From: an uncultured Spirochaetaceae bacterium
GTDB lineage: Bacteria; Spirochaetota; Spirochaetia; Sphaerochaetales; Sphaerochaetaceae
Direction of reading: 5' to 3'
Assembly: GCA_944389145.1 (NCBI GenBank)
Contig: CALXLH010000008.1
Location: 1 to 64,000, forward strand
DNA length: 64,000 bases
Shown here: piece after piece, positions 1 through 64,000 of the stretch
Numbering within the stretch: position 1 is the stretch's first letter
Layout of the letters: every line of letters begins with the position of its first letter
Program-made: the position numbers and the translations under genes
The notes under the pieces: model-generated
What the model was told of the DNA's origin: nothing
Seen by the model: only the letters and a program-made list of their open reading frames with translations
The model's database searches: none

Positions 1-25
1 TTGAACACTCCACATTATACAAAGG

Positions 26-154
26 CAAGGCTTTTCCTTGGGTATAACCCTTTCCCCCACCACACCTGCAGAGCAGGTGGTTTACTTATCCCCAAGTTCC
101 CCTTGGGGATGACCTTAAAGGCACTAACGAAGACATCCCCGCTTCCGGGGATGT
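26..154. other. Cluster of five small hairpins in the 190 bp after the PSP1 gene
   Basis: Five inverted repeats follow each other. They are CAAGG/CCTTG (26-30/36-40), GGGT/ACCC (40-43/47-50, sharing base 40 with the first), CACCTGC/GCAGGTG (63-69/73-79), ATCCCCAAG/CTTGGGGAT (88-96/102-110) and ACATCCCCG/CGGGGATGT (133-141/146-154). Loops are 3 to 5 nt. The last two share an ATCCCC core. No long U-tract follows any of them, so simple intrinsic termination of the leftward PSP1 transcript is possible but not the obvious reading. No convincing gene lies in 1-190. Confidence 0.5.
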
Positions 155-190
155 ATCGGTTATCAGATGGCAAACAGGCACGATGCGGAA

Positions 191-1222
191 TCACTCCGCG
201 GAGAACAGCTCCTCCTGATACTCCTCAGAAAGCTCCCAGTAGCCCGTGGCGCTGTTGAAGCTGATCTCCTCTGATGGTACGGAAAGGGTACGGCCCTCGC
301 TCGCGCTGAGCGTGATCATATGGGAGAGGATATTGATCTCGCTTACCCTCCACAGCTCATGCTCGATCTTGATCCTCGTTCCCTCCGGCGGGCAGGAAGC
401 CTTTTCCTCCATATAGTAGTCATACTCATAGGCAAGGCAGCACAGGAGGCGGCCGCATGGCCCTGATATCTTCATGCTGTTGAGCGACAGGTTCTGCTCC
501 TTGGCCATCTTAATGGTCACAGGCTCCATCTCCTTCGTGATCATATGGCAGCAGTAGTCACGGCCGCAGACAGACAGCCCCCCGATAAGCCTGGACTCAT
601 CCCTGACACCGATCTGCCTCAGCTCTATGCGCATGCGGAACACGGCGACAAGGTCCTTTACCAGCTCACGGAAGTCGACGCGCTGCTCGGCAGTGAAGAA
701 GAAGATCACCTTAGGCTCTCCGAGAAGGAAATGAGTAGTCACAAGCTTCATGTCAAGCCCATGCTTCTTTATCTTCTCGCGGCAGATCCTTGTAGCATAC
801 TCCTCCTTCTCGCTGTTCTCGGCATAGCGTGCCATCTCGGACGGAGTGGCAAGGTGATCGATCCACGTCACATCGCCATCCACCAGCATCTTCTCCGGCT
901 CGCGCGCAATCTGGCAGTGGAAGCATGAGTTGCACTGATGCTCCGATGTGTCGGAGGAATAGCCATCCCCATCATCGTCATCACCGAAATGAAGGCAGGC
1001 TCCGCGTACCTCTGAAGGCCCGGGCACATATGAGGCCCCAGACTGCGGGGCTGCTCCTACCACTATTCCGAGATCAAGGCCGAAACGGGTGTCATACATG
1101 ACCGGGGTCCCACCGTAAAGCACGCTGTCCCAGGCACATAGGGATATATCATTACATGCAGGATTCTTGACGACATACACATATGCGTAATCATCGCTTC
1201 GTTCCGCTGTCTTCTGCTTCAT
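191..1222 (-). CDS. PSP1 domain protein (RicT/YaaT-type)
   Basis: The C-terminal half is a PSP1 domain with the signature VRDESRLIGGLSVCGRDYCC followed by KMAKEQNLSLN and SGPCGRLLCCLAYE. The cysteine-rich pattern (CGRDYCC and CGRLLCC) matches the RicT/YaaT family, which in Bacillus binds Fe-S clusters in the RicAFT complex and affects RNase Y-dependent mRNA processing. The N-terminal region, about 130 residues with an acidic stretch of aspartates and a CNSCFHC motif, is less conserved. I chose the ATG at 1222; a GTG at 1240 would add six residues. Neither has a clear Shine-Dalgarno sequence. An RNase Y gene (21333-22865) is also in the window, although not adjacent, which fits the family link. 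RicA and RicF partners are not seen. Confidence 0.85.
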   Translation of the reverse strand: MKQKTAERSDDYAYVYVVKNPACNDISLCAWDSVLYGGTPVMYDTRFGLDLGIVVGAAPQSGASYVPGPSEVRGACLHFGDDDDGDGYSSDTSEHQCNSCFHCQIAREPEKMLVDGDVTWIDHLATPSEMARYAENSEKEEYATRICREKIKKHGLDMKLVTTHFLLGEPKVIFFFTAEQRVDFRELVKDLVAVFRMRIELRQIGVRDESRLIGGLSVCGRDYCCHMITKEMEPVTIKMAKEQNLSLNSMKISGPCGRLLCCLAYEYDYYMEEKASCPPEGTRIKIEHELWRVSEINILSHMITLSASEGRTLSVPSEEISFNSATGYWELSEEYQEELFSAE

Positions 1223-1281
1223 ACTATCCGAAGCTAGCACGTAGGTAGCAAATTGGCAAGAGATAGGCTAGTATCGCTAGC
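1223..1281. promoter_or_regulatory. Divergent promoter region between PSP1 gene and dusB
   Basis: This 59-bp gap must hold both promoters. Rightward, TAGTAT (1269-1274) ends 7 nt before the dusB ATG, so transcription would start at or next to the start codon. Leftward, TTGCCA, a 17-nt spacer and TGC-TAGCTT lead to the PSP1 ATG at 1222. The -35 and -10 matches are partial, so these are suggestions only. Confidence 0.3.
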
Positions 1282-2244
1282 ATGACAGAGAGTGCAATAT
1301 CAAGGATCATAGGCCCCCTCATGCTCGCCCCGCTCGCAGGATACACAGACAAGGCATTCAGGGAAATCGCAGAATCCCTCGGTGCAGATGGCGCTGTCAC
1401 GGAGATGGTAAGCGCGGAAGGCCTTGCCAGAGGCGGTGAGAAGACAGAGGCCCTGCTGGAGCGCTATCCGGGAGAGAAGGCACTGGTCATGCAGATATTC
1501 GCCCCCTCCGATGATCCCGTGGCCCGATGCATGGAAAGGCTGATCGCGCATGCGCCCTCTGTCATAGATATCAACTGCGGATGCCCGGTGCCAAAGGTGG
1601 TGAAGACAGGAGCCGGATCCGCGCTGATGAGGGAGCCTGGCATGATCGGGCGGATCGTACGGACGATAAAGGCTGCCACGGACACTCCGGTATCGGTGAA
1701 GTTCCGCCTCGGCTGGGACAGCTCATCGATCAATTATATGGATTTCGCAGAGGAAGCCGCATCGGCAGGCGCAGACATGCTGACGCTCCATGCCAGGACC
1801 AGGGCCCAGGGCTATTCAGGAAATGCAGACAGAAGCGCTTTCCGCACCCTCTCCGGACATTTCAGCGGCAGCGGCATCCTCATATACGGCTCAGGAGATG
1901 TCTTCACGCCGGAAGATGCGGCTGAGATGATCGATGGATACGGCCTTGATGGCGTCATGTTCGCACGAGGAGCCATCGGCAATCCATTCATATTCCGCAT
2001 GACGAAGGAATACATGCAGAAGGGAAGCTACACGCTCCCATCCATAGGTGAACGGATAGAGACTGCAGAACGGCATCTTTCCCTCGCTGTCTCATACTTC
2101 GGTGAGCATACGGCATGCAGGGAGATGAAGAAGCAGCTCATGGCATATCTGAAAGGCATAAGCGGAGCTGCCTCAGCAAAGGCAGCCATAGGCAGGGCAT
2201 CGACAGAAGAAGAGCTGCGCGCTGCCCTTCATACCCTTCTCTAG
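1282..2244 (+). CDS. dus: tRNA-dihydrouridine synthase
   Basis: This is a 320-residue FMN-dependent enzyme that reduces uridines in the tRNA D-loop. It shows the Dus family order: LAPLAGYTDKAFR at the N-terminus, then VMQIFAPSDD, then DINCGCPVPKVVKTGAGSAL with the catalytic cysteine, then KFRLGWD, HARTRAQGYSG and YGSGDVFTPEDA, followed by a short helical C-terminal domain. Length and motifs fit the DusB subgroup, but DusA/B/C cannot be separated with certainty by eye. There is no Shine-Dalgarno sequence before the ATG, and a -10-like hexamer sits 7 nt upstream, so the mRNA may be leaderless. The stop TAG shares the four bases CTAG with the stop of the convergent phosphatase gene. Confidence 0.93.
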   Translation: MTESAISRIIGPLMLAPLAGYTDKAFREIAESLGADGAVTEMVSAEGLARGGEKTEALLERYPGEKALVMQIFAPSDDPVARCMERLIAHAPSVIDINCGCPVPKVVKTGAGSALMREPGMIGRIVRTIKAATDTPVSVKFRLGWDSSSINYMDFAEEAASAGADMLTLHARTRAQGYSGNADRSAFRTLSGHFSGSGILIYGSGDVFTPEDAAEMIDGYGLDGVMFARGAIGNPFIFRMTKEYMQKGSYTLPSIGERIETAERHLSLAVSYFGEHTACREMKKQLMAYLKGISGAASAKAAIGRASTEEELRAALHTLL

Positions 2245-4250
2245 GCATTCTTCACCAGCGTCACTATATTCTTCCCATCCCTATGCTCATAGGACATATG
2301 GTCCATGAACTTACGTACTATATGGATGCCAAGGCCACCTATCGCCCTGTCATCAGCGCTTAGCGTGATATCCGGCTCAGCAGCGGCAGTAGGATCATAC
2401 ATCCTGCCGTCATCGATCAGGCGGAAGATGTATGACGATGAATCGCGGCAGAACTCGATCGTGACGCTGGATGCACCGCCATAAAACACTATATTGGAAA
2501 AAAGCTCATCGATGCATACGCCCGCCTGTGACGCGACAGGCCCATCGGCACCGGCCTCGGAAAGGACCTCCTCAACGAACGAAAGCACGTCCTCAAGCTG
2601 GCCAAGCTCCGCCTTCACGCTTATATGCCTCACATCATCTTCTCCCGCATATGCCCTGACATCGAAAGCCAGCATCGTCATATCATCAAAGGCTTCCGCC
2701 TCACCGACGAAAGCGTCAACGCTCTCCTTCATATGCGCCAGCATGGACTGCACATCAAGGCCACGCCCCGCATTCAGAGCCTCGACCATCCTATCCTCAC
2801 CGAAGAGCGTGCTTGATCCATCAGTGGCCTCCGGCACGCCATCAGTATACAGGAAGAGCCTGTCTCCCGGAGAAAGGAAAAGCGTACGAGGATGATAGCT
2901 CAGGCCTTCCATTCCAGCAACCACGAAATCGGTCTTCTCCTTCACCAGCGTAAACATGCCGCCAGCCCTTGCCACCGCAGGATACTCATGGCCTGCATTG
3001 ACATAATCTAGGCGCCCCGTGGAGATATCATAGATACCGAGCCATACGGTGACGAACAGCCCCTCCTCGTTGTTCTCGCAAAGCTGATCATTGACCTTCA
3101 TGAGCACCGTCGCGGGATCCTCGCCAAGCAGGCACCGGTTCTTTATCATCGTCTTGGCAATCACCATGAATAGCGCCGCAGGAACGCCCTTGCCTGACAC
3201 ATCAGCCATCACCAGCGCGATATGAGTGTCATCGACGAGGAAGAAATCATAGAAGTCACCGCCGACCTCCCTTGCCGGTGTCATGGAAGCGAAGATATCG
3301 AACTCATGGCGATCAGGGTACGGAGGGAAGACCGAAGGCAGCATGCCTGCCTGTATCTCTGTCGCAACCGAGAGCTCCGCGCTTATCCTCTCCTTCTCTG
3401 CGGTGATGGCAGTGAGGTTCTCCACATAGCTCACTATATCCGTCTCCATCTGGCCTATCACCGAGGCAAGGCTGCCTATCTCATCATTCGAGCGTATGGC
3501 CTCCAGCACATCAAGCTGCTCGACATTATCCTGCGCGAACCGCTGAGCCTCATCGGCGATGGTGAGGATAGGCGTTATGACGCTTCGCCGCAGGAAGTAG
3601 ATATAGATGATGAGGAAGAGAACGACAGCAGCCGCCGTGACCTCGAAGACGTGCAGGACATAGGTAAGGCGCGCGCTGTTAAGGGCTGTCATGGCCTTCT
3701 CCACTCCTATCATCGCAACGATGGCCCCAGATGAATCCTCCACTGGAATCGCTGCGGTCGTATGGGCCCCGGAGGCTTCTGAATATGAATAGAAGTAGAC
3801 AGCGCTACGCTCACCTGTCGTCATCATCCGCGCAACCTCCTCATGGTATTGCGGATCCATATCCTCGGCCTTATAGCCAAGCTCATAGCGCGAGAAGCCC
3901 GTGTCCGGATGGATAGCGTCATAGATATAGGTGCTCGTGGTATATCCATCGGAAAGCTCAGTCACATAGATGGTATAGGTGTCGGTAGATATCACAAGGG
4001 AATCAAGAAGGGCCTCTATCCTGTCATACTCCTCATCCGTCTCTCCCGTACTGAGGTATCTATCAAACTCATCAGGATTCAGGTATGTCTTCACCGTCTC
4101 CGCTATCTCATACGCCGAACGGTTGTACTGATCCTCCAGCACAGTCGTGAACTCACGGTATCCCATATAGCTTATCGTTATGCAAAGCAGCACGCTGAGC
4201 ATAAGCACGCTTGCGATAAGCTTGGCGGACAGTCCCAGCCTCATCTTCAT
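2241..4250 (-). CDS. Membrane sensor with PP2C/SpoIIE phosphatase and RsbW-like kinase domains
   Basis: The 669-residue protein has an N-terminal membrane segment (about residues 10-28), an extracytoplasmic sensor domain of about 165 residues, a second membrane segment (about 197-217), a HAMP-like linker and a short coiled coil. A SpoIIE-type PP2C domain (about 300-535) follows, with EVGGDFYDF, MADVSGKG, NAGHEYP, LYTDGVPEATD and FDDMTML, so the metal-binding aspartates are present. The last 120 residues are an HATPase domain with an intact N box (DELFSN), G1 (DDGRMYDP) and G2 (GGLGIHIV). One polypeptide may therefore both phosphorylate and dephosphorylate a STAS protein; such a protein is the first gene of this operon. 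The start ATG overlaps the GH3 stop by 4 bp, which suggests translational coupling. Confidence 0.88.
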   Translation of the reverse strand: MKMRLGLSAKLIASVLMLSVLLCITISYMGYREFTTVLEDQYNRSAYEIAETVKTYLNPDEFDRYLSTGETDEEYDRIEALLDSLVISTDTYTIYVTELSDGYTTSTYIYDAIHPDTGFSRYELGYKAEDMDPQYHEEVARMMTTGERSAVYFYSYSEASGAHTTAAIPVEDSSGAIVAMIGVEKAMTALNSARLTYVLHVFEVTAAAVVLFLIIYIYFLRRSVITPILTIADEAQRFAQDNVEQLDVLEAIRSNDEIGSLASVIGQMETDIVSYVENLTAITAEKERISAELSVATEIQAGMLPSVFPPYPDRHEFDIFASMTPAREVGGDFYDFFLVDDTHIALVMADVSGKGVPAALFMVIAKTMIKNRCLLGEDPATVLMKVNDQLCENNEEGLFVTVWLGIYDISTGRLDYVNAGHEYPAVARAGGMFTLVKEKTDFVVAGMEGLSYHPRTLFLSPGDRLFLYTDGVPEATDGSSTLFGEDRMVEALNAGRGLDVQSMLAHMKESVDAFVGEAEAFDDMTMLAFDVRAYAGEDDVRHISVKAELGQLEDVLSFVEEVLSEAGADGPVASQAGVCIDELFSNIVFYGGASSVTIEFCRDSSSYIFRLIDDGRMYDPTAAAEPDITLSADDRAIGGLGIHIVRKFMDHMSYEHRDGKNIVTLVKNA

Positions 4251-5911
4251 CTTCCTTCCTCCTTCTCATGCCTTCCGGCCACGGCTGCCAGGAACTCCCT
4301 CATATCCTTCGAGCGCACGATAAGCGCAGGCTTATACTGCGCCATGGCCCTGCCAGTGCTGGCGATACGCTCCTCATAGCATCTGAAGGTCCCTATCGGC
4401 ATGAATCGTACATGAGGCATCGATATATCCCCCATCAGGCGGCAGCCTCTGTAGCCATAGCTAGCCCGGCAGAGACACTCATCCAGCACCTTGTCAGCAT
4501 CGACCCATCCACTGCCCTCGATATATGCGATATAACGGCCGGGACGCATGGAGAAATCCACATCGAAGCAATAACGTGGCGCATGGATACCCATACGCCC
4601 GCAGAAGAGGCGCATCGCCTCTCCAAGCTGTTCCGCGTCCACCTTCTCATCGGCCACGTTCAGCATCTGGTTCACGCGATGGCAGAACCTTATCACGGGA
4701 GCCTCTCCCAGGAAGCCAACGACTTCCAGCACATCCCTCATGCGATAGCGATACAATCCCGAATGGTTCGTGAATACCAGCTCATAGCGCATGCCGCGCT
4801 CAAGCTCTCCCATAAGCAGAGGATGATCTTCTTCCCCGTCAGCCGGAATGAACTCGAAAAGCCCCGCCGCAGGGATAAGGATATACTCATCAGGACGTCC
4901 TACCCCATTGGCGATGCTGAGGAATCCCTCAGAAGCACCATAGATGAAATGATGCATCGGAATATCCGGGCCATAGATGGAGATAGCCTCCTCATAAACA
5001 GGAAAGCTCTGCCCTCCTATTGCGATGAGATACCTCATCTCCGGCCATATCCTGCGGATCATATCATGCGCATCCTCATCCATGCCCAGTCCCCTGAGCT
5101 CCGCCGCCCTGCCTGGATCTGGGGGAAGCCATGCCCTGAGCCGTTCCCGCCAATGGGATGAAAGGTGTATGGATGGATCCACATCTCCTCTCTCGATATC
5201 GCGGAGAAGAAGGGACCAGTTGTTCCTTATATAATCCAAGGCGCTCACGATGCGATGGAGAAACACGCTGTGTATCGATGCAAGATGACGTTCGGCAAGC
5301 GCAAAGCGTACCTTCACATAGGTAAGATCCTCAAGCTCATCGGGAAACAGAACCTCCTTAGGAGCAGAGAAGGAAGAGACGTCGAATGAGCCATCCCGGT
5401 CGAGCCATTGATACAGCGATGCAGAGCGCACTCCGCACATTACCCCCGACGGAAGCGCCGTCCTGGCGAACTCCCCGACCTGAAACACCTTGCGCGAAAG
5501 GATATCAGGGCAGGATGATGCGAAGTATTCATCAACCATGCCCATGATGCCACAATGGATGAAATCGAGATGCACGCGCATATCATGCTCAGTCACCGGA
5601 ACATATTTCGGCACGTCGGTACTGCCGGATGTTATCGCGTAGTAGACTGGATCAGAGGCCGTAAGCACTCCATGTTCCCCGGCTATCATCCGTTCTATGC
5701 ATTCATGGTAATCCTCATATGTGGTTATCGGGACGCGTGACTGGAAATCTTCCACGCCTTCGATCCCTGCAAAGCCATGACGGCTGCCATACTCCGTATC
5801 CGCATTCTCGGATAGGATCGACCGAAGCTCGCGGCGCTGTACCGCAGAGGCTGCCTTCGCATCCATCCGAAGCTTTTCCAGAGCCTTTCTTCCGATAGCC
5901 TTATTATCCAT
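4247..5911 (-). CDS. GH3 family acyl-adenylating (acid-amido synthetase-like) enzyme
   Basis: The 554-residue protein carries the three ATP-binding motifs of the GH3 family of the ANL superfamily: a phosphate loop ITSGSTDVPKYVPVT, the motif YGASEGFLS (plant form YASSE), and NHSGLYRYRMRDVLEVVGF followed by RVNQMLNVADEKVDAEQL. GH3 enzymes activate a carboxylic acid as an acyl-AMP and join it to an amino acid; bacterial members are mostly uncharacterised. The substrate cannot be read from the sequence. Nothing suggests a signal peptide, so it should be cytoplasmic. An AAGGGTGG ribosome binding site precedes the ATG. It lies between the MATE fusion and the phosphatase/kinase gene in one operon, which suggests that its product is exported by the MATE protein; this is inference. 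Confidence 0.85.
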   Translation of the reverse strand: MDNKAIGRKALEKLRMDAKAASAVQRRELRSILSENADTEYGSRHGFAGIEGVEDFQSRVPITTYEDYHECIERMIAGEHGVLTASDPVYYAITSGSTDVPKYVPVTEHDMRVHLDFIHCGIMGMVDEYFASSCPDILSRKVFQVGEFARTALPSGVMCGVRSASLYQWLDRDGSFDVSSFSAPKEVLFPDELEDLTYVKVRFALAERHLASIHSVFLHRIVSALDYIRNNWSLLLRDIERGDVDPSIHLSSHWRERLRAWLPPDPGRAAELRGLGMDEDAHDMIRRIWPEMRYLIAIGGQSFPVYEEAISIYGPDIPMHHFIYGASEGFLSIANGVGRPDEYILIPAAGLFEFIPADGEEDHPLLMGELERGMRYELVFTNHSGLYRYRMRDVLEVVGFLGEAPVIRFCHRVNQMLNVADEKVDAEQLGEAMRLFCGRMGIHAPRYCFDVDFSMRPGRYIAYIEGSGWVDADKVLDECLCRASYGYRGCRLMGDISMPHVRFMPIGTFRCYEERIASTGRAMAQYKPALIVRSKDMREFLAAVAGRHEKEEGR

Positions 5912-5920
5912 ACGCCACCC

Positions 5921-7663
5921 TTAAAGCAGGACCTGCACGGTGTTCACGCCGAATGTCCGCTGGTAAAGCACATGCTCGGCTATCCTTGAGATGAGCTCCG
6001 CTCCGAGATACTGCTCGTCATCCTTGTCATGATCTGGAGAGAATGGATTGAATTCGAGGCCTCCATAGCGTATGCGCAATCCTGTGACATCATGAACGGA
6101 GAACATCCTCACGTCAAAGCGCACAGGCGTACCGCCATTCACTTCCGCTATCAGCGTCATGATCTCCTCGACAGCCAGGCCAAGGCTCATGGAATCCTTC
6201 ATCCCGATCCCGATCTCAGAGCAGAAGTCAGAGAGCCGTTCGCTCGTGGTGCAGATCTCCTCCACGCTATCCGAGACAGAGAAGTTCAGCACACGCCCTT
6301 CCCTCTCTAGCGACTGGTCCAGAAGAAGGAAGCGCGTGCAGATGGGATGCACATGATGATAGATTCCCGATGCGATGAGCCAGATGATGACGGTAAGGAC
6401 CTCGCTGGAGAAGAGGAACAGCCAGGGTGAAAGGCCAAGCCTCAGTGCCGCGAAGAGAGAGAGCCCCGCCATCAGGAACGATCTGGAGAAGATGATCAGG
6501 TTGGCAAGCCACGCATGTCCTGAGATATTGTAGTGAACGGAGAGTATGCTGCAGAGAAGCCCGGGGAACATGCCGAGCGAGAGGAAGGCCATCGCAGGAT
6601 AGAGCGATGCATCAAGGCCGTATAGCGAGGATATCACATCGGAAAGGGCAATGATAGCTATGGAGAAGGCTACAGAGCAGAAGAAGCCCGTACGCCATTC
6701 ACGCCTCACGAGAAGGATAGTGCTGCCATTATCGCGCTCACCGCTATAGATGCCAAGCATCGGCGATGCCGCCTGGGGCACTCCATCGGTCACCGCAAGG
6801 GAAAATGCGCTTATGCAGTTGACTGCGGTAAATGCTGCGACAAGGCTGCTGCCTCCTGCCGCCATGAGCATGGCATTCACGGCCAGGAGACGCAGTGTCT
6901 GGAAGAGATTGTTCAGGGCGGACGGGCTTCCATCGATCGCGATGGCCTTCCAATCCTCTGCCCGGCGTATGATGGTACGGCACATATGAAAGCCGCTCTG
7001 CCTTCCGGAAAGCCAGGCAAGGCCCATGGTGCAGGCAATCGCCGTGGATATCACGCTGGCCCAGGCCGCACCTTCTATGCCCATGTCCAGCGGATAGAGG
7101 AAGATATAGTCAAGGGCCGCATTTCCTCCTCCCATGACAAGCATCATCCAGGTAACGAGGCTGGCGCGTCCATCCATCCGCAGGAACCAGAAAGGAACAT
7201 ACACAAGTATCTTAGGCAAAGCCCCTATGATGGTGACGGATGCATAGCCATACACAAGCGGGACAAGGGCAGCCTCATCTCCACAGAGCGCAACCGAAAG
7301 CGGGCGGCAGGACGCAAGCCCGATGATCGTGACCACGGCAGAGGCTATCAGGCACAGCCATACAGAGGTGCTGTAAAGCGCCTGTCCCATGGCATCATCC
7401 TGCCGTCCTATGGACTTAGAGGCCTGTATAGCCGTTCCGGAAACGATGAAGGAGCCAATCACGCAGAGAATCAGGTAGACAGGCACGCAGAGGCTTATCG
7501 CCGAAAGCCCGTCGGTACCGATACGCTGTCCGACAAGGATTCCATCGACAAGTATGTTTATATTGCCGCTGAGGATGGAGAGGATGCAGGGAAGAAGGCT
7601 CCGATGGAAGGCCTTTCGCAGGAATATCTCATCCTGCCGCAGCTGCAAAAGCTCAACACCCAT
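5921..7663 (-). CDS. MATE-family transporter fused to a degenerate RsbW-like ATPase domain
   Basis: Residues 1 to about 445 form a polytopic MATE/MOP-type carrier with about 12 hydrophobic segments and typical features such as DGILVGQRIG and a polar loop after helix 2. Residues 454-580 are a cytoplasmic domain that follows the anti-sigma kinase (HATPase_c_2) pattern but has lost its signatures. The N box reads VEEIMTL where an Asn is expected, G1 reads RYGGLEFNP without the Asp, and G2 reads YLGAELI instead of GGLGL. This suggests a binding module rather than a kinase. The natural ligand would be the STAS protein encoded 24 bp upstream in the same operon. Usual MATE proteins are about 450 residues, so the extra domain is the odd feature. 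The transported substrate is unknown. Confidence 0.82.
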   Translation of the reverse strand: MGVELLQLRQDEIFLRKAFHRSLLPCILSILSGNINILVDGILVGQRIGTDGLSAISLCVPVYLILCVIGSFIVSGTAIQASKSIGRQDDAMGQALYSTSVWLCLIASAVVTIIGLASCRPLSVALCGDEAALVPLVYGYASVTIIGALPKILVYVPFWFLRMDGRASLVTWMMLVMGGGNAALDYIFLYPLDMGIEGAAWASVISTAIACTMGLAWLSGRQSGFHMCRTIIRRAEDWKAIAIDGSPSALNNLFQTLRLLAVNAMLMAAGGSSLVAAFTAVNCISAFSLAVTDGVPQAASPMLGIYSGERDNGSTILLVRREWRTGFFCSVAFSIAIIALSDVISSLYGLDASLYPAMAFLSLGMFPGLLCSILSVHYNISGHAWLANLIIFSRSFLMAGLSLFAALRLGLSPWLFLFSSEVLTVIIWLIASGIYHHVHPICTRFLLLDQSLEREGRVLNFSVSDSVEEICTTSERLSDFCSEIGIGMKDSMSLGLAVEEIMTLIAEVNGGTPVRFDVRMFSVHDVTGLRIRYGGLEFNPFSPDHDKDDEQYLGAELISRIAEHVLYQRTFGVNTVQVLL

Positions 7664-7687
7664 CTGATGTCATCCTGAAGATACTGC

Positions 7688-7984
7688 CTACTCAATCGTG
7701 AGGATGCTGGAGAAACCAGTGACTTCAAAGACATCCATGACGGCAGGCTTCACGTTCCTGATCGTCATCGTCCCCTGCCTGTTCATTACCTTCTGCGCCG
7801 CAAGAAGCACCCGCAGGCCAGCCGATGAGATATAGTCGAGATCGGAGAAATCGATCACGAGCGCGGATGAGGTACCAAGCCCTTCCTTGATGGCCTTGTC
7901 CAGCTCTGGCGCCGTGAGGGTATCTACCCGGCCTGAAACCGTGAGGAAGAATGAAGAACCATCGTGCTTCTTGTCTATAGTCAT
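7688..7984 (-). CDS. STAS-domain anti-sigma-factor antagonist (RsbV/SpoIIAA-like)
   Basis: A single-domain STAS protein of 98 residues with the family core ALVIDFSDLDYISSAGLRVLL. Ser53/Ser54 occupy the position phosphorylated in SpoIIAA and RsbV. The ATG has a perfect ribosome binding site, AAAGGAGG (7993-7999 region), with 7-nt spacing. It is the first gene of the operon that continues into the MATE-ATPase fusion, the GH3 enzyme and the phosphatase/kinase. No sigma factor gene is linked, so the switch may act on the transporter domain rather than on transcription. That last point is inference. Confidence 0.92.
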   Translation of the reverse strand: MTIDKKHDGSSFFLTVSGRVDTLTAPELDKAIKEGLGTSSALVIDFSDLDYISSAGLRVLLAAQKVMNRQGTMTIRNVKPAVMDVFEVTGFSSILTIE

Positions 7985-8012
7985 ACATCAGCCTCCTTTG
8001 GCAACGAGGCTT

Positions 8013-8041
8013 ATCCTACGCCCAAGGATATCCAGAGGCAA
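8013..8041 (-). promoter_or_regulatory. Probable promoter of the STAS-MATE-GH3-phosphatase operon
   Basis: On the minus strand, TTGCCT (8036-8041), a 17-nt spacer and TAGGAT (8013-8018) each match the sigma-70 hexamers at 4 of 6 positions. The predicted leader is about 20 nt long and contains the AAAGGAGG site. Confidence 0.45.
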
Positions 8042-8047
8042 TCAATG

Positions 8048-8083
8048 TCCGATGAATGATGATTTATCTCCGATGAATGATGA
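8048..8083. repeat. Two 15-bp direct repeats spaced by 21 bp, upstream of the STAS operon
   Basis: TCCGATGAATGATGA occurs at 8048-8062 and again at 8069-8083. The 21-bp period is two helical turns, so both copies face the same side of the DNA. They lie directly upstream of the putative -35 of the STAS operon and within the shared region with the divergent PurD-like gene, where an activator would bind. Confidence 0.6.
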
Positions 8084-8183
8084 AGCATGCCTATACATGA
8101 TCGATCCCAGTCCCTCCTCCCCCTGCGATTTCCTTTGATTTTCCAATTTCGGTGTGTTAGCGTTTATTCCAAAGGAGGAGTGT

Positions 8184-9446
8184 ATGCGCGTTCTGCTATT
8201 GGGATCCGGCGCGAAGGATCATGCTGTCGCCTGGTGGTTCAGCAAGAGCTGTTTCCTTTCAGCGCTCTTCGTCGCGCCTGGCAATCTCGCGACGGCGAAG
8301 TTCGCGACGAATCTTCCGTCGGTGAATATCGCAGACCCAGGGGATGTCTATCAGGCATGTGTCGATAACAGGATAGACTTCGTCTTCATCGGCACGGAGA
8401 CACCGCTGTTCACAGGCGTCGTGAAATACCTCACCGACAGGGGGATAGAGACGTTCGGCGCCCCATCCGGATCACTCAAGCTCGAAGGCAGCAGGGCCTT
8501 CTCCCGCGCATTCTCCGCAAGGCACAATATCCCAGTGCCGCGAGGATCCTTCTTCTCCGACAAGGACAGCCTCAGGAAGTATCTGGAGCGTCATAAGGGC
8601 GAGACATTCATCATAAAGAGCAACTCTGTCGCGCCATCGCGCATAATGCTCTCATCCAGCGACACCGAGGCGCTGATGAGATTCGCTGAGACGCTGTTTC
8701 CGAAAGGGGATGTGCTTCTTGAGGAATGCCTTGACGGCGTTCCTGCGACATGCACGCTCCTGGTAGACAGGAATGGCTATCTCGCGCTTCCCGTCACCAG
8801 CGATTACATGAGGAAGAGCGCCGATGACCAGACACCTACGGGAGGAATGGGCGCGATCTGTCCCGTCCCGATGCTTGAGCGGCTGAAGGATAAGATAAAG
8901 GAGAAGATCATCGATCCCACGCTCTATGGCATGCAGGTAGAGCAGCTATCGTACAAAGGCGTGCTTACGCTCTCCATGATGATCAGGAACAATGAGGAGC
9001 CATACCTCGTCGACTACCATGTAAGGCTCAACGACCCGGCAACGCAGGCTATGGTACCGCTTATCAACACGGATATCATCTCTCTGCTGTACGCCATGAG
9101 GGACGACAGGATAGGAACGATGGAGCTATCGGTCTCCGATAAGTGTGCCGTTGCCGTCGTGCTGGCCTCGGAAGGCTACCCTCTCCACCCGCTGATCGGA
9201 AGAGAGGTCCACGGACTTTCCGCAAGGCTCATGGAACCGCTGTCAGATACGCCAAACGTATTCATAGGAGCGATACAGGAGGACGATGAGGGCAAGGCCA
9301 TCACCACCGGAGGCAGGAACATAACCATAGTCGGCAAGGGAGGAAACCTTCAGGAAGCCAACAAGAGCGCCTATGACCTGATAAGGAAAAAGGCGTTCCG
9401 CAACCTCTGGTACAGGGAGGATATAGGAAACGCCTACTTCGAGTGA
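8184..9446 (+). CDS. PurD (GAR synthetase)-like ATP-grasp protein with altered signatures
   Basis: The 420-residue protein follows PurD along its whole length: VLLLGSGAKDHAVAW, the APGN turn, FGAPSGSLKLEGSRAFSRAF, LLEECLDGVPAT, PTGGMGAICPVP and a C-terminal domain ending with TTGGRNITIVGKGG. Key places differ. The ATP-grasp lysine loop, normally KADGLAAGKGV, reads KSNSVAPSRIM. The metal-binding signature, normally EFNARFGDPETQ, reads DYHVRLNDPATQ, so Glu, Asn and the final Glu are replaced. It may be a non-catalytic or repurposed paralogue. The start at 8184 is set by AAAGGAGG five nt upstream; an upstream TTG frame start at 8154 lacks one. No other purine genes are nearby. Confidence 0.75.
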   Translation: MRVLLLGSGAKDHAVAWWFSKSCFLSALFVAPGNLATAKFATNLPSVNIADPGDVYQACVDNRIDFVFIGTETPLFTGVVKYLTDRGIETFGAPSGSLKLEGSRAFSRAFSARHNIPVPRGSFFSDKDSLRKYLERHKGETFIIKSNSVAPSRIMLSSSDTEALMRFAETLFPKGDVLLEECLDGVPATCTLLVDRNGYLALPVTSDYMRKSADDQTPTGGMGAICPVPMLERLKDKIKEKIIDPTLYGMQVEQLSYKGVLTLSMMIRNNEEPYLVDYHVRLNDPATQAMVPLINTDIISLLYAMRDDRIGTMELSVSDKCAVAVVLASEGYPLHPLIGREVHGLSARLMEPLSDTPNVFIGAIQEDDEGKAITTGGRNITIVGKGGNLQEANKSAYDLIRKKAFRNLWYREDIGNAYFE

Positions 9447-10187
9447 TCAGGTTCTTCTGAACTCATAGAGAAGGATACCGGCAGCTACCGAGACATTGAG
9501 GGAGTCGATATGACCGCGCATCGGTATCGATACGATATGATCGCAGTTCTTCCTCACCAGCTGTGATATCCCATCGCCCTCGCTGCCCATGACGATCGCG
9601 CTGCGCCTTGCGAAATCCAATGCATATGAGGACTCTCCTGCCATATCTGCGCCATAGATCCAGAATCCGTTGTCCTTAAGCGTCGCTATGGCTCTCGAGA
9701 GGTTCGTCACCACCGATATAGGCACATACTGCGCGGCTCCTGAGGAGACCTTCACGACAGTCTCGTTCGCCTGTACCGAACGACGCTCAGGGATTATGAC
9801 AAGAGAGACACCGAACTGATCCGCAGAGCGGAGGATCGCTCCAAGGTTATGGGGATCCGTGATTCCGTCAAGGATGAGGACCAAGGCCTCATCGCCCTCG
9901 GACAGCGACGAGCAGAACTCCTCCACTCCGATCTCCTGAAGCCTTGACGCACCGCGTCGCGGCCCTCCCATGTCCAGCAATGCACCCCTCAGGTCAGCTC
10001 CTGGAAGCATCCTCGACAGCTCATCGCGGGAGACCTTCTTCACCGCGACCTTGCCGGTAAGGCGTGCCTCGCGTATCAGGTTATCGAGCTTCTCGCTCCT
10101 GCTCCTCTCCACGAAGAGCGTTGATCCCATTCCGGCCTTCTTCAAGGCCTCCTCTATGGCATGATGCCCGTAGATCTTCTCACCCAT
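9447..10187 (-). CDS. rlmB: SpoU-family RNA 2'-O-methyltransferase (23S rRNA Gm2251 type)
   Basis: This 246-residue SPOUT methyltransferase has an N-terminal L30e-like substrate-binding domain (starting KIYGHHAIEEAL) and a C-terminal knotted domain with the three SpoU motifs: LDGITDPHNLGAILRSAD, IVMGSEGDGI and IPMRGHIDSLNVSVAAGILLYE. Length and motifs fit RlmB/TrmH3, which methylates 23S rRNA using S-adenosylmethionine. The start codon overlaps the dnaJ stop (TGATG), so it is the last gene of the grpE-dnaK-dnaJ operon. Its stop directly abuts the stop of the convergent PurD-like gene (TGATCA). Confidence 0.92.
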   Translation of the reverse strand: MGEKIYGHHAIEEALKKAGMGSTLFVERSRSEKLDNLIREARLTGKVAVKKVSRDELSRMLPGADLRGALLDMGGPRRGASRLQEIGVEEFCSSLSEGDEALVLILDGITDPHNLGAILRSADQFGVSLVIIPERRSVQANETVVKVSSGAAQYVPISVVTNLSRAIATLKDNGFWIYGADMAGESSYALDFARRSAIVMGSEGDGISQLVRKNCDHIVSIPMRGHIDSLNVSVAAGILLYEFRRT

Positions 10188-11299
10188 CAGCCTCTGAACT
10201 CCATAGGCTCCGGCCTCGTAGTCTCCTTGAGTTCCGCAGCAAGCTCCTTCATCAATCCCTTGGCCTTCATCGAAAGGCGCTTGGGAATCTCGACAACGAT
10301 CCTCAGATACATATCACCGCAGCCCTTGCCGTTCAGCACAGGCACCCCCTTGCCCTTCAGCCTGAGCATCGTTCCGGACTGTATGCCGGACGGAATCTCC
10401 ACAGACACCTCCGAGCCATCGATCGTCGGTACGAATATAGAGGCGCCAAGCGTGGCCTGGGCCATGGATACAGGAACCTGCAGATAGACATCCTGTCCCT
10501 CACGGACGAAATATCTGTCAGGACGCACGGATATGAACAGCACAAGATCTCCCGCCGGTCCGCCATTGGTTCCCTCGTCGCCCTTTCCCCTCAGGGTAAG
10601 ACGGGCTCCGTTATCCACGCCGGCAGGTATCGTCACCATGAGCTTCTCCCGCTTGGATACGGTTCCCGTACCATGGCAGGTAGCACATGGATTATCTATC
10701 ACATAGCCCTTGCCTCCGCAGGCCCGGCATGTAGTCGCGACCTGGAAGAATCCAGAGCCTTGCGTGACACGTCCGCTTCCGCCGCAGGTAGGACAGGCAT
10801 GACGTCCGCTTCCGCCCTCTCCCGAACAGCTTTCGCACTTAACCTTATGAGAGAAGGATATCTCCTTCTTGCAGCCGAACGCGGCCTCCTTGAAGTCTAT
10901 GGTGAGATCATAGCGGAATGAGGCACCTGGCTCTCCCTGGGAGCGCGACGAGCGGGCACGGCCGCCGCCGAAGAAGGATGAGAAGATATCCTCGAATCCG
11001 CCAGCACCACCGAATATATCAGAGAAATCACGATAGACATTGGAATAATTGCCTGCAGCCCCTCCCTGAAAACCATTCATGCCGCTGAAGCCGAACTGAT
11101 CATAGGCACTGCGCTTCTGAGGATCGGAAAGCACCTCATAGGCCTCGCTCGCCTCCTTGAATCTCTCCTCAGCAGCCTTGTCATTCGGATGGGTATCGGG
11201 ATGATTGGCCAAGGCAATCTTCCTGTATGCCTTCTTTATCTCCTCCTCGGTAGCTGTCTTGGAAACCCCAAGGACCTCATAATAATCTCTCTTCGCCAT
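10187..11299 (-). CDS. dnaJ: Chaperone DnaJ
   Basis: A complete 370-residue type I Hsp40. The J domain has HPD at residues 33-35, followed by a Gly/Phe-rich region. Four zinc-binding repeats follow ([32 protein letters not shown]), and then the substrate-binding C-terminal domains. It stimulates DnaK ATPase and delivers clients. The ATG at 11299 was chosen because AAAGGGGAG precedes it and [11 protein letters not shown] is the family start; an upstream in-frame codon would add ten unsupported residues. Confidence 0.98.
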
Positions 11300-11320
11300 A
11301 CCTCTCCCCTTTACGGCAGA

Positions 11321-11344
11321 AAGCAGCATGCTTCCATGCTGCTT
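11321..11344 (-). other. Hairpin between dnaK and dnaJ
   Basis: A perfect 10-bp inverted repeat, AAGCAGCATG with CATGCTGCTT (11321-11330 and 11335-11344), has a 4-nt loop. It sits between dnaK and dnaJ without a strong U-tract. It may lower dnaJ expression relative to dnaK or protect the 3' end of the processed dnaK mRNA. Confidence 0.55.
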
Positions 11345-11365
11345 CCACCGATCCCTGAAAATGCC

Positions 11366-13297
11366 TTATTTGACTTCTTCAAAGTCCGCGTCCATCGTGC
11401 TTCCGTCATTCCCGTTGCCCGAGGATGATGAAGCAGAGGAAGAACTATCCGCAGAACCCTGTGAAGGTCCCTGCTGAGACTGCTGCTGGGCACTCTCATA
11501 GACCTTCTGCCCAAGCTCCATGGAGACCTGCTGCAGGTGCTCCGTCTTGCTCTTGATATCCTCAGGAGAAGCAGATGCATTGGCCAGGGTATCCTTAAGC
11601 TCCTGGATCGCGCTCTCGATATTGCTCCTCTCGGACGGTCCGATCTTGTCACCATAGTCCTTGAGAGCCTTCTCGGTCGAGTAGACGATGCTCTCGGCGT
11701 TGTTCCTAGCCTCGATGCCCTCCCTTGCCTTCTTATCCTCTGCGGCATGGGCCTCGGCATCCTTGACCATCTTATCGATCTCCTGCTCCGAAAGCCCAGA
11801 GGAGGATTCGATCCTGATCTTCTGCTCCTTACCGGTTCCAAGGTCCTTGGCGGAGACATGGACTATGCCGTTCGCGTCGATATCGAACGTAACCTCGATC
11901 TGAGGTACTCCACGCGGTGCCGGAGCGATTCCCTCAAGATTGAATGTTCCGAGCGTCCTGTTCTGCGAGGCAAGCTCCCTCTCTCCCTGCAATACGTGGA
12001 TGGATACCGCAGTCTGGCCATCGGAAGCGGTAGAGAAGATCTGGCTCTTGCGGGTAGGAATCGTCGTATTCCTCTCGATGAGCTTCGTGCATACTCCGCC
12101 AAGCGTCTCGATACCAAGCGAAAGCGGAGTGACATCGAGCAGAAGCACATCCTTGACGTCTCCCTTGAGGATTCCGCCCTGGATCGCGGCTCCTACGGCA
12201 ACGACCTCGTCAGGATTGACTCCCTTATGCGGCTCCTTGCCGAAAAGCTCCTTTACCAGTGCCTGAACGGCAGGGATCCTGGAAGATCCACCGACGAGGA
12301 TGACCTCATCTACCCCGCTTGCAGTGATGCCGGCATCGCGAAGCGCGTTCTGGCAAGGAATCTTCGATCTCTCGATCACAGGTGCGATCATCTGCTCGAA
12401 CTTCGCCCTGGAAAGCTCCATCTGGAGATGAAGCGGGCCATTGGCATTCGCAGTGATGAACGGCAGGTTGATCGTGGTCGTCATCGCAGAAGAAAGCGTT
12501 ATCTTAGCCTGCTCCGCAGCCTCCTTCAGCCTCTGAAGGGCCATCTTGTCCTTAGAGAGGTCAACGCCGTTGCGCTGCTTGAAATCAGCCACCATCCAGT
12601 CAATGAGGACCTGGTCGATATTATCACCGCCAAGATGGGTATCGCCATTAGTAGACTTTACCTCGAACACTCCATCGCCAAGCTCCAGGATAGAGATATC
12701 GAAGGTGCCGCCGCCGAAATCATATACGGCGATCGTCTCCTCCTTGTCGTTCTTATCCTTTCCGAAGCCATAGGCAAGAGCAGCAGCCGTAGGCTCATTG
12801 ACGATCCTCTTGACATCGAGTCCAGCAATCCTTCCGGCATCCTTCGTAGCCTGGCGCTGCGCATCATTGAAATACGCAGGAACGGTGATGACAGCCTCCG
12901 TGACAGGCTCGCCAAGATAATCCTCGGCAGTCTTCTTCATCTTCTGAAGGACGATGGCCGAGATCTCCTGAGGAGAGTACTCCTTGCCCCTTATATCTAC
13001 CTTGATCTCATCACCGGCTCCAGCCACCACCTTATAAGGAACCATCTTAAGCTCCTCGGATACCTCATGGTACTTACGTCCCATGAATCTCTTGATAGAG
13101 TAGACGGTGTTCTCAGGATTCGTAACCATCTGGTTCTTAGCCGGCTTGCCGACAAGCCTGTCAGAATCAGTGAATCCAACCACGGACGGGGTTGTCCTAT
13201 CGCCTTCGCTATTAGCGATGACGACTGGCTCGTTCCCCTCCATAACGGCAACGCAGCTATTGGTCGTTCCCAAGTCTATACCAATTATCTTTCCCAT
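11366..13297 (-). CDS. dnaK: Chaperone DnaK (Hsp70)
   Basis: A full-length Hsp70 of 643 residues. The N-terminal ATPase domain starts [20 protein letters not shown] and contains [34 protein letters not shown] and [12 protein letters not shown]. The substrate-binding domain starts around [14 protein letters not shown], and a helical lid ends in a Gln/Ser-rich tail that finishes MDADFEEVK, close to the EEVK terminus usual in bacterial DnaK. It is the second gene of the grpE-dnaK-dnaJ-rlmB operon. No CIRCE operator is visible upstream. Confidence 0.99.
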
Positions 13298-13388
13298 TTT
13301 ATCTTCTCTCCATATATCGTTTTATCAAGCATCATCAGGTAGCTTCCACCACCCATCACCGCAAAGATAATAAAGCCATGGCCAATCG

Positions 13389-13997
13389 TCAATTCCTTTT
13401 AGGCTTGCCGACTACCACCTTTGCGCTCCTGAGGACCTTTCCATGAAGCTTATAGCCTTTCATGAACACCTGGAGCACCTTCTCCTTATCCAGGCCTTCC
13501 TCTTCCTTGACCATGCAGGCTTCCATCTGAGAAGGATCGAAGTCCTCTCCGTCAGGGGAGAACTGCTCCAGCCCCCAGTTCGTGCTGAGTATGGACTTCA
13601 GCTGGCTCTCGACCATGGAGACTCCGGTCTTTATCGTCTCCACATCCTGCGTCTTCTCCGCAGCCTCGATAGCCCTTGAGAAGTTATCAAGCGGATCCAG
13701 GAGATCCCGGATGATTGACTCATTGGCATACTTGACGGCATTCTCCTTCTCCTGACGGAGCCTCTTCTTGTAGTTCTCCATCTCGGCGGCAGAACGCAGC
13801 ATCTGGTCCTTCAGATCGGCAATCTCGGCCTCAAGATCCTTCACCTTAGCCTCAAGGGCAGCCTTGCCATCATCCTCAGCTACTGCCTCTTCAGCTCCCT
13901 TGGCATCCTCGGAAGCCTGAGTCTCCTCAGCCATCATCTCTTCCTTCTTCTCTTCCTCAGACATATTCCCTCTCTTCTTGTTCTTCCTTCGTGACAT
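13389..13997 (-). CDS. grpE: Nucleotide exchange factor GrpE
   Basis: The 202-residue protein has a long acidic N-terminal tail, a coiled-coil stretch (LEAKVKDLEAEIADLKDQ) and the GrpE domain ending LHGKVLRSAKVVVGKP. It releases ADP from DnaK. The ATG at 13997 is supported by AAGGAG six nt upstream, although a second Met at residue 12 is possible. It is the first gene of the chaperone operon. Confidence 0.97.
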   Translation of the reverse strand: MSRRKNKKRGNMSEEEKKEEMMAEETQASEDAKGAEEAVAEDDGKAALEAKVKDLEAEIADLKDQMLRSAAEMENYKKRLRQEKENAVKYANESIIRDLLDPLDNFSRAIEAAEKTQDVETIKTGVSMVESQLKSILSTNWGLEQFSPDGEDFDPSQMEACMVKEEEGLDKEKVLQVFMKGYKLHGKVLRSAKVVVGKPKRN

Positions 13998-14025
13998 TCA
14001 AGCTCCTTAGAACGCACACATGATG

Positions 14026-14054
14026 AATGTAATAATGTCAGGCCGTAGAGTCAA
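14026..14054 (-). promoter_or_regulatory. Promoter of the grpE-dnaK-dnaJ-rlmB operon
   Basis: On the minus strand, TTGACT (14049-14054), a 17-nt spacer and TACATT (14026-14031) form a sigma-70-type promoter. No inverted repeat of the CIRCE type (TTAGCACTC...GAGTGCTAA) overlaps it, so HrcA control is not supported. Confidence 0.6.
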
Positions 14055-14094
14055 ATGAGGCATCGTGCCGAAGGGTGCGGAGGACAAAGGAATA

Positions 14095-14113
14095 CCGCTG
14101 CTCAATGCAGCGG
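14095..14113 (-). terminator. Hairpin after the coiled-coil protein gene
   Basis: CCGCTGC and GCAGCGG (14095-14101 and 14107-14113) form a 7-bp stem with a 5-nt loop just downstream of the minus-strand coiled-coil gene. The following bases, TATTCCTTTG, are only weakly U-rich, so termination may be partial. Confidence 0.4.
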
Positions 14114-14134
14114 CATCAGAAGCCTTAATGTGAC

Positions 14135-15994
14135 TCATTCATCATCAGAGAGATCGACATCCTCCACGCTGCCTGTGAAGATATCATCGGGGAACTCCTC
14201 GATCATCTCCTCAGGCTTCTTCTTCGGAACATCCTTCTTAGCCTCGGCACTCTCCTTCTGCAATGAGGCTATCTGGAGCTTCAGGCGGACGAGGGCAGCC
14301 TCCTCGTTGATCCGCTGTGCCTTGGAGCTCTGCATATCGCTCTGAAGCTTCTCCAGCTCCTTTGAACGCTCAGCGATCTCTCCGTCAAGCTTACCTCTCT
14401 CCTGCTGCACGGTGAAGAGCTCCTCGCGGGTACGGGTTATCTGCTCAGAGAGTGCGGAGAGCTGATCCTCTGATATCTTGATCTTCCCTTCGAGCTCCTT
14501 GAGCCTGTCGACAGCATCGGCTATCTTCCCCTGCTCGCCCTCGGAGAGCATGGCAATCGTCTCGCGCGTATCCTGCACCCTGTCAGCGAGGGTCTTTATG
14601 AATGAGGAGCCATCATCCATGATCTTCTGATAGCGCTCCTCGATCTCGCCTATCATGGAATCAAAGCCCTTCTGCAAGGCATCGCGGCTTGATGATATGA
14701 AGACATTGCGGTCAGCATCGAGCGCGGCCCTTGCTCCTTCAGCATTCTGAAGCGCCTCCTGAACCGTCCTCTTCGTATTCTCCTCAGCATCAATGCCGGT
14801 ACGCCTAAGCTCCTCCACAAGTCCCTTGAGCGACTCCTCTTCATCTCCCATCTTCCTCATAAGATCTGAGAGCGCCGCCTCTATGGACTCCTTCTTCTCG
14901 CTCATAGCCGCATCAAACGATGAGGAAATCTCGCCAGAGAGCGATGAGAAGGACTCTTCCTTCTCCTTGATCATCGAATCGACACGGCGGGAAAGCTCAT
15001 CGGCGCTATCGGCAAGAAGAGTCTTCCGTCTCTCAACCTCGGCATCCGCAGAGGCATTGAGCTGATCGAGCCTCTCCCGGACTCCGGATACGGCTGCCTC
15101 GATCTCGCCTTTCACCTCCTCGCTCCTGCTCTCGACAGATGACACGAAGGATGAAAGGGCCGTGTCAGCAGAGGAACGGATCGCGCTATCCTTCTCCTCA
15201 AGCATGGAAAGCGTCGACTCAAGCTCACCGCGAAGGCCGTCAAGGCTCTTCTTCCCTTCCTCTAGGCTGCGGAGTATATCTTCCCGCCTGTTCTCCGTAT
15301 CTATGGTAGCGTCCTCGGCCTTACGCATCTCATCAGCGGAAAACGCCTCGAACTCAGACCTGAGCGATCCTACATAATCACCGAAATCGGTGCGGAAGCG
15401 GCCGAGCGTCGCGGCAAACTCCTGAAGCATATCCTGATTCTCATTCCTCTGGACCTCAGCCGCCGACTTCAGGCTCTCCTGGGTAGAGGCAACGAGGCGC
15501 ACATAATCAGCCTTGAGATCCTGAAGCTGTCCGGTAAGGCGCTCCGCCTCGCTCTGGAATCCCGCCACGAACTCGTTTACCGACTCAGCCTTCCTGACCT
15601 CCTGCTGTACCGCCTGGATCCTAGCCTCCGCCTGCTCTGTGGATATCCGTAGCTTCTCAAGCGCCGTCTTATAGTTCACGCAGACCGATTCCAGGGCAGC
15701 AAGGTCCTTATGATGCTGCGAAAGCGAATCAAGGGAATCCGCGACCTGCCGTACCATCGCCTCAGCCTCCCCGACCTTGGCCTCGACGGCCTGCTGGCAC
15801 TCGCGTCCCGCGGTACTGATCCTCTCTATCGTGGAAGAGGACTCGTTCCTGAACGCCTTTATCTGCATATTGATGTTCTTGAGCGTGCGTTCATTCCTGC
15901 TCTTATGCTTGAATATCCCGATCACAAGCAGGTTGAGGAAGAAAGAAACAAGAACGACCAGTACGGCGAAAACTATGTAATCCCTTGTCAGCAC
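14135..15994 (-). CDS. Membrane-anchored large coiled-coil protein (spirochaete type)
   Basis: The 619-residue protein has one N-terminal membrane segment (about residues 7-28, VFAVLVVLVSFFLNLLVIGIF) followed by about 550 residues of almost unbroken Glu/Lys/Arg/Ala/Ser-rich helix with heptad-like spacing. The last part ends in an acidic tail (EEFPDDIFTGSVEDVDLSDDE). Similar anchored coiled-coil proteins are known in spirochaetes and are thought to be structural, but the function here is unknown. The start is a GTG with a GAGAGG site upstream. It directly follows the HAD hydrolase gene and is probably in the operon ptsI-der-HAD-coiled-coil. Confidence is high for an expressed protein and moderate for the family assignment. 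Confidence 0.75.
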   Translation of the reverse strand: MLTRDYIVFAVLVVLVSFFLNLLVIGIFKHKSRNERTLKNINMQIKAFRNESSSTIERISTAGRECQQAVEAKVGEAEAMVRQVADSLDSLSQHHKDLAALESVCVNYKTALEKLRISTEQAEARIQAVQQEVRKAESVNEFVAGFQSEAERLTGQLQDLKADYVRLVASTQESLKSAAEVQRNENQDMLQEFAATLGRFRTDFGDYVGSLRSEFEAFSADEMRKAEDATIDTENRREDILRSLEEGKKSLDGLRGELESTLSMLEEKDSAIRSSADTALSSFVSSVESRSEEVKGEIEAAVSGVRERLDQLNASADAEVERRKTLLADSADELSRRVDSMIKEKEESFSSLSGEISSSFDAAMSEKKESIEAALSDLMRKMGDEEESLKGLVEELRRTGIDAEENTKRTVQEALQNAEGARAALDADRNVFISSSRDALQKGFDSMIGEIEERYQKIMDDGSSFIKTLADRVQDTRETIAMLSEGEQGKIADAVDRLKELEGKIKISEDQLSALSEQITRTREELFTVQQERGKLDGEIAERSKELEKLQSDMQSSKAQRINEEAALVRLKLQIASLQKESAEAKKDVPKKKPEEMIEEFPDDIFTGSVEDVDLSDDE

Positions 15995-16006
15995 GTTGAT
16001 AACCTC

Positions 16007-16702
16007 TCAATCTAGCACTTCGGCACTGAATTCATCCCATGACGAGAAGACCAGGTCAGCCTTACTATACACCTTACGCGAAGAGGGGGAAATAAGGGCA
16101 GCGCGCATTCCTGCTCCTTTTGCCCCTGCTATATCCTTCCTCTCGCTATCGCCTACGTAAAGGACAGCATCCGCCGGCAGCGATATCGCATCAAGCATGG
16201 CGATGAACGGAGTTGCCGATGGCTTGAGCGCGCCATAATCCTCAGAGGTTGCCTTGAAGCTGAATAGCTCCTCAACCCCTAGCGCGCGGAGCTTTACGCC
16301 TATAGGAAAATCAGAGAGGGCACAAAGAATGTAGCGCCCGGAGGCCTTCGTAAGAGCCTCCTTCATGCCAGGAAACGGCCTTATGCTCAGGAATAGCCGT
16401 TCCCATGCCGAATGGAAGACCCTGGCCTCCTTCTCCCTGAACCATTCCAGGCGACGGTCATCAGAGCCAGGATACATCAGGGCACACTCACGCCTCTGGA
16501 ATTCCTCAAAGGAGACCGGAGGATGATATTCCATCCCATCGGCCTCGCGTATCCGCTGCCGCATCATGTTATATCTGATGGCGAACGGCAGATGGAAGGC
16601 AGAGGATATCGCAAGCCTTATATCAAGCGCCCTCTTAGGATAGAGGGTCCCGTCGATATCGAAGGCGATGGCCTTGATGCCCCATTGCTCAGCGAGTCCC
16701 AT
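16007..16702 (-). CDS. HAD-superfamily hydrolase
   Basis: A 231-residue haloacid dehalogenase-like phosphatase. Motif I is FDIDGTLYP (nucleophile and acid/base Asp), motif II is ALSDFP, motif III is the Lys in GALKPSATPF, and motif IV is YVGDSERKD. A helical cap lies between motifs I and II, as in subfamily IA. The substrate, probably a small phosphorylated metabolite, cannot be named. Its start lies 14 bp inside the der gene end, so the two are co-transcribed. Confidence 0.88.
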   Translation of the reverse strand: MGLAEQWGIKAIAFDIDGTLYPKRALDIRLAISSAFHLPFAIRYNMMRQRIREADGMEYHPPVSFEEFQRRECALMYPGSDDRRLEWFREKEARVFHSAWERLFLSIRPFPGMKEALTKASGRYILCALSDFPIGVKLRALGVEELFSFKATSEDYGALKPSATPFIAMLDAISLPADAVLYVGDSERKDIAGAKGAGMRAALISPSSRKVYSKADLVFSSWDEFSAEVLD

Positions 16703-18248
16703 TGCTTCTTCTCTTCTGCTTCTGATCGCGGACGATCTTCTCCGCGGCCTTCCTCGCCTTGCCCATGCGGGCCTTGCCGCCCGGCTTATTGGCTATTCCG
16801 GCCTTCTTGCCGCTGCCCTTCGAGACAGAGCTTTTCATCACCTTGGAGATCTCAGCCTCGCTCCTGGACGGTCCGTTATCATGAAGGCTCGGATTGCGCC
16901 GCCTCTCCCTCAGGGATATCTCTATAGGGATGTTCGTGAAGCCGAAGTCCCGGCGTATCATGTTCTTAAGATATGATACATAGGTATCAGGGAAGCCATG
17001 GATGCGGTTCACGAAGAAGAGGAAGCGCACCGGCGTCGATGAGACCTGCGTGCCATACAGTACCTTATAGTGCCCCTGAGGACCTCTCGGCGGCTCATTC
17101 TCCCTGGTCCAGGACTGGAGCGCGTTATTCACCGCTGATGTGTCCACCCGCTTGTTAAGCTGCCTCCAGACGGCCCAGACCATATCAAGCATCTTTCCGA
17201 TATCCACGCCATTGAGCGCGGAGATGGGCATGAGCGGGGCGAATGAGAGTATCGGGAACATGAAGCGCACGCGATCCTTTATGGCCTCGATCTCATTCGG
17301 TATGCCGCGCAGCAGATCAAGCTTGTTGAGCACAAGGAGAACGCCCTTACCCCTGCGCACGATCAGGTTGGCGATCTTCTTGTCCTGCTCGGAGATTCCC
17401 TCCGTGATATCGATCATCAGCAGCACTACGTCAGCCTCATCGATGGTCTTGATCGCACGGTTTACCGAATAGTACTCAACATCCTCCTCGACCTTGCTCT
17501 TACGCCTGATGCCTGCCGTATCGAGGACAGTATACTCCGTTCCCTTATATACGAAGGTCCCCCGCATGACATCACGCGTGGTACCTGCTATAGGACTCAC
17601 GATCGATATATCGCGCCCGGTGAGGAGATTCATCAGGGTACTCTTTCCGGTATTGGGCTTTCCGAGGATCGCAAGCTTTATCGTCTCTGGCTCCTCTGGC
17701 TCGTCCTCGCTTCTTTCGAGATCAAGCATTCCGAGAAGCGTGTCCTCAAGCTCCTCTATCCCAAGCCCGTGTGCCGCAGATATCCCGACCACGCGCTGGT
17801 ATCCATAAGAAAAGAAGTTCCATACGAGATCGTCGCGCCGCGGATCATCTACCTTATTGACGCAAAGCACTACCTTATCCGCATACGGCCTGAGCTCATC
17901 GATCAGCAGCTGATCCTCCCTCGTGACATCCATGCAGTCCATGAGGAAGATGATCGCATCGCTGATGGAGAGAAGGGAGAGGGACTTGTCGCTCACTGCA
18001 TCGTCAAGGCCTTCCCTATCGAGCTTTACGCCGCCGGAATCGACGAGCGTGACCGGATTGTTCCCCAGGAGCCAGCGCTCCGGTATCGGATCGCGCGTAA
18101 CGCCAGGAGTCGGGTCGGTTATGGCCCTGCGCTTTCCTATCAGCCTGTTGAATAGCGTGGACTTGCCTACGTTGGGCCTTCCGATTATCGATATGAGCGG
18201 AAGCTGGGTATCTATATCCGCCTTGTTCCTTATATCAAGCTTTTCCAT
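16689..18248 (-). CDS. der: Ribosome assembly GTPase Der (EngA)
   Basis: The 519-residue protein contains two tandem GTPase domains. The first has GRPNVGKSTLF, TPGVTRD and VDSGG; the second has GKPNTGKSTL, AGTTRD, LDTAGIRRK and LNKLD. A KH-like domain follows, then a lysine/arginine-rich tail of about 60 residues, longer than in most Der proteins, which probably contacts rRNA. Der is needed for 50S subunit maturation. The gene starts 14 bp inside ptsI and ends 14 bp inside the HAD gene. Confidence 0.97.
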   Translation of the reverse strand: MEKLDIRNKADIDTQLPLISIIGRPNVGKSTLFNRLIGKRRAITDPTPGVTRDPIPERWLLGNNPVTLVDSGGVKLDREGLDDAVSDKSLSLLSISDAIIFLMDCMDVTREDQLLIDELRPYADKVVLCVNKVDDPRRDDLVWNFFSYGYQRVVGISAAHGLGIEELEDTLLGMLDLERSEDEPEEPETIKLAILGKPNTGKSTLMNLLTGRDISIVSPIAGTTRDVMRGTFVYKGTEYTVLDTAGIRRKSKVEEDVEYYSVNRAIKTIDEADVVLLMIDITEGISEQDKKIANLIVRRGKGVLLVLNKLDLLRGIPNEIEAIKDRVRFMFPILSFAPLMPISALNGVDIGKMLDMVWAVWRQLNKRVDTSAVNNALQSWTRENEPPRGPQGHYKVLYGTQVSSTPVRFLFFVNRIHGFPDTYVSYLKNMIRRDFGFTNIPIEISLRERRRNPSLHDNGPSRSEAEISKVMKSSVSKGSGKKAGIANKPGGKARMGKARKAAEKIVRDQKQKRRSNGTR

Positions 18249-19944
18249 GTGCCTCGTTATATTCCTTGAGCGCAGCCTCTATCTCCGCCGCATCTGGAAG
18301 AGAGAGTACATGATTTACAAGAGCGACACAACTCTCACGAGAGAGGGCCCTGATCCTGCGTCTGGACTCCATGATCGAATATGGAGCCATCGAAAGCTCA
18401 TCGAATCCCAGGCCGATGAGGATCGGAAGATAATCCGGATACCCCGCCATCTCCCCGCATATCGATACGGGTATGCCAGCCTCCCTGGCGCTATCAGCAA
18501 CATACCTGAGAAGCCGTAGGACAGCCGGATGAAGCGGCCTGTAAAGATAGGAGATCTTCTCATTGCCCCTATCTACCGCGATCGTATACTGAATCAGGTC
18601 ATTGGTACCGACCGACATGAAATCAACCTGCCTGGAAAGCACATCGGCAGTCACCGCAGCGGAGGGTATCTCTATCATCGTACCTATCCTGATCCCCTCA
18701 TCGAAGGCTATTCCTTCCCGGCGGCATTCCGCCTTGACCTCATCAAGAAACGCTATGACGCCCTTAAGCTCCTCCGATCCAGAGATCATCGGGAACATCA
18801 GGCGCACCGAGCCTGGATGCGCCGCGGAGGCCTTGAGTATCGAGACGAGCTGGCCGCGGAAGATATCACGACGCTCCATGCATAGCCGTACGGCCCTCCA
18901 GCCGAGGATAGGATTATCCTCCTTTACCTGCATCCCATCAGGACTCTTGTCTCCCCCGATATCATAGGTACGGAACGTTATGGGACCATAGGGAGCCATA
19001 CGCTCCACGACCTCCCTATAGACTGAGGCCTTCGCCTCCTCGTCCTCGTATTCAGGAAGCATCATCAGGAACTCGGTACGGAAGAGTCCGATTCCTTCAG
19101 CTCCGGCCCGGATCAGGGAGTCCAGCCCCTCTATCCCCTCGATATTCCCCAGAAGATGCACCCTGAAGCCATCGGTAGTCACGGCAGGAAGCCCTACGCC
19201 TTCTTCCATCGCCGCCTCGTCCCTCAGCTCGGCATCCACGCGGCGACGATAGGCAGAACGTGCCTTCCTGCCAGGATTCACCACGACGGTCCCGGCCTTG
19301 CCATCCATGGCGATGGTATCCCCATCAGCTACCAGGGATGTCAGATCGGCAAGCGCGAAGACAGAAGGGATACCCAGCGATCTCGCAAGGATCGCCACAT
19401 GGCTGGAGACACCGCCATTATCAAGGCAAAGTCCAAGCACGGAGGAACGATCCATGGAAAGGATCTCCGACGGATAGAGATAATCAGCGACAAGGATCGA
19501 TGGCTTAGGCATGATTATCTCCGAACGCATATCTGAAAGCGCGGAAAGGAGCCTGCCCTCTATATCCCGGAGGTCAGCTATCCTCTCCTTGAAGAAATCA
19601 TCGGAAACAGCGCCAAGCAATGAGACATACTTGTCCGTAGCGGCCTCTACGGCCCATGATGCGTTATATCCGTTCTTCCGTATGTTGTCCCTTATAAGGG
19701 CAAGATAATCAGGATCCTCAAGCATGATCCTATAGACGGAAAGAAGCTCCTTCTCATCATCGTTCAGCCCTTCCAGCGCATCATACTCTGCATGCGTGAT
19801 CCTATAGGCCGCCTCGAATGCAGCAGATTCCTCCTCCCTGTCCTCTGCCATCTCGTGGGATATATGGATATCTCCATGACGGTACACGAAAGCCTCCGCC
19901 ATCACCACGCCATTCGATACACCGATACCGCTTCTCTCTACCAT
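18235..19944 (-). CDS. ptsI: Phosphoenolpyruvate-protein phosphotransferase (PTS enzyme I)
   Basis: A 569-residue enzyme I. The N-terminal HPr-binding helical domain is followed by the phosphohistidine loop GGVSSHVAILARSLGIPSV, with the active-site His. The PEP-binding TIM barrel carries GIGLFRTEFLMM, the Arg-rich PEP site FRTYDIGGDK, PMISGSEE, VGTNDLIQYT and the cysteine loop SICGEMAGYP. It moves phosphate from PEP to HPr. No HPr or EII genes are near, and the downstream partner is der. Its target may be a regulatory PTS encoded elsewhere. All catalytic signatures look intact. Confidence 0.96.
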   Translation of the reverse strand: MVERSGIGVSNGVVMAEAFVYRHGDIHISHEMAEDREEESAAFEAAYRITHAEYDALEGLNDDEKELLSVYRIMLEDPDYLALIRDNIRKNGYNASWAVEAATDKYVSLLGAVSDDFFKERIADLRDIEGRLLSALSDMRSEIIMPKPSILVADYLYPSEILSMDRSSVLGLCLDNGGVSSHVAILARSLGIPSVFALADLTSLVADGDTIAMDGKAGTVVVNPGRKARSAYRRRVDAELRDEAAMEEGVGLPAVTTDGFRVHLLGNIEGIEGLDSLIRAGAEGIGLFRTEFLMMLPEYEDEEAKASVYREVVERMAPYGPITFRTYDIGGDKSPDGMQVKEDNPILGWRAVRLCMERRDIFRGQLVSILKASAAHPGSVRLMFPMISGSEELKGVIAFLDEVKAECRREGIAFDEGIRIGTMIEIPSAAVTADVLSRQVDFMSVGTNDLIQYTIAVDRGNEKISYLYRPLHPAVLRLLRYVADSAREAGIPVSICGEMAGYPDYLPILIGLGFDELSMAPYSIMESRRRIRALSRESCVALVNHVLSLPDAAEIEAALKEYNEAHGKA

Positions 19945-20007
19945 GCTGAAATCTTAACCCGAAATCATACGCCATGGAAGTGAGGGCAGGAAGAAAAGGA
20001 AGGCATG

Positions 20008-20036
20008 TTGTAGCACGCCGCAGGTACTGGTAGAAT
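20008..20036 (+). promoter_or_regulatory. Extended -10 promoter for a leaderless GerMN-domain mRNA
   Basis: TTGTAG (20008-20013), a 17-nt spacer and TGG-TAGAAT (extended -10, hexamer 20031-20036) end 6 nt before the ATG at 20043. Transcription would start at or within a base of the start codon, and no ribosome binding site is present. Confidence 0.55.
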
Positions 20037-20042
20037 CAGGCC

Positions 20043-20555
20043 ATGGCTGATGACAAAGACAGCAAAAGGATAAGATATAACAGGATAATCCTCCTGCTTC
20101 TGATCGCATATACGGCTATCATGCTCGTACTGTCAATTCCTAGGATTCCGCAGATCCTGGATATGTACCGCGTGAAGGAGCATATAGATCTCTACCTCAT
20201 GGGAGATGAGATGGAGACAGGCACGTTCACCGTCGTGCTTTCCACCGCATCAGGCTACGCGGAGTCAGAAAGATCGATCGAAAGGATCGGAAGGGATGAC
20301 CTCCATCTTGCGATAGAGGCACTGCTTCTGGATGAAAGCGAGGAAGAGCTTGCATCGGGAATGATCTCATATATCCCTGAAGGAACCAGGCTGAGAGGCA
20401 TATCCGCATCTGAAGGCTATATATTCGTCGACCTCTCAAAGGAGATGAAGGGAGCAGACAGCAGGGCCTTCGAGGAAATAAGAAGGACCCTCGTCAATCT
20501 CGAAGGTCCTGTCAGCGTATCATTCCTGATAGAAGGGCGTCCTGTCAGCGTGTGA
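20043..20555 (+). CDS. Single-pass membrane protein with a GerMN-like domain
   Basis: The 170-residue protein has a short charged N-terminus, one membrane segment (about residues 14-34, IILLLLIAYTAIMLVLSI) and an extracytoplasmic domain. The domain resembles GerMN: AIEALLLDESEEEL, SYIPEGTRLRGI, GYIFVDLSKEM, then a helix with FEEIRRTLV. GerMN domains were named from a sporulation protein but occur in many non-spore-formers, where they are lipoproteins or membrane proteins of unknown role. The start has no ribosome binding site and a promoter -10 lies 6 nt upstream. The 3' end overlaps the convergent ymdB gene by 11 bp. Confidence 0.75.
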   Translation: MADDKDSKRIRYNRIILLLLIAYTAIMLVLSIPRIPQILDMYRVKEHIDLYLMGDEMETGTFTVVLSTASGYAESERSIERIGRDDLHLAIEALLLDESEEELASGMISYIPEGTRLRGISASEGYIFVDLSKEMKGADSRAFEEIRRTLVNLEGPVSVSFLIEGRPVSV

Positions 20556-21333
20556 AGCGCTCTATCGAGAGCGCCCGGCCCGTAACGGCATCCGCCTCTA
20601 TGACGACACCCTGCATATGGCCCTCGCCCTCGGCTACCTCGCTCTTTATCGGGAGCTGGGTGAGCTGCCGCTCTATCGACTTCTCCGGAGATGATCCAAT
20701 CACGGCATCAATGACTCCGGTGATGCCAAGATCGGTTATGTACGCAGTTCCGCCAGGAAGGATCTTCTCATCAGCGGTCTGGACGTGCGTATGCGTTCCG
20801 ACGACGGCAGTGACCTTGCCATCAAGATAGAAGGCCATGGCCTCCTTCTCCTCCGCGCTCTCGGCATGGAAGTCGACGAACACAAGCCTTGTAGCCTTAG
20901 AGATCTCCCGCAATGCCTCTGAGACACGGCGGAAGGGATCATCGATAGGACTCATCATCATCCGCCCCTGTGCATTTATGACAGCGAACTGGCATGAACC
21001 TTTCCTACGCACAGTCCAGCCACGGCCATGACAAGGCTCTGGATAGTTGATAGGACGGAGGATCGTATCCTCCCGGTCAAGGACGCTGAGGATCTCATCC
21101 TTCTGCCATATATGATTGCCGCTCGTTACCACATCCACGCCCATGGACCTGAATGTGCGGAAATCAGACTCGGTAATACCGAAGCCGCCAGCGGCGTTCT
21201 CCCCATTGGCGATGACGAAATCTATGTCACGTTCCCTTACGAATGAAGAGAGCCCCAGGAACAGGGCTCCCATGCCAGCGCTTCCTGATACATCTCCAAG
21301 CATCAGGACGCGCACCTTATCATCATGCATCAT
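20545..21333 (-). CDS. ymdB: YmdB-family metallophosphoesterase (TIGR00282 type)
   Basis: A 262-residue calcineurin-like phosphoesterase with metal ligands in MLGDVSGSAG, ANGENAAGG, TSGNHIW, FVDFHAE and VVGTHTHVQTAD, and a TAYITDLGITG motif. In Bacillus, YmdB is a cyclic-nucleotide phosphodiesterase that affects biofilm and motility decisions. The start overlaps the rny stop (TAATG). The rny-ymdB order is conserved in many bacteria and supports the assignment. Confidence 0.93.
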   Translation of the reverse strand: MMHDDKVRVLMLGDVSGSAGMGALFLGLSSFVRERDIDFVIANGENAAGGFGITESDFRTFRSMGVDVVTSGNHIWQKDEILSVLDREDTILRPINYPEPCHGRGWTVRRKGSCQFAVINAQGRMMMSPIDDPFRRVSEALREISKATRLVFVDFHAESAEEKEAMAFYLDGKVTAVVGTHTHVQTADEKILPGGTAYITDLGITGVIDAVIGSSPEKSIERQLTQLPIKSEVAEGEGHMQGVVIEADAVTGRALSIERFTR

Positions 21334-22865
21334 TACCTCGCGTACTCGGTGACCCTGGTCTCCCTTATGATCGTAACCTTGATCTTTCCGGGATACCTGA
21401 GTTCAGCCTCGATCCTCTGGGCAATGCCGACAGCTATGCTTCTGGCATCCTCATCGCTGACCTTCTCGCTATTGACCATGATACGCAGCTCACGGCCAGC
21501 CTGGATGGCAAAGGCGTTATCAACGCCATCAAAGCTCTTTGCGATATTCTCCAGGGATTCAAGGCGCTTGATGTAGTTATCAAGGCTCTCCCTTCTCGCT
21601 CCAGGACGGGCAGCGGAGATGGCATCGGCAATCTGCACGATGATGGCCTCGATCGATGCAGGCTCGACATCATTATGATGGGCGAGTATGCAGTTGACGA
21701 CCTGGGGATCCTCGCCAAGCCTCTTCGCAATCTCAGCTCCAAGCTCGGCATGGTTGGCATCGCTCTCGGTCTCTGCACCCTTTCCGATATCATGCAGGAG
21801 TCCGCCGCGCTTGGCGATCTCCGGATCGGCACCGACCTCGGAGGCGATCATGCCGGCGAGTATCGCGACCTCCTTTGAATGGAGGAGCACGTTCTGCCCA
21901 TAGCTGGTGCGGAAGTGAAGCCGTCCAAGCGCCCTGATAAGCTCTGGCCCCATATCATGGAAACCGAGATCGAATACGACCTTCTCTCCCTCATCGACGA
22001 TGATGCGTCCGACCTCCTTGGAGACCTTGTTGACCATCTCCTCGATACGTGCAGGATGGATACGGCCATCCTGGACAAGGCGCTCAAGGGCAACCCGCGC
22101 GATTTCCTTCCTTACAGGATCAAAGCAGGAAATGACGACAGCCTCCGGGGTATCATCGATGATGATATCAACGCCCGTAAGCGTCTCAAGCGTCCTGATG
22201 TTACGTCCTTCCCTGCCGATTATCCTGCCCTTCATCTCATCGCTCGGAAGCGATACCGATGCAGTGGTCGTCTCGCCGGAGACCTCCGTGGCAAGGCGCT
22301 GGATGGATGTCACGATGATATCCCTTGCAACCTTGTCAGCCTGGACCTGTGCCTCCTGCTCGATCTTGTTCACATAGACCTGCCCGTCATGCTCAGCCTC
22401 CCTTCTCATCTGCTCGATGATCAGGTTCTTGGCCTCATCGCGGGTCATGGACGCCACACGCTCGAGCTCCGAGGTAAGCTTCAGCGAAGCCTCCTCCGTC
22501 TCCTTCTCCTTGAGGCTTATAGCCCCCTCTCTCTCTCCAAGCTGCTGCTTTATGCGTTCTAGCTCCTGCTGCCTATGCTCGAGATTCTCTTCCTTCTGCA
22601 GGAGCCTTCGCTCTGATTTCTGCAGCTCGAATCGTCTCTCTCTAGCCTCACGCTCCTGCTGCTGCTGTTCCTTCAGCAGCTTATCGCGGGTTTCCAGGAG
22701 TATTTCCCGGGCTTCGTTCTCAGCCTTCGTTACGGCTTCTTCCGAGATTCTCTGAGCATTCTGCTCGGCCGAAGTCAGCTTTGATTTTGCGTATATCCAA
22801 CGGACAAGAAAGCCTATTGCAATGCCAGCAAGCAGACTTAGGAGGGAGAAGATGAATAATGTCAT
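21333..22865 (-). CDS. rny: Ribonuclease Y
   Basis: A membrane-anchored endoribonuclease of 510 residues that starts decay and processing of many mRNAs. It has an N-terminal membrane helix (residues 2-21), a long Glu/Arg/Gln-rich coiled coil (about 25-195), a KH domain (KGRIIGREGRNIRTLETLTGVD) and an HD domain with LLHDIGKG and HHNDVEP. The ATG follows GGAGGAGG. It pairs with ymdB downstream, and the PSP1 protein at 191-1222 belongs to a family that modulates this enzyme in Bacillus. Confidence 0.97.
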   Translation of the reverse strand: MTLFIFSLLSLLAGIAIGFLVRWIYAKSKLTSAEQNAQRISEEAVTKAENEAREILLETRDKLLKEQQQQEREARERRFELQKSERRLLQKEENLEHRQQELERIKQQLGEREGAISLKEKETEEASLKLTSELERVASMTRDEAKNLIIEQMRREAEHDGQVYVNKIEQEAQVQADKVARDIIVTSIQRLATEVSGETTTASVSLPSDEMKGRIIGREGRNIRTLETLTGVDIIIDDTPEAVVISCFDPVRKEIARVALERLVQDGRIHPARIEEMVNKVSKEVGRIIVDEGEKVVFDLGFHDMGPELIRALGRLHFRTSYGQNVLLHSKEVAILAGMIASEVGADPEIAKRGGLLHDIGKGAETESDANHAELGAEIAKRLGEDPQVVNCILAHHNDVEPASIEAIIVQIADAISAARPGARRESLDNYIKRLESLENIAKSFDGVDNAFAIQAGRELRIMVNSEKVSDEDARSIAVGIAQRIEAELRYPGKIKVTIIRETRVTEYAR

Positions 22866-23006
22866 GATTATACTCCTCCTCCAGTCACTTAATGTTCTGA
22901 TATTGTAACAAAGTCAAACAGCTGTCAAGAAGAGGGATTTTACCACATGTCGCTTTCTGCGCAATAAACCGCGAAATACCAGAGAAAAACAAAGTATCAG
23001 GGAAAG

Positions 23007-23030
23007 AAAAACCGTCACACGCGGTGACGG
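23007..23030 (-). terminator. Intrinsic terminator after rplQ (end of the ribosomal protein block)
   Basis: On the minus strand, CCGTCAC, a 5-nt loop and GTGACGG (stem 23012-23018 with 23024-23030) are followed at once by TTTTTC (23007-23011). This is a clear Rho-independent terminator about 50 bp after rplQ. The rest of 22866-23006, upstream of rny, is AT-rich and holds only the rny promoter region; I see no gene in it. Confidence 0.85.
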
Positions 23031-23078
23031 CTTCAGGCTATAGCCTGCTTAACCTTCCATGGTTCGGAAGCACTGGCC

Positions 23079-23492
23079 TTACTCGGCCTTCTGGGACTTC
23101 TTGTCCTTCTTCGGTGCAGCCTTCTCTTCCTTCTTGGTCTTTTCAACAAGTTCGAGTATGACCATCTCAGCTGCATCACCAAGCCTGTTTCCAGTCTTGA
23201 GTATGCGGGTATAACCGCCGTTTCTCTCCGTGAAGAGAGGTCCTATCTCCTTGAAAAGCTTATTCACCACAGCCTCATCATAGATATAACGGGCAGCGAC
23301 ACGGCGATTGTGTACCGAATCGACCTTTGAGCGTGTGATCAGCTTCTCAGCCATCTTCCTCACCTCAAGCGCCTTAGCCTTGGTCGTCTCGATCCTCTCG
23401 TACTTGAGGAGCGAGGTCACCATGCTGCGCAGGAGGGCCTTGCGCTGACTTGACTTACGGGAAAGCGCATTGTATCCGATCCTATGCTTCAT
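23079..23492 (-). CDS. rplQ: 50S ribosomal protein L17
   Basis: A 137-residue L17 beginning [20 protein letters not shown], with the family core and a Lys-rich C-terminal extension. It lies around the exit of the peptide tunnel on the large subunit. It is the last gene of the alpha operon, its start overlaps the rpoA end by 11 bp, and it is followed by a terminator. Confidence 0.98.
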
Positions 23493-24543
23493 TGTTCTCT
23501 TCTTCCTTGTTCTCTGGAACTTTGATAGACGTCTTTAATACACTGAAGTCCGTCATGCCGAGCGTGAGGCCCCACTCCCTGAGCTTATCCTTGATCTCAG
23601 AGAGGGATTTCTTACCGAAGTTCCTCGTCTTGGCAATCTCATCCTCAGTCTTTCTTGCAAGATCTCCGATGGTCTTGATTCCCGCATTCTTGAGGCAGTT
23701 GGACGAACGAACCGTAAGCTCAAGCTCCTCAACAGGGGTATCAAGAAGGCGGCGGATCCTCTCCTCTTCCTCATCAGCTTCCTCTGTAGTGCAGATCTTG
23801 CCCTCATCGAAGTTGATGAAGATGGTGAAATGCTCCTTGATGATCTTAGCAGCCTCTCCCAGAGCGTTCTCAGGAGAGATCGTGCCATCCGTCGTGATCT
23901 CAATGGTCAGCTTCTCATAGTCATTCCTCTGTCCCACCCTGGTAGGCTCGATAGAGTACCTGACCCTCTTTACCGGAGAATAGAAGGCATCGATGGAGAT
24001 GACTCCCGGCTCCTCGGCATACTTCTCATTGAGCTCAGAAGGAACATAACCTCTTCCAAGATCGATCTGCACCTCCATCTCAAGGTCACAGTCATCCATC
24101 ATCGTGAAGATCGGGAGATCGGGATTCGTTACCGTTACCTGATCACGCTCGAAATCCTTGGCGGTGATGACGCCTGGTCCCTTGCAAGGAATCGTGAGGA
24201 CCGTACCCTCGCTATCCTCAGGCATGCTGATCTGCAGTTTCTTAATGGCCGCAATGATATCGCTGATATCTTCCCTGACGCCCTTGAGCGGCTCGAATTC
24301 CGATGTGACCATGTGCGCTTCCCTGTTCTCGGAATCGTTGAAGGTCGTGAAACGGATCGCCGTCACGGCATATCCCTGTATCGATGAAAGCAGCACGCGG
24401 CGGAGGGTATTGCCGACCGTCGTTCCGAAGCCCCTCTCAAACGGATAGGCAACGAACACTCCACGGTCTGCCGTAGATACAGTATGATCAAGGATGACTC
24501 CCGCGGGTCTCTTAAACCCCTTGAGAAGATTTTTCCTAGCCAT
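23482..24543 (-). CDS. rpoA: RNA polymerase alpha subunit
   Basis: A 353-residue alpha subunit. The N-terminal dimerisation domain contains [21 protein letters not shown] linker joins it to a C-terminal domain with [19 protein letters not shown] and [15 protein letters not shown], the part that binds UP elements and activators. The length is slightly above the usual 330. It follows rpsK in the alpha operon; no rpsD gene lies between them, unlike in E. coli. Confidence 0.98.
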
Positions 24544-24584
24544 TATAGCTCCTTATTACAGCTGCGGGGAAATCCCGCAGTCAA

Positions 24585-24962
24585 TCATACACGGCGGGTC
24601 TTGCGAGGACGGCAGCCGTTGTGCGGAATCGGGGTAACGTCTCTGATCGTGCGGACCTTGAGCCCAAGTACGCCGAGCGTCCTGATCGCGCTCTCACGGC
24701 CTACTCCTGGTCCCTTCACGTATACATTGACTTCCCTGAGACCGAAATCCATCGCCTTCTTAGCTGCAGTCTCACAAGTAGTCTGCGCAGCATAAGGAGT
24801 GGACTTCTTCGCACCGCGGAAACCAAGTCCGCCGGCGGATGCCCAAGCGATCGCATTTCCTGCGATATCCGTAATCGTGATGATCGTATTGTTGAAGGTA
24901 GCCTGGATGTAGACGTTTCCCTCCAGTACGGTCTTCTTAGCCTTTCTCTTTACGTTAGCCAT
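24585..24962 (-). CDS. rpsK: 30S ribosomal protein S11
   Basis: A 125-residue S11 with the family signatures [26 protein letters not shown] and [19 protein letters not shown] at the C-terminus. It binds the platform of the small subunit near the E site. It lies between rpsM and rpoA in the alpha operon. Confidence 0.98.
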
Positions 24963-24976
24963 TTCTCACCTGCCCC

Positions 24977-25342
24977 TTACTTCTTCTTATTGGCGACAGT
25001 CTTCTTCCTGCCCTTCCTGGTCCTGGCGTTAGTCTTGGTCCTCTGACCCCTGACAGGAAGCCCCTTCCTGTGCCTAAGACCCCTGTAGCAGCCGATATCC
25101 ATCAGCCTCTTGATGTTGAGAGCGACCTCGGTGCGGAGATGACCCTCGATCTTGTACTCTTCCTCGATGACCTTCCTCAGGAGGGCAAGCTCATCGCTGG
25201 ACAGGGTATTGATCCTGACGTCCGGATCGATATTCGTCTTCTTGCAGATATCGTCAGCGGACTTCCTTCCGATACCATAGATATATGTCAGTGCGATCTT
25301 TACTGCCTTGTTGGGCAGGTCAACACCTGCTATACGTGCCAT
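24977..25342 (-). CDS. rpsM: 30S ribosomal protein S13
   Basis: A 121-residue S13 beginning [20 protein letters not shown], with a helix-two-turn-helix core and a basic tail that reaches toward the P-site tRNA ([18 protein letters not shown]). It directly follows rpmJ. Confidence 0.98.
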
Positions 25343-25355
25343 TCATGGCCTCCTG

Positions 25356-25469
25356 TTATTTCTGTCTCTGCTTGTGCTTCGGGTTCTCGCAGATGATGCG
25401 CACAACACCGGCACGTCTGATAACCTTGCACTTATCGCAAATTGGTTTGACACTAGCTCTTACTTTCAT
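25356..25469 (-). CDS. rpmJ: 50S ribosomal protein L36
   Basis: A short gene read from the minus strand: [20 protein letters not shown] followed by [17 protein letters not shown], 37 residues. Cys11, Cys14, Cys27 and His33 form the zinc site of the C+ type. GGAG lies 8 nt before the ATG. It sits between secY and rpsM; infA, map and adk, often found here, are absent. Confidence 0.97.
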
Positions 25470-25483
25470 TGCTCAGCTCCTGC

Positions 25484-26785
25484 TTAGAATTTCTTTAGCC
25501 TGTGCTTCTTGGCGTCGATGAATCCATCATGATGATGCATCTTCATCATACCGTCAAGCTGCCTCATCGTCTCAAGGTCAACGCCTACGAGGATGATCAA
25601 GGATGTTCCACCGAAGAGCATAGCAACGTTCGACGGGAAATCGAAGAACATCTGGATCAGCGTCGGGATCAGGGCGATGAATGCAAGGAAGATCGCACCT
25701 GGAAGCACGATACGGTTAAGCACCTTCGTCAGATACTCCTCAAGCTTCTCATTCCTCACTCCTGGGATAGAGCCTCCGTTATCACGGATGTTCTTAGCCA
25801 TCTCGATCGGGTTCAGGCTCACCTGCGTGTAGAAGAACGCGAACGCGATGATCAGGAGCGTGTATATGATCAGATACGGCGCACCCTGAGGATTGAGGAA
25901 CTCCGCGACTGCATTCAGCCAGCCGATGCTTGAGTTATATCCAAGCTGAAGCGGGAAGGAAAGCAGCGTGGAAGCGAAGATGACAGGGATGACTCCTGAC
26001 GGGTTGATCTTGAATGGGATATATGAGCTCTGGGAGCCGTACATCCTTCTTCCGACAACACGGCGGGAATACTGCACCGGGATCTTCCTCTGGCCCTTCT
26101 CCTCATACACGACGAGCGCGACAACGAAGAAGAACATCACGACGACAACCAGGAGAGCGAGCGGATTCATGATTCCGAGCTGTATGCTCCTGACCATCGT
26201 ATAGGAGGCAGACGGGATACGTGCGACGATACCTGCGAAGATCAGGAGGGAGATACCATTTCCGATACCCTTCTCCGTGATCTTCTCACCAAGCCATACC
26301 ATGGCCATCGAACCTGCGGTAACGGTAATCATGGCGACGATGGTGAACGGGACCCTTCCGATAGCGATAGCTCCAGGAATGCTGCTGGCATATACCGAAG
26401 CGGCAAGCGACTGGATAGCGCTGACGATTATCGAGCCATAGCGAGTATACTGCTGAATCTTCTTCGATCCCTGGGGATCCTGCGCCAGCTTCTTCAGCGA
26501 GGGGATGACAAGCATCAGCAGCTGCATGATGATCTGCGTGCTGATGTAAGGCATCACGCCAAGCATGAAGATCGAGAAATTGGCGAAGGCTCCGCCGGAA
26601 AAGAAGTTCAGATACTCCGTAAAGGAGTTCGAGTTGGTCTCGAAATAGCTGAGGACAACCCCCGGATTGACACCGGGGATAGGAAGGATCGCCCCCACCC
26701 TCGTCACCGCAAGGATGCCGAAGGTGAAGAGTATCTTCTTCTTTATGTCCTTCATCCTGAACATTTCTACCAGAGTATTTGCCAT
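25484..26785 (-). CDS. secY: Protein translocase subunit SecY
   Basis: A 433-residue channel protein with ten hydrophobic segments. It begins MANTLVEMFRMKDIKKKILF and contains LPIPGVNPG, IMLGVMPYISTQIIMQLL, GIGNGISLLIF and SSYIPFKINPSGVIPVIFA. It forms the membrane pore of the Sec pathway with SecE, whose gene is at 50648-50827. It lies between rplO and rpmJ at the end of the spc operon. Confidence 0.98.
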   Translation of the reverse strand: MANTLVEMFRMKDIKKKILFTFGILAVTRVGAILPIPGVNPGVVLSYFETNSNSFTEYLNFFSGGAFANFSIFMLGVMPYISTQIIMQLLMLVIPSLKKLAQDPQGSKKIQQYTRYGSIIVSAIQSLAASVYASSIPGAIAIGRVPFTIVAMITVTAGSMAMVWLGEKITEKGIGNGISLLIFAGIVARIPSASYTMVRSIQLGIMNPLALLVVVVMFFFVVALVVYEEKGQRKIPVQYSRRVVGRRMYGSQSSYIPFKINPSGVIPVIFASTLLSFPLQLGYNSSIGWLNAVAEFLNPQGAPYLIIYTLLIIAFAFFYTQVSLNPIEMAKNIRDNGGSIPGVRNEKLEEYLTKVLNRIVLPGAIFLAFIALIPTLIQMFFDFPSNVAMLFGGTSLIILVGVDLETMRQLDGMMKMHHHDGFIDAKKHRLKKF

Positions 26786-26792
26786 CTCAGCC

Positions 26793-27221
26793 TTACCTTA
26801 CCTCTCCGCCAGCTGCCTTGATCTTCTCAGCAGCGGCTGCGCTGACCTTTACCCCATCGATGACGAGCTTCTTGGAAAGCTCTCCATCGGAGAGGATCTT
26901 AGCCTCTACCTGGCCCTTGATCAGGCCCTTCTCCGAAAGGGTTGCCGGCGATACCGTCTCCCCATCGGAATAGAACCTATCCAGTGAAGAGAGGGAAACA
27001 GCCTGTCTCTCAACCTTGAACGGATAGTTGGAGAAGCCACGGCGGGCGATACGCCTGTAGAGAGGCATCTGTCCGCCTTCGAATCCGAGGCGTACTCCAC
27101 CGCCTGAGCGGCTGTTCTGGCCATCATGGCCCCTTCCGCACGCCCTGCCCTTCGAGGACGCGCCACGACCTACTATAGTCTTGCGGGTAGTTGCTCCGGC
27201 TGGTTTAACGATCTGTGCCAT
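26793..27221 (-). CDS. rplO: 50S ribosomal protein L15
   Basis: A 142-residue L15 with the glycine/arginine-rich N-terminal extension (GRGASSKGRACGRGHDGQ, GGGVRLGFEGGQMPLYRR) that threads through 23S rRNA, and a globular C-terminal domain. It abuts rpmD upstream and precedes secY. Confidence 0.97.
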   Translation of the reverse strand: MAQIVKPAGATTRKTIVGRGASSKGRACGRGHDGQNSRSGGGVRLGFEGGQMPLYRRIARRGFSNYPFKVERQAVSLSSLDRFYSDGETVSPATLSEKGLIKGQVEAKILSDGELSKKLVIDGVKVSAAAAEKIKAAGGEVR

Positions 27222-27404
27222 TTAGACCTCCTCAACCTTCACGAGGTGAGATACCACGCGGACCATTCCGAGATTAGCCGGAGTGGCCTCATGAACGACT
27301 GAGCTGGAAATCTTGCCAAGTCCGAGGGCCTTGATGGTCTTCCTCTGATTTGGAAGGGTGCCAGCCAGCCCCTTAACGAGTGTGATCCTTATCTGCTTTG
27401 CCAT
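27222..27404 (-). CDS. rpmD: 50S ribosomal protein L30
   Basis: A 60-residue L30 ([20 protein letters not shown], then [14 protein letters not shown]). The ATG at 27404 fits the family start and leaves 2 bp after the rpsE stop; an upstream in-frame codon at 27416 would overlap rpsE. Confidence 0.96.
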
Positions 27405-27406
27405 GA

Positions 27407-27913
27407 TTAACCCCACATCTCCTTCAGGGTCTTACCCCTGGACTTCGCGACGGCAGCCGCATCGTACATATGCTCAAGCGCATCGAACGTTGCCTTTACC
27501 GTGTTGATACCGTTCCTGGATCCGAGAGACTTCGAAAGGACGTCCCTGATTCCGGCAGCATCACAGACGAGGCGGACCGCACCACCGGCCTTGACTCCCG
27601 TTCCAGGAACAGCCGGGCGCAGGAGTACGGAAGCACTCTTGAACTTTCCTACGATATCGTGAGGGATGGTAGAACCCTTGAGAGGAACCGTGATGAGGCT
27701 ATTCCTAGCCTTCTCAGTAGCCTTCCTGATGGCATCGGTAACATCGTTAGCCTTTCCGAAGCCATAGCCAACCCTTCCATCGCCATAACCTACGACCACC
27801 AGGGCTGAGAATGAGAATCTCCTACCACCCTTGACGACCTTGGCAACACGGTTGAGCTTCACAAGCTTCTCGATGCTTCCATCCTTTACTTCTCTGTCTT
27901 TTGCCTTATCCAT
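27407..27913 (-). CDS. rpsE: 30S ribosomal protein S5
   Basis: A 168-residue S5 with the double-stranded-RNA-binding-like N-terminal domain ([31 protein letters not shown]) and a C-terminal domain containing [17 protein letters not shown] and [15 protein letters not shown]. It acts in decoding accuracy. It lies in the spc operon between rplR and rpmD. Confidence 0.98.
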
Positions 27914-27922
27914 TCTCTGCTC

Positions 27923-28282
27923 CTAGAACTTGACTCCGGCCTTCCTGGCGCCATCAGCGATAGCCTTGACGATGCCATGGTAGAGATAACCATTGCGATC
28001 GAAGACGACGCTGTCGATATTCTTCTCAAGAAGCCTCTTTCCAACGACCTCGCCGAGCTTCTCCGCATCGGCAACGGTATTCCTGAGGTTCCTGAGATCG
28101 GCCTCCACGGAAGAAGCGGATACGAGCGTATTTCCTACCGTATCGTCGATTACCTGGACATACATATGGTAGTTCGACCTGAAGACAGTCATTCTCGGTC
28201 TTGAGGCAGTCCCTGAAATCCTCTTCCTGATATGAAGCTTTCTCTTGAGATGCCTTCTTCTCTTGTCGATCATTCTGTTCAT
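27923..28282 (-). CDS. rplR: 50S ribosomal protein L18
   Basis: A 119-residue L18 with the 5S-rRNA-binding core ([39 protein letters not shown]). The Met at residue 4 (28273) is a possible alternative start. Confidence 0.97.
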
Positions 28283-28296
28283 ACGTCAAACCCGCC

Positions 28297-28839
28297 TTAT
28301 TTCTTACCACCGGACTTACCGACCTTGCGGCGGATAGTCTCGTCTTCGTACTTGATGCCCTTGCCCTTGTATGGCTCAGGTCCCCTGAGGGAACGGATCT
28401 CAGCCGCGACCTTGCCTACCTGCGCCTTGTCGATACCAGACACGGTGAGCTTTGCAGGCCCGTCTGCCTCGATCTTGATTCCCTGCGGAATCATGTACTC
28501 GATCTGAGTCGAATAGCCAAGGTTGAGCGTAAGGACATCTCCCTTCACCTCTGCCCTGTAACCGACACCGTTGATGAGAAGGACCTTCTTGAAGCCAGCG
28601 GAAACGCCGATGATCATATTGTTGATCAGCTGGCGGTAGAGTCCATGGTAGCTCTTTGAGAGCTTCTCATCATCATGCCTCGTGACGACGACCTCGCTGC
28701 CCTTGACCTCAACGGTCACGTCAGGCCTAACGGTAAGGGAAAGCTCACCCTTAGGTCCCTTCACAGAGACGAGGCTGCCATCGACGACAACGTTAACCTT
28801 CTCCGGAATCTGCACCGGAAGCTTTCCTATCCTAGACAC
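28297..28839 (-). CDS. rplF: 50S ribosomal protein L6
   Basis: A 180-residue L6, MSRIGKLPVQIPEKVNV, with two repeated RNA-binding domains and the signature RGPEPYKGKGIKYEDE near the C-terminus. It sits near the factor-binding stalk base. It lies in the spc operon between rpsH and rplR. Confidence 0.98.
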   Translation of the reverse strand: MSRIGKLPVQIPEKVNVVVDGSLVSVKGPKGELSLTVRPDVTVEVKGSEVVVTRHDDEKLSKSYHGLYRQLINNMIIGVSAGFKKVLLINGVGYRAEVKGDVLTLNLGYSTQIEYMIPQGIKIEADGPAKLTVSGIDKAQVGKVAAEIRSLRGPEPYKGKGIKYEDETIRRKVGKSGGKK

Positions 28840-28849
28840 GCTTCCCTCC

Positions 28850-29248
28850 TTACCAGATCGTGCAGATCAGCTCACCGCCGACACGGGCTTCCTTAGCCTT
28901 CTTGCCGGTGATGACACCTGTCGATGACGAGACAACCACGATACCGATGCCATTATAGACAGACGGCATATCCTTGTAGCCGCAGTACACACGGCGGCCA
29001 GGCGTGGAGATACGCTCAAGGCCGTGGAGCACAGGGCGCTGATCCTCAGTATACTTGAGGAAGACCCTGATGTACGTCACATCGTCCTTGGTAACCTTCT
29101 TGAAGTTCTTGATGAAACCCTCGTTCTTAAGGATCTTGACGATCTGGAGCTTAAGATTCGAGGCCGTTACATCAACCTTATCGTGCTTTGCCTGACTAGC
29201 ATTCCTGATCTTAGTCAGCATATCTGCAATTGGATCACTAACTGCCAT
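28850..29248 (-). CDS. rpsH: 30S ribosomal protein S8
   Basis: A 132-residue S8 starting [17 protein letters not shown] and ending [16 protein letters not shown]-like ([17 protein letters not shown]), with [12 protein letters not shown] before it. In E. coli this protein represses the spc operon by binding its mRNA; whether that holds here is not shown. Confidence 0.98.
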
Positions 29249-29257
29249 ATTGAACTC

Positions 29258-29443
29258 CTACCAGCTCGACTTCGTTACGCCAGGGATCTGGCCTTCGCTA
29301 GCCAGCTTCCTGAAGCAGATTCTGCACATATCAAACTGGCGCATATATCCACGCGGACGGCCGCAGATGCGGCAGCGGTTATAGCTGCGCGTGGAGAACT
29401 TGGGATCCTTCTTAGCCTTTATAATCAGAGACTTCTTTGCCAT
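29258..29443 (-). CDS. rpsZ: 30S ribosomal protein S14, zinc-binding short form
   Basis: A 61-residue S14 of the short type. Four cysteines in two CxxC pairs ([20 protein letters not shown]) form a zinc ribbon. It ends PGVTKSSW as usual. It lies between rplE and rpsH. Confidence 0.97.
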
Positions 29444-29457
29444 CCTTCTCTAGCTCC

Positions 29458-30015
29458 TTATTTAGCAAACGGCATGCCGAGAGCCTTGAGAAGGGCAAAG
29501 CCCTGCTCATCGTTCTGAGCCGTAGTGACTATAGCGACGTTAAGGCCGCTGATCCTCTCGATCTTGTCGTAGTCGATCTCAGGGAAGATGATCTGCTCGG
29601 TGATTCCGAGAGAATAGTTCCCGTGTCCATCGAAGGCATTTGGGTTGACACCCTTGAAGTCCTTAACGCGTGGAAGCGCGATGCAGATGAGGCGCTCGAG
29701 GAAATACCACATGTTATCTCCGCGAAGCGTGACCATCGCTCCGATCTCCTGGCCTTCCCTGATCTTGAAGTTGGCGATTGACTTCCTCGCCTTCGTCTTC
29801 ACGACATGCTGGCCGGTGATCTGCTCGAGTTCCTTGACGGCTGCATCAAGAAGCTTCTTGTTGGTCGTGGCCTCGCCGACACCAACGCTGACCGTGATCT
29901 TCTCGAGCTTAGGAATCTGCATGACGGACTTGAATCCGAAGTCCTTCATCAGCTGAGGCGCAACGGTCTCTACGTACTTCCTCTTGAAATTCGGTACGAA
30001 CTTTTCCTCTGCCAT
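29458..30015 (-). CDS. rplE: 50S ribosomal protein L5
   Basis: A 185-residue L5 with the signature [14 protein letters not shown] and later [19 protein letters not shown] and [15 protein letters not shown]. It binds 5S rRNA in the central protuberance. Its start overlaps the rplX stop by one base. Confidence 0.98.
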
Positions 30016-30314
30016 TATAGCACCTCTCCTGTCTTCTTGGCGTAACGGACCTTCTTTCCGTTCTCGATGCGGTATCCGATCCTGGAAACCTTGTCCTTAG
30101 AGACAAGCTGCACGTTTGAAACGTGGATCGGAGCCTCGATCTCCACGATGCCGCCCTTATCCTGCTGACTCCTCTTCTTCTGAGTCTTCATGACCATGTT
30201 GGCACCCTGGACATAGACCCTTTCCTTCTCCGGGTCTATCTTGATGATCTTGCCGGTCATTCCCTTGTCCTTTCCGGCGATGATCTTGACTGTGTCGTTC
30301 TTCTTCAGTCTCAT
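30015..30314 (-). CDS. rplX: 50S ribosomal protein L24
   Basis: A 99-residue L24 with the KOW motif [20 protein letters not shown] near the N-terminus. It is an early-assembly large-subunit protein. It lies between rplN and rplE. Confidence 0.97.
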
Positions 30315-30323
30315 GGAAAACTC

Positions 30324-30689
30324 CTACAACACTTCCGGCGCGAGAGATACGATCTTCATGTAGTTTTCGCGAAGTTCCCTTGCTACTGGCCCGAAGATGC
30401 GCTTGCCGCGCGGGTTATTGTTGGCATCGATGATAACGCAAGCATTGTCATCGAACCTGATATAGGTACCGTCAGGTCTGCGGTATTCCTTCTTAGTACG
30501 CACTATGACTGCCTTGAGGACATCGCCCTTCTTGATGGCTCCGTTCGGCAGGGCATCCTTTACGGCAACGACGATGATATCGCCGACGCCGGCTACATAC
30601 CTATGGCTGCCGCCGAGGACCTTGATGCACTGCACACGCTTTGCACCGCTGTTATCCGCGACGTTAAGATAAGTCTGCATCTGTACCAT
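30324..30689 (-). CDS. rplN: 50S ribosomal protein L14
   Basis: A 121-residue L14 with the signatures [20 protein letters not shown] and [20 protein letters not shown], ending in [10 protein letters not shown]. It contacts the 30S subunit at an inter-subunit bridge. Confidence 0.98.
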
Positions 30690-30701
30690 GACTTCTCTCC
30701 T

Positions 30702-30953
30702 TTAGCGTGCTCTCTCGACGACTTCTTCGAGGCGCCAGCACTTGTCCTTGCTGTAATGGCGGCTTTCGACGACACGCACGGTATCTCCGATATGAGCATC
30801 GTTGTTCTCGTCGTGGGCCTTGAGCTTCTTCGTGGAGACCACGTACTTCTTGTAGATCGGATGAAGAGTCCTGTTCGTGACCTCAACGACGATGGTCTTG
30901 TCCATCTTGTCGCTCACTACGAGTCCGGTCATTTTCTTCTTTCTAGATTCCAT
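30702..30953 (-). CDS. rpsQ: 30S ribosomal protein S17
   Basis: An 83-residue S17 ([20 protein letters not shown], then [19 protein letters not shown]), an OB-fold primary rRNA binder of the small subunit. It is the last gene of the S10 group before rplN. Confidence 0.97.
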
Positions 30954-30967
30954 CTTCCGTGCCTCTC

Positions 30968-31174
30968 TTACTTACCAGCCTTGTCGATACCGATGTCCAC
31001 AGCATGGATCCTGGTATTAAGGCGTGCGATATCCTTCTTCGTCGTCTTGATGAGCATTGGGTTATCGAGATGTCCAAGGACCTTCTGCAGCCTCAGATTG
31101 ACCAGCTCCTTCCTTAGCTTATCGCGCTCTGCCACAAGTTCCTTGTAGCTGAGATTCTTATAAGACTTCTTCAT
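30968..31174 (-). CDS. rpmC: 50S ribosomal protein L29
   Basis: A 68-residue two-helix protein with [20 protein letters not shown] and [12 protein letters not shown]. It lies at the tunnel exit beside L23. Confidence 0.97.
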
Positions 31175-31178
31175 TTAA

Positions 31179-31595
31179 TCACTCCATTTCCGCGCGGACG
31201 ACGAACTTCGTCTTGATCGGGAGCTTCGATGCCGCGAGCGTAAGAGCCTCTCTTGCGAGCTCCTCCTCTACCCCAGACATCTCGAACATGATAGCTCCGG
31301 TCTTGACGACCGCTACCCATCCTTCCGGGCTGCCCTTTCCATTACCCTGCCTGGTCTCTGCCGGCTTCTTCGTATACGGCATATCGGGGAAGATACGGAT
31401 CCAGACCTTTCCGCCACGCTTTACGTGACGCGTCATCGCGACACGAGCTGCCTCGATCTGGCGGTTTGTGATCCACCTCGGCTCAGCAGCCATGAGTCCA
31501 TACTCTCCGAATGCAAGCTGGTTTCCCCTATGGGCTACGCCATCGCGTGTTCCGCGCTGCTTCTTTCTGAACTTAACTCTCTTAGGACTGAGCAT
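31179..31595 (-). CDS. rplP: 50S ribosomal protein L16
   Basis: A 138-residue L16 beginning [19 protein letters not shown], with [19 protein letters not shown] and RMGKGKG-equivalent [16 protein letters not shown]. It helps position A-site tRNA. Confidence 0.98.
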
Positions 31596-31600
31596 TGTAC

Positions 31601-32311
31601 TTAACTCCTTGCTTCCGCCGTCTCTGCTGTCTTCTTCTTCACGAGAGTACCGACAGTCTCATCCTCGGCTCCCTGGCGATCATAGATCTCACCATTGAAC
31701 ACCCAAACCTTGATGCCGATGCATCCGAATGAGGTATTCGCGGTAGCCGTGCCGTAATCGATATCAGCGCGGAGGGTATGAAGAGGAACGCGTCCATCCT
31801 TCATCCACTCGAAGCGGCTGATCTCAGCTCCGCCAAGGCGTCCGGAACACTTGACCTTGATGCCCTGTACCCCACCAGCCATGGCCCTGGATACAGCATT
31901 CTTCATGGCCCTGCGGAATGCGCCGCGGTTCTCAAGCTGGCGGGCGATGTTCTGAGCGATCAGCTGAGCGTCGCACTCTGCCTTCTTGATCTCCTTGATC
32001 TTTATCTGGACCTTCTTCTCGGTGAGCTTCTGGATCTTCGCGCAGAGCTTCTCAACATTAGCGCCCTTTGCTCCGATTATGATTCCGGGGCGAGCGGTGG
32101 CCACGACGAGCGTGACGCGCTGAGGCTTGCGGATAATCTCGACCTCGCTGATCTCCGCTCCTGCGACTTCCTCCGCTGAAAGGAGGGCCTTGCGGAGCTT
32201 GAGATCCTCATGGAGAGTATCTGCATACTCCCTTGGGTCCACATACCACTTGCTCATCCAGGTCTTGTTTACGCCTAACCTAAGTCCGATCGGATTAACT
32301 TTCTGGCCCAT
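31601..32311 (-). CDS. rpsC: 30S ribosomal protein S3
   Basis: A 236-residue S3. The N-terminal start is [18 protein letters not shown], the KH domain contains [17 protein letters not shown], and the C-terminal domain contains [19 protein letters not shown] and [19 protein letters not shown]. It forms part of the mRNA entry channel. Confidence 0.98.
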
Positions 32312-32313
32312 TT

Positions 32314-32673
32314 TTATCTTCCCACCTTCTCATCTACGACGACAGTTATATGAGACATCCTCCTGAGGAGTATGTCGCGCTTCCCATGCGAGCGCGGCCA
32401 GACCCTCTTAAGCCTAGGACCATCATCGATCTTCAGCTCGGAGACGTAGAGGGAATCCTCATCCATCTTCCTATTCTGGTTGAGAGCATTCGCTCCAGCG
32501 CTCTTGAGGACCTTGAGAATGAGCCTTGCGCCCTTCTGAGGCATTGCCTCAAGTATGGCTACCGCCTCAACGTATCCCTTGCCCCTGACGAGGTTGGCAA
32601 CGGGGCGGACCTTCGATGGCGACACCAGAATATACTTGGCAACTGCTTTATAACCCTTATTCGCTTCCATCAC
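32314..32673 (-). CDS. rplV: 50S ribosomal protein L22
   Basis: A 119-residue L22 with VSPSKVRPVANLVRGKGYVE and the tunnel-lining C-terminal hairpin GPRLKRVWPRSHGKRDILLR. The Met at residue 2 is an alternative start. Confidence 0.98.
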   Translation of the reverse strand: MMEANKGYKAVAKYILVSPSKVRPVANLVRGKGYVEAVAILEAMPQKGARLILKVLKSAGANALNQNRKMDEDSLYVSELKIDDGPRLKRVWPRSHGKRDILLRRMSHITVVVDEKVGR

Positions 32674-32681
32674 TCTACCTA

Positions 32682-32954
32682 CTACTTGACCTTCTTGTCA
32701 GATGCATGGCCGCGGAAGATGCGGGTAGGAGCAAACTCTCCGAGCTTATGGCCTACCAGATTCTCCGTCACATAGACAGGCACCCACGTCTTGCCGTTGT
32801 ACACGGAAATGGTGTAACCAACCATCTCCGGGATGATCGTTGAGCTACGAGAGTAGGTCTTGATCATCTGCTTCTGACCAGTCTTGTTTGATTCCTCGAT
32901 CCTCTTGAGGAGCTTAGCCTCGATAAACGGACCTTTCTTTATTGACCTTGCCAC
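32682..32954 (-). CDS. rpsS: 30S ribosomal protein S19
   Basis: A 90-residue S19 starting [17 protein letters not shown], with [20 protein letters not shown] and [15 protein letters not shown]. It is in the head of the small subunit with S13. Confidence 0.98.
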
Positions 32955-32966
32955 TTTGCACTCCTA

Positions 32967-33791
32967 CTACTTGCGTCTCTTAACGATGAAGCGTCCCGAA
33001 GGCTTCTTCTTCGAACGGGTCTTCCCACCCTTCGTCGGCTTGCCCCACGGCGTCACAGGATGACGACCGGCTGCGGTCTTACCCTCACCACCGCCATGCG
33101 GGTGATCGATCGGGTTCATCGCGACACCCCTCACCTTCGGCCTTCTGCCAAGATGCCTTGAGGCTCCGGCCTTTCCAAGGGAGATGTTCATGTGATCCTC
33201 GTTTCCAAGGACGCCGATGGTCGCATAGCACTCGCCGAAGACCATCCTCATCTCACCCGACGGGAGGCGGAGGGTAACATAGTCACCTTCCTTGGCGACG
33301 ACGCTGGCTGCGAGTCCGGCAGAGCGGACAAGCTGACCGCCACGGCCAAGCGTAAGCTCGACATTGTGGACCTGGAGGCCAAGCGGGATGTCCTTGAGAG
33401 GAAGCGCGTTGCCGACCGTAAGCGGAGCGGTCGGGCCTGAGACAACGACCGTGCCGACCGTGAGTCCCTTAGGCGCGAGGATATAGCGCTTCTCGCCATC
33501 CTTGTATGCGACGAGAGCGATGTTTACGCTCCTGTTAGGATCGTACTCGATCGTCTTTACGGTTCCAGGAACACCGATCTTATTCCTCTTGAAGTCGATG
33601 ATCCTGTATGCCCTCTTATGGCCACCGCCACGGCGGCGGACGCTGATGCGTCCGAACGTGTCACGGCCAGCGGACTTGCTGAGCTTCTTGACAAGTGACT
33701 TCTCAGGCTTCTCAGCGGTGATCTCGGACCTTACGAGCGTAATCCTCTGGCGAAGTCCCGGAGTATTTGGTTTATATGTCTTAAGAGCCAT
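32967..33791 (-). CDS. rplB: 50S ribosomal protein L2
   Basis: A 274-residue L2 with [19 protein letters not shown], the RNA-binding and peptidyl-transferase-associated core, and the C-terminal signature [19 protein letters not shown] that includes the conserved His. It ends in a Lys/Arg-rich tail. Confidence 0.99.
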
Positions 33792-33805
33792 CTTTCCTAT
33801 TCTCC

Positions 33806-34108
33806 TTATACGCCCTCGATGGCCTGGATCGACTGTCCCTTGGCCAGGGTCACGATTGCCTTCTTCCAGGATGGGGTATATCCCTTGATATAACCGCCCT
33901 TGCCCCTGGAATACTTCGGCTTACCGCCGACATTCATCACGTTGCACTTCGTGCAATCAACGTTGAAGAGCTCCTTCACCGCCGCCATGATCTCGAACTT
34001 GTTAGCAGCTGGATCCACGCGGAACACGTACTTCTTGCACTCTGCTTCGCGCATGAGGTTCGTCTTCTCGCTGAGAATCGGCTCAATGATTACTCTATCT
34101 GCTCTCAT
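33806..34108 (-). CDS. rplW: 50S ribosomal protein L23
   Basis: A 100-residue L23 ([40 protein letters not shown]). It lies at the tunnel exit and is the docking site for trigger factor and SRP in other bacteria. Confidence 0.97.
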
Positions 34109-34120
34109 CTTCCTATCTCC

Positions 34121-34750
34121 TTATCTCTCACCGTAGAAGCTGTTGAGATTGGAAGCCGCACCCTTGAGTACGAGGATCTTCCTTCCATAAAGAAGCTCCT
34201 TAGCCGAGAGCTTGTCATAAGCCTGGACATGGACATATGGGATATTCCTTGCAGCACGGCGGATCATCTTGTCATCATCCTTCATGATGATGAGCGTGCG
34301 CTGATCCTCGGTAGCAAAGGCCTTCATGATCGCCACGATATCCTTCGTCTTCCCATTCTCGCTGGTGAAATCCTCGACGACAACGAGCCTGTTCTCCTGC
34401 ACGCCAAGCGTAAGCAGGCTCTTCATAGCCAGCCTCTTGACCTTCTTGGGAAGGTGGTAGGAGTAATCCCTTGGCTTGGGTCCGAAGATCGTGCCGCCAC
34501 CGACAGCGATAGGAGACTTCTTATCACCGCGCCTTGCATTACCGGTTCCCTTCTGCTTATAAGGCTTCGTATTGCTGTAATTCACCTCTGAACGGGTCTT
34601 AGTGCATGCAGTACCTACGCGGCGGTTAGCTGCCTCGTTCCTGATGGCATGGTAAATCGAACCCGTTGATACCTCGATGTTGAATACAGCATCAGAGAGC
34701 TCAATCGTTCCGGTTTCCTTTCCGTTGGTGTTAAATACCTTCTGTTCCAT
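34121..34750 (-). CDS. rplD: 50S ribosomal protein L4
   Basis: A 209-residue L4 with the tunnel loop KPYKQKGTGNARRGDKKSP and GGGTIFGPKPRDYSYHLPKK. In E. coli L4 represses its own S10 operon; the S10 leader here has not been shown to do so. Confidence 0.98.
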   Translation of the reverse strand: MEQKVFNTNGKETGTIELSDAVFNIEVSTGSIYHAIRNEAANRRVGTACTKTRSEVNYSNTKPYKQKGTGNARRGDKKSPIAVGGGTIFGPKPRDYSYHLPKKVKRLAMKSLLTLGVQENRLVVVEDFTSENGKTKDIVAIMKAFATEDQRTLIIMKDDDKMIRRAARNIPYVHVQAYDKLSAKELLYGRKILVLKGAASNLNSFYGER

Positions 34751-34760
34751 ACTCTGCCTC

Positions 34761-35384
34761 TTACTTCTTTATAGCCTTTCTTACGACTACAGTGCTCTGA
34801 GCAGGGCCTGGAATAGCACCCTTGACCATGAGAACCTGCATATCGCTATCAACCGCGACAACCCTGAGGTTGAGTATGGTCTTGCGCTCGTTGCCCATGT
34901 GTCCAGCCATGCGGTGGCCCTTGAACGTGCGGGACGGAGTCGATGACATGGCAGTACCGCCAAGATCCCTGTGGAACTTGGAACCATGCGTTGCCCTACC
35001 GCCGCCGAAGCCATAGCGCTTCATGCCGCCCTGGTATCCCTTACCCTTGGAAGTGCCCGTAACATCCACGAAAGCCACATCCTTGAAGAGATCCACGCCA
35101 AGCACGTCGCCAACGTTGACATCATTGTCGTAATCCCTGAACTCCATCACTGTCTGGCTAGGCTCGATGTTCGCACCCTTGAACTGGCCAGCAAAAGGCT
35201 TCGTGATGTTGCTCTTCTTCTTGACACCTGTACCGATAACAGCTGCCGAGTAGCCATTCTTCTCCTCGGTCCTGTTAGCGATGACCACGTTGTCCTCTAT
35301 CTTGATAACAGTCACAGGGGTAAGTCTGCCGTTGGCGTCAAACACCTGTGTCATTCCTACTTTTTTGCCGATAAGCCCTAACAT
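34761..35384 (-). CDS. rplC: 50S ribosomal protein L3
   Basis: A 207-residue L3 beginning [19 protein letters not shown]. The internal extension that reaches the peptidyl transferase centre is [20 protein letters not shown], and [18 protein letters not shown] follows. Confidence 0.98.
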
Positions 35385-35399
35385 CTCTTACCTCAACTT

Positions 35400-35708
35400 T
35401 TACTGTCTGATTTCTACGTCCACACCTGCAGGGAGTTCAAGTTTCATCAGGGCTTCCACTACCTTCTGCGTTGGATCCAGAATGTCAATCAATCTCTTGT
35501 GTGTTCTCATCTCAAACTGCTCACGTGCCTTCTTGTTTACGTGTGGCGACCTGAGGACAGTATACTTGTTGATACGAGTCGGGAGAGGTACTGGGCCCGA
35601 TACCTTGGCGCCCGCCTTCACAACCGTCTGAACGATAGCCCTGGAACTCTGCTCCACGAGCTCTACGTCAAATCCCCTCAGCTTAACCCGGATTCTCTCA
35701 TTTGCCAT
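35400..35708 (-). CDS. rpsJ: 30S ribosomal protein S10
   Basis: A 102-residue S10 ([40 protein letters not shown]). It is also the NusE transcription factor partner. The ATG at 35708 gives the normal family length; an upstream TTG two codons earlier is less likely. It is the first gene of the S10 operon, after tuf. Confidence 0.97.
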
Positions 35709-35728
35709 TTCCAAAAATCTCCAAAAAT
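35709..35728. repeat. Tandem 10-bp repeat carrying the rpsJ ribosome binding site
   Basis: On the minus strand AGATTTTTGG occurs twice in direct succession just before the rpsJ ATG. The duplication creates the only GGAG in the leader (at the repeat junction), ten nt before the start codon. Confidence 0.55.
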
Positions 35729-35737
35729 CTAATGTCC

Positions 35738-35757
35738 TGCTGGGGAAAGCCCCAGCA
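35738..35757 (-). terminator. Hairpin between tuf and rpsJ
   Basis: TGCTGGGG and CCCCAGCA (35738-35745 and 35750-35757) form a perfect 8-bp GC-rich stem with a 4-nt loop 18 bp after tuf. A T5 tract appears only about 13 nt later, so it is probably a partial terminator or attenuator between tuf and the S10 operon. Confidence 0.5.
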
Positions 35758-35774
35758 AGACAGGGGTTACTTAC

Positions 35775-36965
35775 TTACTCGATGATCTCAGTTACCTGGC
35801 CAGAAGCAACGGTCCTGCCACCCTCGCGGATAGCGAAGCGGAGACCCTTATCCATGGCGACAGGATGGATGAGCTCGACGTTGATCTCGGTGTGATCACC
35901 AGGCATGACCATCTCCTTTCCAGCAGGAAGGTGAACGGTTCCGGTGATGTCGGTCGTGCGGAAGTAGAACTGAGGCCTATAGCCATCGAAGAACGGGGAG
36001 TGCCTGCCGCCCTCTTCCTTGGAAAGCACGTACACGGTGCCGGTGAACTTCTGATGAGGAGTAATCGAATTCGGCTTCGCAAGAACCTGTCCGCGGACAA
36101 CCTCCTTCTTATCAACGCCCCTGAGGAGTGCGCCGATGTTATCTCCAGCCTGGCCCTCGTCAAGGATCTTGTTGAACATCTCAACGCCGGTAACGACGGT
36201 GTTCTGGGTCGGCTTGATACCTACGATCTGGACAGGATCATTGACATGGACAACGCCCTTCTCAACCCTACCGGTAACAACGGTGCCACGGCCAGAGATG
36301 GAGAAAATATCCTCGATAGGCATGAGGAACGGCTGATCGACAGCTCTCTCCGGAAGCGGGATATAGGAATCCATCGCGTCGAGAAGCTCATCGATGCACT
36401 TCGTAGCCTCTGGGTCATCCGGCTGCGTCATGGCAAGATAAGCAGATCCCCTGATGACAGGAGCATTGGCACCGTCGAAGCCATACTCAGTGAGAAGATC
36501 CCTCATCTCCTCCTCAACGAGATCGATGAGCTCAGGATCATCAACCTGATCGCACTTATTGATGAATACGATGATCGCAGGTACGCCTACCTGGCGGGCA
36601 AGAAGCAGATGCTCCCTGGTCTGGGCCATAGCGCCATCGGTAGCAGCTACGACGATGATAGCTCCATCCATCTGAGCAGCACCAGTGATCATGTTCTTGA
36701 TGTAGTCAGCGTGTCCCGGGCAGTCAACGTGAGCATAGTGCCTGTTCTTGGACTGATACTCAACGTGCCTGGTGTTGATGGTGATTCCGCGAGCCTTCTC
36801 TTCCGGTGCATTATCGATTGCATCGTAAGCAAGGGCCTTGTCACCGAACAGCTTTGCACAATGCATCGTGATTGCTGCGGTAAGGGTGGTCTTGCCGTGG
36901 TCGACGTGACCAATCGTACCTACGTTTACGTGTGGCTTCGTTCTTTCAAACTTTTCCTTAGCCAT
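35775..36965 (-). CDS. tuf: Elongation factor Tu
   Basis: A 396-residue EF-Tu. The GTPase domain has [18 protein letters not shown] and [17 protein letters not shown] is the switch I region; domains 2 and 3 contain [13 protein letters not shown] and [12 protein letters not shown]. It carries aminoacyl-tRNA to the ribosome. The ATG at 36965 follows GGAGG by five nt; an in-frame extension upstream would read through that site. It has its own strong promoter and a long structured leader. Confidence 0.99.
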
Positions 36966-37209
36966 CAGTTCCTCCTTGCGGCATTGCCGCAAAACAAAGA
37001 TATCTCATAAAGGCCCATGCCTTTATACGATTCGAGACACATACTGATTGCTTCGGTTATCAAAGAGGTTTCCAGAGGTCGGCGGGGACATGCCCGACGA
37101 CAATAGAGTCATATGGTATAAAGACCTATCTTCCGGAACCACCTTATCGCTTGCAGCAATCGGTTTGGCTCTGCTGTCGCCACGCCGCATAAGGGCATGG
37201 TCAGACACC
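36966..37209 (-). promoter_or_regulatory. Structured 5' leader of tuf, about 240 nt
   Basis: The region between the promoter at 37216-37244 and the tuf ATG has no convincing ORF but several stable helices. Near the gene are TTGCGGC/GCCGCAA with a 3-nt loop (36977-36993 region), whose second arm runs into the AAGGAGG site, and ATAAAGGC/GCCTTTAT with a 4-nt loop (37007-37014 and 37019-37026). Further up are ATAG-GTC/GAC-T-CTAT (37103-37128 region) and smaller stems around GGCGACAGCAGAGCC and ATTGCTGCAAGCGAT. This suggests a cis-regulatory RNA controlling EF-Tu. I could not match it to a known riboswitch or ribosomal-protein leader. Confidence 0.5.
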
Positions 37210-37215
37210 TTGACC

Positions 37216-37244
37216 AATATAAAGAAACAGCCGAGCTTTGTCAA
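37216..37244 (-). promoter_or_regulatory. Strong promoter of tuf
   Basis: On the minus strand a perfect TTGACA (37239-37244), a 17-nt spacer and TATATT (37216-37221). It overlaps the -35 of a possible rightward promoter at 37238-37266. Confidence 0.8.
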
Positions 37245-37266
37245 CAGCTTTCTAAAATAAAATATT
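37238..37266 (+). promoter_or_regulatory. Possible rightward promoter facing the tuf promoter
   Basis: TTGTCA (37238-37243), a 17-nt spacer and AATATT (37261-37266) would start transcription near 37273. The -35 hexamer lies on the opposite strand of the tuf -35, so the two promoters should compete. Downstream is the structured stretch at 37273-37494. Confidence 0.4.
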
Positions 37267-37272
37267 AAAAGG

Positions 37273-37494
37273 AGTTATACATATTCTCAGAACAATATGC
37301 GAACCTGCGTCGCATGCTGTTCTCTCGCTATATGTAGCGTACCGGAATGCAGGATGGCCCTGCTAGGATGGTAGGAGCGACGAAAGCTGGACAAATCAGC
37401 GCGGCAGAGCACCTGCGAAGAGGCTTATGCCTAGACTAACTGCGGGGAACAGGATATGGGGACGATCTCAGCAGATGATGCGCCGCGCATCATC
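37273..37494 (+). ncRNA. Candidate structured non-coding RNA
   Basis: There is no credible ORF, but strong nested pairing. TACATA (37278-37283), AGAACA (37289-37294) and ATGCGA (37297-37302) pair in order with TCGCAT (37310-37315), TGTTCT (37318-37323) and TATGTA (37331-37336), giving one 59-nt hairpin of three helices. A second unit has TACC...GGTA enclosing GCAGG/CCTGC. AGGC/GCCT and a 9-bp hairpin GATGATGCG/CGCATCATC (37474-37482 and 37486-37494) follow. I compared it by eye with tRNA, tmRNA, SRP RNA and RNase P RNA and found no match. The strand is chosen from the promoter guess and could be the other one. Confidence 0.35.
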
Positions 37495-37945
37495 ACATCT
37501 TCCTCATGAGATAGTTCTTGATCCTCACCCCGCCTCTTACCACGATATTCTCCCTCACGATGGAATACCCCTGAGAGCGGAAGAACGGGCAGGCCGTTAT
37601 CGAGGCATGGACAGTGATGGGAGGATCCATCCTCGATTCAAGGGCCTTCAGGAGAGTCTTCCCCACCCCGTGGCCTGCGACCGAGGGAGAGACGTAGAGC
37701 ATATCGACATATCCCTTGCCTATATCAGCGCTGCCGAAGCCGATGATGACGCCATCCTCATCCTCTGCGACGATGGAATGCTGATCGGAGAATCTTCCGG
37801 CCCATATCTCAGCATCCGCATCCACAGGTGCCCATGCGGCAATCTCATTGAAGGAATAATCGGAACGGCAGAGCTTCTGCACGGAATCGATGAAGAGGGA
37901 ATGCACGGCGGGTGCATCGGATACAGAATACCTACGTATGCGCAT
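37493..37945 (-). CDS. GNAT-family N-acetyltransferase
   Basis: A 150-residue acetyltransferase. It starts MRIRRYSVSDAPAVHSLF, contains the acetyl-CoA-binding motif MLYVSPSVAGHGVGKTLLKA and ends with FFRSQGYSIVRENIVVRGGV. The substrate is unknown. The reading frame is open for 52 more codons upstream but that part overlaps the divergent TSCPD gene and does not look like the family. A GATAAT hexamer (37952-37957) with TTGATG 17 nt further up ends 6 nt before the ATG, so the mRNA may be leaderless. A 9-bp hairpin directly follows the stop codon. Confidence 0.85.
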   Translation of the reverse strand: MRIRRYSVSDAPAVHSLFIDSVQKLCRSDYSFNEIAAWAPVDADAEIWAGRFSDQHSIVAEDEDGVIIGFGSADIGKGYVDMLYVSPSVAGHGVGKTLLKALESRMDPPITVHASITACPFFRSQGYSIVRENIVVRGGVRIKNYLMRKM

Positions 37946-37951
37946 ATCCAT

Positions 37952-37980
37952 ATTATCCAACGCTTGCCCAAGGCCATCAA
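37952..37980 (-). promoter_or_regulatory. Promoter for a leaderless GNAT mRNA
   Basis: TTGATG (37975-37980), 17-nt spacer and GATAAT (37952-37957) on the minus strand. The hexamer ends 6 nt before the ATG at 37945, and no ribosome binding site is present. Confidence 0.5.
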
Positions 37981-38010
37981 TCGTGGTTATCTTACGGCGA
38001 GGAGAATGAC

Positions 38011-38265
38011 ATGAAGCATGAGACATATAAGACAAGCGGAACCTGCTCAAGGCAGATAGATTTCGATATCGACGAGAACGGATGCATCCATAACATCTCA
38101 TTCGTCGGGGGCTGCAACGGCAACCTCAAGGGTATAGGCAAGCTCTGCGAAGGAATGAAAGCGGAGGATGTTGCGGCACGCATAGAGGGCACCACATGCG
38201 GATTCAAGGGCACAAGCTGCCCCGATCAGCTCGCGAAGGCCATCAAGGAAGCAATCAGCCGCTAG
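38011..38265 (+). CDS. TSCPD-domain protein (TIGR03905-like)
   Basis: An 84-residue protein with the TSCPD signature: TSGTCSRQIDFDIDENGCI, FVGGCNGNLKGIGKL, then TTCGFKGTSCPDQLAKAI. The conserved cysteines suggest a metal site. The domain also occurs at the end of some vitamin-B12-dependent ribonucleotide reductases, but the stand-alone form has no known function. The start at 38011 is supported by GAGGAG six nt upstream. Its stop shares CTAG with the stop of the convergent KilA-N-like gene. Confidence 0.88.
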   Translation: MKHETYKTSGTCSRQIDFDIDENGCIHNISFVGGCNGNLKGIGKLCEGMKAEDVAARIEGTTCGFKGTSCPDQLAKAIKEAISR

Positions 38266-38597
38266 ATATTCACTCCCCGTGCGGTGAGGAAGGCAACGAA
38301 GTCATTAAAGATATCTATATCTGCGATAACCTCCTCACCGTCCATTGCAAGTCCCTGGCATGATGTCAGGGCTATGAAATCCTCTACGGTCAGCACCTCA
38401 TCGCGCTCCGCCCTCTCGAACAGATACGGCACCTGATTATCACGGAAGGAACCATTGCCATTGCGCCTCTCCCAATCGGTTATCGCAGCAATGGTTGACT
38501 TCTGCGAAAGCCAGCCATCTATCTCCCTCATCGGGTCCCTGACAAAGCGGCGCGCATAGCCTGTCAGCGAATAGTAATCATCGTAATCAGGAATCAT
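38262..38597 (-). CDS. Short KilA-N-like protein
   Basis: A 111-residue protein I do not recognise with confidence. Its first 70 residues, with YYSLTGYARRFV, REIDGWLSQKSTIAAITDWE and GSFRDNQVPYLFE, follow the KilA-N pattern of phage-derived DNA-binding domains (YISLTDIA, IKNWLR, TIEFLGLWE). The stretch LTVEDFIALTS and DIDIFNDFVAFL would correspond to the rest of that domain. The ATG at 38597 lies behind the rpsG terminator, with TATAGT seven nt upstream; an open frame upstream overlaps rpsG and is not used. It occupies the position where fusA is usually found. The stop shares CTAG with the TSCPD gene. Confidence 0.6.
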   Translation of the reverse strand: MIPDYDDYYSLTGYARRFVRDPMREIDGWLSQKSTIAAITDWERRNGNGSFRDNQVPYLFERAERDEVLTVEDFIALTSCQGLAMDGEEVIADIDIFNDFVAFLTARGVNI

Positions 38598-38620
38598 GGA
38601 TAATACTATATCACGAAAGA

Positions 38621-38642
38621 AGAGCAGGCCGGAACCTGCTCT
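38621..38642 (-). terminator. Terminator after rpsG
   Basis: On the minus strand, AGAGCAGG, a 6-nt loop and CCTGCTCT (38621-38628 and 38635-38642) form an 8-bp stem followed by TCTTTCG. It lies 23 bp after the rpsG stop and should end the rpoBC-rpsLG transcript. Confidence 0.65.
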
Positions 38643-38664
38643 CCCATCTGCGTCATTACGCTGA

Positions 38665-39135
38665 CTAGAAGCGGAAATGGCTGAATGCCTTGTTGGCGTC
38701 TGCCATCCTGTGCGTATCCTCCTTCTTCTTGAAGGCAGCTCCGGTAGAGTTGTATGCATCAAGAAGCTCGTCGGTAAGCTTGTCGCTCATGCACTTGCCA
38801 TTCCTGGCACGGGCAGCTGCGATGATCCAGCGCATCGCAAGCGCTTCCCTTCTCTCTTCCCTGATCTCTACAGGTACCTGATAGGTAGCACCGCCCACGC
38901 GCCTGGACTTTACCTCGACCAAAGGCTTGACGTTATCAACAGCCTTGTTGAAGACATCAAGCGCATTCTCTCCGCTCTTCTCTGCGATATTGTTCATCGC
39001 GGTATAGAGAATCCTGGTAGAGATGCTCTTCTTGCCATCTACCATCATGCGGCAGATGAACTTCTCGACAACCGTGCTGTTATAGATAGCATCCGAGCTA
39101 ACCGTTCTCTTAGGGGCTTTTCTATCTCTTGACAT
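38665..39135 (-). CDS. rpsG: 30S ribosomal protein S7
   Basis: A 156-residue S7 with [36 protein letters not shown] and [17 protein letters not shown], ending [13 protein letters not shown]. It is the main organiser of the 30S head. It follows rpsL; fusA does not follow it, and a terminator-like hairpin does. Confidence 0.98.
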
Positions 39136-39150
39136 AACCTTGCCTCCCTA

Positions 39151-39525
39151 TCAAGCCTTTGGCTTCTTGGCACCATACTTCGAGCGGGACCTCTTGCGAT
39201 CGGCAACGCCGAGGGTATCCTTGGTTCCGCGGATGATGTGGTACCTAACGCCAGGAAGGTCCTTGACCCTTCCGCCCCTGATGAGGACGACGGAGTGTTC
39301 CTGAAGGTTATGGCCGATACCTGGGATGTATGCGGTTACTTCGATTCCATTGGAAAGACGCACACGGGCGACCTTCCTGAGAGCGGAGTTAGGCTTCTTA
39401 GGAGTAACTGTCATTACCCTTGTGCAGACTCCCCTCTTCTGCGGGCAGCCCTGAAGAGCCGGAGACTTCGTCTTGCTCTTGCTGCTCTTCCTGCCCTTTC
39501 TTATCAGCTGATTGATAGTAGGCAT
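39151..39525 (-). CDS. rpsL: 30S ribosomal protein S12
   Basis: A 124-residue S12 with [40 protein letters not shown] and [13 protein letters not shown]. The decoding-centre residues PKKPNSAL and [10 protein letters not shown] are intact, so there is no sign of a streptomycin-resistant form. It lies after rpoC. Confidence 0.98.
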
Positions 39526-39663
39526 CTTACGATACGCTCCTTTATCATTGATCCGCCCGTCTCACACCAGGGGATCTATGCCGCACAGGCGGCACATCTA
39601 TTTCCAACAGCGGTCAGCATGAGCCTCGCCGGACCAAGGCCGCGAGCGGGTGCCGACAGGCAC
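39526..39663. other. Gap between rpoC and rpsL
   Basis: This 138-bp gap holds small GC-rich hairpins (GCCGC/GCGGC near 39582-39595, GTGCC/GGCAC just after rpoC) but no ORF and no clear promoter. Transcription probably continues from rpoC. Confidence 0.4.
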
Positions 39664-42600
39664 TCACTCGTCTATCTGGCCCTCGTCTATATCGACGGCG
39701 GCTCCCACTGTCTTCATATCACCCAGTTCCTCGATATCCAGATCATCGATCGGTTCAGCGGCCTTTCTCTCAGCCCTGGCCCTGTCGACTTCCTTCTGGA
39801 GCTCGAGAAGCTTCTCATCCTCCTCAAGGCGCACGTTCCTGTATCTCTTCATGCCGGTACCGGCAGGAATGAGATGTCCGATGATGACATTCTCCTTGAG
39901 ACCTCTGAGCTCATCTTTTTTACCAGCAATGGCTGCATTAGTCAATACGCGCGTTGTCGAGAGGAACGACGCGGCGGAGATGAAGGAATCAACGGAAAGG
40001 GCCGCATCAGAGACACCCTGAAGCACCGGACGCGCTATGGCAGGCGTCCTGCCTTCCCTCTTGGCTTCCTCATTCACGCGATCAAAGAGGTTCTTATCGA
40101 CCTTCTGCATCTTGACGAACTGCGTATCGCCCGCACGGAGGATCTCAACCTTGCGGAGCATCTGGCGGATGATGATGCCAAGATGCTTCTCGTTGATCTC
40201 TACGCCCTGCATCCTATAGACCTTCTGGATCTCGTTGACCAGGAACGAAAGAACCGCATTCTCTCCAAGCACGTCAAGCACTTCGCGTGATGTCACAGGC
40301 TCATCGCACAGCGGCTCGCCAGCCTTGACCTCATCGCCTTCCCTGACAAGAAGCAGCGCGTCCTTGGTATATACCTTATGCGGATGCATCGCACCGAAGG
40401 CATCACGGATAGTGACGATCGTAGAACCGCTGTTCACGTTCGAAGAGGCCTGTACGCTCACTACCGTACCCGTAACGCGGGCAAGGATGATCGGATTGAC
40501 CTTGTTCGAAGAGGATACCTTTCCATGGCGAGCCTCGAAGAGAGAATCGACCTGGGGAAGACCTCCCGCGATATCCTTCGTGGTCGTGCTGTCCTTGGAG
40601 ACCTTGGCAAGTATATCTCCAGCCTCGATCCTCTGGCCCTTCTCCTTGACGACCATGTATGCGCCGCCCGGGATCTGGTAGCTGTTGAACTCACCAGAGT
40701 CGGTACGGACAAGCACTGCCGGCCGGAACGCTCCGAGCTGAGCAGACGGAACGACGATCATGTCGGTGTCGCCCGCCTCGTTGAAGACCTTCCTATAGGA
40801 CTTGTCCTCGACAAAGTCGTTCATCTCCTCGACCACTCCGGAAGCCTCTGCGATGATCGGCTCGCTGAATGGATCGAATGTGATGATAGCCTCATCGGCA
40901 GGAACCACCTGTCCCTCATAGACGGAGAGCTCGGAACCTGCAGGAACGGGATATTCGACAGGCGATGCCACGACAAAGACACGCTCGCCGGAATCAGAAG
41001 GCAGATGATAGAGCCTTCCGTTATCCTCGGCCATCACGTCCTTCCCTGCCCTCTTATAGATAGGATAGCCCTTGGCGACAGGCTTTCCATCCTCGACGAG
41101 AAGCTCATCATAGAGACCAGTGATCTCCTGATAGACCTTCGATACCGTTATATGTCCCTTTCTCGGGAAGAGGCGCTTGCCTGTACTGTCCGTGATCACA
41201 AGCCCCTTCAGGCCGCGTACGATGACAGGATAGCTGAAGGCAAGCTTGTTCTCCTTAGTGGAAGTGGATGCGGTTCCTCCAACATGGAATGTACGCATCG
41301 TAAGCTGCGTTCCCGGCTGTCCGATAGACTGCGCAGCGATGATGCCGACAGCCTCTCCGATCTCGACGGAACGGTTGGTGGCGAGGTTGCGTCCATAGCA
41401 CTTACGGCACACGCCATGCTCTGCCTCACAGGTAAGGACAGTGCGGAGAAGCACGCTCTCGACACCGGCCTTCTCGATAGCCTCGGCAGTCTCATCAGAG
41501 ATCTCCTCATTGGCCTTGGCAAGGACGACAGGATGCCCTTCCTCATCCTTGAGGAACGGATGCAGCACATCCTCGACAGGGCAGGAACCGGCGATACGGG
41601 ATGCCAGGGACTCGACGACCGTGTCACCATCCTTGACAGCCGACGTCCAGATGCCGTTGATGGTATGGCAATCCTCCTCGCTTACAACGAAATCCTGAGC
41701 GACATCGACGAGCTTACGGGTAAGATAGCCAGCCTTAGCGGTCTTGAGAGCCGTATCGGTAAGTCCCTTTCTCGCTCCATTGGAGGAGATGAAGAACTCC
41801 ATGATCGAAAGGCCTTCCTTGAAGTTCGACTTGATAGGAAGCTCGATGATCTTTCCATTAGGCTTAGCCATGAGGCCGCGCATTCCGCCAAGCTGCCTGA
41901 TCTGGTTCTTTGAGCCACGGGCACCGGAATCGACCATAAGGTAGAGCGGATTGAAGCCATGCTGGCTCTTCTTCAGCTCATCCATGAGCATGTCGGTCAG
42001 CTCCTCGTTGGTCTCCGTCCAGACCTCGATCACCCTATTGTATCTCTCTTCCTGCGTGATCTGGCCATCATGGAACTGCTTGAAGACCACAGACTGCCTC
42101 TCGTTGGCCTCATCGATGAGATCCTTCTTCTTCTCAGGAACGACCATGTCAGACAGTCCGATCGTCGCGCCGAAGAGCGTCGCATACTTGAAGCCGAGAT
42201 CCTTCACGGAATCAAGAAGCTCTACGGCAACCGATGGCTTGTTATGCTTGATCGTCTCGCCGATGACCTTCCTCAGCTGCTTATCCCCAAGGCAGTAGTT
42301 CTGATACGGCAGGCCCACAGGGATAGCGGAGTTGAAGATGATGCGGCCAGGAGTCGTGCGGATCCACTTGTGTCCATCCGCTATCTCCCTCGAACCATCC
42401 TCATAGATGACCTCAAGGCCTTCCTTGAGGCGATAGTACACTGCCTCGTTATAGCTCACTGAGCCCGCATCAATGGCAGCCTCGATCTCAGCGATCGATT
42501 CGAAATGCTTGATCTTCCTCTGCGGATCGAGATCCGTCCGCTCCTTCGTGAGGTAGAAGATGCCAAGGACCATATCCTGGGACGGGAATGCGATAGGCTT

Positions 42601-44070
42601 GCCGTTCGCAGGATCGAGAAGGTTCGTCGTGGAGAGCATCAGCGTCCAGCACTCAAGCTGGGCAGCCTGCGTCAGAGGCACATGGATGGCCATCTGGTCT
42701 CCATCGAAGTCAGCGTTAAACGCATGGCATACGAGAGGATGGAGCTTCAGCGCCTTTCCTTCTACCAGGACAGGCTCGAAGGCCTGGATACCCAGGCGAT
42801 GGAGCGTAGGTGCCCTGTTGAGCATGACAGGATGCTCCTTGACGACCTCATCAAGGACGCCCCATACCTCAGGAGCCTCCTGCTCGACCAGCATCTTGGC
42901 CCTCTTGATATTCTGAGCGATATCATTCTGCACGAGACGACGCATGATGAACGGCTTGAACAGTTCCAGCGCCATCTTAGATGGCACGCCGCACTGATGC
43001 ATCCTGAGCTCCGGTCCTACGACGATAACCGAACGTCCGGAATAGTCTACGCGCTTTCCGAGAAGGTTCTGGCGGAACCTTCCCTGCTTGCCCTTAAGCA
43101 CATCAGAGAGCGACTTGAGATCCCTCTTGCTGCTGCCCTTGGTGGGATTGGCGGTCTTGGAGTTATCGAAGAGCGAATCGACAGCCTCCTGAAGCATCCT
43201 CTTCTCATTGCGGATGATGATATCCGGAGCCTGGATCTTGATAAGCCTGTCGAGACGGTTATTGCGGTTTATGACACGCCTGTACAGCTCATTGAGATCG
43301 GTCGTGGCGAAACGGCCTCCATCAAGCTGCACCATCGGGCGCAGGTCTGGCGGGATGACAGGGATGACCTTGAGGATCATCCATTCGGGCCTGTTCCCAG
43401 ATGAAAGGAACTCCTCGCAGTAGCGGATGCGGGAAAGAAGCTTGTTATCGATCTTGTTGTTCGCCTCCTCCTTCTGCGCAAGCTGTGCCCTGAGCTCTTC
43501 GGAAAGGGTCTCAAGATCAAGGCCCTTCAGCAGGTCATAGATAGCCTCAGCGCCCATTCCCGCCTTGAAGGTATCGCCATACTTATCGAGGGCAGCGTAA
43601 TACTCATCCTCATCAAGCACCTGATACTTCCTCAAATCGGTCTCCTGCCCCGGGTCGGTAACGACGTACTTCTCGTAGGAAAGGATCTCCATGAGCTCCG
43701 ACCTCTTGATATCAAGAAGATAGCTCATGATGGAAGGAGTCGAGCGATAGAACCAGATATGTGCCACAGGAGCCGCCAGCGTGATATGCCCGATACGCTC
43801 ACGGCGTACCTTGGTATCCGTAACCTCAACGCCGCAGCGGTCACATACGACACCCTTGTATCTATTGGACTTGAACTTGCCGCACCAGCACTCCCATGCC
43901 TTGGTGGTACCGAATATGCGCTCGCAGAAGAGGCCGTCCCTCTCCGGGCGGAGAGAGCGATAGTTTATGGTCTCCGGTTTCTTCACCTCGCCATATGACC
44001 AGGCGAGGATCTGCTCAGGGGAAGCAAGCTTTATCCTTATAGAGCTGAAATCCTGTATTTCCTTCATCAC
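39664..44070 (-). CDS. rpoC: RNA polymerase beta' subunit
   Basis: A 1468-residue beta' subunit, somewhat longer than the E. coli protein. It has the N-terminal zinc ribbon ([20 protein letters not shown]), the catalytic loop [15 protein letters not shown], the second zinc site with CRKCYGRN, and [20 protein letters not shown]. The C-terminus ends in an acidic tail. With beta it forms the active centre. It starts 8 bp after rpoB. Confidence 0.99.
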
Positions 44071-44078
44071 CTTTCTCC

Positions 44079-47000
44079 TTAGAGAGTTCCCTTCTCTTTC
44101 TTCGCGATAAGCTCCTCATCCCTCTCGGTAAGCGGAACCTGCTTTCCCTTCTCGTCATACACGGAGATATCGAGGGCAAGGCCCCTGATCTCCTGAACAA
44201 GAACATTGAATGCCTCAGGCATCGACACAGTCTGGGTAGGCTCACCCTTGACGATCGACTCATAGATCTGGACACGGCCCTTCATATCATCGGACTTGAT
44301 GGTAAGAAGCTCCTGGAGCGTATTCGCAGCGCCATATGCCTCGAATGCCCATACCTCCATCTCTCCAAGCCTCTGTCCGCCGAACATTGCCTTACCGCCG
44401 AGCGGCTGCTGCGTAACGAGCGAGTACGGGCCAGTGGAACGGGCGTGCATCTTGTCATCGACGAGATGGTGCAGCTTCAGGTAATAGATGTAACCGCAGA
44501 ACACATCGTTGACAAAAGGTATTCCGGTACGTCCATCGTAGAGACGGGTCTTGCTGTTCTTCGGCAGCCCGGCCTCTTCCATCTCATGCTCTATCTGCTC
44601 CATCGACGCGCTCTGGAAGACAGGGGTCTTGTACCACTTGTCATTCTTCACGGCAGCCCAGCCGAGCTGCGTCTCCATCAGCTGTCCGATATTCATTCGG
44701 GACGGAACGCCGAGCGGATTGAGGCAGACATCAAGCGGAGTACCATCCTCCATGTACGGCATATCCTCCTCTGGAAGAACGCGGGAGACAACGCCCTTGT
44801 TTCCATGGCGGCCGGCCATCTTATCGCCCTGCTTGAGCTTACGCTTGGTGGCGATGAGCACCTTGATCGTCTGCTCTACTCCAGGCTGAAGCTCATCCTT
44901 ATCGCTCTTCTTCAGGCGCTGGATATCGATGACGGTACCCTCAGTGCCATGAGGAACCTTGAGGGACGAATCCCTCACCTCCTTCGCCTTCTCGCCGAAG
45001 ATGGAGTTGAGAAGCTTAACCTCCGGAGTCGTATCGGACTCGCTCTTCGGAGTGACCTTTCCCACGAGGATATCACCAGGACGCACATACGTTCCGATGC
45101 AGACGATACCCTCCGCATCAAGATGCTCCAGGAGCTTATCGCTCGTATTCGGGATATCCCTCGTGAGCTTTTCCGGTCCCAGCTTCGTCTCACGGATATC
45201 GATGGAGAATTCCTTGATATGGATCGACGTGTAGATATCCTCACGTACGACACGCTCGGAAATCAGTACGGCATCCTCATAGTTGTAGCCGTTCCATGGC
45301 ACGAACCCTACCAGGATGTTACGGCCAAGCGCCAGCTCGCCATTCTGAGTAGCAGGACCATCGGCAAGGACATCGCCTGCGTCCACATGATCGCCAACGC
45401 TCACGATAGGCTTCTGGTTCAGGCAGGAATCCTGGTTGGTACGCTCAAACTTATGCACCTCGTAGCTGTCTATCTCGCCCTCGATCTCTGAGGAATCGGG
45501 ACGGACCCTTATCTCGGTGGAGGAGGCATACATTACAGTGCCTGCCCTCTTCGCCTTGATGAGCACTCCCGAGTCATAGGCAGTCCTCTGCTCCATTCCA
45601 GTTCCGACCCTTGGAGCCTCCGGGAATACGAGCGGCACAGCCTGACGCTGCATGTTCGATCCCATGAGGGCACGGTTTGCGTCATCGTGCTCAAGGAACG
45701 GGATGAGGGACGTTGCTACGGATACTACCTGCCTTGGGGAAACATCCATCCAGGATATCTCCTCGGGAGAGGCCATGCCGTAATCTCCGTAGTGGCGTAC
45801 GGATACCTCCTTCTCAAGGAAGTGTCCATCCTTATCGATCTTCGCATTGCCCTGGGCGATGAAGTACTTTTCCTCATCATTGGCATCAAGGTACTTCACC
45901 TCGTTGGTGACGACGCCATTTACGACACGCCTGTAGGGAGTCTCGATGAATCCATGCTCATTGATACGCGCATAGTTCGCGAGGGAGAGGATAAGGCCGA
46001 TGTTCGAGCCTTCTGGGGTCTCGATCGGGCATATCCTTCCATAATGGGTGTAATGTACGTCACGGACCTCATAGATGGCACGCGCGGAAGAACGGGAAAG
46101 ACCGCCCTTCGGACCGAGTGCGGAGACACGCCTCTTATGGGTAAGCTCCGCAAGAGGATTCACCTGATCCATGAACTGCGAGAGCTGCGATGAGCCGAAG
46201 AACTCCTTGATCGCGCCGACAATCGGCTTGATGGAAATCACTTCCTGAGGCTTCACTGAATCCTCAGACGTGTTCATCTTCTCGCGCGCGGCCTTCGCCA
46301 TGCGGTTGAACGCATCCGTGATGTTGTTCTCAAGAAGCTCGCCTACGGTACGCACCCTTCTGTTTCCAAGGGCATCGATATCATCCTCCTTGATGACTCC
46401 ATTGCAGAAATCGATCAGGAAGGCGACGGTGTTTATCACATCATCCACGGTGAGCGCGGTATCGGAAAGATACCTGGACTCCTCCATGCCGTAGAACTTC
46501 TTATTCAGCTTATAACGGCCGATATCAGAAAGCTCGAATCCCCTTCCATGGAGGAAGAACTCCTGGAAGTAGCTGATCACGCGCTTCGGGTCCGGAAATG
46601 TCTTGAGGTTCTGCGGAAGCGAGTTCTTGCAGGCCTCGACGATCGCTCCGATATACTCGTTCTGGAACTCCTCAGAGTCCTCATGGCGATAGCTCGGGCA
46701 GAAGATCCTCTCACGGCGGAGCGTCTTAAGCACGGCAAGCGATGGAACATCAAGGTCACGCGCGGCGGTATCCACGACCTCGACACGCTCGATCCCCTTA
46801 TCGCGGAGCTCCTGAAGCTCTATGTTGCTGAGCTCCTCGCCCGCAAGGAACCTCACCTCACCGTTCTCGCTGTCATAGATATCCTTATAGGAATAGAAGA
46901 GGACGTTCTCGGAAAGCACATCATCGATGACGATCTCCTTGGAACCATAGAACGCCGATACGATCTTCTCTCTCGTATCAAGGCCAAGCACGCGGAGGAA

Positions 47001-47684
47001 GAAGGTAACGAGGAACGGCTTCTTGCCGAAGTTGACCTGGATGATGTTATTGACCTTCTTCTTCTCAGCTGCAAGCGTTCCCTCGTTCTTCTTGGAATCG
47101 GTCTTCTCATTCTTCCTCGTGAGGGTGAACTCAAGCTTGGTGCCGGAATAGGGATAAAGCGTACCGGAATAGGAAAGGGATGAGGCATCGCTCTTCTTCC
47201 CTTCCTTGAACACGACGCCAGGAGAGCGGACGATCTGCGACACTATTACCCTCTCCGCGCCATTGATTATGAAGGTACCACGATCCGTCATCAAAGGGAA
47301 ATCACCGAAGAATATCTCCTTCTCCTTGATCTCTCCGTTCTTGACCGTCTCCAATGCGACACGAGCCTTCACGGGAACGCCATATGTCCTGCCTTTCTTC
47401 TTGCACTCGGACTCAGAGTATTTGATATTCTCCATATCAACGGTATAGCCGTAATACTCCACCCTCATGTCCTCGTTGGGAGAGACGATGGGGAACGTAT
47501 TGCGGAATACCTTTTCCAATCCAAGCGCAGGATCCGGGCTCTCGCCCTTCTCCAGCTTATCGAGCTGCAGGAAATTCCTGAACGACTCGGTCTGGATGCC
47601 GATAAGATTCGGAAGCTCGCAGACTTCCGGCATCTCGGAACCGATGTCGACTCTCTCAATGGCTTTGCCTTTGCTGGGCATCAT
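44079..47684 (-). CDS. rpoB: RNA polymerase beta subunit
   Basis: A beta subunit of about 1201 residues. The rifampicin region contains SSQLSQFMDQVNPLAELTHK and ALGPKGGLSRSSA; the residue after the HKRR stretch is Val-Ser rather than Leu-Ser. The C-terminus has RGKVSPK-type regions and FGGQRLGEMEVWAFEAYGAA. Two adjacent ATGs (47684 and 47681) follow GGAGG by 4 and 7 nt, so the exact start is unsure. A longer frame to 47738 has no ribosome binding site. Confidence 0.98.
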   Translation of the reverse strand: MMPSKGKAIERVDIGSEMPEVCELPNLIGIQTESFRNFLQLDKLEKGESPDPALGLEKVFRNTFPIVSPNEDMRVEYYGYTVDMENIKYSESECKKKGRTYGVPVKARVALETVKNGEIKEKEIFFGDFPLMTDRGTFIINGAERVIVSQIVRSPGVVFKEGKKSDASSLSYSGTLYPYSGTKLEFTLTRKNEKTDSKKNEGTLAAEKKKVNNIIQVNFGKKPFLVTFFLRVLGLDTREKIVSAFYGSKEIVIDDVLSENVLFYSYKDIYDSENGEVRFLAGEELSNIELQELRDKGIERVEVVDTAARDLDVPSLAVLKTLRRERIFCPSYRHEDSEEFQNEYIGAIVEACKNSLPQNLKTFPDPKRVISYFQEFFLHGRGFELSDIGRYKLNKKFYGMEESRYLSDTALTVDDVINTVAFLIDFCNGVIKEDDIDALGNRRVRTVGELLENNITDAFNRMAKAAREKMNTSEDSVKPQEVISIKPIVGAIKEFFGSSQLSQFMDQVNPLAELTHKRRVSALGPKGGLSRSSARAIYEVRDVHYTHYGRICPIETPEGSNIGLILSLANYARINEHGFIETPYRRVVNGVVTNEVKYLDANDEEKYFIAQGNAKIDKDGHFLEKEVSVRHYGDYGMASPEEISWMDVSPRQVVSVATSLIPFLEHDDANRALMGSNMQRQAVPLVFPEAPRVGTGMEQRTAYDSGVLIKAKRAGTVMYASSTEIRVRPDSSEIEGEIDSYEVHKFERTNQDSCLNQKPIVSVGDHVDAGDVLADGPATQNGELALGRNILVGFVPWNGYNYEDAVLISERVVREDIYTSIHIKEFSIDIRETKLGPEKLTRDIPNTSDKLLEHLDAEGIVCIGTYVRPGDILVGKVTPKSESDTTPEVKLLNSIFGEKAKEVRDSSLKVPHGTEGTVIDIQRLKKSDKDELQPGVEQTIKVLIATKRKLKQGDKMAGRHGNKGVVSRVLPEEDMPYMEDGTPLDVCLNPLGVPSRMNIGQLMETQLGWAAVKNDKWYKTPVFQSASMEQIEHEMEEAGLPKNSKTRLYDGRTGIPFVNDVFCGYIYYLKLHHLVDDKMHARSTGPYSLVTQQPLGGKAMFGGQRLGEMEVWAFEAYGAANTLQELLTIKSDDMKGRVQIYESIVKGEPTQTVSMPEAFNVLVQEIRGLALDISVYDEKGKQVPLTERDEELIAKKEKGTL

Positions 47685-47738
47685 TGTACCTCCATAAAGC
47701 ACCGAAGTACCTGTTTTTCTCAATTCATAAATAGACAC

Positions 47739-47788
47739 CTATGCCATCGGAGTACCCGATGGCATAGCCCAGGCCCCTAGGACCTGGG
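47739..47788 (-). promoter_or_regulatory. Attenuator or processing hairpins between rplL and rpoB
   Basis: A perfect 12-bp stem, CTATGCCATCGG with CCGATGGCATAG (47739-47750 and 47756-47767), has a 5-nt loop. A second hairpin, CCCAGG with CCTGGG (47768-47773 and 47783-47788), lies beside it on the rplL side. Neither is followed by a U-tract. Placement fits the rplL-rpoB site where other bacteria attenuate transcription or cut with RNase III. Confidence 0.6.
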
Positions 47789-47810
47789 GCAATAAAGGTC
47801 AGGGGCGCTG

Positions 47811-48188
47811 TTACTTTACCTCGATTTCACAGCCAGCAGCAGTAAGCTTCTCCTTCATGGAAGCAGCCTCCTCCTTGCTTACGCCCTCCTTAAGCGTGCC
47901 GCCGTTCTCGCAGAGATCCTTGGCTTCCTTGAGTCCGAGACCCGTGACAGCCCTGACTTCCTTGATGCAGGCGATCTTCTTAGCAGCGTCAACGCTCTTG
48001 AGGACGACGGTGAACTCCGTCTGCTCCTCCTCTGCAGGAGCTGCCTCACCGCCAGCAGCGGCAGGACCAGCAGCGACAGCTGCAGCGGCAACGACGCCGA
48101 ACTTCTCTTCCATCATCTTGATGAGGTCTGCGACATCCATGACGCTCATCGATGCGATTGACTCAATGATTTCTTCCTTTGTAGCCAT
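47811..48188 (-). CDS. rplL: 50S ribosomal protein L7/L12
   Basis: A 125-residue stalk protein. The N-terminal dimerisation helices are followed by an Ala/Gly/Pro hinge ([19 protein letters not shown]) and the C-terminal factor-binding domain with [20 protein letters not shown]. It recruits translation GTPases. Confidence 0.98.
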
Positions 48189-48253
48189 ATTACCTTCTCC
48201 TTATGAATTTATTACCAACGGTCTAGCAGGTTACTCTGAAGACTAGGACCGTA

Positions 48254-48778
48254 TCAGGCGTTATCGGCAGAAGCACCGCCCTTTGACTCGACATATGCGA
48301 GAAGAGTAGCAGCAAGCTTCTGTACAGGTGCCTTCATCGTCCCCATGAGAGAGGAGATGAGCTCGAGCTTGGTCGGGAGCTTCGAGAGTGCCTCTATCTG
48401 ATCAGCGTTCATCAGCTCACCGCCGACAAGGGCGCCCTTGACTGTGATCGTCACGCCATCCTTGTTGGCCTGGAAGAGAGCCTTAGCGACGGAATTCGCC
48501 GTATCGCCCTTGACGAGAGCGACAGCGGTAGGTCCTACCATCTGGTCATCAGCACCACCCTTCTCAAGATCGTTGAATGCGATCTTGGCATAGCGGTTCT
48601 TGACAACGCGGTAAGCCGCATCCTGCTTGCGAAGCGTCTTCCTGAGAGCGGTGATCTGCTCGACTGTCATTCCCCTGTAATCAGTGAAGATGAAGCTATC
48701 GTATCCGGCGAACTCATCCTTGAGGGCCTTGACTGCATCTTCCTTAGCAGGCGTTATGCGTGTCTTGTAATTCTCCAT
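48254..48778 (-). CDS. rplJ: 50S ribosomal protein L10
   Basis: A 174-residue L10 (FIFTDYRGMTVEQITALRK, YRVVKNRYAKIAF, VGGELMNADQIEALSKLP) with a C-terminal helix for L7/L12 binding. The ATG at 48778 follows AAGGAG by five nt; a GTG two codons earlier overlaps that site. Confidence 0.97.
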   Translation of the reverse strand: MENYKTRITPAKEDAVKALKDEFAGYDSFIFTDYRGMTVEQITALRKTLRKQDAAYRVVKNRYAKIAFNDLEKGGADDQMVGPTAVALVKGDTANSVAKALFQANKDGVTITVKGALVGGELMNADQIEALSKLPTKLELISSLMGTMKAPVQKLAATLLAYVESKGGASADNA

Positions 48779-48787
48779 GATCACTCC

Positions 48788-49486
48788 TTACATCGCCATG
48801 GATGCGTCAGCAGCATCCTTCGCGTTCACATGGACGCCAGGGCCCATCGTCGAAGAAAGGGAGATAGAGAGGATGAAGTCGCCCTTTGCATCAGCAGGCT
48901 TCTTCCTGATGATCTCCGCGATCGTCGCCTGAGCATTCTCAGCGATCTTCTGAGCATCCATATCCACCTTACCTACAGCAAGATGAACGACACCGGTCTT
49001 GTCGGAGCGGAACTCCACACGACCCTTGTTAAGCTCCTCGAGAGCCTCCTTGATGTCGTTTGTCACGGTGTGGGTCTTCGGGTTAGGCATGAGGCCCCTT
49101 CTTCCAAGGATAGGTCCGAGCCTACCTACGTCTTTCATCATGTCAGGCGTGGCAACGGCGATGTCAAAGTCCATCCAGCCGCCCCTGATCTTATCGATGA
49201 GGTCGGTATCGCCGACATAAGCGGCTCCGGCAGCCTTGGCCTCCTCAGCCTTATCGCCCTTGGCGAACACGAGGATCTTCTTCTGAGCCATGAACTGGTT
49301 TGGAAGGACGACCGTGTCGCGGACGGACTGGCTCTTCTTAAGGGAAAGGGAGACAGCCACTTCCACAGTCTCTACGAACGAGGCATAGGCACAGCTCTTG
49401 ACAAGCTCCGCAGCCTCAACGAGGGAGTACTGCTTCGTCCTGTCGATCTTCTTGACAGCTTCCTGATATTTCTTTCCTCTCTTCAT
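48788..49486 (-). CDS. rplA: 50S ribosomal protein L1
   Basis: A 232-residue L1 with VVLPNQFMAQKKILVFAKGD, GPILGRRGLMPNPKTHTVT and VEFRSDKTGVVHLAVGK. It forms the mobile L1 stalk at the E site. It follows rplK by 1 bp. Confidence 0.98.
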   Translation of the reverse strand: MKRGKKYQEAVKKIDRTKQYSLVEAAELVKSCAYASFVETVEVAVSLSLKKSQSVRDTVVLPNQFMAQKKILVFAKGDKAEEAKAAGAAYVGDTDLIDKIRGGWMDFDIAVATPDMMKDVGRLGPILGRRGLMPNPKTHTVTNDIKEALEELNKGRVEFRSDKTGVVHLAVGKVDMDAQKIAENAQATIAEIIRKKPADAKGDFILSISLSSTMGPGVHVNAKDAADASMAM

Positions 49487-49487
49487 C

Positions 49488-49919
49488 TTACTTCTCCACC
49501 TCTACACCCATTGAGCGGGCAGTACCTGCGATGATCTTCTTAGCCGCCTCGATATCGTTGGCGTTGAGATCCTCGAGCTTGGTCTGGGCGATTTCCGTAA
49601 GCTGGGCATCCGTGATCTTGCCGACCTTCACCTTGTTAGGCGTGCCAGAGGCTGTCTGGATGCCGAGGGCCTTCTTGATGAGGACCGCTGCCGGAGGTGT
49701 CTTGAGGATAAAAGTGAAGCTCTTATCCTGATAGACAGTGATGATAACTGGGAGGATGAGTCCAGGCTCATAGTTCTTTGTCTTGTCATTGAACTGCTGG
49801 ACGAACTGAGGTGCGCTGACGCCATGAGGTCCAAGTGCCGGTCCGATAGGAGGTGCCGGCGTGGCCTTCTGGGCAGGGCACTGCAGCTTGATTACCGCAG
49901 TAACCTTCTTCTTTGCCAT
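49488..49919 (-). CDS. rplK: 50S ribosomal protein L11
   Basis: A 143-residue L11 starting [20 protein letters not shown], with [20 protein letters not shown], a proline-rich linker and [15 protein letters not shown]-type end ([15 protein letters not shown]). The ATG at 49919 follows AAGGAG. It opens the rplKAJL-rpoBC group. Confidence 0.98.
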
Positions 49920-50047
49920 TTCCTTCTCCTTACGCATGAAGCCTGGTCTGAGCTGACCGATAAGCGGGGCTTCGCGCTGGTATTAACGCTCTTCAACGAA
50001 GAGCTCCCACCTTGGCAAGCCAAGGGAGATATTCAAAGCTATATTGT
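49920..50047 (-). promoter_or_regulatory. Leader between nusG and rplK
   Basis: The 147-bp gap carries two clean hairpins in the rplK leader: CTCTTC/GAAGAG with a 3-nt loop (about 49990-50004) and CCTTGG/CCAAGG with a 4-nt loop (about 50012-50027). A TACAAT hexamer (50043-50048) directly after the nusG terminator could be a -10, but no good -35 is present. An L1- or L11-type feedback site would be expected here. Confidence 0.35.
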
Positions 50048-50079
50048 AAAAAACCGATGGCCCTGGCTATACCAGGACC
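50048..50079 (-). terminator. Intrinsic terminator overlapping the end of nusG
   Basis: On the minus strand GGTCCTGG and CCAGGGCC form an 8-bp stem (one G-T pair, arms 50072-50079 and 50059-50066) with a 5-nt loop. ATCGG and T6 (50048-50053) follow. The stem includes the last nusG codons and the loop holds the stop codon, so translation should weaken it. Confidence 0.6.
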
Positions 50080-50639
50080 TTCTCCACCTGCGAGAAATCA
50101 ACCTCGACAGGGGTCGAGCGACCGAAGATCTGTACGGAAAGGCGAAGCCTCCCCTTAGCAAGGTCTATATCATCGATCGTACCATTGAAGGAAGCGAACG
50201 GTCCGGCGATGACCTTGACCTCCTCTCCCTTCTCGAAATCCTGCTTCGGGCGGAACACCTTTTCCTCTGGCATCTCACCTGTGCGGCGCAGGATATCGCT
50301 ATGCTCTCTCTGAGTCAGCGGCTTCGGCGGATTCTTGCCCGTCTTATCGGCTGTGAGGAATCCGGTCACGCCGGTAATCCTCGCGATCTTCGCAGTCACC
50401 ATCCTCCAGGTATTCTCAGGCAGATCAAGCTCAACAAGGATATATCCAGGAAGGACCTTCTTCAGCTCAGTCTTCTTCTCACCCTTGTCGTTGATGACGT
50501 TGACGCTCTCCATCGGGACGCTTACGCCCGTGCAGTATGCGGCAAACTCGCCATCCATGGAGCGGAGCTTATTGATCGTTCTCTCGATCTTCTGCTCATA
50601 ACCCGTATAGGTATGTACTACGTACCAGCCTCTAGCCAT
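50067..50639 (-). CDS. nusG: Transcription termination/antitermination protein NusG
   Basis: A 190-residue NusG starting MARGWYVVHTYTGYEQKIE, with the NGN domain, PGYILVELDLPENTWRMV and a C-terminal KOW domain with VKVIAGPFASFNGTID. It binds RNA polymerase and links it to Rho or S10. It lies directly after secE. Confidence 0.98.
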   Translation of the reverse strand: MARGWYVVHTYTGYEQKIERTINKLRSMDGEFAAYCTGVSVPMESVNVINDKGEKKTELKKVLPGYILVELDLPENTWRMVTAKIARITGVTGFLTADKTGKNPPKPLTQREHSDILRRTGEMPEEKVFRPKQDFEKGEEVKVIAGPFASFNGTIDDIDLAKGRLRLSVQIFGRSTPVEVDFSQVEKVLV

Positions 50640-50647
50640 CTTCTCTC

Positions 50648-50827
50648 CTAGAATATCAGATCAAGGCCGAGACCGAGGAGGATATCCACCAGGCCGAGAA
50701 CTACAGCGAATACTATCGTTGAGATGATGACGACCCAGGTAGAATGGATAACGACCTGTCTCGTAGGCCAGGAGACCTTCTTCATCTCGAGCCAGCATTC
50801 CTTGAAATATCTTCCGATCTTCTTCAT
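50648..50827 (-). CDS. secE: Preprotein translocase subunit SecE
   Basis: A 59-residue protein starting MKKIGRYFKECWLEMKKVSW with the SecE signature (KKVSWPTR), then one membrane segment (WVVIISTIVFAVVLGLVDIL). This is the short single-helix form usual outside the gamma-proteobacteria. It stabilises SecY. AGAGG precedes the ATG. Confidence 0.96.
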   Translation of the reverse strand: MKKIGRYFKECWLEMKKVSWPTRQVVIHSTWVVIISTIVFAVVLGLVDILLGLGLDLIF

Positions 50828-50854
50828 TGGTTTACCTCTTGTTCGGGGTGCCAG

Positions 50855-50928
50855 CAGGCCAGGTAGGATTCGAACCTACAACACCCGGTTTTGGAGACCA
50901 GTGCTCTAACCGTTGGAGCTACTGACCT
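50855..50928 (-). tRNA. trnW: tRNA-Trp (anticodon CCA)
   Basis: The minus strand folds into a full cloverleaf: acceptor AGGTCAG/CTGGCCT, D arm GCTC/GAGC, anticodon arm CTGGT-CTCCAAA-ACCGG, variable GTGTT and T arm GTAGG-TTCGAAT-CCTAC, with discriminator G. The anticodon CCA reads UGG. CCA is not encoded. The position between rpmG and secE is common in bacteria. Confidence 0.97.
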
Positions 50929-50951
50929 GCTCGCACCCCGAAGACGCACAC

Positions 50952-51131
50952 TTACTTTATCTTTGTCTCGCGATGCAGAGTGTGCTTATGCTCGAACGGG
51001 CAATACTTCATAAGCTCAAGCTTACCGGGAGTATTGCGGCGGTTCTTCTCAGTCGTATAGTTCTTCTGCTTGCACTCCGTGCACTGAAGAGCGATCTTCT
51101 CTACTGGACCCTTTTTCTTTGAACTAGCCAT
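50952..51131 (-). CDS. rpmG: 50S ribosomal protein L33
   Basis: A 59-residue L33 ([37 protein letters not shown]). The zinc ribbon has CTEC, but the second pair reads KYCPFEHKH, with Glu in place of the usual last Cys, so it may be an intermediate between the zinc and zinc-free forms. The ATG at 51131 follows GGAG by six nt. Confidence 0.95.
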
Positions 51132-51194
51132 CTTTATCTCCTGACATTCGTCCTGATTGCACTCTAAGCCGTTCCACACGGCCCGCAGAAGCGT

Positions 51195-51224
51195 ATCTTA
51201 TCCAACTGCGCCGCTGCATGTCAA
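51195..51224 (-). promoter_or_regulatory. Promoter of the rpmG-trnW-secE-nusG operon
   Basis: On the minus strand a perfect TTGACA (51219-51224), an 18-nt spacer and TAAGAT (51195-51200). It lies about 65 bp before rpmG. Confidence 0.6.
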
Positions 51225-51232
51225 GCGGGATA

Positions 51233-52624
51233 TCATCCATCGGATCTCCGAGGGGCATTATCCTTGATCCTGCCGCTCCTTATGCCCTTCATGAGATGCA
51301 TCAGCGTGATGACAGCCAGGGTTGCCATGATGGACTCGGCCACGGGCTGGGCATACGGAAGCCCATATAGAGGCAAGAGACGATTGAGCAGCAGAAGCGC
51401 AGGGATCTCAAGCACGATCTTCCTAGTCACCGCGAAGGCCAGCGAATACCCTCCCCGGCCCACCGCCTGGAACACGCCCACTGCAAGGAAATCGACAGCC
51501 AGGAGCGGAACGCCGAGGCAGAAGCCCCTGAGGAACCGCGTGCCGTAATCGATTATCACGTCATTGCGCATGAAGACCGATATGAAGAGCGGAGCCGCGG
51601 CATAGTACAGGATAGCCACGCCAAGAAGCACGCTTATGACGATACGGGCCGCATATGCGATCGCGCCTCGCATCCTCTTGTAATCACCGCTGGCAAAAGT
51701 ATAGCTCACGAGCGGCATCACGCCCTGCGTAAAGCCATTGGCCAGGCTGAATGGGACATTGTTCAGCCTCTGGGCTATCCCCATGGCGGCAACGGCATCG
51801 GCACCATAGGCAGATGTGAAGTTGTTGAGGATAGTCATCCCTGTGACATTCAGGAGGTTCTGTATCGATGCAGGAATACCTACTGCGCATACTCCCGCTA
51901 TGATATAGAGCTTCCACGAAAGATGCCGAGGATCGATCGCCACATAGGTATTCCGTCCTCTCGATATGACAAGCACGATGAAATACAGGACCGCGACGCA
52001 GTTGGATATCATCGTGGCAAGACCTGCCCCCTCTGCTCCCATATCGAGGAACTGAGGAAGCACGAAGAGCGGATCGAGGATGATATTCAGGAAGCAGCCG
52101 CTCATCGTTCCGATGCTTGCGTGCATGGCAGAGCCCTCTGCCCTGACAAGGTAGGCAAAGACGACATTGAGTATCGAAGGCGCAGATCCCGCAACGACAG
52201 TCCACTTGATGTATCCCCTGGTAGCTTCCATCGTCACATCATCGGTTCCGATGAGCGCAAGCAGCTGATCGTTGAAGAAGAAGGCAAGGGATGAGAACGC
52301 CAGCGAGCAGATAAGCGCGGAATATAGGCCGAACGAAGAGCTGCGGTATGCGCTCTGATAGTCCTTCCTTCCCAGAGCCCGGCTCATCATCGATGAGGCG
52401 CCTACCCCGAAGAGGTTGTTGATGGCATTGAACGCAAGGAGCACAGGAGCGGAAAGCGTGACGGCTGCATTCTGAACGCTATCGCCGAGCATCCCCACGA
52501 AGAAGGTATCGGCCAGCGAATATATCGTCATCACAAGGGAAGAAAGCACGGTAGGAACCGCAAGCCTCAGCACAGCCGTGCTTATCTTCTCGCTCTCAAA
52601 TAGCCGCAGCCTCTCCTCTGTCAT
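51233..52624 (-). CDS. MATE-family efflux transporter
   Basis: A 463-residue protein with about 12 membrane segments and MATE features: LVMTIYSLADTFFVGMLGD in helices 1-2, FNAINNLFGVGASSMMSRAL and a symmetric second half with GMTILNNFTSAYGADAVAA. It would export cationic drugs or metabolites with Na+ or H+ exchange; the substrate is unknown. Unlike the MATE gene at 5921-7663 it has no extra C-terminal domain. No ribosome binding site precedes the ATG. TTGCAT, a 17-nt spacer and TAAAAG end 6 nt before it, which suggests a leaderless mRNA. Confidence 0.9.
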   Translation of the reverse strand: MTEERLRLFESEKISTAVLRLAVPTVLSSLVMTIYSLADTFFVGMLGDSVQNAAVTLSAPVLLAFNAINNLFGVGASSMMSRALGRKDYQSAYRSSSFGLYSALICSLAFSSLAFFFNDQLLALIGTDDVTMEATRGYIKWTVVAGSAPSILNVVFAYLVRAEGSAMHASIGTMSGCFLNIILDPLFVLPQFLDMGAEGAGLATMISNCVAVLYFIVLVISRGRNTYVAIDPRHLSWKLYIIAGVCAVGIPASIQNLLNVTGMTILNNFTSAYGADAVAAMGIAQRLNNVPFSLANGFTQGVMPLVSYTFASGDYKRMRGAIAYAARIVISVLLGVAILYYAAAPLFISVFMRNDVIIDYGTRFLRGFCLGVPLLAVDFLAVGVFQAVGRGGYSLAFAVTRKIVLEIPALLLLNRLLPLYGLPYAQPVAESIMATLAVITLMHLMKGIRSGRIKDNAPRRSDG

Positions 52625-52760
52625 ACCTAACTTTTAGCCTATGGAATGAAAAGATGCAATCAGCGCGCTCAAAGAATGCACGGTGCTGCCACGGATCAGC
52701 ACGATGTCCTAGATAAGGACATACATGCGGCATGATGCACGGCCATTCCATCTCAGGCTA
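52625..52760. other. Intergenic region between the ferredoxin and MATE genes
   Basis: The 136-bp stretch carries the possible MATE promoter (about 52631-52660) and two short hairpins, GTGCTG/CAGCAC (52684-52703) and ATGTCCT/AGGACAT (52704-52710 and 52716-52722). The latter may end the ferredoxin operon, but no U-tract follows. Confidence 0.35.
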
Positions 52761-53393
52761 TCATATCAGCTCCAGATCCGTTCCCTTCGCTCCGCACATC
52801 GGACATGCTGGATCCTCACCATGCGAAGCCTCGAATTCCGTAAGGCAGCGGGAGCATCTGTATCTACGGCTGCCGCTCTCCCTCCTCGCATAGCCGCCAT
52901 CATTGCAATCTATCGCATGGATGATATATGATGCCGCATCCGAAGGGAAACCCTCTCCAGGAGGAGAATCCAGAAGCTCCTGCACCAGGGAGAGCGCACG
53001 GCCGCTCTGCGGAAGCATATACCCAGCCTCTCTCATGATATCCTCAGCGGAAAGCCTTGAGGAACGGGCAATCGCCCTCAGCAGGCGGGAAAGTCCCGGC
53101 TTACCGGCAGCAGAGGCTGCATCCAAGGCCGCCCGCTCCTCCCTGGCCTTGCCCTCCGCGGCATGGGTCATGGCAGACATCACTGCATCCCCCTTCTCCT
53201 GCTGAGGCGGATACTCCACTGGAACGAGGCTTATGGCCCCGCTGGGACATGCATCGGAACAGGCACCGCAGCCTATGCACTTCGTGACATCGATCACGCT
53301 ATCCTCGGTATCGGTAGCCCCGCTCGGACAGACATAGAGACAGAGGCAATCCTTCGTGCACAGCCTTAGATTCCTTACAGCGATCTTCTTCAT
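52761..53393 (-). CDS. 4Fe-4S ferredoxin protein with C-terminal rubredoxin-like zinc/iron ribbon
   Basis: A 210-residue protein. The first 60 residues hold two 4Fe-4S motifs, CTKDCLCLYVCPSG and CIGCGACSDACPSG. The middle is helical and acidic/Ala-rich with no known motif. The last 35 residues contain CSRCLTEF and CPMCGAKG, a metal ribbon. The ATG at 53393 follows AGGAGG by seven nt; a longer frame upstream overlaps the neighbour gene and is not used. It lies 11 bp after the rubrerythrin-like gene, so both should be part of one iron- or oxygen-controlled electron transfer unit. The partner enzymes are unknown. Confidence 0.82.
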   Translation of the reverse strand: MKKIAVRNLRLCTKDCLCLYVCPSGATDTEDSVIDVTKCIGCGACSDACPSGAISLVPVEYPPQQEKGDAVMSAMTHAAEGKAREERAALDAASAAGKPGLSRLLRAIARSSRLSAEDIMREAGYMLPQSGRALSLVQELLDSPPGEGFPSDAASYIIHAIDCNDGGYARRESGSRRYRCSRCLTEFEASHGEDPACPMCGAKGTDLELI

Positions 53394-53404
53394 AGCATAA
53401 CCTC

Positions 53405-54034
53405 CTAGCCTATGGCCTCGAACTTCCATGCGGGAACCTTGCACACAGGGCACATGGATGGAGGCACCTTTCCTACATAGACGAAGCCACATACGCTGCA
53501 GACCCATACCTCTACCCCATCAAGGAAGGCCTCTCCCTCGCTTTCATATCGTGATATAAGCACCTGTATGATACGCTCGACCTTCTCCGCCCATGTACAG
53601 GCACGGAGCGCACCCCTGTCCCCCTGAGAAGAAGCCACGGCCTTCGCCTCAGGATACGACGATCCTATACATTCTTCCGAAAGGGACCTGACCAGCGACA
53701 TATCCGCATCAGGAATGGAAGGAACGGCCGATGTGAAATAATCGGAAATCCTCATGAGCGCTTCGGATTCGCCAGCCTTGTACTGCTTCTCCGCGCCGCG
53801 GGCGAGATTGGAGAAGAGCGCAGCCAGCACGCCAGGAGAGAGCGGGATCATATCGCTATCGACATCTGCTTGGTCTGCGGCCTGCGCCTCCTCTGCCTGC
53901 TCTCCCTCCTCCATGAACATGCTCTTCGGCGCCTTGCACATCGGGCAGGCCCAATCATCAGGGAGATCTCCGAACGGGATCTTCTCGACATCCTCATCAT
54001 ACACATATCCGCAGATAGAGCAGATGTACCTCAT
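53405..54034 (-). CDS. Double rubredoxin protein with a shortened rubrerythrin-like middle
   Basis: A 209-residue protein. Residues 1-42 are a rubredoxin ([22 protein letters not shown]), then an acidic Gln/Ala linker, then about 100 helical residues, then a second rubredoxin ([27 protein letters not shown]). The helices resemble rubrerythrin: [14 protein letters not shown] matches its first helix and [20 protein letters not shown] its later one. However, the region is too short, and the usual EKxH iron ligand reads EKVER. Peroxidase activity through a di-iron site is therefore doubtful. The ATG at 54034 follows GGAGG by four nt. Confidence 0.78.
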
Positions 54035-54070
54035 CCTACCTCCTTCCTGACGCATCATGACCAGAATTAA

Positions 54071-54085
54071 TGATAATTATTATCA
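54071..54085. promoter_or_regulatory. Perfect Fur-type 7-1-7 box
   Basis: TGATAATTATTATCA is a perfect inverted repeat with one central base, equal to the Bacillus Fur 7-1-7 consensus TGATAATNATTATCA, and close to PerR boxes. It lies 36 bp before the rubredoxin/rubrerythrin-like gene and just downstream of the candidate -10 at 54088-54093, where a repressor would block transcription. Confidence 0.8.
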
Positions 54086-54087
54086 AT

Positions 54088-54115
54088 AGAGTATCATTAC
54101 TAGCACAGAAGTCAA
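54088..54115 (-). promoter_or_regulatory. Promoter of the rubredoxin-ferredoxin operon
   Basis: On the minus strand TTGACT (54110-54115), a 16-nt spacer and TACTCT (54088-54093). The Fur-type box begins 2 bp downstream of the -10. Confidence 0.4.
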
Positions 54116-54253
54116 CAAAAATTTAAAAGGATGTATGTGGCCAGATTCCTGCATCAATATAAAATGCATAAAATAATACTGTATTAGGAATATAATTAAA
54201 GAATTATACTGTAAAATGATATATAAGGAAAGGCGCGTCACCGCGCCCTTCGA
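54116..54253. other. AT-rich intergenic region with terminator of the sugar ABC operon
   Basis: The minus-strand ABC operon ends with GGCGCG/CGCGCC (54232-54237 and 54242-54247, 4-nt loop) followed by TTTCC, an intrinsic terminator. The remaining 54120-54230 is strongly AT-rich with no ORF or clear signal. Confidence 0.6.
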
Positions 54254-55105
54254 TCACCCCTTTATTCCAGTCATTGTCAATGATTGTATGAACTGTTTCT
54301 GGAACAGCAGGAAGAGTATCAGGACAGGAAGCGTCATCAGCGAGGAGAAAGCGAATATCTGTCCCCAGAATATGTAGACATCCGTTGAAAGCGCACGGAG
54401 TGCCAGAGGCAGCGTCCTCCAGGTCTCGTCCCTCGTCACCAGCGTCGGCCAGAGCACGTCTCCCCATATCCTTATGAAGCCCATTATCGCAACGGTCGCT
54501 ATGATGGGCTTCGAAAGCGGCATCATGATCTTCCAGAAAACCCCGGAGTACTTCTCGCCATCGACCACGGCAGCCTCGACAAGCTCCTGAGGCATGCCCT
54601 TGAAATGGTTATAGAAGAGGAATATGAACATAGGGTATCCGGCAGAAGGAATGGCCAGTCCCCAGATCGTATTCATCAATCCCATCGAGTTGACGACGAT
54701 GAACTTGTTGATGATCACGGACTCCGTAGGAACGACGGCAAGCGCGATGACGAGGGAGATGATGATTCCCTTCCCCCTGAAGGCAAGCATGCCAAGAGCA
54801 TAGCCGATCATGGAGTTCACGACGATCTCGATGCCGACATTCAGTATCGCGATGAGCGCTGAGTTCTTGAAGAACCTCCAGAACTGTCCCTCCACCATGA
54901 TCGTCGAGTAGTTGCCCAGGCTCAGCTGTCCCGTAGGAAGGAATGCCTTTATCGTAGACATATCGCTGACGATCTGCGTATCGGTCTTGAACGATGAGAC
55001 GAACATATAGAGGATAGGAAGCACGAAGACACATGCCACCAGCACATAAAGCACCATGCTGACGACCTTCATCGTCATGGTTCTCGATCTAGACATTGCC
55101 TGCAT
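54254..55105 (-). CDS. Sugar ABC transporter permease (MalG type)
   Basis: A 283-residue inner-membrane protein with about six membrane segments and the EAA loop (QELVEAAVVDGEKYSGVFWK, then PLSKPI) that docks to the ATPase. It forms a channel with the upstream permease and takes sugar from the binding protein at 56053-57342. GGAG precedes the ATG. The gene order binding protein, permease, permease matches CUT1 carbohydrate importers. The ATPase is not encoded here and is probably shared from elsewhere. Confidence 0.92.
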   Translation of the reverse strand: MQAMSRSRTMTMKVVSMVLYVLVACVFVLPILYMFVSSFKTDTQIVSDMSTIKAFLPTGQLSLGNYSTIMVEGQFWRFFKNSALIAILNVGIEIVVNSMIGYALGMLAFRGKGIIISLVIALAVVPTESVIINKFIVVNSMGLMNTIWGLAIPSAGYPMFIFLFYNHFKGMPQELVEAAVVDGEKYSGVFWKIMMPLSKPIIATVAIMGFIRIWGDVLWPTLVTRDETWRTLPLALRALSTDVYIFWGQIFAFSSLMTLPVLILFLLFQKQFIQSLTMTGIKG

Positions 55106-55106
55106 A

Positions 55107-55991
55107 TCACTTCTCCCTCATCAGGTAGTTCTGCAGCAGCGAGATGGCAAGCACTATCAGGAAGAACACCACCGCTATCGCAGAGGAATACCCCTGCTGA
55201 TTATTGAGGAATCCTACCTTATACAGCTGATACACCACCGATACCGTAGAATTGCTTGGACCGCCATTCGTCAGGACATATACCTGCGTAAAGAGCTTCA
55301 GCGTATTGATCGTGACAGACACGAGCACATATACCATAGTATTGCGCAGGAGAGGAACCGTAACGAACCAGAAGCGCTTTACCGCACCGCATCCATCCAG
55401 CATCGCCGCCTCGTAAAGCTCTCCCGGGATATACTGCAGCCCGCCAAGGATGATTAGCATCTCAAGGCCGAGCGTCTGCCATATATACATGACCGCCAGG
55501 CAGCCCAAGGCAAGATCAGGATCCTGCAGCCAGGTATGCGGCTCAACGCCGAATAGACCCAGCAGCGAGTTCATTATCCCCGTTGAGCCAGGGGAGAATA
55601 TGAATGACCATACGACAGCGACTACGGTCATGGTCACGACCTGCGGACTGAAGTAGATCGCGCGGAATACCTTTACGCTCTTCAGCGGCCTGTTGACGAA
55701 TACGGCGAGTATCGTTCCGAGCACGACTACGGCCGGAACGACCATTACCGCATATATTCCAGTATTGATGAACGACTGTCTGGTAGTACCATTCGTAAAT
55801 ACCTTCACGAAGTTCTCAAGCCCTGTGAACTCGACGCTGCGGCCAGGGCGCATGACCAGCATCTTGTCGGTAAACGAATACACAAGGGACATCAGGAACG
55901 GAAGGAGTATGAATAAAGAGATCAGAACCAGCGCCGGCGCAGAGAAGAGCCACGCCACGCGAGCCTGATCGCGTCGCAGTCCACTTTTCAT
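55107..55991 (-). CDS. Sugar ABC transporter permease (MalF type)
   Basis: A 294-residue permease with six membrane segments, beginning RRDQARVAWLFSAPALVLIS, and an EAA loop (PGELYEAAMLDGCGAVKRFW, VTVPLLRN). It pairs with the next gene, 1 bp away. CUT1 family, so di- or oligosaccharide import is likely. Confidence 0.92.
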   Translation of the reverse strand: MKSGLRRDQARVAWLFSAPALVLISLFILLPFLMSLVYSFTDKMLVMRPGRSVEFTGLENFVKVFTNGTTRQSFINTGIYAVMVVPAVVVLGTILAVFVNRPLKSVKVFRAIYFSPQVVTMTVVAVVWSFIFSPGSTGIMNSLLGLFGVEPHTWLQDPDLALGCLAVMYIWQTLGLEMLIILGGLQYIPGELYEAAMLDGCGAVKRFWFVTVPLLRNTMVYVLVSVTINTLKLFTQVYVLTNGGPSNSTVSVVYQLYKVGFLNNQQGYSSAIAVVFFLIVLAISLLQNYLMREK

Positions 55992-56013
55992 CCTGTCCTC
56001 CTAGGAACATGAA

Positions 56014-56040
56014 GGCCGTAAAGGACATCCCTTTACGGCC
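56014..56040 (-). other. Strong hairpin between binding-protein and permease genes
   Basis: GGCCGTAAAGG and CCTTTACGGCC (56014-56024 and 56030-56040) form a perfect 11-bp stem with a 5-nt loop in the 61-bp gap. No U-tract follows. Such hairpins protect the 3' end of the binding-protein mRNA and raise its level over the permeases, as between malE and malF. Confidence 0.65.
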
Positions 56041-56052
56041 CCGTATCGATGG

Positions 56053-57342
56053 CTAGTTATTCCAGCCGTTATCTATGATGACCTCGTCGATCTCCTGAGA
56101 TGCATTGTGGAGAGCAGTATATGGATCGGCTCCTCCGATGACATCGCTGTAAACCGACTGCATCGCATTATAGATGGTCATATGAGCAGGAGTGAGCGGG
56201 CGAAGCACGGAGATGCCTGCCTCAAGCTGCTGCCTGTAGAGATACAGCCTGCCGCCTTCCTGAAGGTTCTCGACCTGATCCATGACGGACTTGCGTGAAG
56301 GAATGGCTCCATTGAAATCCGTGACGGTGAGGATATTCTCCGGCTCAAGGGCCTTCTCAAGGATCGTCCATGCAGCCTCGGCCTTGCCGTTATCAGCAGC
56401 AGCCGTGGTCATCGCCCATACGGTCGAGCCAGAGCAGGTGAATACGCCGCCTCCGAGATCCGGGCAAGGAACGAGGATCGCGTCATCGCCGAGGAAGTTC
56501 ACATGATCAGCGTACTTCCAGTGGCCAAGAAGCGCGAGTGCACTCTCCTTCCTCTCATAGAAGCCGTTCTCATAATCGCATGCGCCATTGATATAGTCCT
56601 GATCGACCATCCACTGAAGATACTCGAACGCAGCAACCGTCTCAGGGCTGTCAAGGGTACCGGCAGTAAGCATCGTCTCCTCATCGAGGTAGTCTCCTCC
56701 GAAGGAAGCGAGGAACGGCATATACTGGAAGTAGAGCGAAGATGGCTTGTTCTGGCGGATATAGAGAGGATAAGGAACGCCGCTCTCCTGAAGCTTCTCG
56801 AGCGCATCCTCGAACTCCTCCTTCGTCCAGGCATCCTCCCAGCTCTCCGGAATCCTCACGCCAGCGTTCTCGAGCATGGACTTGTTAGCCCAGAGAGCCA
56901 TGCCTGCATCGAACTGCGCAACCGAGACGATCTGGCCATCATAGCTTGTCTCACCCTGCACGGAAGGGATGAGATCCGCGTACAGCTCATCGCTCATATA
57001 CTCACCAAGCGGCTGGATAAGGCCCGATGTGTAGTATGAAGGGATCATTAGATAGTCAGCGATGATAAGCTCCGGCGTGTCTCCTACGAGCGGAGATACC
57101 TGAAGCTTCTGATCAAGCTCATCCTTAGGATAGTACTCATCGGTGATGACGATACCCGTCTCGGACTCGATCCTGTCGAGTATTTCCTTATACTTAGCAT
57201 CCTCTGAACCGCTGCTGACCCACACCTTTATGGTAACAGGGCCATCGGATGCAGCTGCAGCCTGAGTCTCGCTGCTACCTCCCGCAAAGACAGTGGAAAG
57301 CGTGAAAAGAGCAAGCAGCATAAGAGTCAATAACTTCTTCAT
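56053..57342 (-). CDS. Sugar ABC transporter substrate-binding protein
   Basis: A 429-residue extracellular solute-binding protein of family 1. It begins MKKLLTLMLLALFTLSTVFA, a signal peptide likely cut before GGSSETQ; there is no lipobox Cys. Features include VTIKVWVSSGSEDAKYKEIL, ELIIADYLMIPSYYTSGLI and AALALLGHWKYA-like (SALALLGHWKYADHVNF). The ATG at 57342 follows GGGAGG by six nt; a longer frame covers the operator. Its sugar is not known, but the LacI regulon with GH13 and PfkB genes suggests sucrose or a related glucoside. Confidence 0.92.
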   Translation of the reverse strand: MKKLLTLMLLALFTLSTVFAGGSSETQAAAASDGPVTIKVWVSSGSEDAKYKEILDRIESETGIVITDEYYPKDELDQKLQVSPLVGDTPELIIADYLMIPSYYTSGLIQPLGEYMSDELYADLIPSVQGETSYDGQIVSVAQFDAGMALWANKSMLENAGVRIPESWEDAWTKEEFEDALEKLQESGVPYPLYIRQNKPSSLYFQYMPFLASFGGDYLDEETMLTAGTLDSPETVAAFEYLQWMVDQDYINGACDYENGFYERKESALALLGHWKYADHVNFLGDDAILVPCPDLGGGVFTCSGSTVWAMTTAAADNGKAEAAWTILEKALEPENILTVTDFNGAIPSRKSVMDQVENLQEGGRLYLYRQQLEAGISVLRPLTPAHMTIYNAMQSVYSDVIGGADPYTALHNASQEIDEVIIDNGWNN

Positions 57343-57358
57343 GTTGAACCTCCCTGGA

Positions 57359-57376
57359 ATATCAAACGGTTGATAT
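57359..57376. promoter_or_regulatory. LacI-type palindrome in the leader of the sugar ABC operon
   Basis: ATATCAAACGGTTGATAT is an 18-bp palindrome with one mismatched pair around a central CG, as LacI-family operators have. It lies just downstream of the predicted start of the minus-strand transcript (near 57388). Confidence 0.6.
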
Positions 57377-57394
57377 AATTCCAAATCCAAACCC

Positions 57395-57422
57395 AGTATA
57401 AACCCGCATATTTACTTGTCAA
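57395..57422 (-). promoter_or_regulatory. Promoter of the sugar ABC operon
   Basis: On the minus strand a perfect TTGACA (57417-57422), a 16-nt spacer and TATACT (57395-57400). It is flanked on both sides by LacI-type palindromes (57359-57376 and 57441-57452). Confidence 0.75.
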
Positions 57423-57440
57423 CACAAATCTTCAATAATA

Positions 57441-57452
57441 TTAACCGCTTAA
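57441..57452. promoter_or_regulatory. LacI-type operator upstream of the sugar ABC promoter
   Basis: TTAACCGCTTAA, embedded in ATTAACCGCTTAACAT, is the classic LacI/CcpA-like palindrome around CG. The run CGCTTAACATA recurs before the GH13 gene at 59371-59386. Confidence 0.6.
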
Positions 57453-57505
57453 CATAAATATAACGAGCCATTCACCGCCAGACCAAGATAAGGCAGGAAA
57501 TCTGC

Positions 57506-58261
57506 TCACAAAGGATCCCGCGATGTCCTCGCATCTCCGAAGAAGAACATGAAATCCTGGATCTCCGTCGCCATCATCCCGCCGTTGGCCCTGTACCAGT
57601 CAGCCGCTGCCTTCTGCACGGACCTGTCATACCAGCAGCTCCTGAACTGGATCTCCCCATCATCTATGATCATATACTGAGCGCTCTTGTCGGGATCATC
57701 AGGGCGCCTGTACGAGACGCTTCCGGGGTTGAGCCACAGCCTGTCCCCCTGAAGCATATGGACGCACTGCCTGTGCGAATGGCCGAATATCATGCGGCGG
57801 CCGCGATCGCCGCGATGAGGCCCGTTCCAATGCTCATCCCAATAAGCATCGAAAGCATAAGGAGATTCTATGATACCATATTTATCATCATACTGATGCT
57901 GGATGATGTAGTCATATCCATCGGCAGAGAATGAGAGATGATATGGCATGCTATCCAGATACGCCACCCTATCATCATCGAGCAACCTGCAGTTATGATG
58001 GATCCACTTGAAATCAGGGCCATCAGGCATATATCGCTCATCGGACCGGTAGACCCTTATAAGATGGTCATCATGGTTGCCGCGGACAAGAGCGCAGGGC
58101 TTGCCATAAGAACGGAAGAAATCGAGCACGAATACCGGATCGATGCCGTAATCCACGAAATCACCAGCGAAGGCCACTAGGTCGATATCAGGCTCAGCAC
58201 GAAAGACTGCCTCCAGAGCCTGACGATTGCTGTGTATGTCAGAAATCACGAGGATGCGCAT
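57506..58261 (-). CDS. Metallophosphoesterase (YfcE-like)
   Basis: A 251-residue calcineurin-like phosphoesterase. The metal ligands are in ISDIHSNRQALEAV, FAGDFVDYG, RGNHDDH, and IFGHSHRQ. An insert with IIQHQYDDKYG separates the last two. The substrate is unknown. It lies between lacI and the sugar ABC operon on the same strand, but the 50-bp and larger gaps leave co-regulation open. Confidence 0.85.
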   Translation of the reverse strand: MRILVISDIHSNRQALEAVFRAEPDIDLVAFAGDFVDYGIDPVFVLDFFRSYGKPCALVRGNHDDHLIRVYRSDERYMPDGPDFKWIHHNCRLLDDDRVAYLDSMPYHLSFSADGYDYIIQHQYDDKYGIIESPYAFDAYWDEHWNGPHRGDRGRRMIFGHSHRQCVHMLQGDRLWLNPGSVSYRRPDDPDKSAQYMIIDDGEIQFRSCWYDRSVQKAAADWYRANGGMMATEIQDFMFFFGDARTSRDPL

Positions 58262-58310
58262 ATTACCTCCGGCCTAGTATTATCCTAAGGCATGACAAAC
58301 GGTCAACATA

Positions 58311-59291
58311 TCATGTGCTCTCCCTGACGACCAAGGAAACACCCAGCTTTATCACGGAAGAAGGGAATGATCCGGCCTTCCATGCAGCCTCAAGCGATGA
58401 TATTGCCATGATGGCCATCTCCCTGACAGGCTGCCTGATCGTAGTAAGGGCGGGCCTCAGCATCGAGGCAAGCCATGTATCATCGAATCCGATGATCCTC
58501 AGCCGCTCAGGGACGGGGATGGCTCTCCGCGCAGCCTCCCTGATGGCCTCTGCCGCGATTATGTCGCTGGAGCAGAAGAGGGAATCCATCGCAGGGTTCT
58601 CATCGAAGACATGGGAAAGGAGCGCATAGTAATCCTGGGCATGGAACATCTCCTTGGATGCATGGTATACCGCAGCCTCCCGGCCATGCAGAGAAAGGCT
58701 CTCGGTAAAGCCGCTGACCCTGCCATCGGCAGGCATAGCCTCATCCTGATCCCCGGCAATCATGACGAAATCGGTACCGCCACGCTCAAGAAGATGCTCT
58801 GCAGCAAGCCTTCCACCATCATAATTGTCACATACTATGGAAATCGCGCCATCAAGCCCTGCCCTTTCGATCGAAGCGACAGGAACGGCATAATCGACGA
58901 GGCGAGCCGCCTTGAAATTACCAGAGCACAGGATTATCCCGGAAACCCTGTTCTTCTTGCACTGGTCGAGGAACCCGATCTCCTTATCCTCATTTCCATC
59001 GGAGACGAACAAGAGAGGCTGCATTCCCCTGGCCTCAAGCTCATCATCGAGGTATTTGACGAGGGTTGGGAAATACGGATTCAGCAGCGTCGGGATTATT
59101 ATGCCGACCATCGATGAATTGCTCTGGCTGAGGGATCTGGCTATCTCATTCGGCTGATACTTGAGCTTGCGCATCGCAGCCTCGACCTTCTCTCTCGCCT
59201 TCGGGCTGATATACCCGCGGTTATTAAGTATCCTCGATACCGTACCGACGCTCAGTCCCGCCTCGGCAGCCACGTCCTTTATCGTCGCCAT
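58311..59291 (-). CDS. LacI-family transcriptional regulator
   Basis: A 326-residue repressor. The N-terminal helix-turn-helix and hinge are complete (MATIKDVAAEAGLSVGTVSR, then KLKYQPNEIARSL), followed by a periplasmic-binding-protein-like sensor domain (SMVGIIIPTLLNPYFPTLVK, GFDDTWLASMLRPALTTI). The ATG at 59291 follows AGGAGG by five nt; the open frame upstream lacks support. It is divergent from the GH13 gene, and palindromes of the LacI type lie before GH13, the sugar ABC operon and perhaps the last operon, so it is probably their repressor. Confidence 0.94.
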   Translation of the reverse strand: MATIKDVAAEAGLSVGTVSRILNNRGYISPKAREKVEAAMRKLKYQPNEIARSLSQSNSSMVGIIIPTLLNPYFPTLVKYLDDELEARGMQPLLFVSDGNEDKEIGFLDQCKKNRVSGIILCSGNFKAARLVDYAVPVASIERAGLDGAISIVCDNYDGGRLAAEHLLERGGTDFVMIAGDQDEAMPADGRVSGFTESLSLHGREAAVYHASKEMFHAQDYYALLSHVFDENPAMDSLFCSSDIIAAEAIREAARRAIPVPERLRIIGFDDTWLASMLRPALTTIRQPVREMAIMAISSLEAAWKAGSFPSSVIKLGVSLVVREST

Positions 59292-59340
59292 AAAGCCCTC
59301 CTGCTCTGATGATAGCACATTATCATTGGGAATATTGTGC

Positions 59341-59382
59341 TTGCATGGTCATTATTTGAGTCATATTATAATAAACGCTTAA
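59341..59382 (+). promoter_or_regulatory. Promoter and LacI-type operator of the GH13 gene
   Basis: TTGCAT (59341-59346), a 17-nt spacer and TATTAT (59364-59369) form the promoter; an overlapping TATAAT lies at 59367-59372. The operator-like ATAAACGCTTAA (59371-59382) covers the predicted start site, matching 10 of 12 positions of the site at 57441-57452. Confidence 0.6.
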
Positions 59383-59397
59383 CATACGGAGGCTGAG

Positions 59398-61221
59398 ATG
59401 GCATACCCTGATAGATTCATGGCGGTGAAGGATGAGCTTGAATGGCTGTACATGGAACTCTATGGCAACAGGGATATGCTGCTTGAACTGGAAACGATCA
59501 TGGCAGGGGCCGCCGCATCCAGGAAGGCCGAGCTCAACGGGCTTGATGAGAAGAGGCTTGCCGATCCCCAGTGGTTTCTAAGGAGCAACGCAGTCGGGGA
59601 GACGATGTATACGAACCTCTTTGCAGGTACGTTCAAGGGGCTTGCTGCTAAGGTCGGTTATCTCAAGAAGCTGGGCATCACCTACCTGCACCTGATGCCG
59701 TTCCTGAAAACACCGGACAAGGATAATGATGGAGGCTTCGCCGTCAGCGACTTCCTCGATACGGACAGGAAGCTTGGGACGCCTGATGATGTCGAGGCCT
59801 TGGCTGATGTGCTGAGGGATAACGGCATAAGCCTCTGCATGGACTTCGTGATGAACCATACCTCGGATGAGCATGAGTGGGCCATGAAGGCGAAGGAAGG
59901 AGATCCTAAGGCTCAGGATATGTACATGACCTTCCCGGACAGGACCATTCCTGATGAGTTCGAGAGGACGATGCCGGAGGTATTCCCGGAGACTGCTCCG
60001 GGGAACTTCATATACTCAGAGGAGATGGGCCGATGGGTACTCTCCACCTTCTACCCGAAGCAGTGGGACCTCAACTACCATAACCCCGCTGTGTTCAATG
60101 CGATAGCCGAGGCCATGCTCATATGGGCAAACAGGGGCGTTGAGGTATTCCGTCTCGATGCTGTCCCATATATCTGGAAGGAGCTGGGAACCAACTGCCG
60201 GAACCTTCCACGCGTCCATACGATCGTCAGGATGATAAGGCTTATACTCGAGGCAGTCGCTCCCTCGGTGATACTCAAAGGAGAGGTCGTGATGGCGCCG
60301 AAGGAGCTTGCCGCGTACTTCGGCACGGAGGAAAAGCCGGAATGCCATCTCCTGTATGGCGTCTCTGCGATGGTGAACATATGGGGAGCGCTGGCATCTG
60401 AGGATATCAGGCTGCTGAAATGCCAGATAGAGGACCTCTTATCCCTACCCGGCCATTCTGCCTTCGTGAACTATGTGCGATGCCATGATGACATAGGCTG
60501 GGGCTTCGATGAGAAGAAGGAAGCAGAGCTCGGCATAGATCCCCTCCTACACAAGATCTTCCAGTATCGCTTCTGGTCCGGGGAGTTTCCCGGCTCATAC
60601 GCATGCGGCGGGCTTTATAACTATGACCCGGAGACAGAGGATGCCCGTACGGTAGGCACGACGGCATCGCTTATCGGGCTGGAACGCGCCAGCGATGCGA
60701 AGGAAAGGGAGATGGCAATCAGGCGCTTCCGCCTCATATATGCCACGGTATTCGCGCTGAAAGGACTGCCTCTGATAAACAGCGGCGATGAGATCGGGAT
60801 GCTCAACGACGAGGATTATGTGCTCGATCCGGAGAAGAAAGACGACTCCAGATACCTTCACCGTCCACGCTTCGACTGGGACAAGGAGAGGAAGGCCAGC
60901 AGGAACGGAACCACTGAGAACAGGCTATTCTCGATCATCACGGACCTGGAAGGGATAAGGAACGGCTCTCCGCTGTTCGAGCCAGAGGCAGAGGTCTTCA
61001 CCTGGGATAGTCATAACGACAAGGTCTTCGCGCTCCGCAGGAGGAATGGAGGAAAGACGCTGCTTGCCGTATTCAACTACTCCCACGAGATACAGAAGGC
61101 AAGATTCGAATACTTCACTGGCCGCTACCATGACCTCCTTACAGGACGAGAGGTAGAGCCAGGCCTGTGGTTCGAGCTCTCTCCATATCAGGTTCTGTTC
61201 TTGGCAGACTACGAGGCCTAG
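59398..61221 (+). CDS. GH13 enzyme of the amylosucrase / sucrose hydrolase type
   Basis: A 607-residue glycoside hydrolase of family 13, close to subfamily 4. A helical N-terminal region precedes the (beta/alpha)8 barrel with LGITYLHLMPFLKTP, MDFVMNHTSDEHEWA, the nucleophile in GVEVFRLDAVPYIWK, the acid/base in LKGEVVMAP and the third acid in VRCHDDIGWGF. A C-terminal beta domain ends it. The stretch TFPDRTIPDEFERTMPEVFP is typical of amylosucrases, which use sucrose to make glucan or hydrolyse it. No signal peptide, so it acts in the cytoplasm on imported sugar. GGAGG lies five nt before the ATG. Which reaction dominates cannot be told. Confidence 0.85.
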   Translation: MAYPDRFMAVKDELEWLYMELYGNRDMLLELETIMAGAAASRKAELNGLDEKRLADPQWFLRSNAVGETMYTNLFAGTFKGLAAKVGYLKKLGITYLHLMPFLKTPDKDNDGGFAVSDFLDTDRKLGTPDDVEALADVLRDNGISLCMDFVMNHTSDEHEWAMKAKEGDPKAQDMYMTFPDRTIPDEFERTMPEVFPETAPGNFIYSEEMGRWVLSTFYPKQWDLNYHNPAVFNAIAEAMLIWANRGVEVFRLDAVPYIWKELGTNCRNLPRVHTIVRMIRLILEAVAPSVILKGEVVMAPKELAAYFGTEEKPECHLLYGVSAMVNIWGALASEDIRLLKCQIEDLLSLPGHSAFVNYVRCHDDIGWGFDEKKEAELGIDPLLHKIFQYRFWSGEFPGSYACGGLYNYDPETEDARTVGTTASLIGLERASDAKEREMAIRRFRLIYATVFALKGLPLINSGDEIGMLNDEDYVLDPEKKDDSRYLHRPRFDWDKERKASRNGTTENRLFSIITDLEGIRNGSPLFEPEAEVFTWDSHNDKVFALRRRNGGKTLLAVFNYSHEIQKARFEYFTGRYHDLLTGREVEPGLWFELSPYQVLFLADYEA

Positions 61222-62090
61222 AGCCCCAGGGCCCTCCTCGTCGCATCATCGTACTCGGGAATCGCACCACGCTGCGTGACGATATAATCGGCAAGGATCG
61301 ATGCCTTGCTGAGCGCGGTCCCAGCATCCTGGCCGCACGAAAGGAAATAGAGGAAGGCCGAAGAGAGGCTGTCCCCTGCTCCTACGGTATCGACGACCTT
61401 GACGCTGCCGGTGCCTGCATGGAATGAGGCATCACGCTCATAGCAGTCAGAGCCATGCCTGCCTCTCGTTATCAGCACGCGGCGCAGCCTCGGCAATGAG
61501 AAGAGGGATGGGAGAATATCATCTGCAGGGACACCGATGGCAGAAGCCACGATAGGAACCTCATCATCATTCATCTTTAGTATCGTCGCACGCCTTAGTC
61601 CTTCCCTTATGATCTCATCACTATAGAACGACAGCCTGATATTCACATCGAAGAAGAACTCGGAGGCATCGATGCCATCGAGGAGCCTGAACAGCGTCTC
61701 TCTCGATACAGGAGAACGGGAAGCGAGCGTGCCATAGATGACGGCATCGAAATGATCCCTGCCAAGCCTCTCCATATCGCTATCGCTTATCGTGATATCA
61801 TCCCAGGCACAGGGCTCATTGAAGGCATATGACGGGATGCCATCGACAAGAGTGACCTCTGCCACCCCGGTATCATACGCCGAGATGCTGACAAGGCTCC
61901 TATCCACGCCGAGCCTGTCTATGGCCTCAAGCGTCATCCGTCCCAGCTCGTCATCACCTACCGCGCTTACCACGGCACTCTCACCTCCAAGCCGCCTTAT
62001 ATGCCCCGCGACATTAAAAGGAGCGCCTCCAAGCGTCCTCGTCTCACCGTCTACATCCCAAAGGATCTCACCAAAGCATAGTGCCTTCAT
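61218..62090 (-). CDS. PfkB-family carbohydrate kinase (fructokinase-like)
   Basis: A 290-residue sugar kinase with the N-terminal GGAPFNVAGHIRRLGGES motif and the C-terminal DTVGAGDSLSSAFLY motif that contains the catalytic Asp and anion hole. Start MKALCFGEILWDVDGE resembles fructokinases. The ATG at 62090 follows GGAG by seven nt. Beside the sucrose-type GH13 enzyme it would phosphorylate released fructose. The two genes converge and share the stop bases CTAG. Confidence 0.88.
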   Translation of the reverse strand: MKALCFGEILWDVDGETRTLGGAPFNVAGHIRRLGGESAVVSAVGDDELGRMTLEAIDRLGVDRSLVSISAYDTGVAEVTLVDGIPSYAFNEPCAWDDITISDSDMERLGRDHFDAVIYGTLASRSPVSRETLFRLLDGIDASEFFFDVNIRLSFYSDEIIREGLRRATILKMNDDEVPIVASAIGVPADDILPSLFSLPRLRRVLITRGRHGSDCYERDASFHAGTGSVKVVDTVGAGDSLSSAFLYFLSCGQDAGTALSKASILADYIVTQRGAIPEYDDATRRALGL

Positions 62091-62251
62091 ATACAATCTC
62101 CGCATCATCATTCTCTGATAAACAGCGAGGAAAGTGAATCCTCAGCCATGCCAGAGAATACAATTTTACAATCAGTTCACGGGAATTAACAGCATATTAA
62201 CTCCAGAAGCGTTTCCTGCTTAACAGGAAGCAATTATACAGGTCATATCCG
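62091..62251. promoter_or_regulatory. Divergent region between pfkB-type kinase and Fe(III)-type ABC operon
   Basis: This 161-bp AT-rich region holds both promoters. AGAAGCGTTTCC (62205-62216; reverse GGAAACGCTTCT) matches the operator before GH13 at 8 of 12 positions. Directly after it, TTCCTG/CAGGAA (62213-62218 and 62224-62229) forms a hairpin whose loop includes GCTTAACA, also seen in the other two operators. Whether this is a real LacI site is uncertain. Confidence 0.4.
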
Positions 62252-63217
62252 ATGGATATAAGGTTAGAAGACATAACGAAGTCATTTGGAGAGAAGAAGG
62301 TCGTTGACGGCCTTTCGCTCGAGATAGGATCAGGGAGCTTCACGACCCTCCTCGGTCCATCAGGCTGTGGTAAGACGACGCTGCTGCGCATGATAGCAGG
62401 GCTGGAGACTCCTGATAGCGGAAGGATCACGCTCGGAGGCAGATGCGTCTATTCATCTGATGAAGGCATCACTATACCCCCAGAGAAAAGAGGCCTTGGC
62501 TTCGTGTTCCAGGACTTTGCGCTCTGGCCTCACATGAAGGTGAAGGAGAACGTTGCCTTCGGGCTGAGGGCTCAGAAGAAGCTTTCCGGGCTTGACAGGA
62601 AGGTCAAGGAGGCACTGCATGCCGTGCAGCTCGATGAATACGCTGAACGCTATCCTGCAGAGCTGTCAGGAGGGCAGCAGCAGAGGGTATCGTTCGCAAG
62701 GGCGATAGTCACCGAACCTGAATGCATACTGTTCGACGAGCCTCTTTCTGCATTGGACGCGATGCTGCGAGAGGAGATGCGCAGCGAGCTGAAGGCCCTG
62801 GTGGACGAGAGGGGCATAACATCCGTATTCGTCACCCATGATCAGAGCGAGGCGATGTCCCTCTCTGACATGATCGCGGTGATGTCCTCAGGCAGGATAG
62901 AGCAATATGGCAGTCCTGAGGAGATATACAGCCATCCAGCAAGCACCTTCGCAGCCCGCTTCGTGGGCTCATCCGACTGGATAGATGACCAGTCGATGTT
63001 CCGTCCAGAGGATGCATCGTTGAAAAGGCATTCCGACGACGATCTCATGTTCACCGCTATCGTCACCGGCTCTGAGTACCTTGGTTCATCATACAGGCTA
63101 CTGATGAAGCACGGTAATGAGAAATGGGTGATCGAGACCGATAAGAGGATCGGAACAGGAACATCCGTTCCTGTCTATATACACAAGGATTCGATCGTAA
63201 GGATCGGAAAGAGGTAG
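62252..63217 (+). CDS. ABC transporter ATP-binding protein (Fe(III)/FbpC-like)
   Basis: A 321-residue ATPase with Walker A GPSGCGKTT, Q-loop FVFQDFALWPHMKVKEN, signature LSGGQQQRVSFARA, Walker B CILFDEPLSALD, and the His switch VFVTHDQSEA. A short C-terminal domain (from about residue 245) resembles a TOBE domain. The sequence and the next gene, a binding protein of the FbpA type, fit the Fe(III) or phosphonate/thiamine branch. It could in principle also serve the sugar permeases at 54254-55991, but its type argues against that. Confidence 0.9.
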   Translation: MDIRLEDITKSFGEKKVVDGLSLEIGSGSFTTLLGPSGCGKTTLLRMIAGLETPDSGRITLGGRCVYSSDEGITIPPEKRGLGFVFQDFALWPHMKVKENVAFGLRAQKKLSGLDRKVKEALHAVQLDEYAERYPAELSGGQQQRVSFARAIVTEPECILFDEPLSALDAMLREEMRSELKALVDERGITSVFVTHDQSEAMSLSDMIAVMSSGRIEQYGSPEEIYSHPASTFAARFVGSSDWIDDQSMFRPEDASLKRHSDDDLMFTAIVTGSEYLGSSYRLLMKHGNEKWVIETDKRIGTGTSVPVYIHKDSIVRIGKR

Positions 63218-63223
63218 GGAAAA

Positions 63224-64000
63224 ATGAAGAAAGGACTGATTATTCTTGCTCTCCTCATTGCAGTCTCTTCGGCTTTCGCAGCCGATGCGGACAAGGGAAT
63301 CGTCACGGTCTACATGCCATCCCCGGCAGGGCTTGCCAACAAGCTTGCCGCCGATTTCGAGGCAAAGACCGGTATCGAGGTGAGGACATTCCAGGGAACC
63401 ACAGGAGAGATCCTGGCCCGTCTTGAGACAGAGAAGGCAAATCCCGTTGCGGATGTGGTGATCCTGGCATCATGGTCTGACGGGCTCTCGATGAAGGACA
63501 GCGGCCAGCTCGAATCCTATGTTCCAGAGAACGCAGATAAGATGGTCGAAGGATGGATCGATGAGGATTCGATGCTCTTCGGATACAGCGCATCCGCCGT
63601 AGGCGTGATCTATAACACGCTCATCTATCCTACCCTTGACGCTGACTGGGATGCGCTTGCGGACCCTGCATATAAGAACGACATCGCGATCCCTGATCCA
63701 GAGCTTTCCGGAGCATGCAAGGACTTCGTCGCAGGGTATGTGAACGCCTTCGGCTGGGATACGTTCGAGGCGCTTGCTGCAAATGGCATGGTAGTCCCTG
63801 GCGCGAACAGGGCAGCCCTTGATGCAGTGACGACCGGTGAGGTCGGCGTGCTTATCGCAGGAGTCGACTACAACGCATACTCCTCTATGGCTGACGGAGA
63901 GCCGCTCTCGATCTATTACCCGGCAAGCGGCACGGTCGTCAATCCACGTCCTGCCATGATAATGAAGACAGCCCCTGACATGGACAACGCAAAGGCATTC
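63224..64000 (+). CDS. ABC transporter substrate-binding protein, FbpA-like (cut by the window end)
   Basis: The first 259 codons are in the window and the frame is open at the end. It begins MKKGLIILALLIAVSSAFA, a signal peptide likely cut before ADADKG. It continues with FEAKTGIEVRTFQGTTGEIL, ARLETEKANPVADVVI and YSASAVGVIYNTLIY, features of Fe(III)-binding FbpA/AfuA-type proteins. The iron-binding tyrosines cannot be assigned with certainty. It is 6 bp after the ATPase gene, with GAGGTAGGG as ribosome binding site. A permease gene should follow outside the window. Confidence 0.9.
   Translation, partial: MKKGLIILALLIAVSSAFAADADKGIVTVYMPSPAGLANKLAADFEAKTGIEVRTFQGTTGEILARLETEKANPVADVVILASWSDGLSMKDSGQLESYVPENADKMVEGWIDEDSMLFGYSASAVGVIYNTLIYPTLDADWDALADPAYKNDIAIPDPELSGACKDFVAGYVNAFGWDTFEALAANGMVVPGANRAALDAVTTGEVGVLIAGVDYNAYSSMADGEPLSIYYPASGTVVNPRPAMIMKTAPDMDNAKAF

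Follow-up and report, generated by a model that had tools for sequence, protein, structure and literature searches.

Introduction

Partner switching is best known for freeing sigma factors, and several STAS modules have no known output. In Mycobacterium smegmatis two RsbW homologues share one STAS protein, RsfB. One of them, RsbW2, has retained the N, G1 and G2 motifs and alone phosphorylates RsfB; the other, RsbW1, lacks kinase activity and binds RsfB solely in the form with Ser-63 unphosphorylated (PMC7693655). A split between kinase and receptor is thus already established by experiment. In the SypE protein, kinase and phosphatase domains for the STAS protein SypA are present in one polypeptide (PMC10120452). 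A STAS protein can also act on a transporter component, as MlaB binds and supports the ABC ATPase MlaF (PMC7367683). Finally, OlsH, a GH3-type N-acyl ornithine synthetase, condenses an amino acid with a fatty acid (PMC12493201).

We describe here an operon from an uncultured Spirochaetaceae bacterium (contig CALXLH010000008.1, positions 1 to 64,000, hereafter the window) in which the candidate output of a partner switch is covalently joined to a transporter and encoded together with the kinase, the phosphatase and the STAS protein. Our literature search, of partial coverage, found no description of MATE-HATPase fusions, of partner switching of transporters, or of RsbW-type domains built into transporters as modules. 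A transporter as the output of a partner switch therefore appears to be new.

Results

The operon is transcribed from the minus strand in the order STAS, MATE-pseudokinase, GH3, and a protein combining HAMP, PP2C and kinase domains (Table 1). The start of the phosphatase gene overlaps the GH3 stop codon (ATGA). A partner-switching set is encoded together, comprising a STAS protein with a conserved serine, a PP2C phosphatase and an intact kinase. The serine of the SSAGLR motif, the presumed phosphoacceptor, is invariant in 18 aligned relatives. No sigma-factor gene is present in the operon, whose four products are the STAS, MATE, GH3 and HAMP-PP2C-HATPase proteins and whose flanking genes are dus and a purD-like gene. 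No site was found immediately upstream of the STAS gene when promoters and terminators were scanned for. The GH3 protein scores 78.7 bits against the NCBIfam model for OlsH (NF052613), below the cut-off of 620 bits. The 2.1 Mb genome to which the window belongs contains about 20 matches to the MATE family, one of them at 51701-52603, which is many for a small genome.

Table 1. Coordinates of the operon in the window and of degenerate domains carried by other transporters
Feature	Coordinates	Strand	Remarks
Inserted segment (whole operon; dus and purD-like gene flanking)	2245..8120		right-hand end approximate
HAMP, SpoIIE-type PP2C phosphatase and intact RsbW-type kinase domain, membrane protein	2241..4250	-	SpoIIE 158, HATPase_c_2 72, HAMP 25.2 bits
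Intact kinase domain of the phosphatase protein	2250..2615	-	N-box Asn, G1 Asp and GGLG present
GH3-family acyl-amido synthetase, possible cargo source	4247..5911	-	Pfam GH3 215, GH3_M 73, GH3_C 45.8 bits
MATE open reading frame	7663-5921	-	580 aa; residues 455-580 plus stop, 6301-5921
MATE transporter body, residues 1-450	6314..7663	-	Pfam MatE 61.2 bits
C-terminal RsbW/SpoIIAB-fold pseudokinase domain, residues ~455-580	5924..6301	-	AlphaFold2 model, PDB fold matches
Degenerate N-box VEEIMTL	6152..6172	-	Glu kept, Asn to Leu
Degenerate G1 box RYGGLEFNP	6044..6070	-	Asp to Tyr
Degenerate G2 loop YLGAELI	5990..6010	-	replaces GGLG
STAS-domain protein, presumed switch protein	7688..7984	-	98 aa; Pfam STAS 61.5 bits, TIGR00377 71.3 bits, over cut-off
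ABC-type fusions	L017:7156-8250, L079:2-505, L092-L106		
SDF-type fusions	L069:9747-11390, L107-L118, L120		

The MATE protein exceeds the Pfam MatE cut-off (61.2 against 24.9 bits) and stays below that of TIGR00797 (107.9 against 147.4 bits). Its C-terminal domain gives a sub-threshold match to Pfam HATPase_c_2, with 16.7 bits for the whole protein and 21.5 bits for the domain alone against a cut-off of 27.4. The fold could be assigned independently of this match, from an AlphaFold2 model of residues 447-580 (pLDDT 83, pTM 0.79; alignment input restricted to eight B-type sequences, see below) and its matches in the PDB. The top Foldseek matches were SpoIIAB, RsbW, UsfX and the RsbW domain of Rv1364c, the SpoIIAB chains giving E values of 6e-7 and TM scores of 0.74-0.79. 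Alignment with SpoIIAB 1tid gave a Z score of 14.9 and an rmsd of 2.6 over 126 residues (VIA-align). Searching the PDB by sequence, with this domain as the query, returned only chance-like matches, and the fold assignment rests on the model. In a profile comparison the intact kinase domains matched the MATE-borne domain with an E value of 6.9e-6. The model of the full-length MATE protein was poor (pLDDT 66.6). An earlier reading of the DNA, made from the sequence alone, had assigned the RsbW fold to residues 454-580 and had set structure prediction of this region as a test beforehand; the predicted fold is HATPase-like, with SpoIIAB as its best PDB match, and the assignment is borne out.

The sequence-only reading had also held that the ATP-binding signatures are missing from the MATE domain and retained in the phosphatase protein, and both statements agree with our analysis. 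In the MATE domain the asparagine position of the N-box (VEEIMTLI) is Leu504, with the N-box glutamate, Glu500, retained. The aspartate of the G1 box (RYGG) is replaced by Tyr533, and the GGxG loop is gone from the G2 region (YLGAEL), where one glycine, Gly554, survives. The phosphatase protein has all three signatures (DELFSN, DDG and GGLGIHIV). Its HATPase_c_2 domain is the sole one above the curated cut-off in the window genome, where the other matches are the sub-threshold MATE-borne copy and weak ones, and it is therefore the only candidate kinase of the RsbW family for the STAS protein.

Relatives of the MATE protein, at 51-52% identity, are found in seven Lachnospiraceae or Eubacterium records. 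In these the gene order is a MATE-kinase (A copy), STAS, a MATE-pseudokinase (B copy), GH3, PP2C and a free-standing kinase (C copy). GH3 thus occupies the same position in the Lachnospiraceae operons as in the window. Compared with that order, the window operon is missing the A copy and has the C copy fused to the phosphatase. We gathered 86 MATE-HATPase fusions, mostly from Lachnospiraceae, with some from other Clostridia and from spirochaetes, and built a tree from the MATE body alone, leaving out the HATPase domain. The window protein falls into a clade of 21 proteins (SH-aLRT 98). Its sister group there consists of nine B copies from Lachnospiraceae (SH-aLRT 100), and two other spirochaetes (L078, L079) contribute more distant members to the clade. 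Both the N-box asparagine and the G1 aspartate are absent from all 21 members, the asparagine being replaced by Leu, Val, Ile, Met or Ser and the aspartate by Tyr, Cys, Asn or Ser. Both residues are retained by 54 other fusions outside the clade and also by the copies that stand free or are fused to PP2C within the same operons. Among non-MATE matches only L017_7156, L057_2, L069_9747 and L079_2 lack the two residues, and these turned out to be joined to other transporters or to be pieces of such fusions.

Residues Glu500, Gly535, Gly554 and Asn574 are invariant within the pseudokinase clade, and outside the catalytic signature Ser462, Val463, Arg519, Gly572 and Asn574 are likewise invariant. 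In the pairs measured, dN/dS of the B domains was 0.07-0.24, close to the values of the intact A (0.08-0.15) and C (0.04-0.21) copies. The MATE pseudokinase domain is thus under purifying selection and the loss of its ATP site is ancient. Recent decay, or a pseudogene, is rejected by the tree, with loss in 21 of 21 members, and by dN/dS. The earlier description of the signatures as "decayed" is therefore misleading, the domain being a conserved pseudokinase rather than an eroding kinase.

In a second group of five fusions the asparagine only was lost, separately. These proteins (L043:8203, L046:8465, L047:9800, L059:8435 and L066:8375) carry Ala, Ser or Leu at this position, keep the aspartate and adjoin PP2C genes; they possibly represent an intermediate state. 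Most stand-alone MATE-HATPase fusions (L026, L032, L036 and L056, for example) keep both residues. They show RDDC or RDNC in place of the kinase DxG and IGIRM in place of GGxG, and are possible kinases. Outside the pseudokinase clade, too, some MATE-HATPase fusions (L044, L064, L067) have GH3 genes nearby, so that the link between GH3 and MATE is wider than the window type of operon.

Motif loss in the MATE-borne domain correlates with a nearby intact kinase (Fisher p 3e-6), but this is a plain count and, because of shared ancestry and too few independent losses on the tree, we do not take it as independent evidence. Moreover, intact MATE-borne sites occur even beside an intact kinase, in L040, L044, L086 and L088 and in the A copies. 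The sequence-only reading is partly supported. A division of labour between the intact and the degenerate copy gains support from the sole above-cut-off kinase domain, from the ancient loss and purifying selection in the other copy, and from the RsbW2/RsbW1 precedent; the docking role that the reading gave to the degenerate copy is putative.

The host is one species of a spirochaete genus, and the relatives of the operon with the same gene order are found in Lachnospiraceae. In keeping with a spirochaete host, its ribosomal protein L2 has 8fmw, the ribosome of Borreliella burgdorferi, as best match. Among the species sampled the window species alone has the operon, which is absent from 39 congeners, either at the site or in the sequence sampled; the pseudokinase domain was not found in 35 congeners. 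In 32 of the 39 congeners dus and the purD-like gene are 37-108 bp apart; in one they are separated by 553 bp, and in six they are on separate contigs. The DNA match to the closest congener ends at 2204 and restarts at 8116. Since the flanking genes adjoin in congeners and the DNA match breaks and resumes around the operon, we conclude that about 5.9 kb carrying the operon was cleanly inserted here, presumably by horizontal transfer. The inserted segment (2245-8120) showed neither a transposase nor an integrase gene. A contaminating contig was considered and rejected: the genes flanking the operon match congeners and adjoin each other there.

In Lachnospiraceae a related degenerate domain is also found at the C-terminus of GlnQ-type ABC ATPases and at the N-terminus of SDF sodium:dicarboxylate symporters (Table 1). 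In profile comparisons the MATE-borne domain matched the ABC type with an E value of 1.9e-11 and the SDF type with 6.4e-10; for the intact kinase domains these values were 3.6e-7 and 3.9e-10. The ABC- and SDF-fused copies mostly have Gln, Lys or Arg at the asparagine position, and none keeps the aspartate. Several of these fusions stand in gene runs with partner-switch genes. With w for the degenerate domain, the runs read w-SDF, STAS, MATE-w, PP2C, kinase (L024); STAS, ABC-w, MATE-w, GH3, PP2C, kinase (L017); STAS, PP2C-kinase, w-SDF, STAS (L144); and STAS, w-SDF, PP2C, PP2C (L147). A degenerate transporter fusion in a run with partner-switch genes is also present in L123. Many transporter fusions stand alone, with neither STAS nor PP2C within the stretches read. 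Petralouisia muris, a cultured member of the Lachnospiraceae, has the operon as well, and in its genome an ABC-type and an SDF-type fusion adjoin each other (L126).

STAS domains fused to an APH/choline-kinase-like domain (L030:3087-4262, L057:7677-8855, L079:495-1700, L033:16326-17906) were found close to MATE-HATPase fusions or PP2C genes. One protein among these loci is a STAS-APH-HATPase fusion with an intact kinase domain.

Discussion

We consider it probable that the MATE protein has, in its C-terminal domain, the kinase-dead receiver, that is the output, of a self-contained partner switch that targets the transporter itself rather than a transcription factor. This proposal draws on the gene order conserved in Lachnospiraceae (STAS, MATE-pseudokinase, GH3, PP2C, intact kinase). 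The HAMP-PP2C-HATPase membrane protein would sense a signal and control whether the STAS protein is phosphorylated: the intact kinase domain would add a phosphate to the serine of SSAGLR, and the PP2C domain would remove it. The STAS protein, most likely in its unphosphorylated form, would dock on the pseudokinase as SpoIIAA does on SpoIIAB. A receiver lacking ATP chemistry could not reset the switch by itself. Docking may then alter the conformation or the coupling of the MATE body and so turn export on or off. The cargo is probably an N-acyl amino acid or a similar amide, since a GH3 enzyme is encoded in the same operon and the bacterial GH3 enzyme OlsH makes N-acyl ornithine.

The chief rival, which we regard as unlikely, is that the degenerate domain is a dimer partner of the intact kinase borne by the phosphatase or, in Lachnospiraceae, of the intact MATE-borne A copy. 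It would tune the activity of that kinase up or down and tether it to the transporter, and binding of the STAS protein to the degenerate copy would not be required. Intact and degenerate copies indeed co-occur in operons, and the SpoIIAB/RsbW fold family is known to dimerise. However, the intact copy is a free-standing protein in most operons, and the A copy is absent from the window genome. The degenerate domain might alternatively still bind nucleotide, either to sense energy or nucleotide levels on behalf of the transporter or to work weakly as a kinase through a rebuilt active site. Residual nucleotide binding is conceivable because the N-box glutamate is invariant and some glycines remain, and Gly535, Gly554 and Asn574 do not vary in the clade either. 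Yet the asparagine and aspartate are lost in all 21 members, with varied replacements that are unlike a new conserved site, and we find this explanation quite improbable.

A membrane-bound trap for a sigma or transcription factor, with the MATE body as a sensor and not a pump, deserves little credence. RsbW and SpoIIAB do bind sigma factors, and kinase activity is not needed for this, as in RsbW1 (PMC7693655), but the operon has no sigma-factor gene and homologous domains are carried by three unrelated kinds of transporter. That the domain is a non-functional relic in the course of being lost has next to no chance of being right. The catalytic signatures are gone, as such a relic would have it; but 21 divergent descendants have kept the domain, with the dN/dS values given above and invariant residues outside the catalytic signature, so that selection on the pseudokinase is indicated and the relic explanation is in practice refuted.

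The receiver proposal can be extended to the other fusions. ATP-dead RsbW-fold receivers would be carried by three or more unrelated kinds of transporter (MATE exporters, GlnQ-type ABC ATPases and SDF dicarboxylate symporters), and a shared STAS/PP2C/kinase switch would act through them to turn transport on or off and leave transcription untouched. We put the chances that this is an undescribed, general mode of control at about even. If true, MATE, SDF and amino-acid ABC transporters in Lachnospiraceae and in certain spirochaetes would be under post-translational on/off control, and the domain would clearly exemplify the conversion of a kinase into a pure receptor of phosphorylation state. The window circuit apparently has one copy of each part, and its host has no other RsbW-family domain above the cut-off; the circuit could therefore be rebuilt in E. 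coli.

With regard to known systems, the window GH3 protein is, like OlsH, a GH3-like bacterial enzyme, yet it scores far below the cut-off of the OlsH model. The HAMP-PP2C-HATPase protein resembles SypE in having kinase and phosphatase in one polypeptide, and Rv1364c has RsbU and RsbW domains. However, the window protein is a membrane protein with a HAMP domain, whereas SypE has a central receiver domain, and neither SypE nor Rv1364c has a transporter partner. In the MlaB-MlaF complex the STAS protein binds the ABC ATPase directly, with no RsbW-type domain, kinase or phosphatase in the complex. The MATE domain shares its fold with the anti-sigma-factor kinases SpoIIAB and RsbW (HATPase_c_2, GHKL fold), whose genes likewise accompany those of a STAS protein and a SpoIIE-type phosphatase; it differs from them in lacking the N-box asparagine, the G1 aspartate and GGxG, in being fused to a transporter, and in belonging to an operon without a sigma-factor gene. 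The closest parallel in the division of roles is RsbW1/RsbW2/RsfB of M. smegmatis (PMC7693655), with one motif-intact kinase homologue and one kinase-negative receptor for the unphosphorylated STAS protein. There the receptor, RsbW1, is a soluble anti-sigma factor, whereas the putative receptor in the window is part of a MATE transporter.
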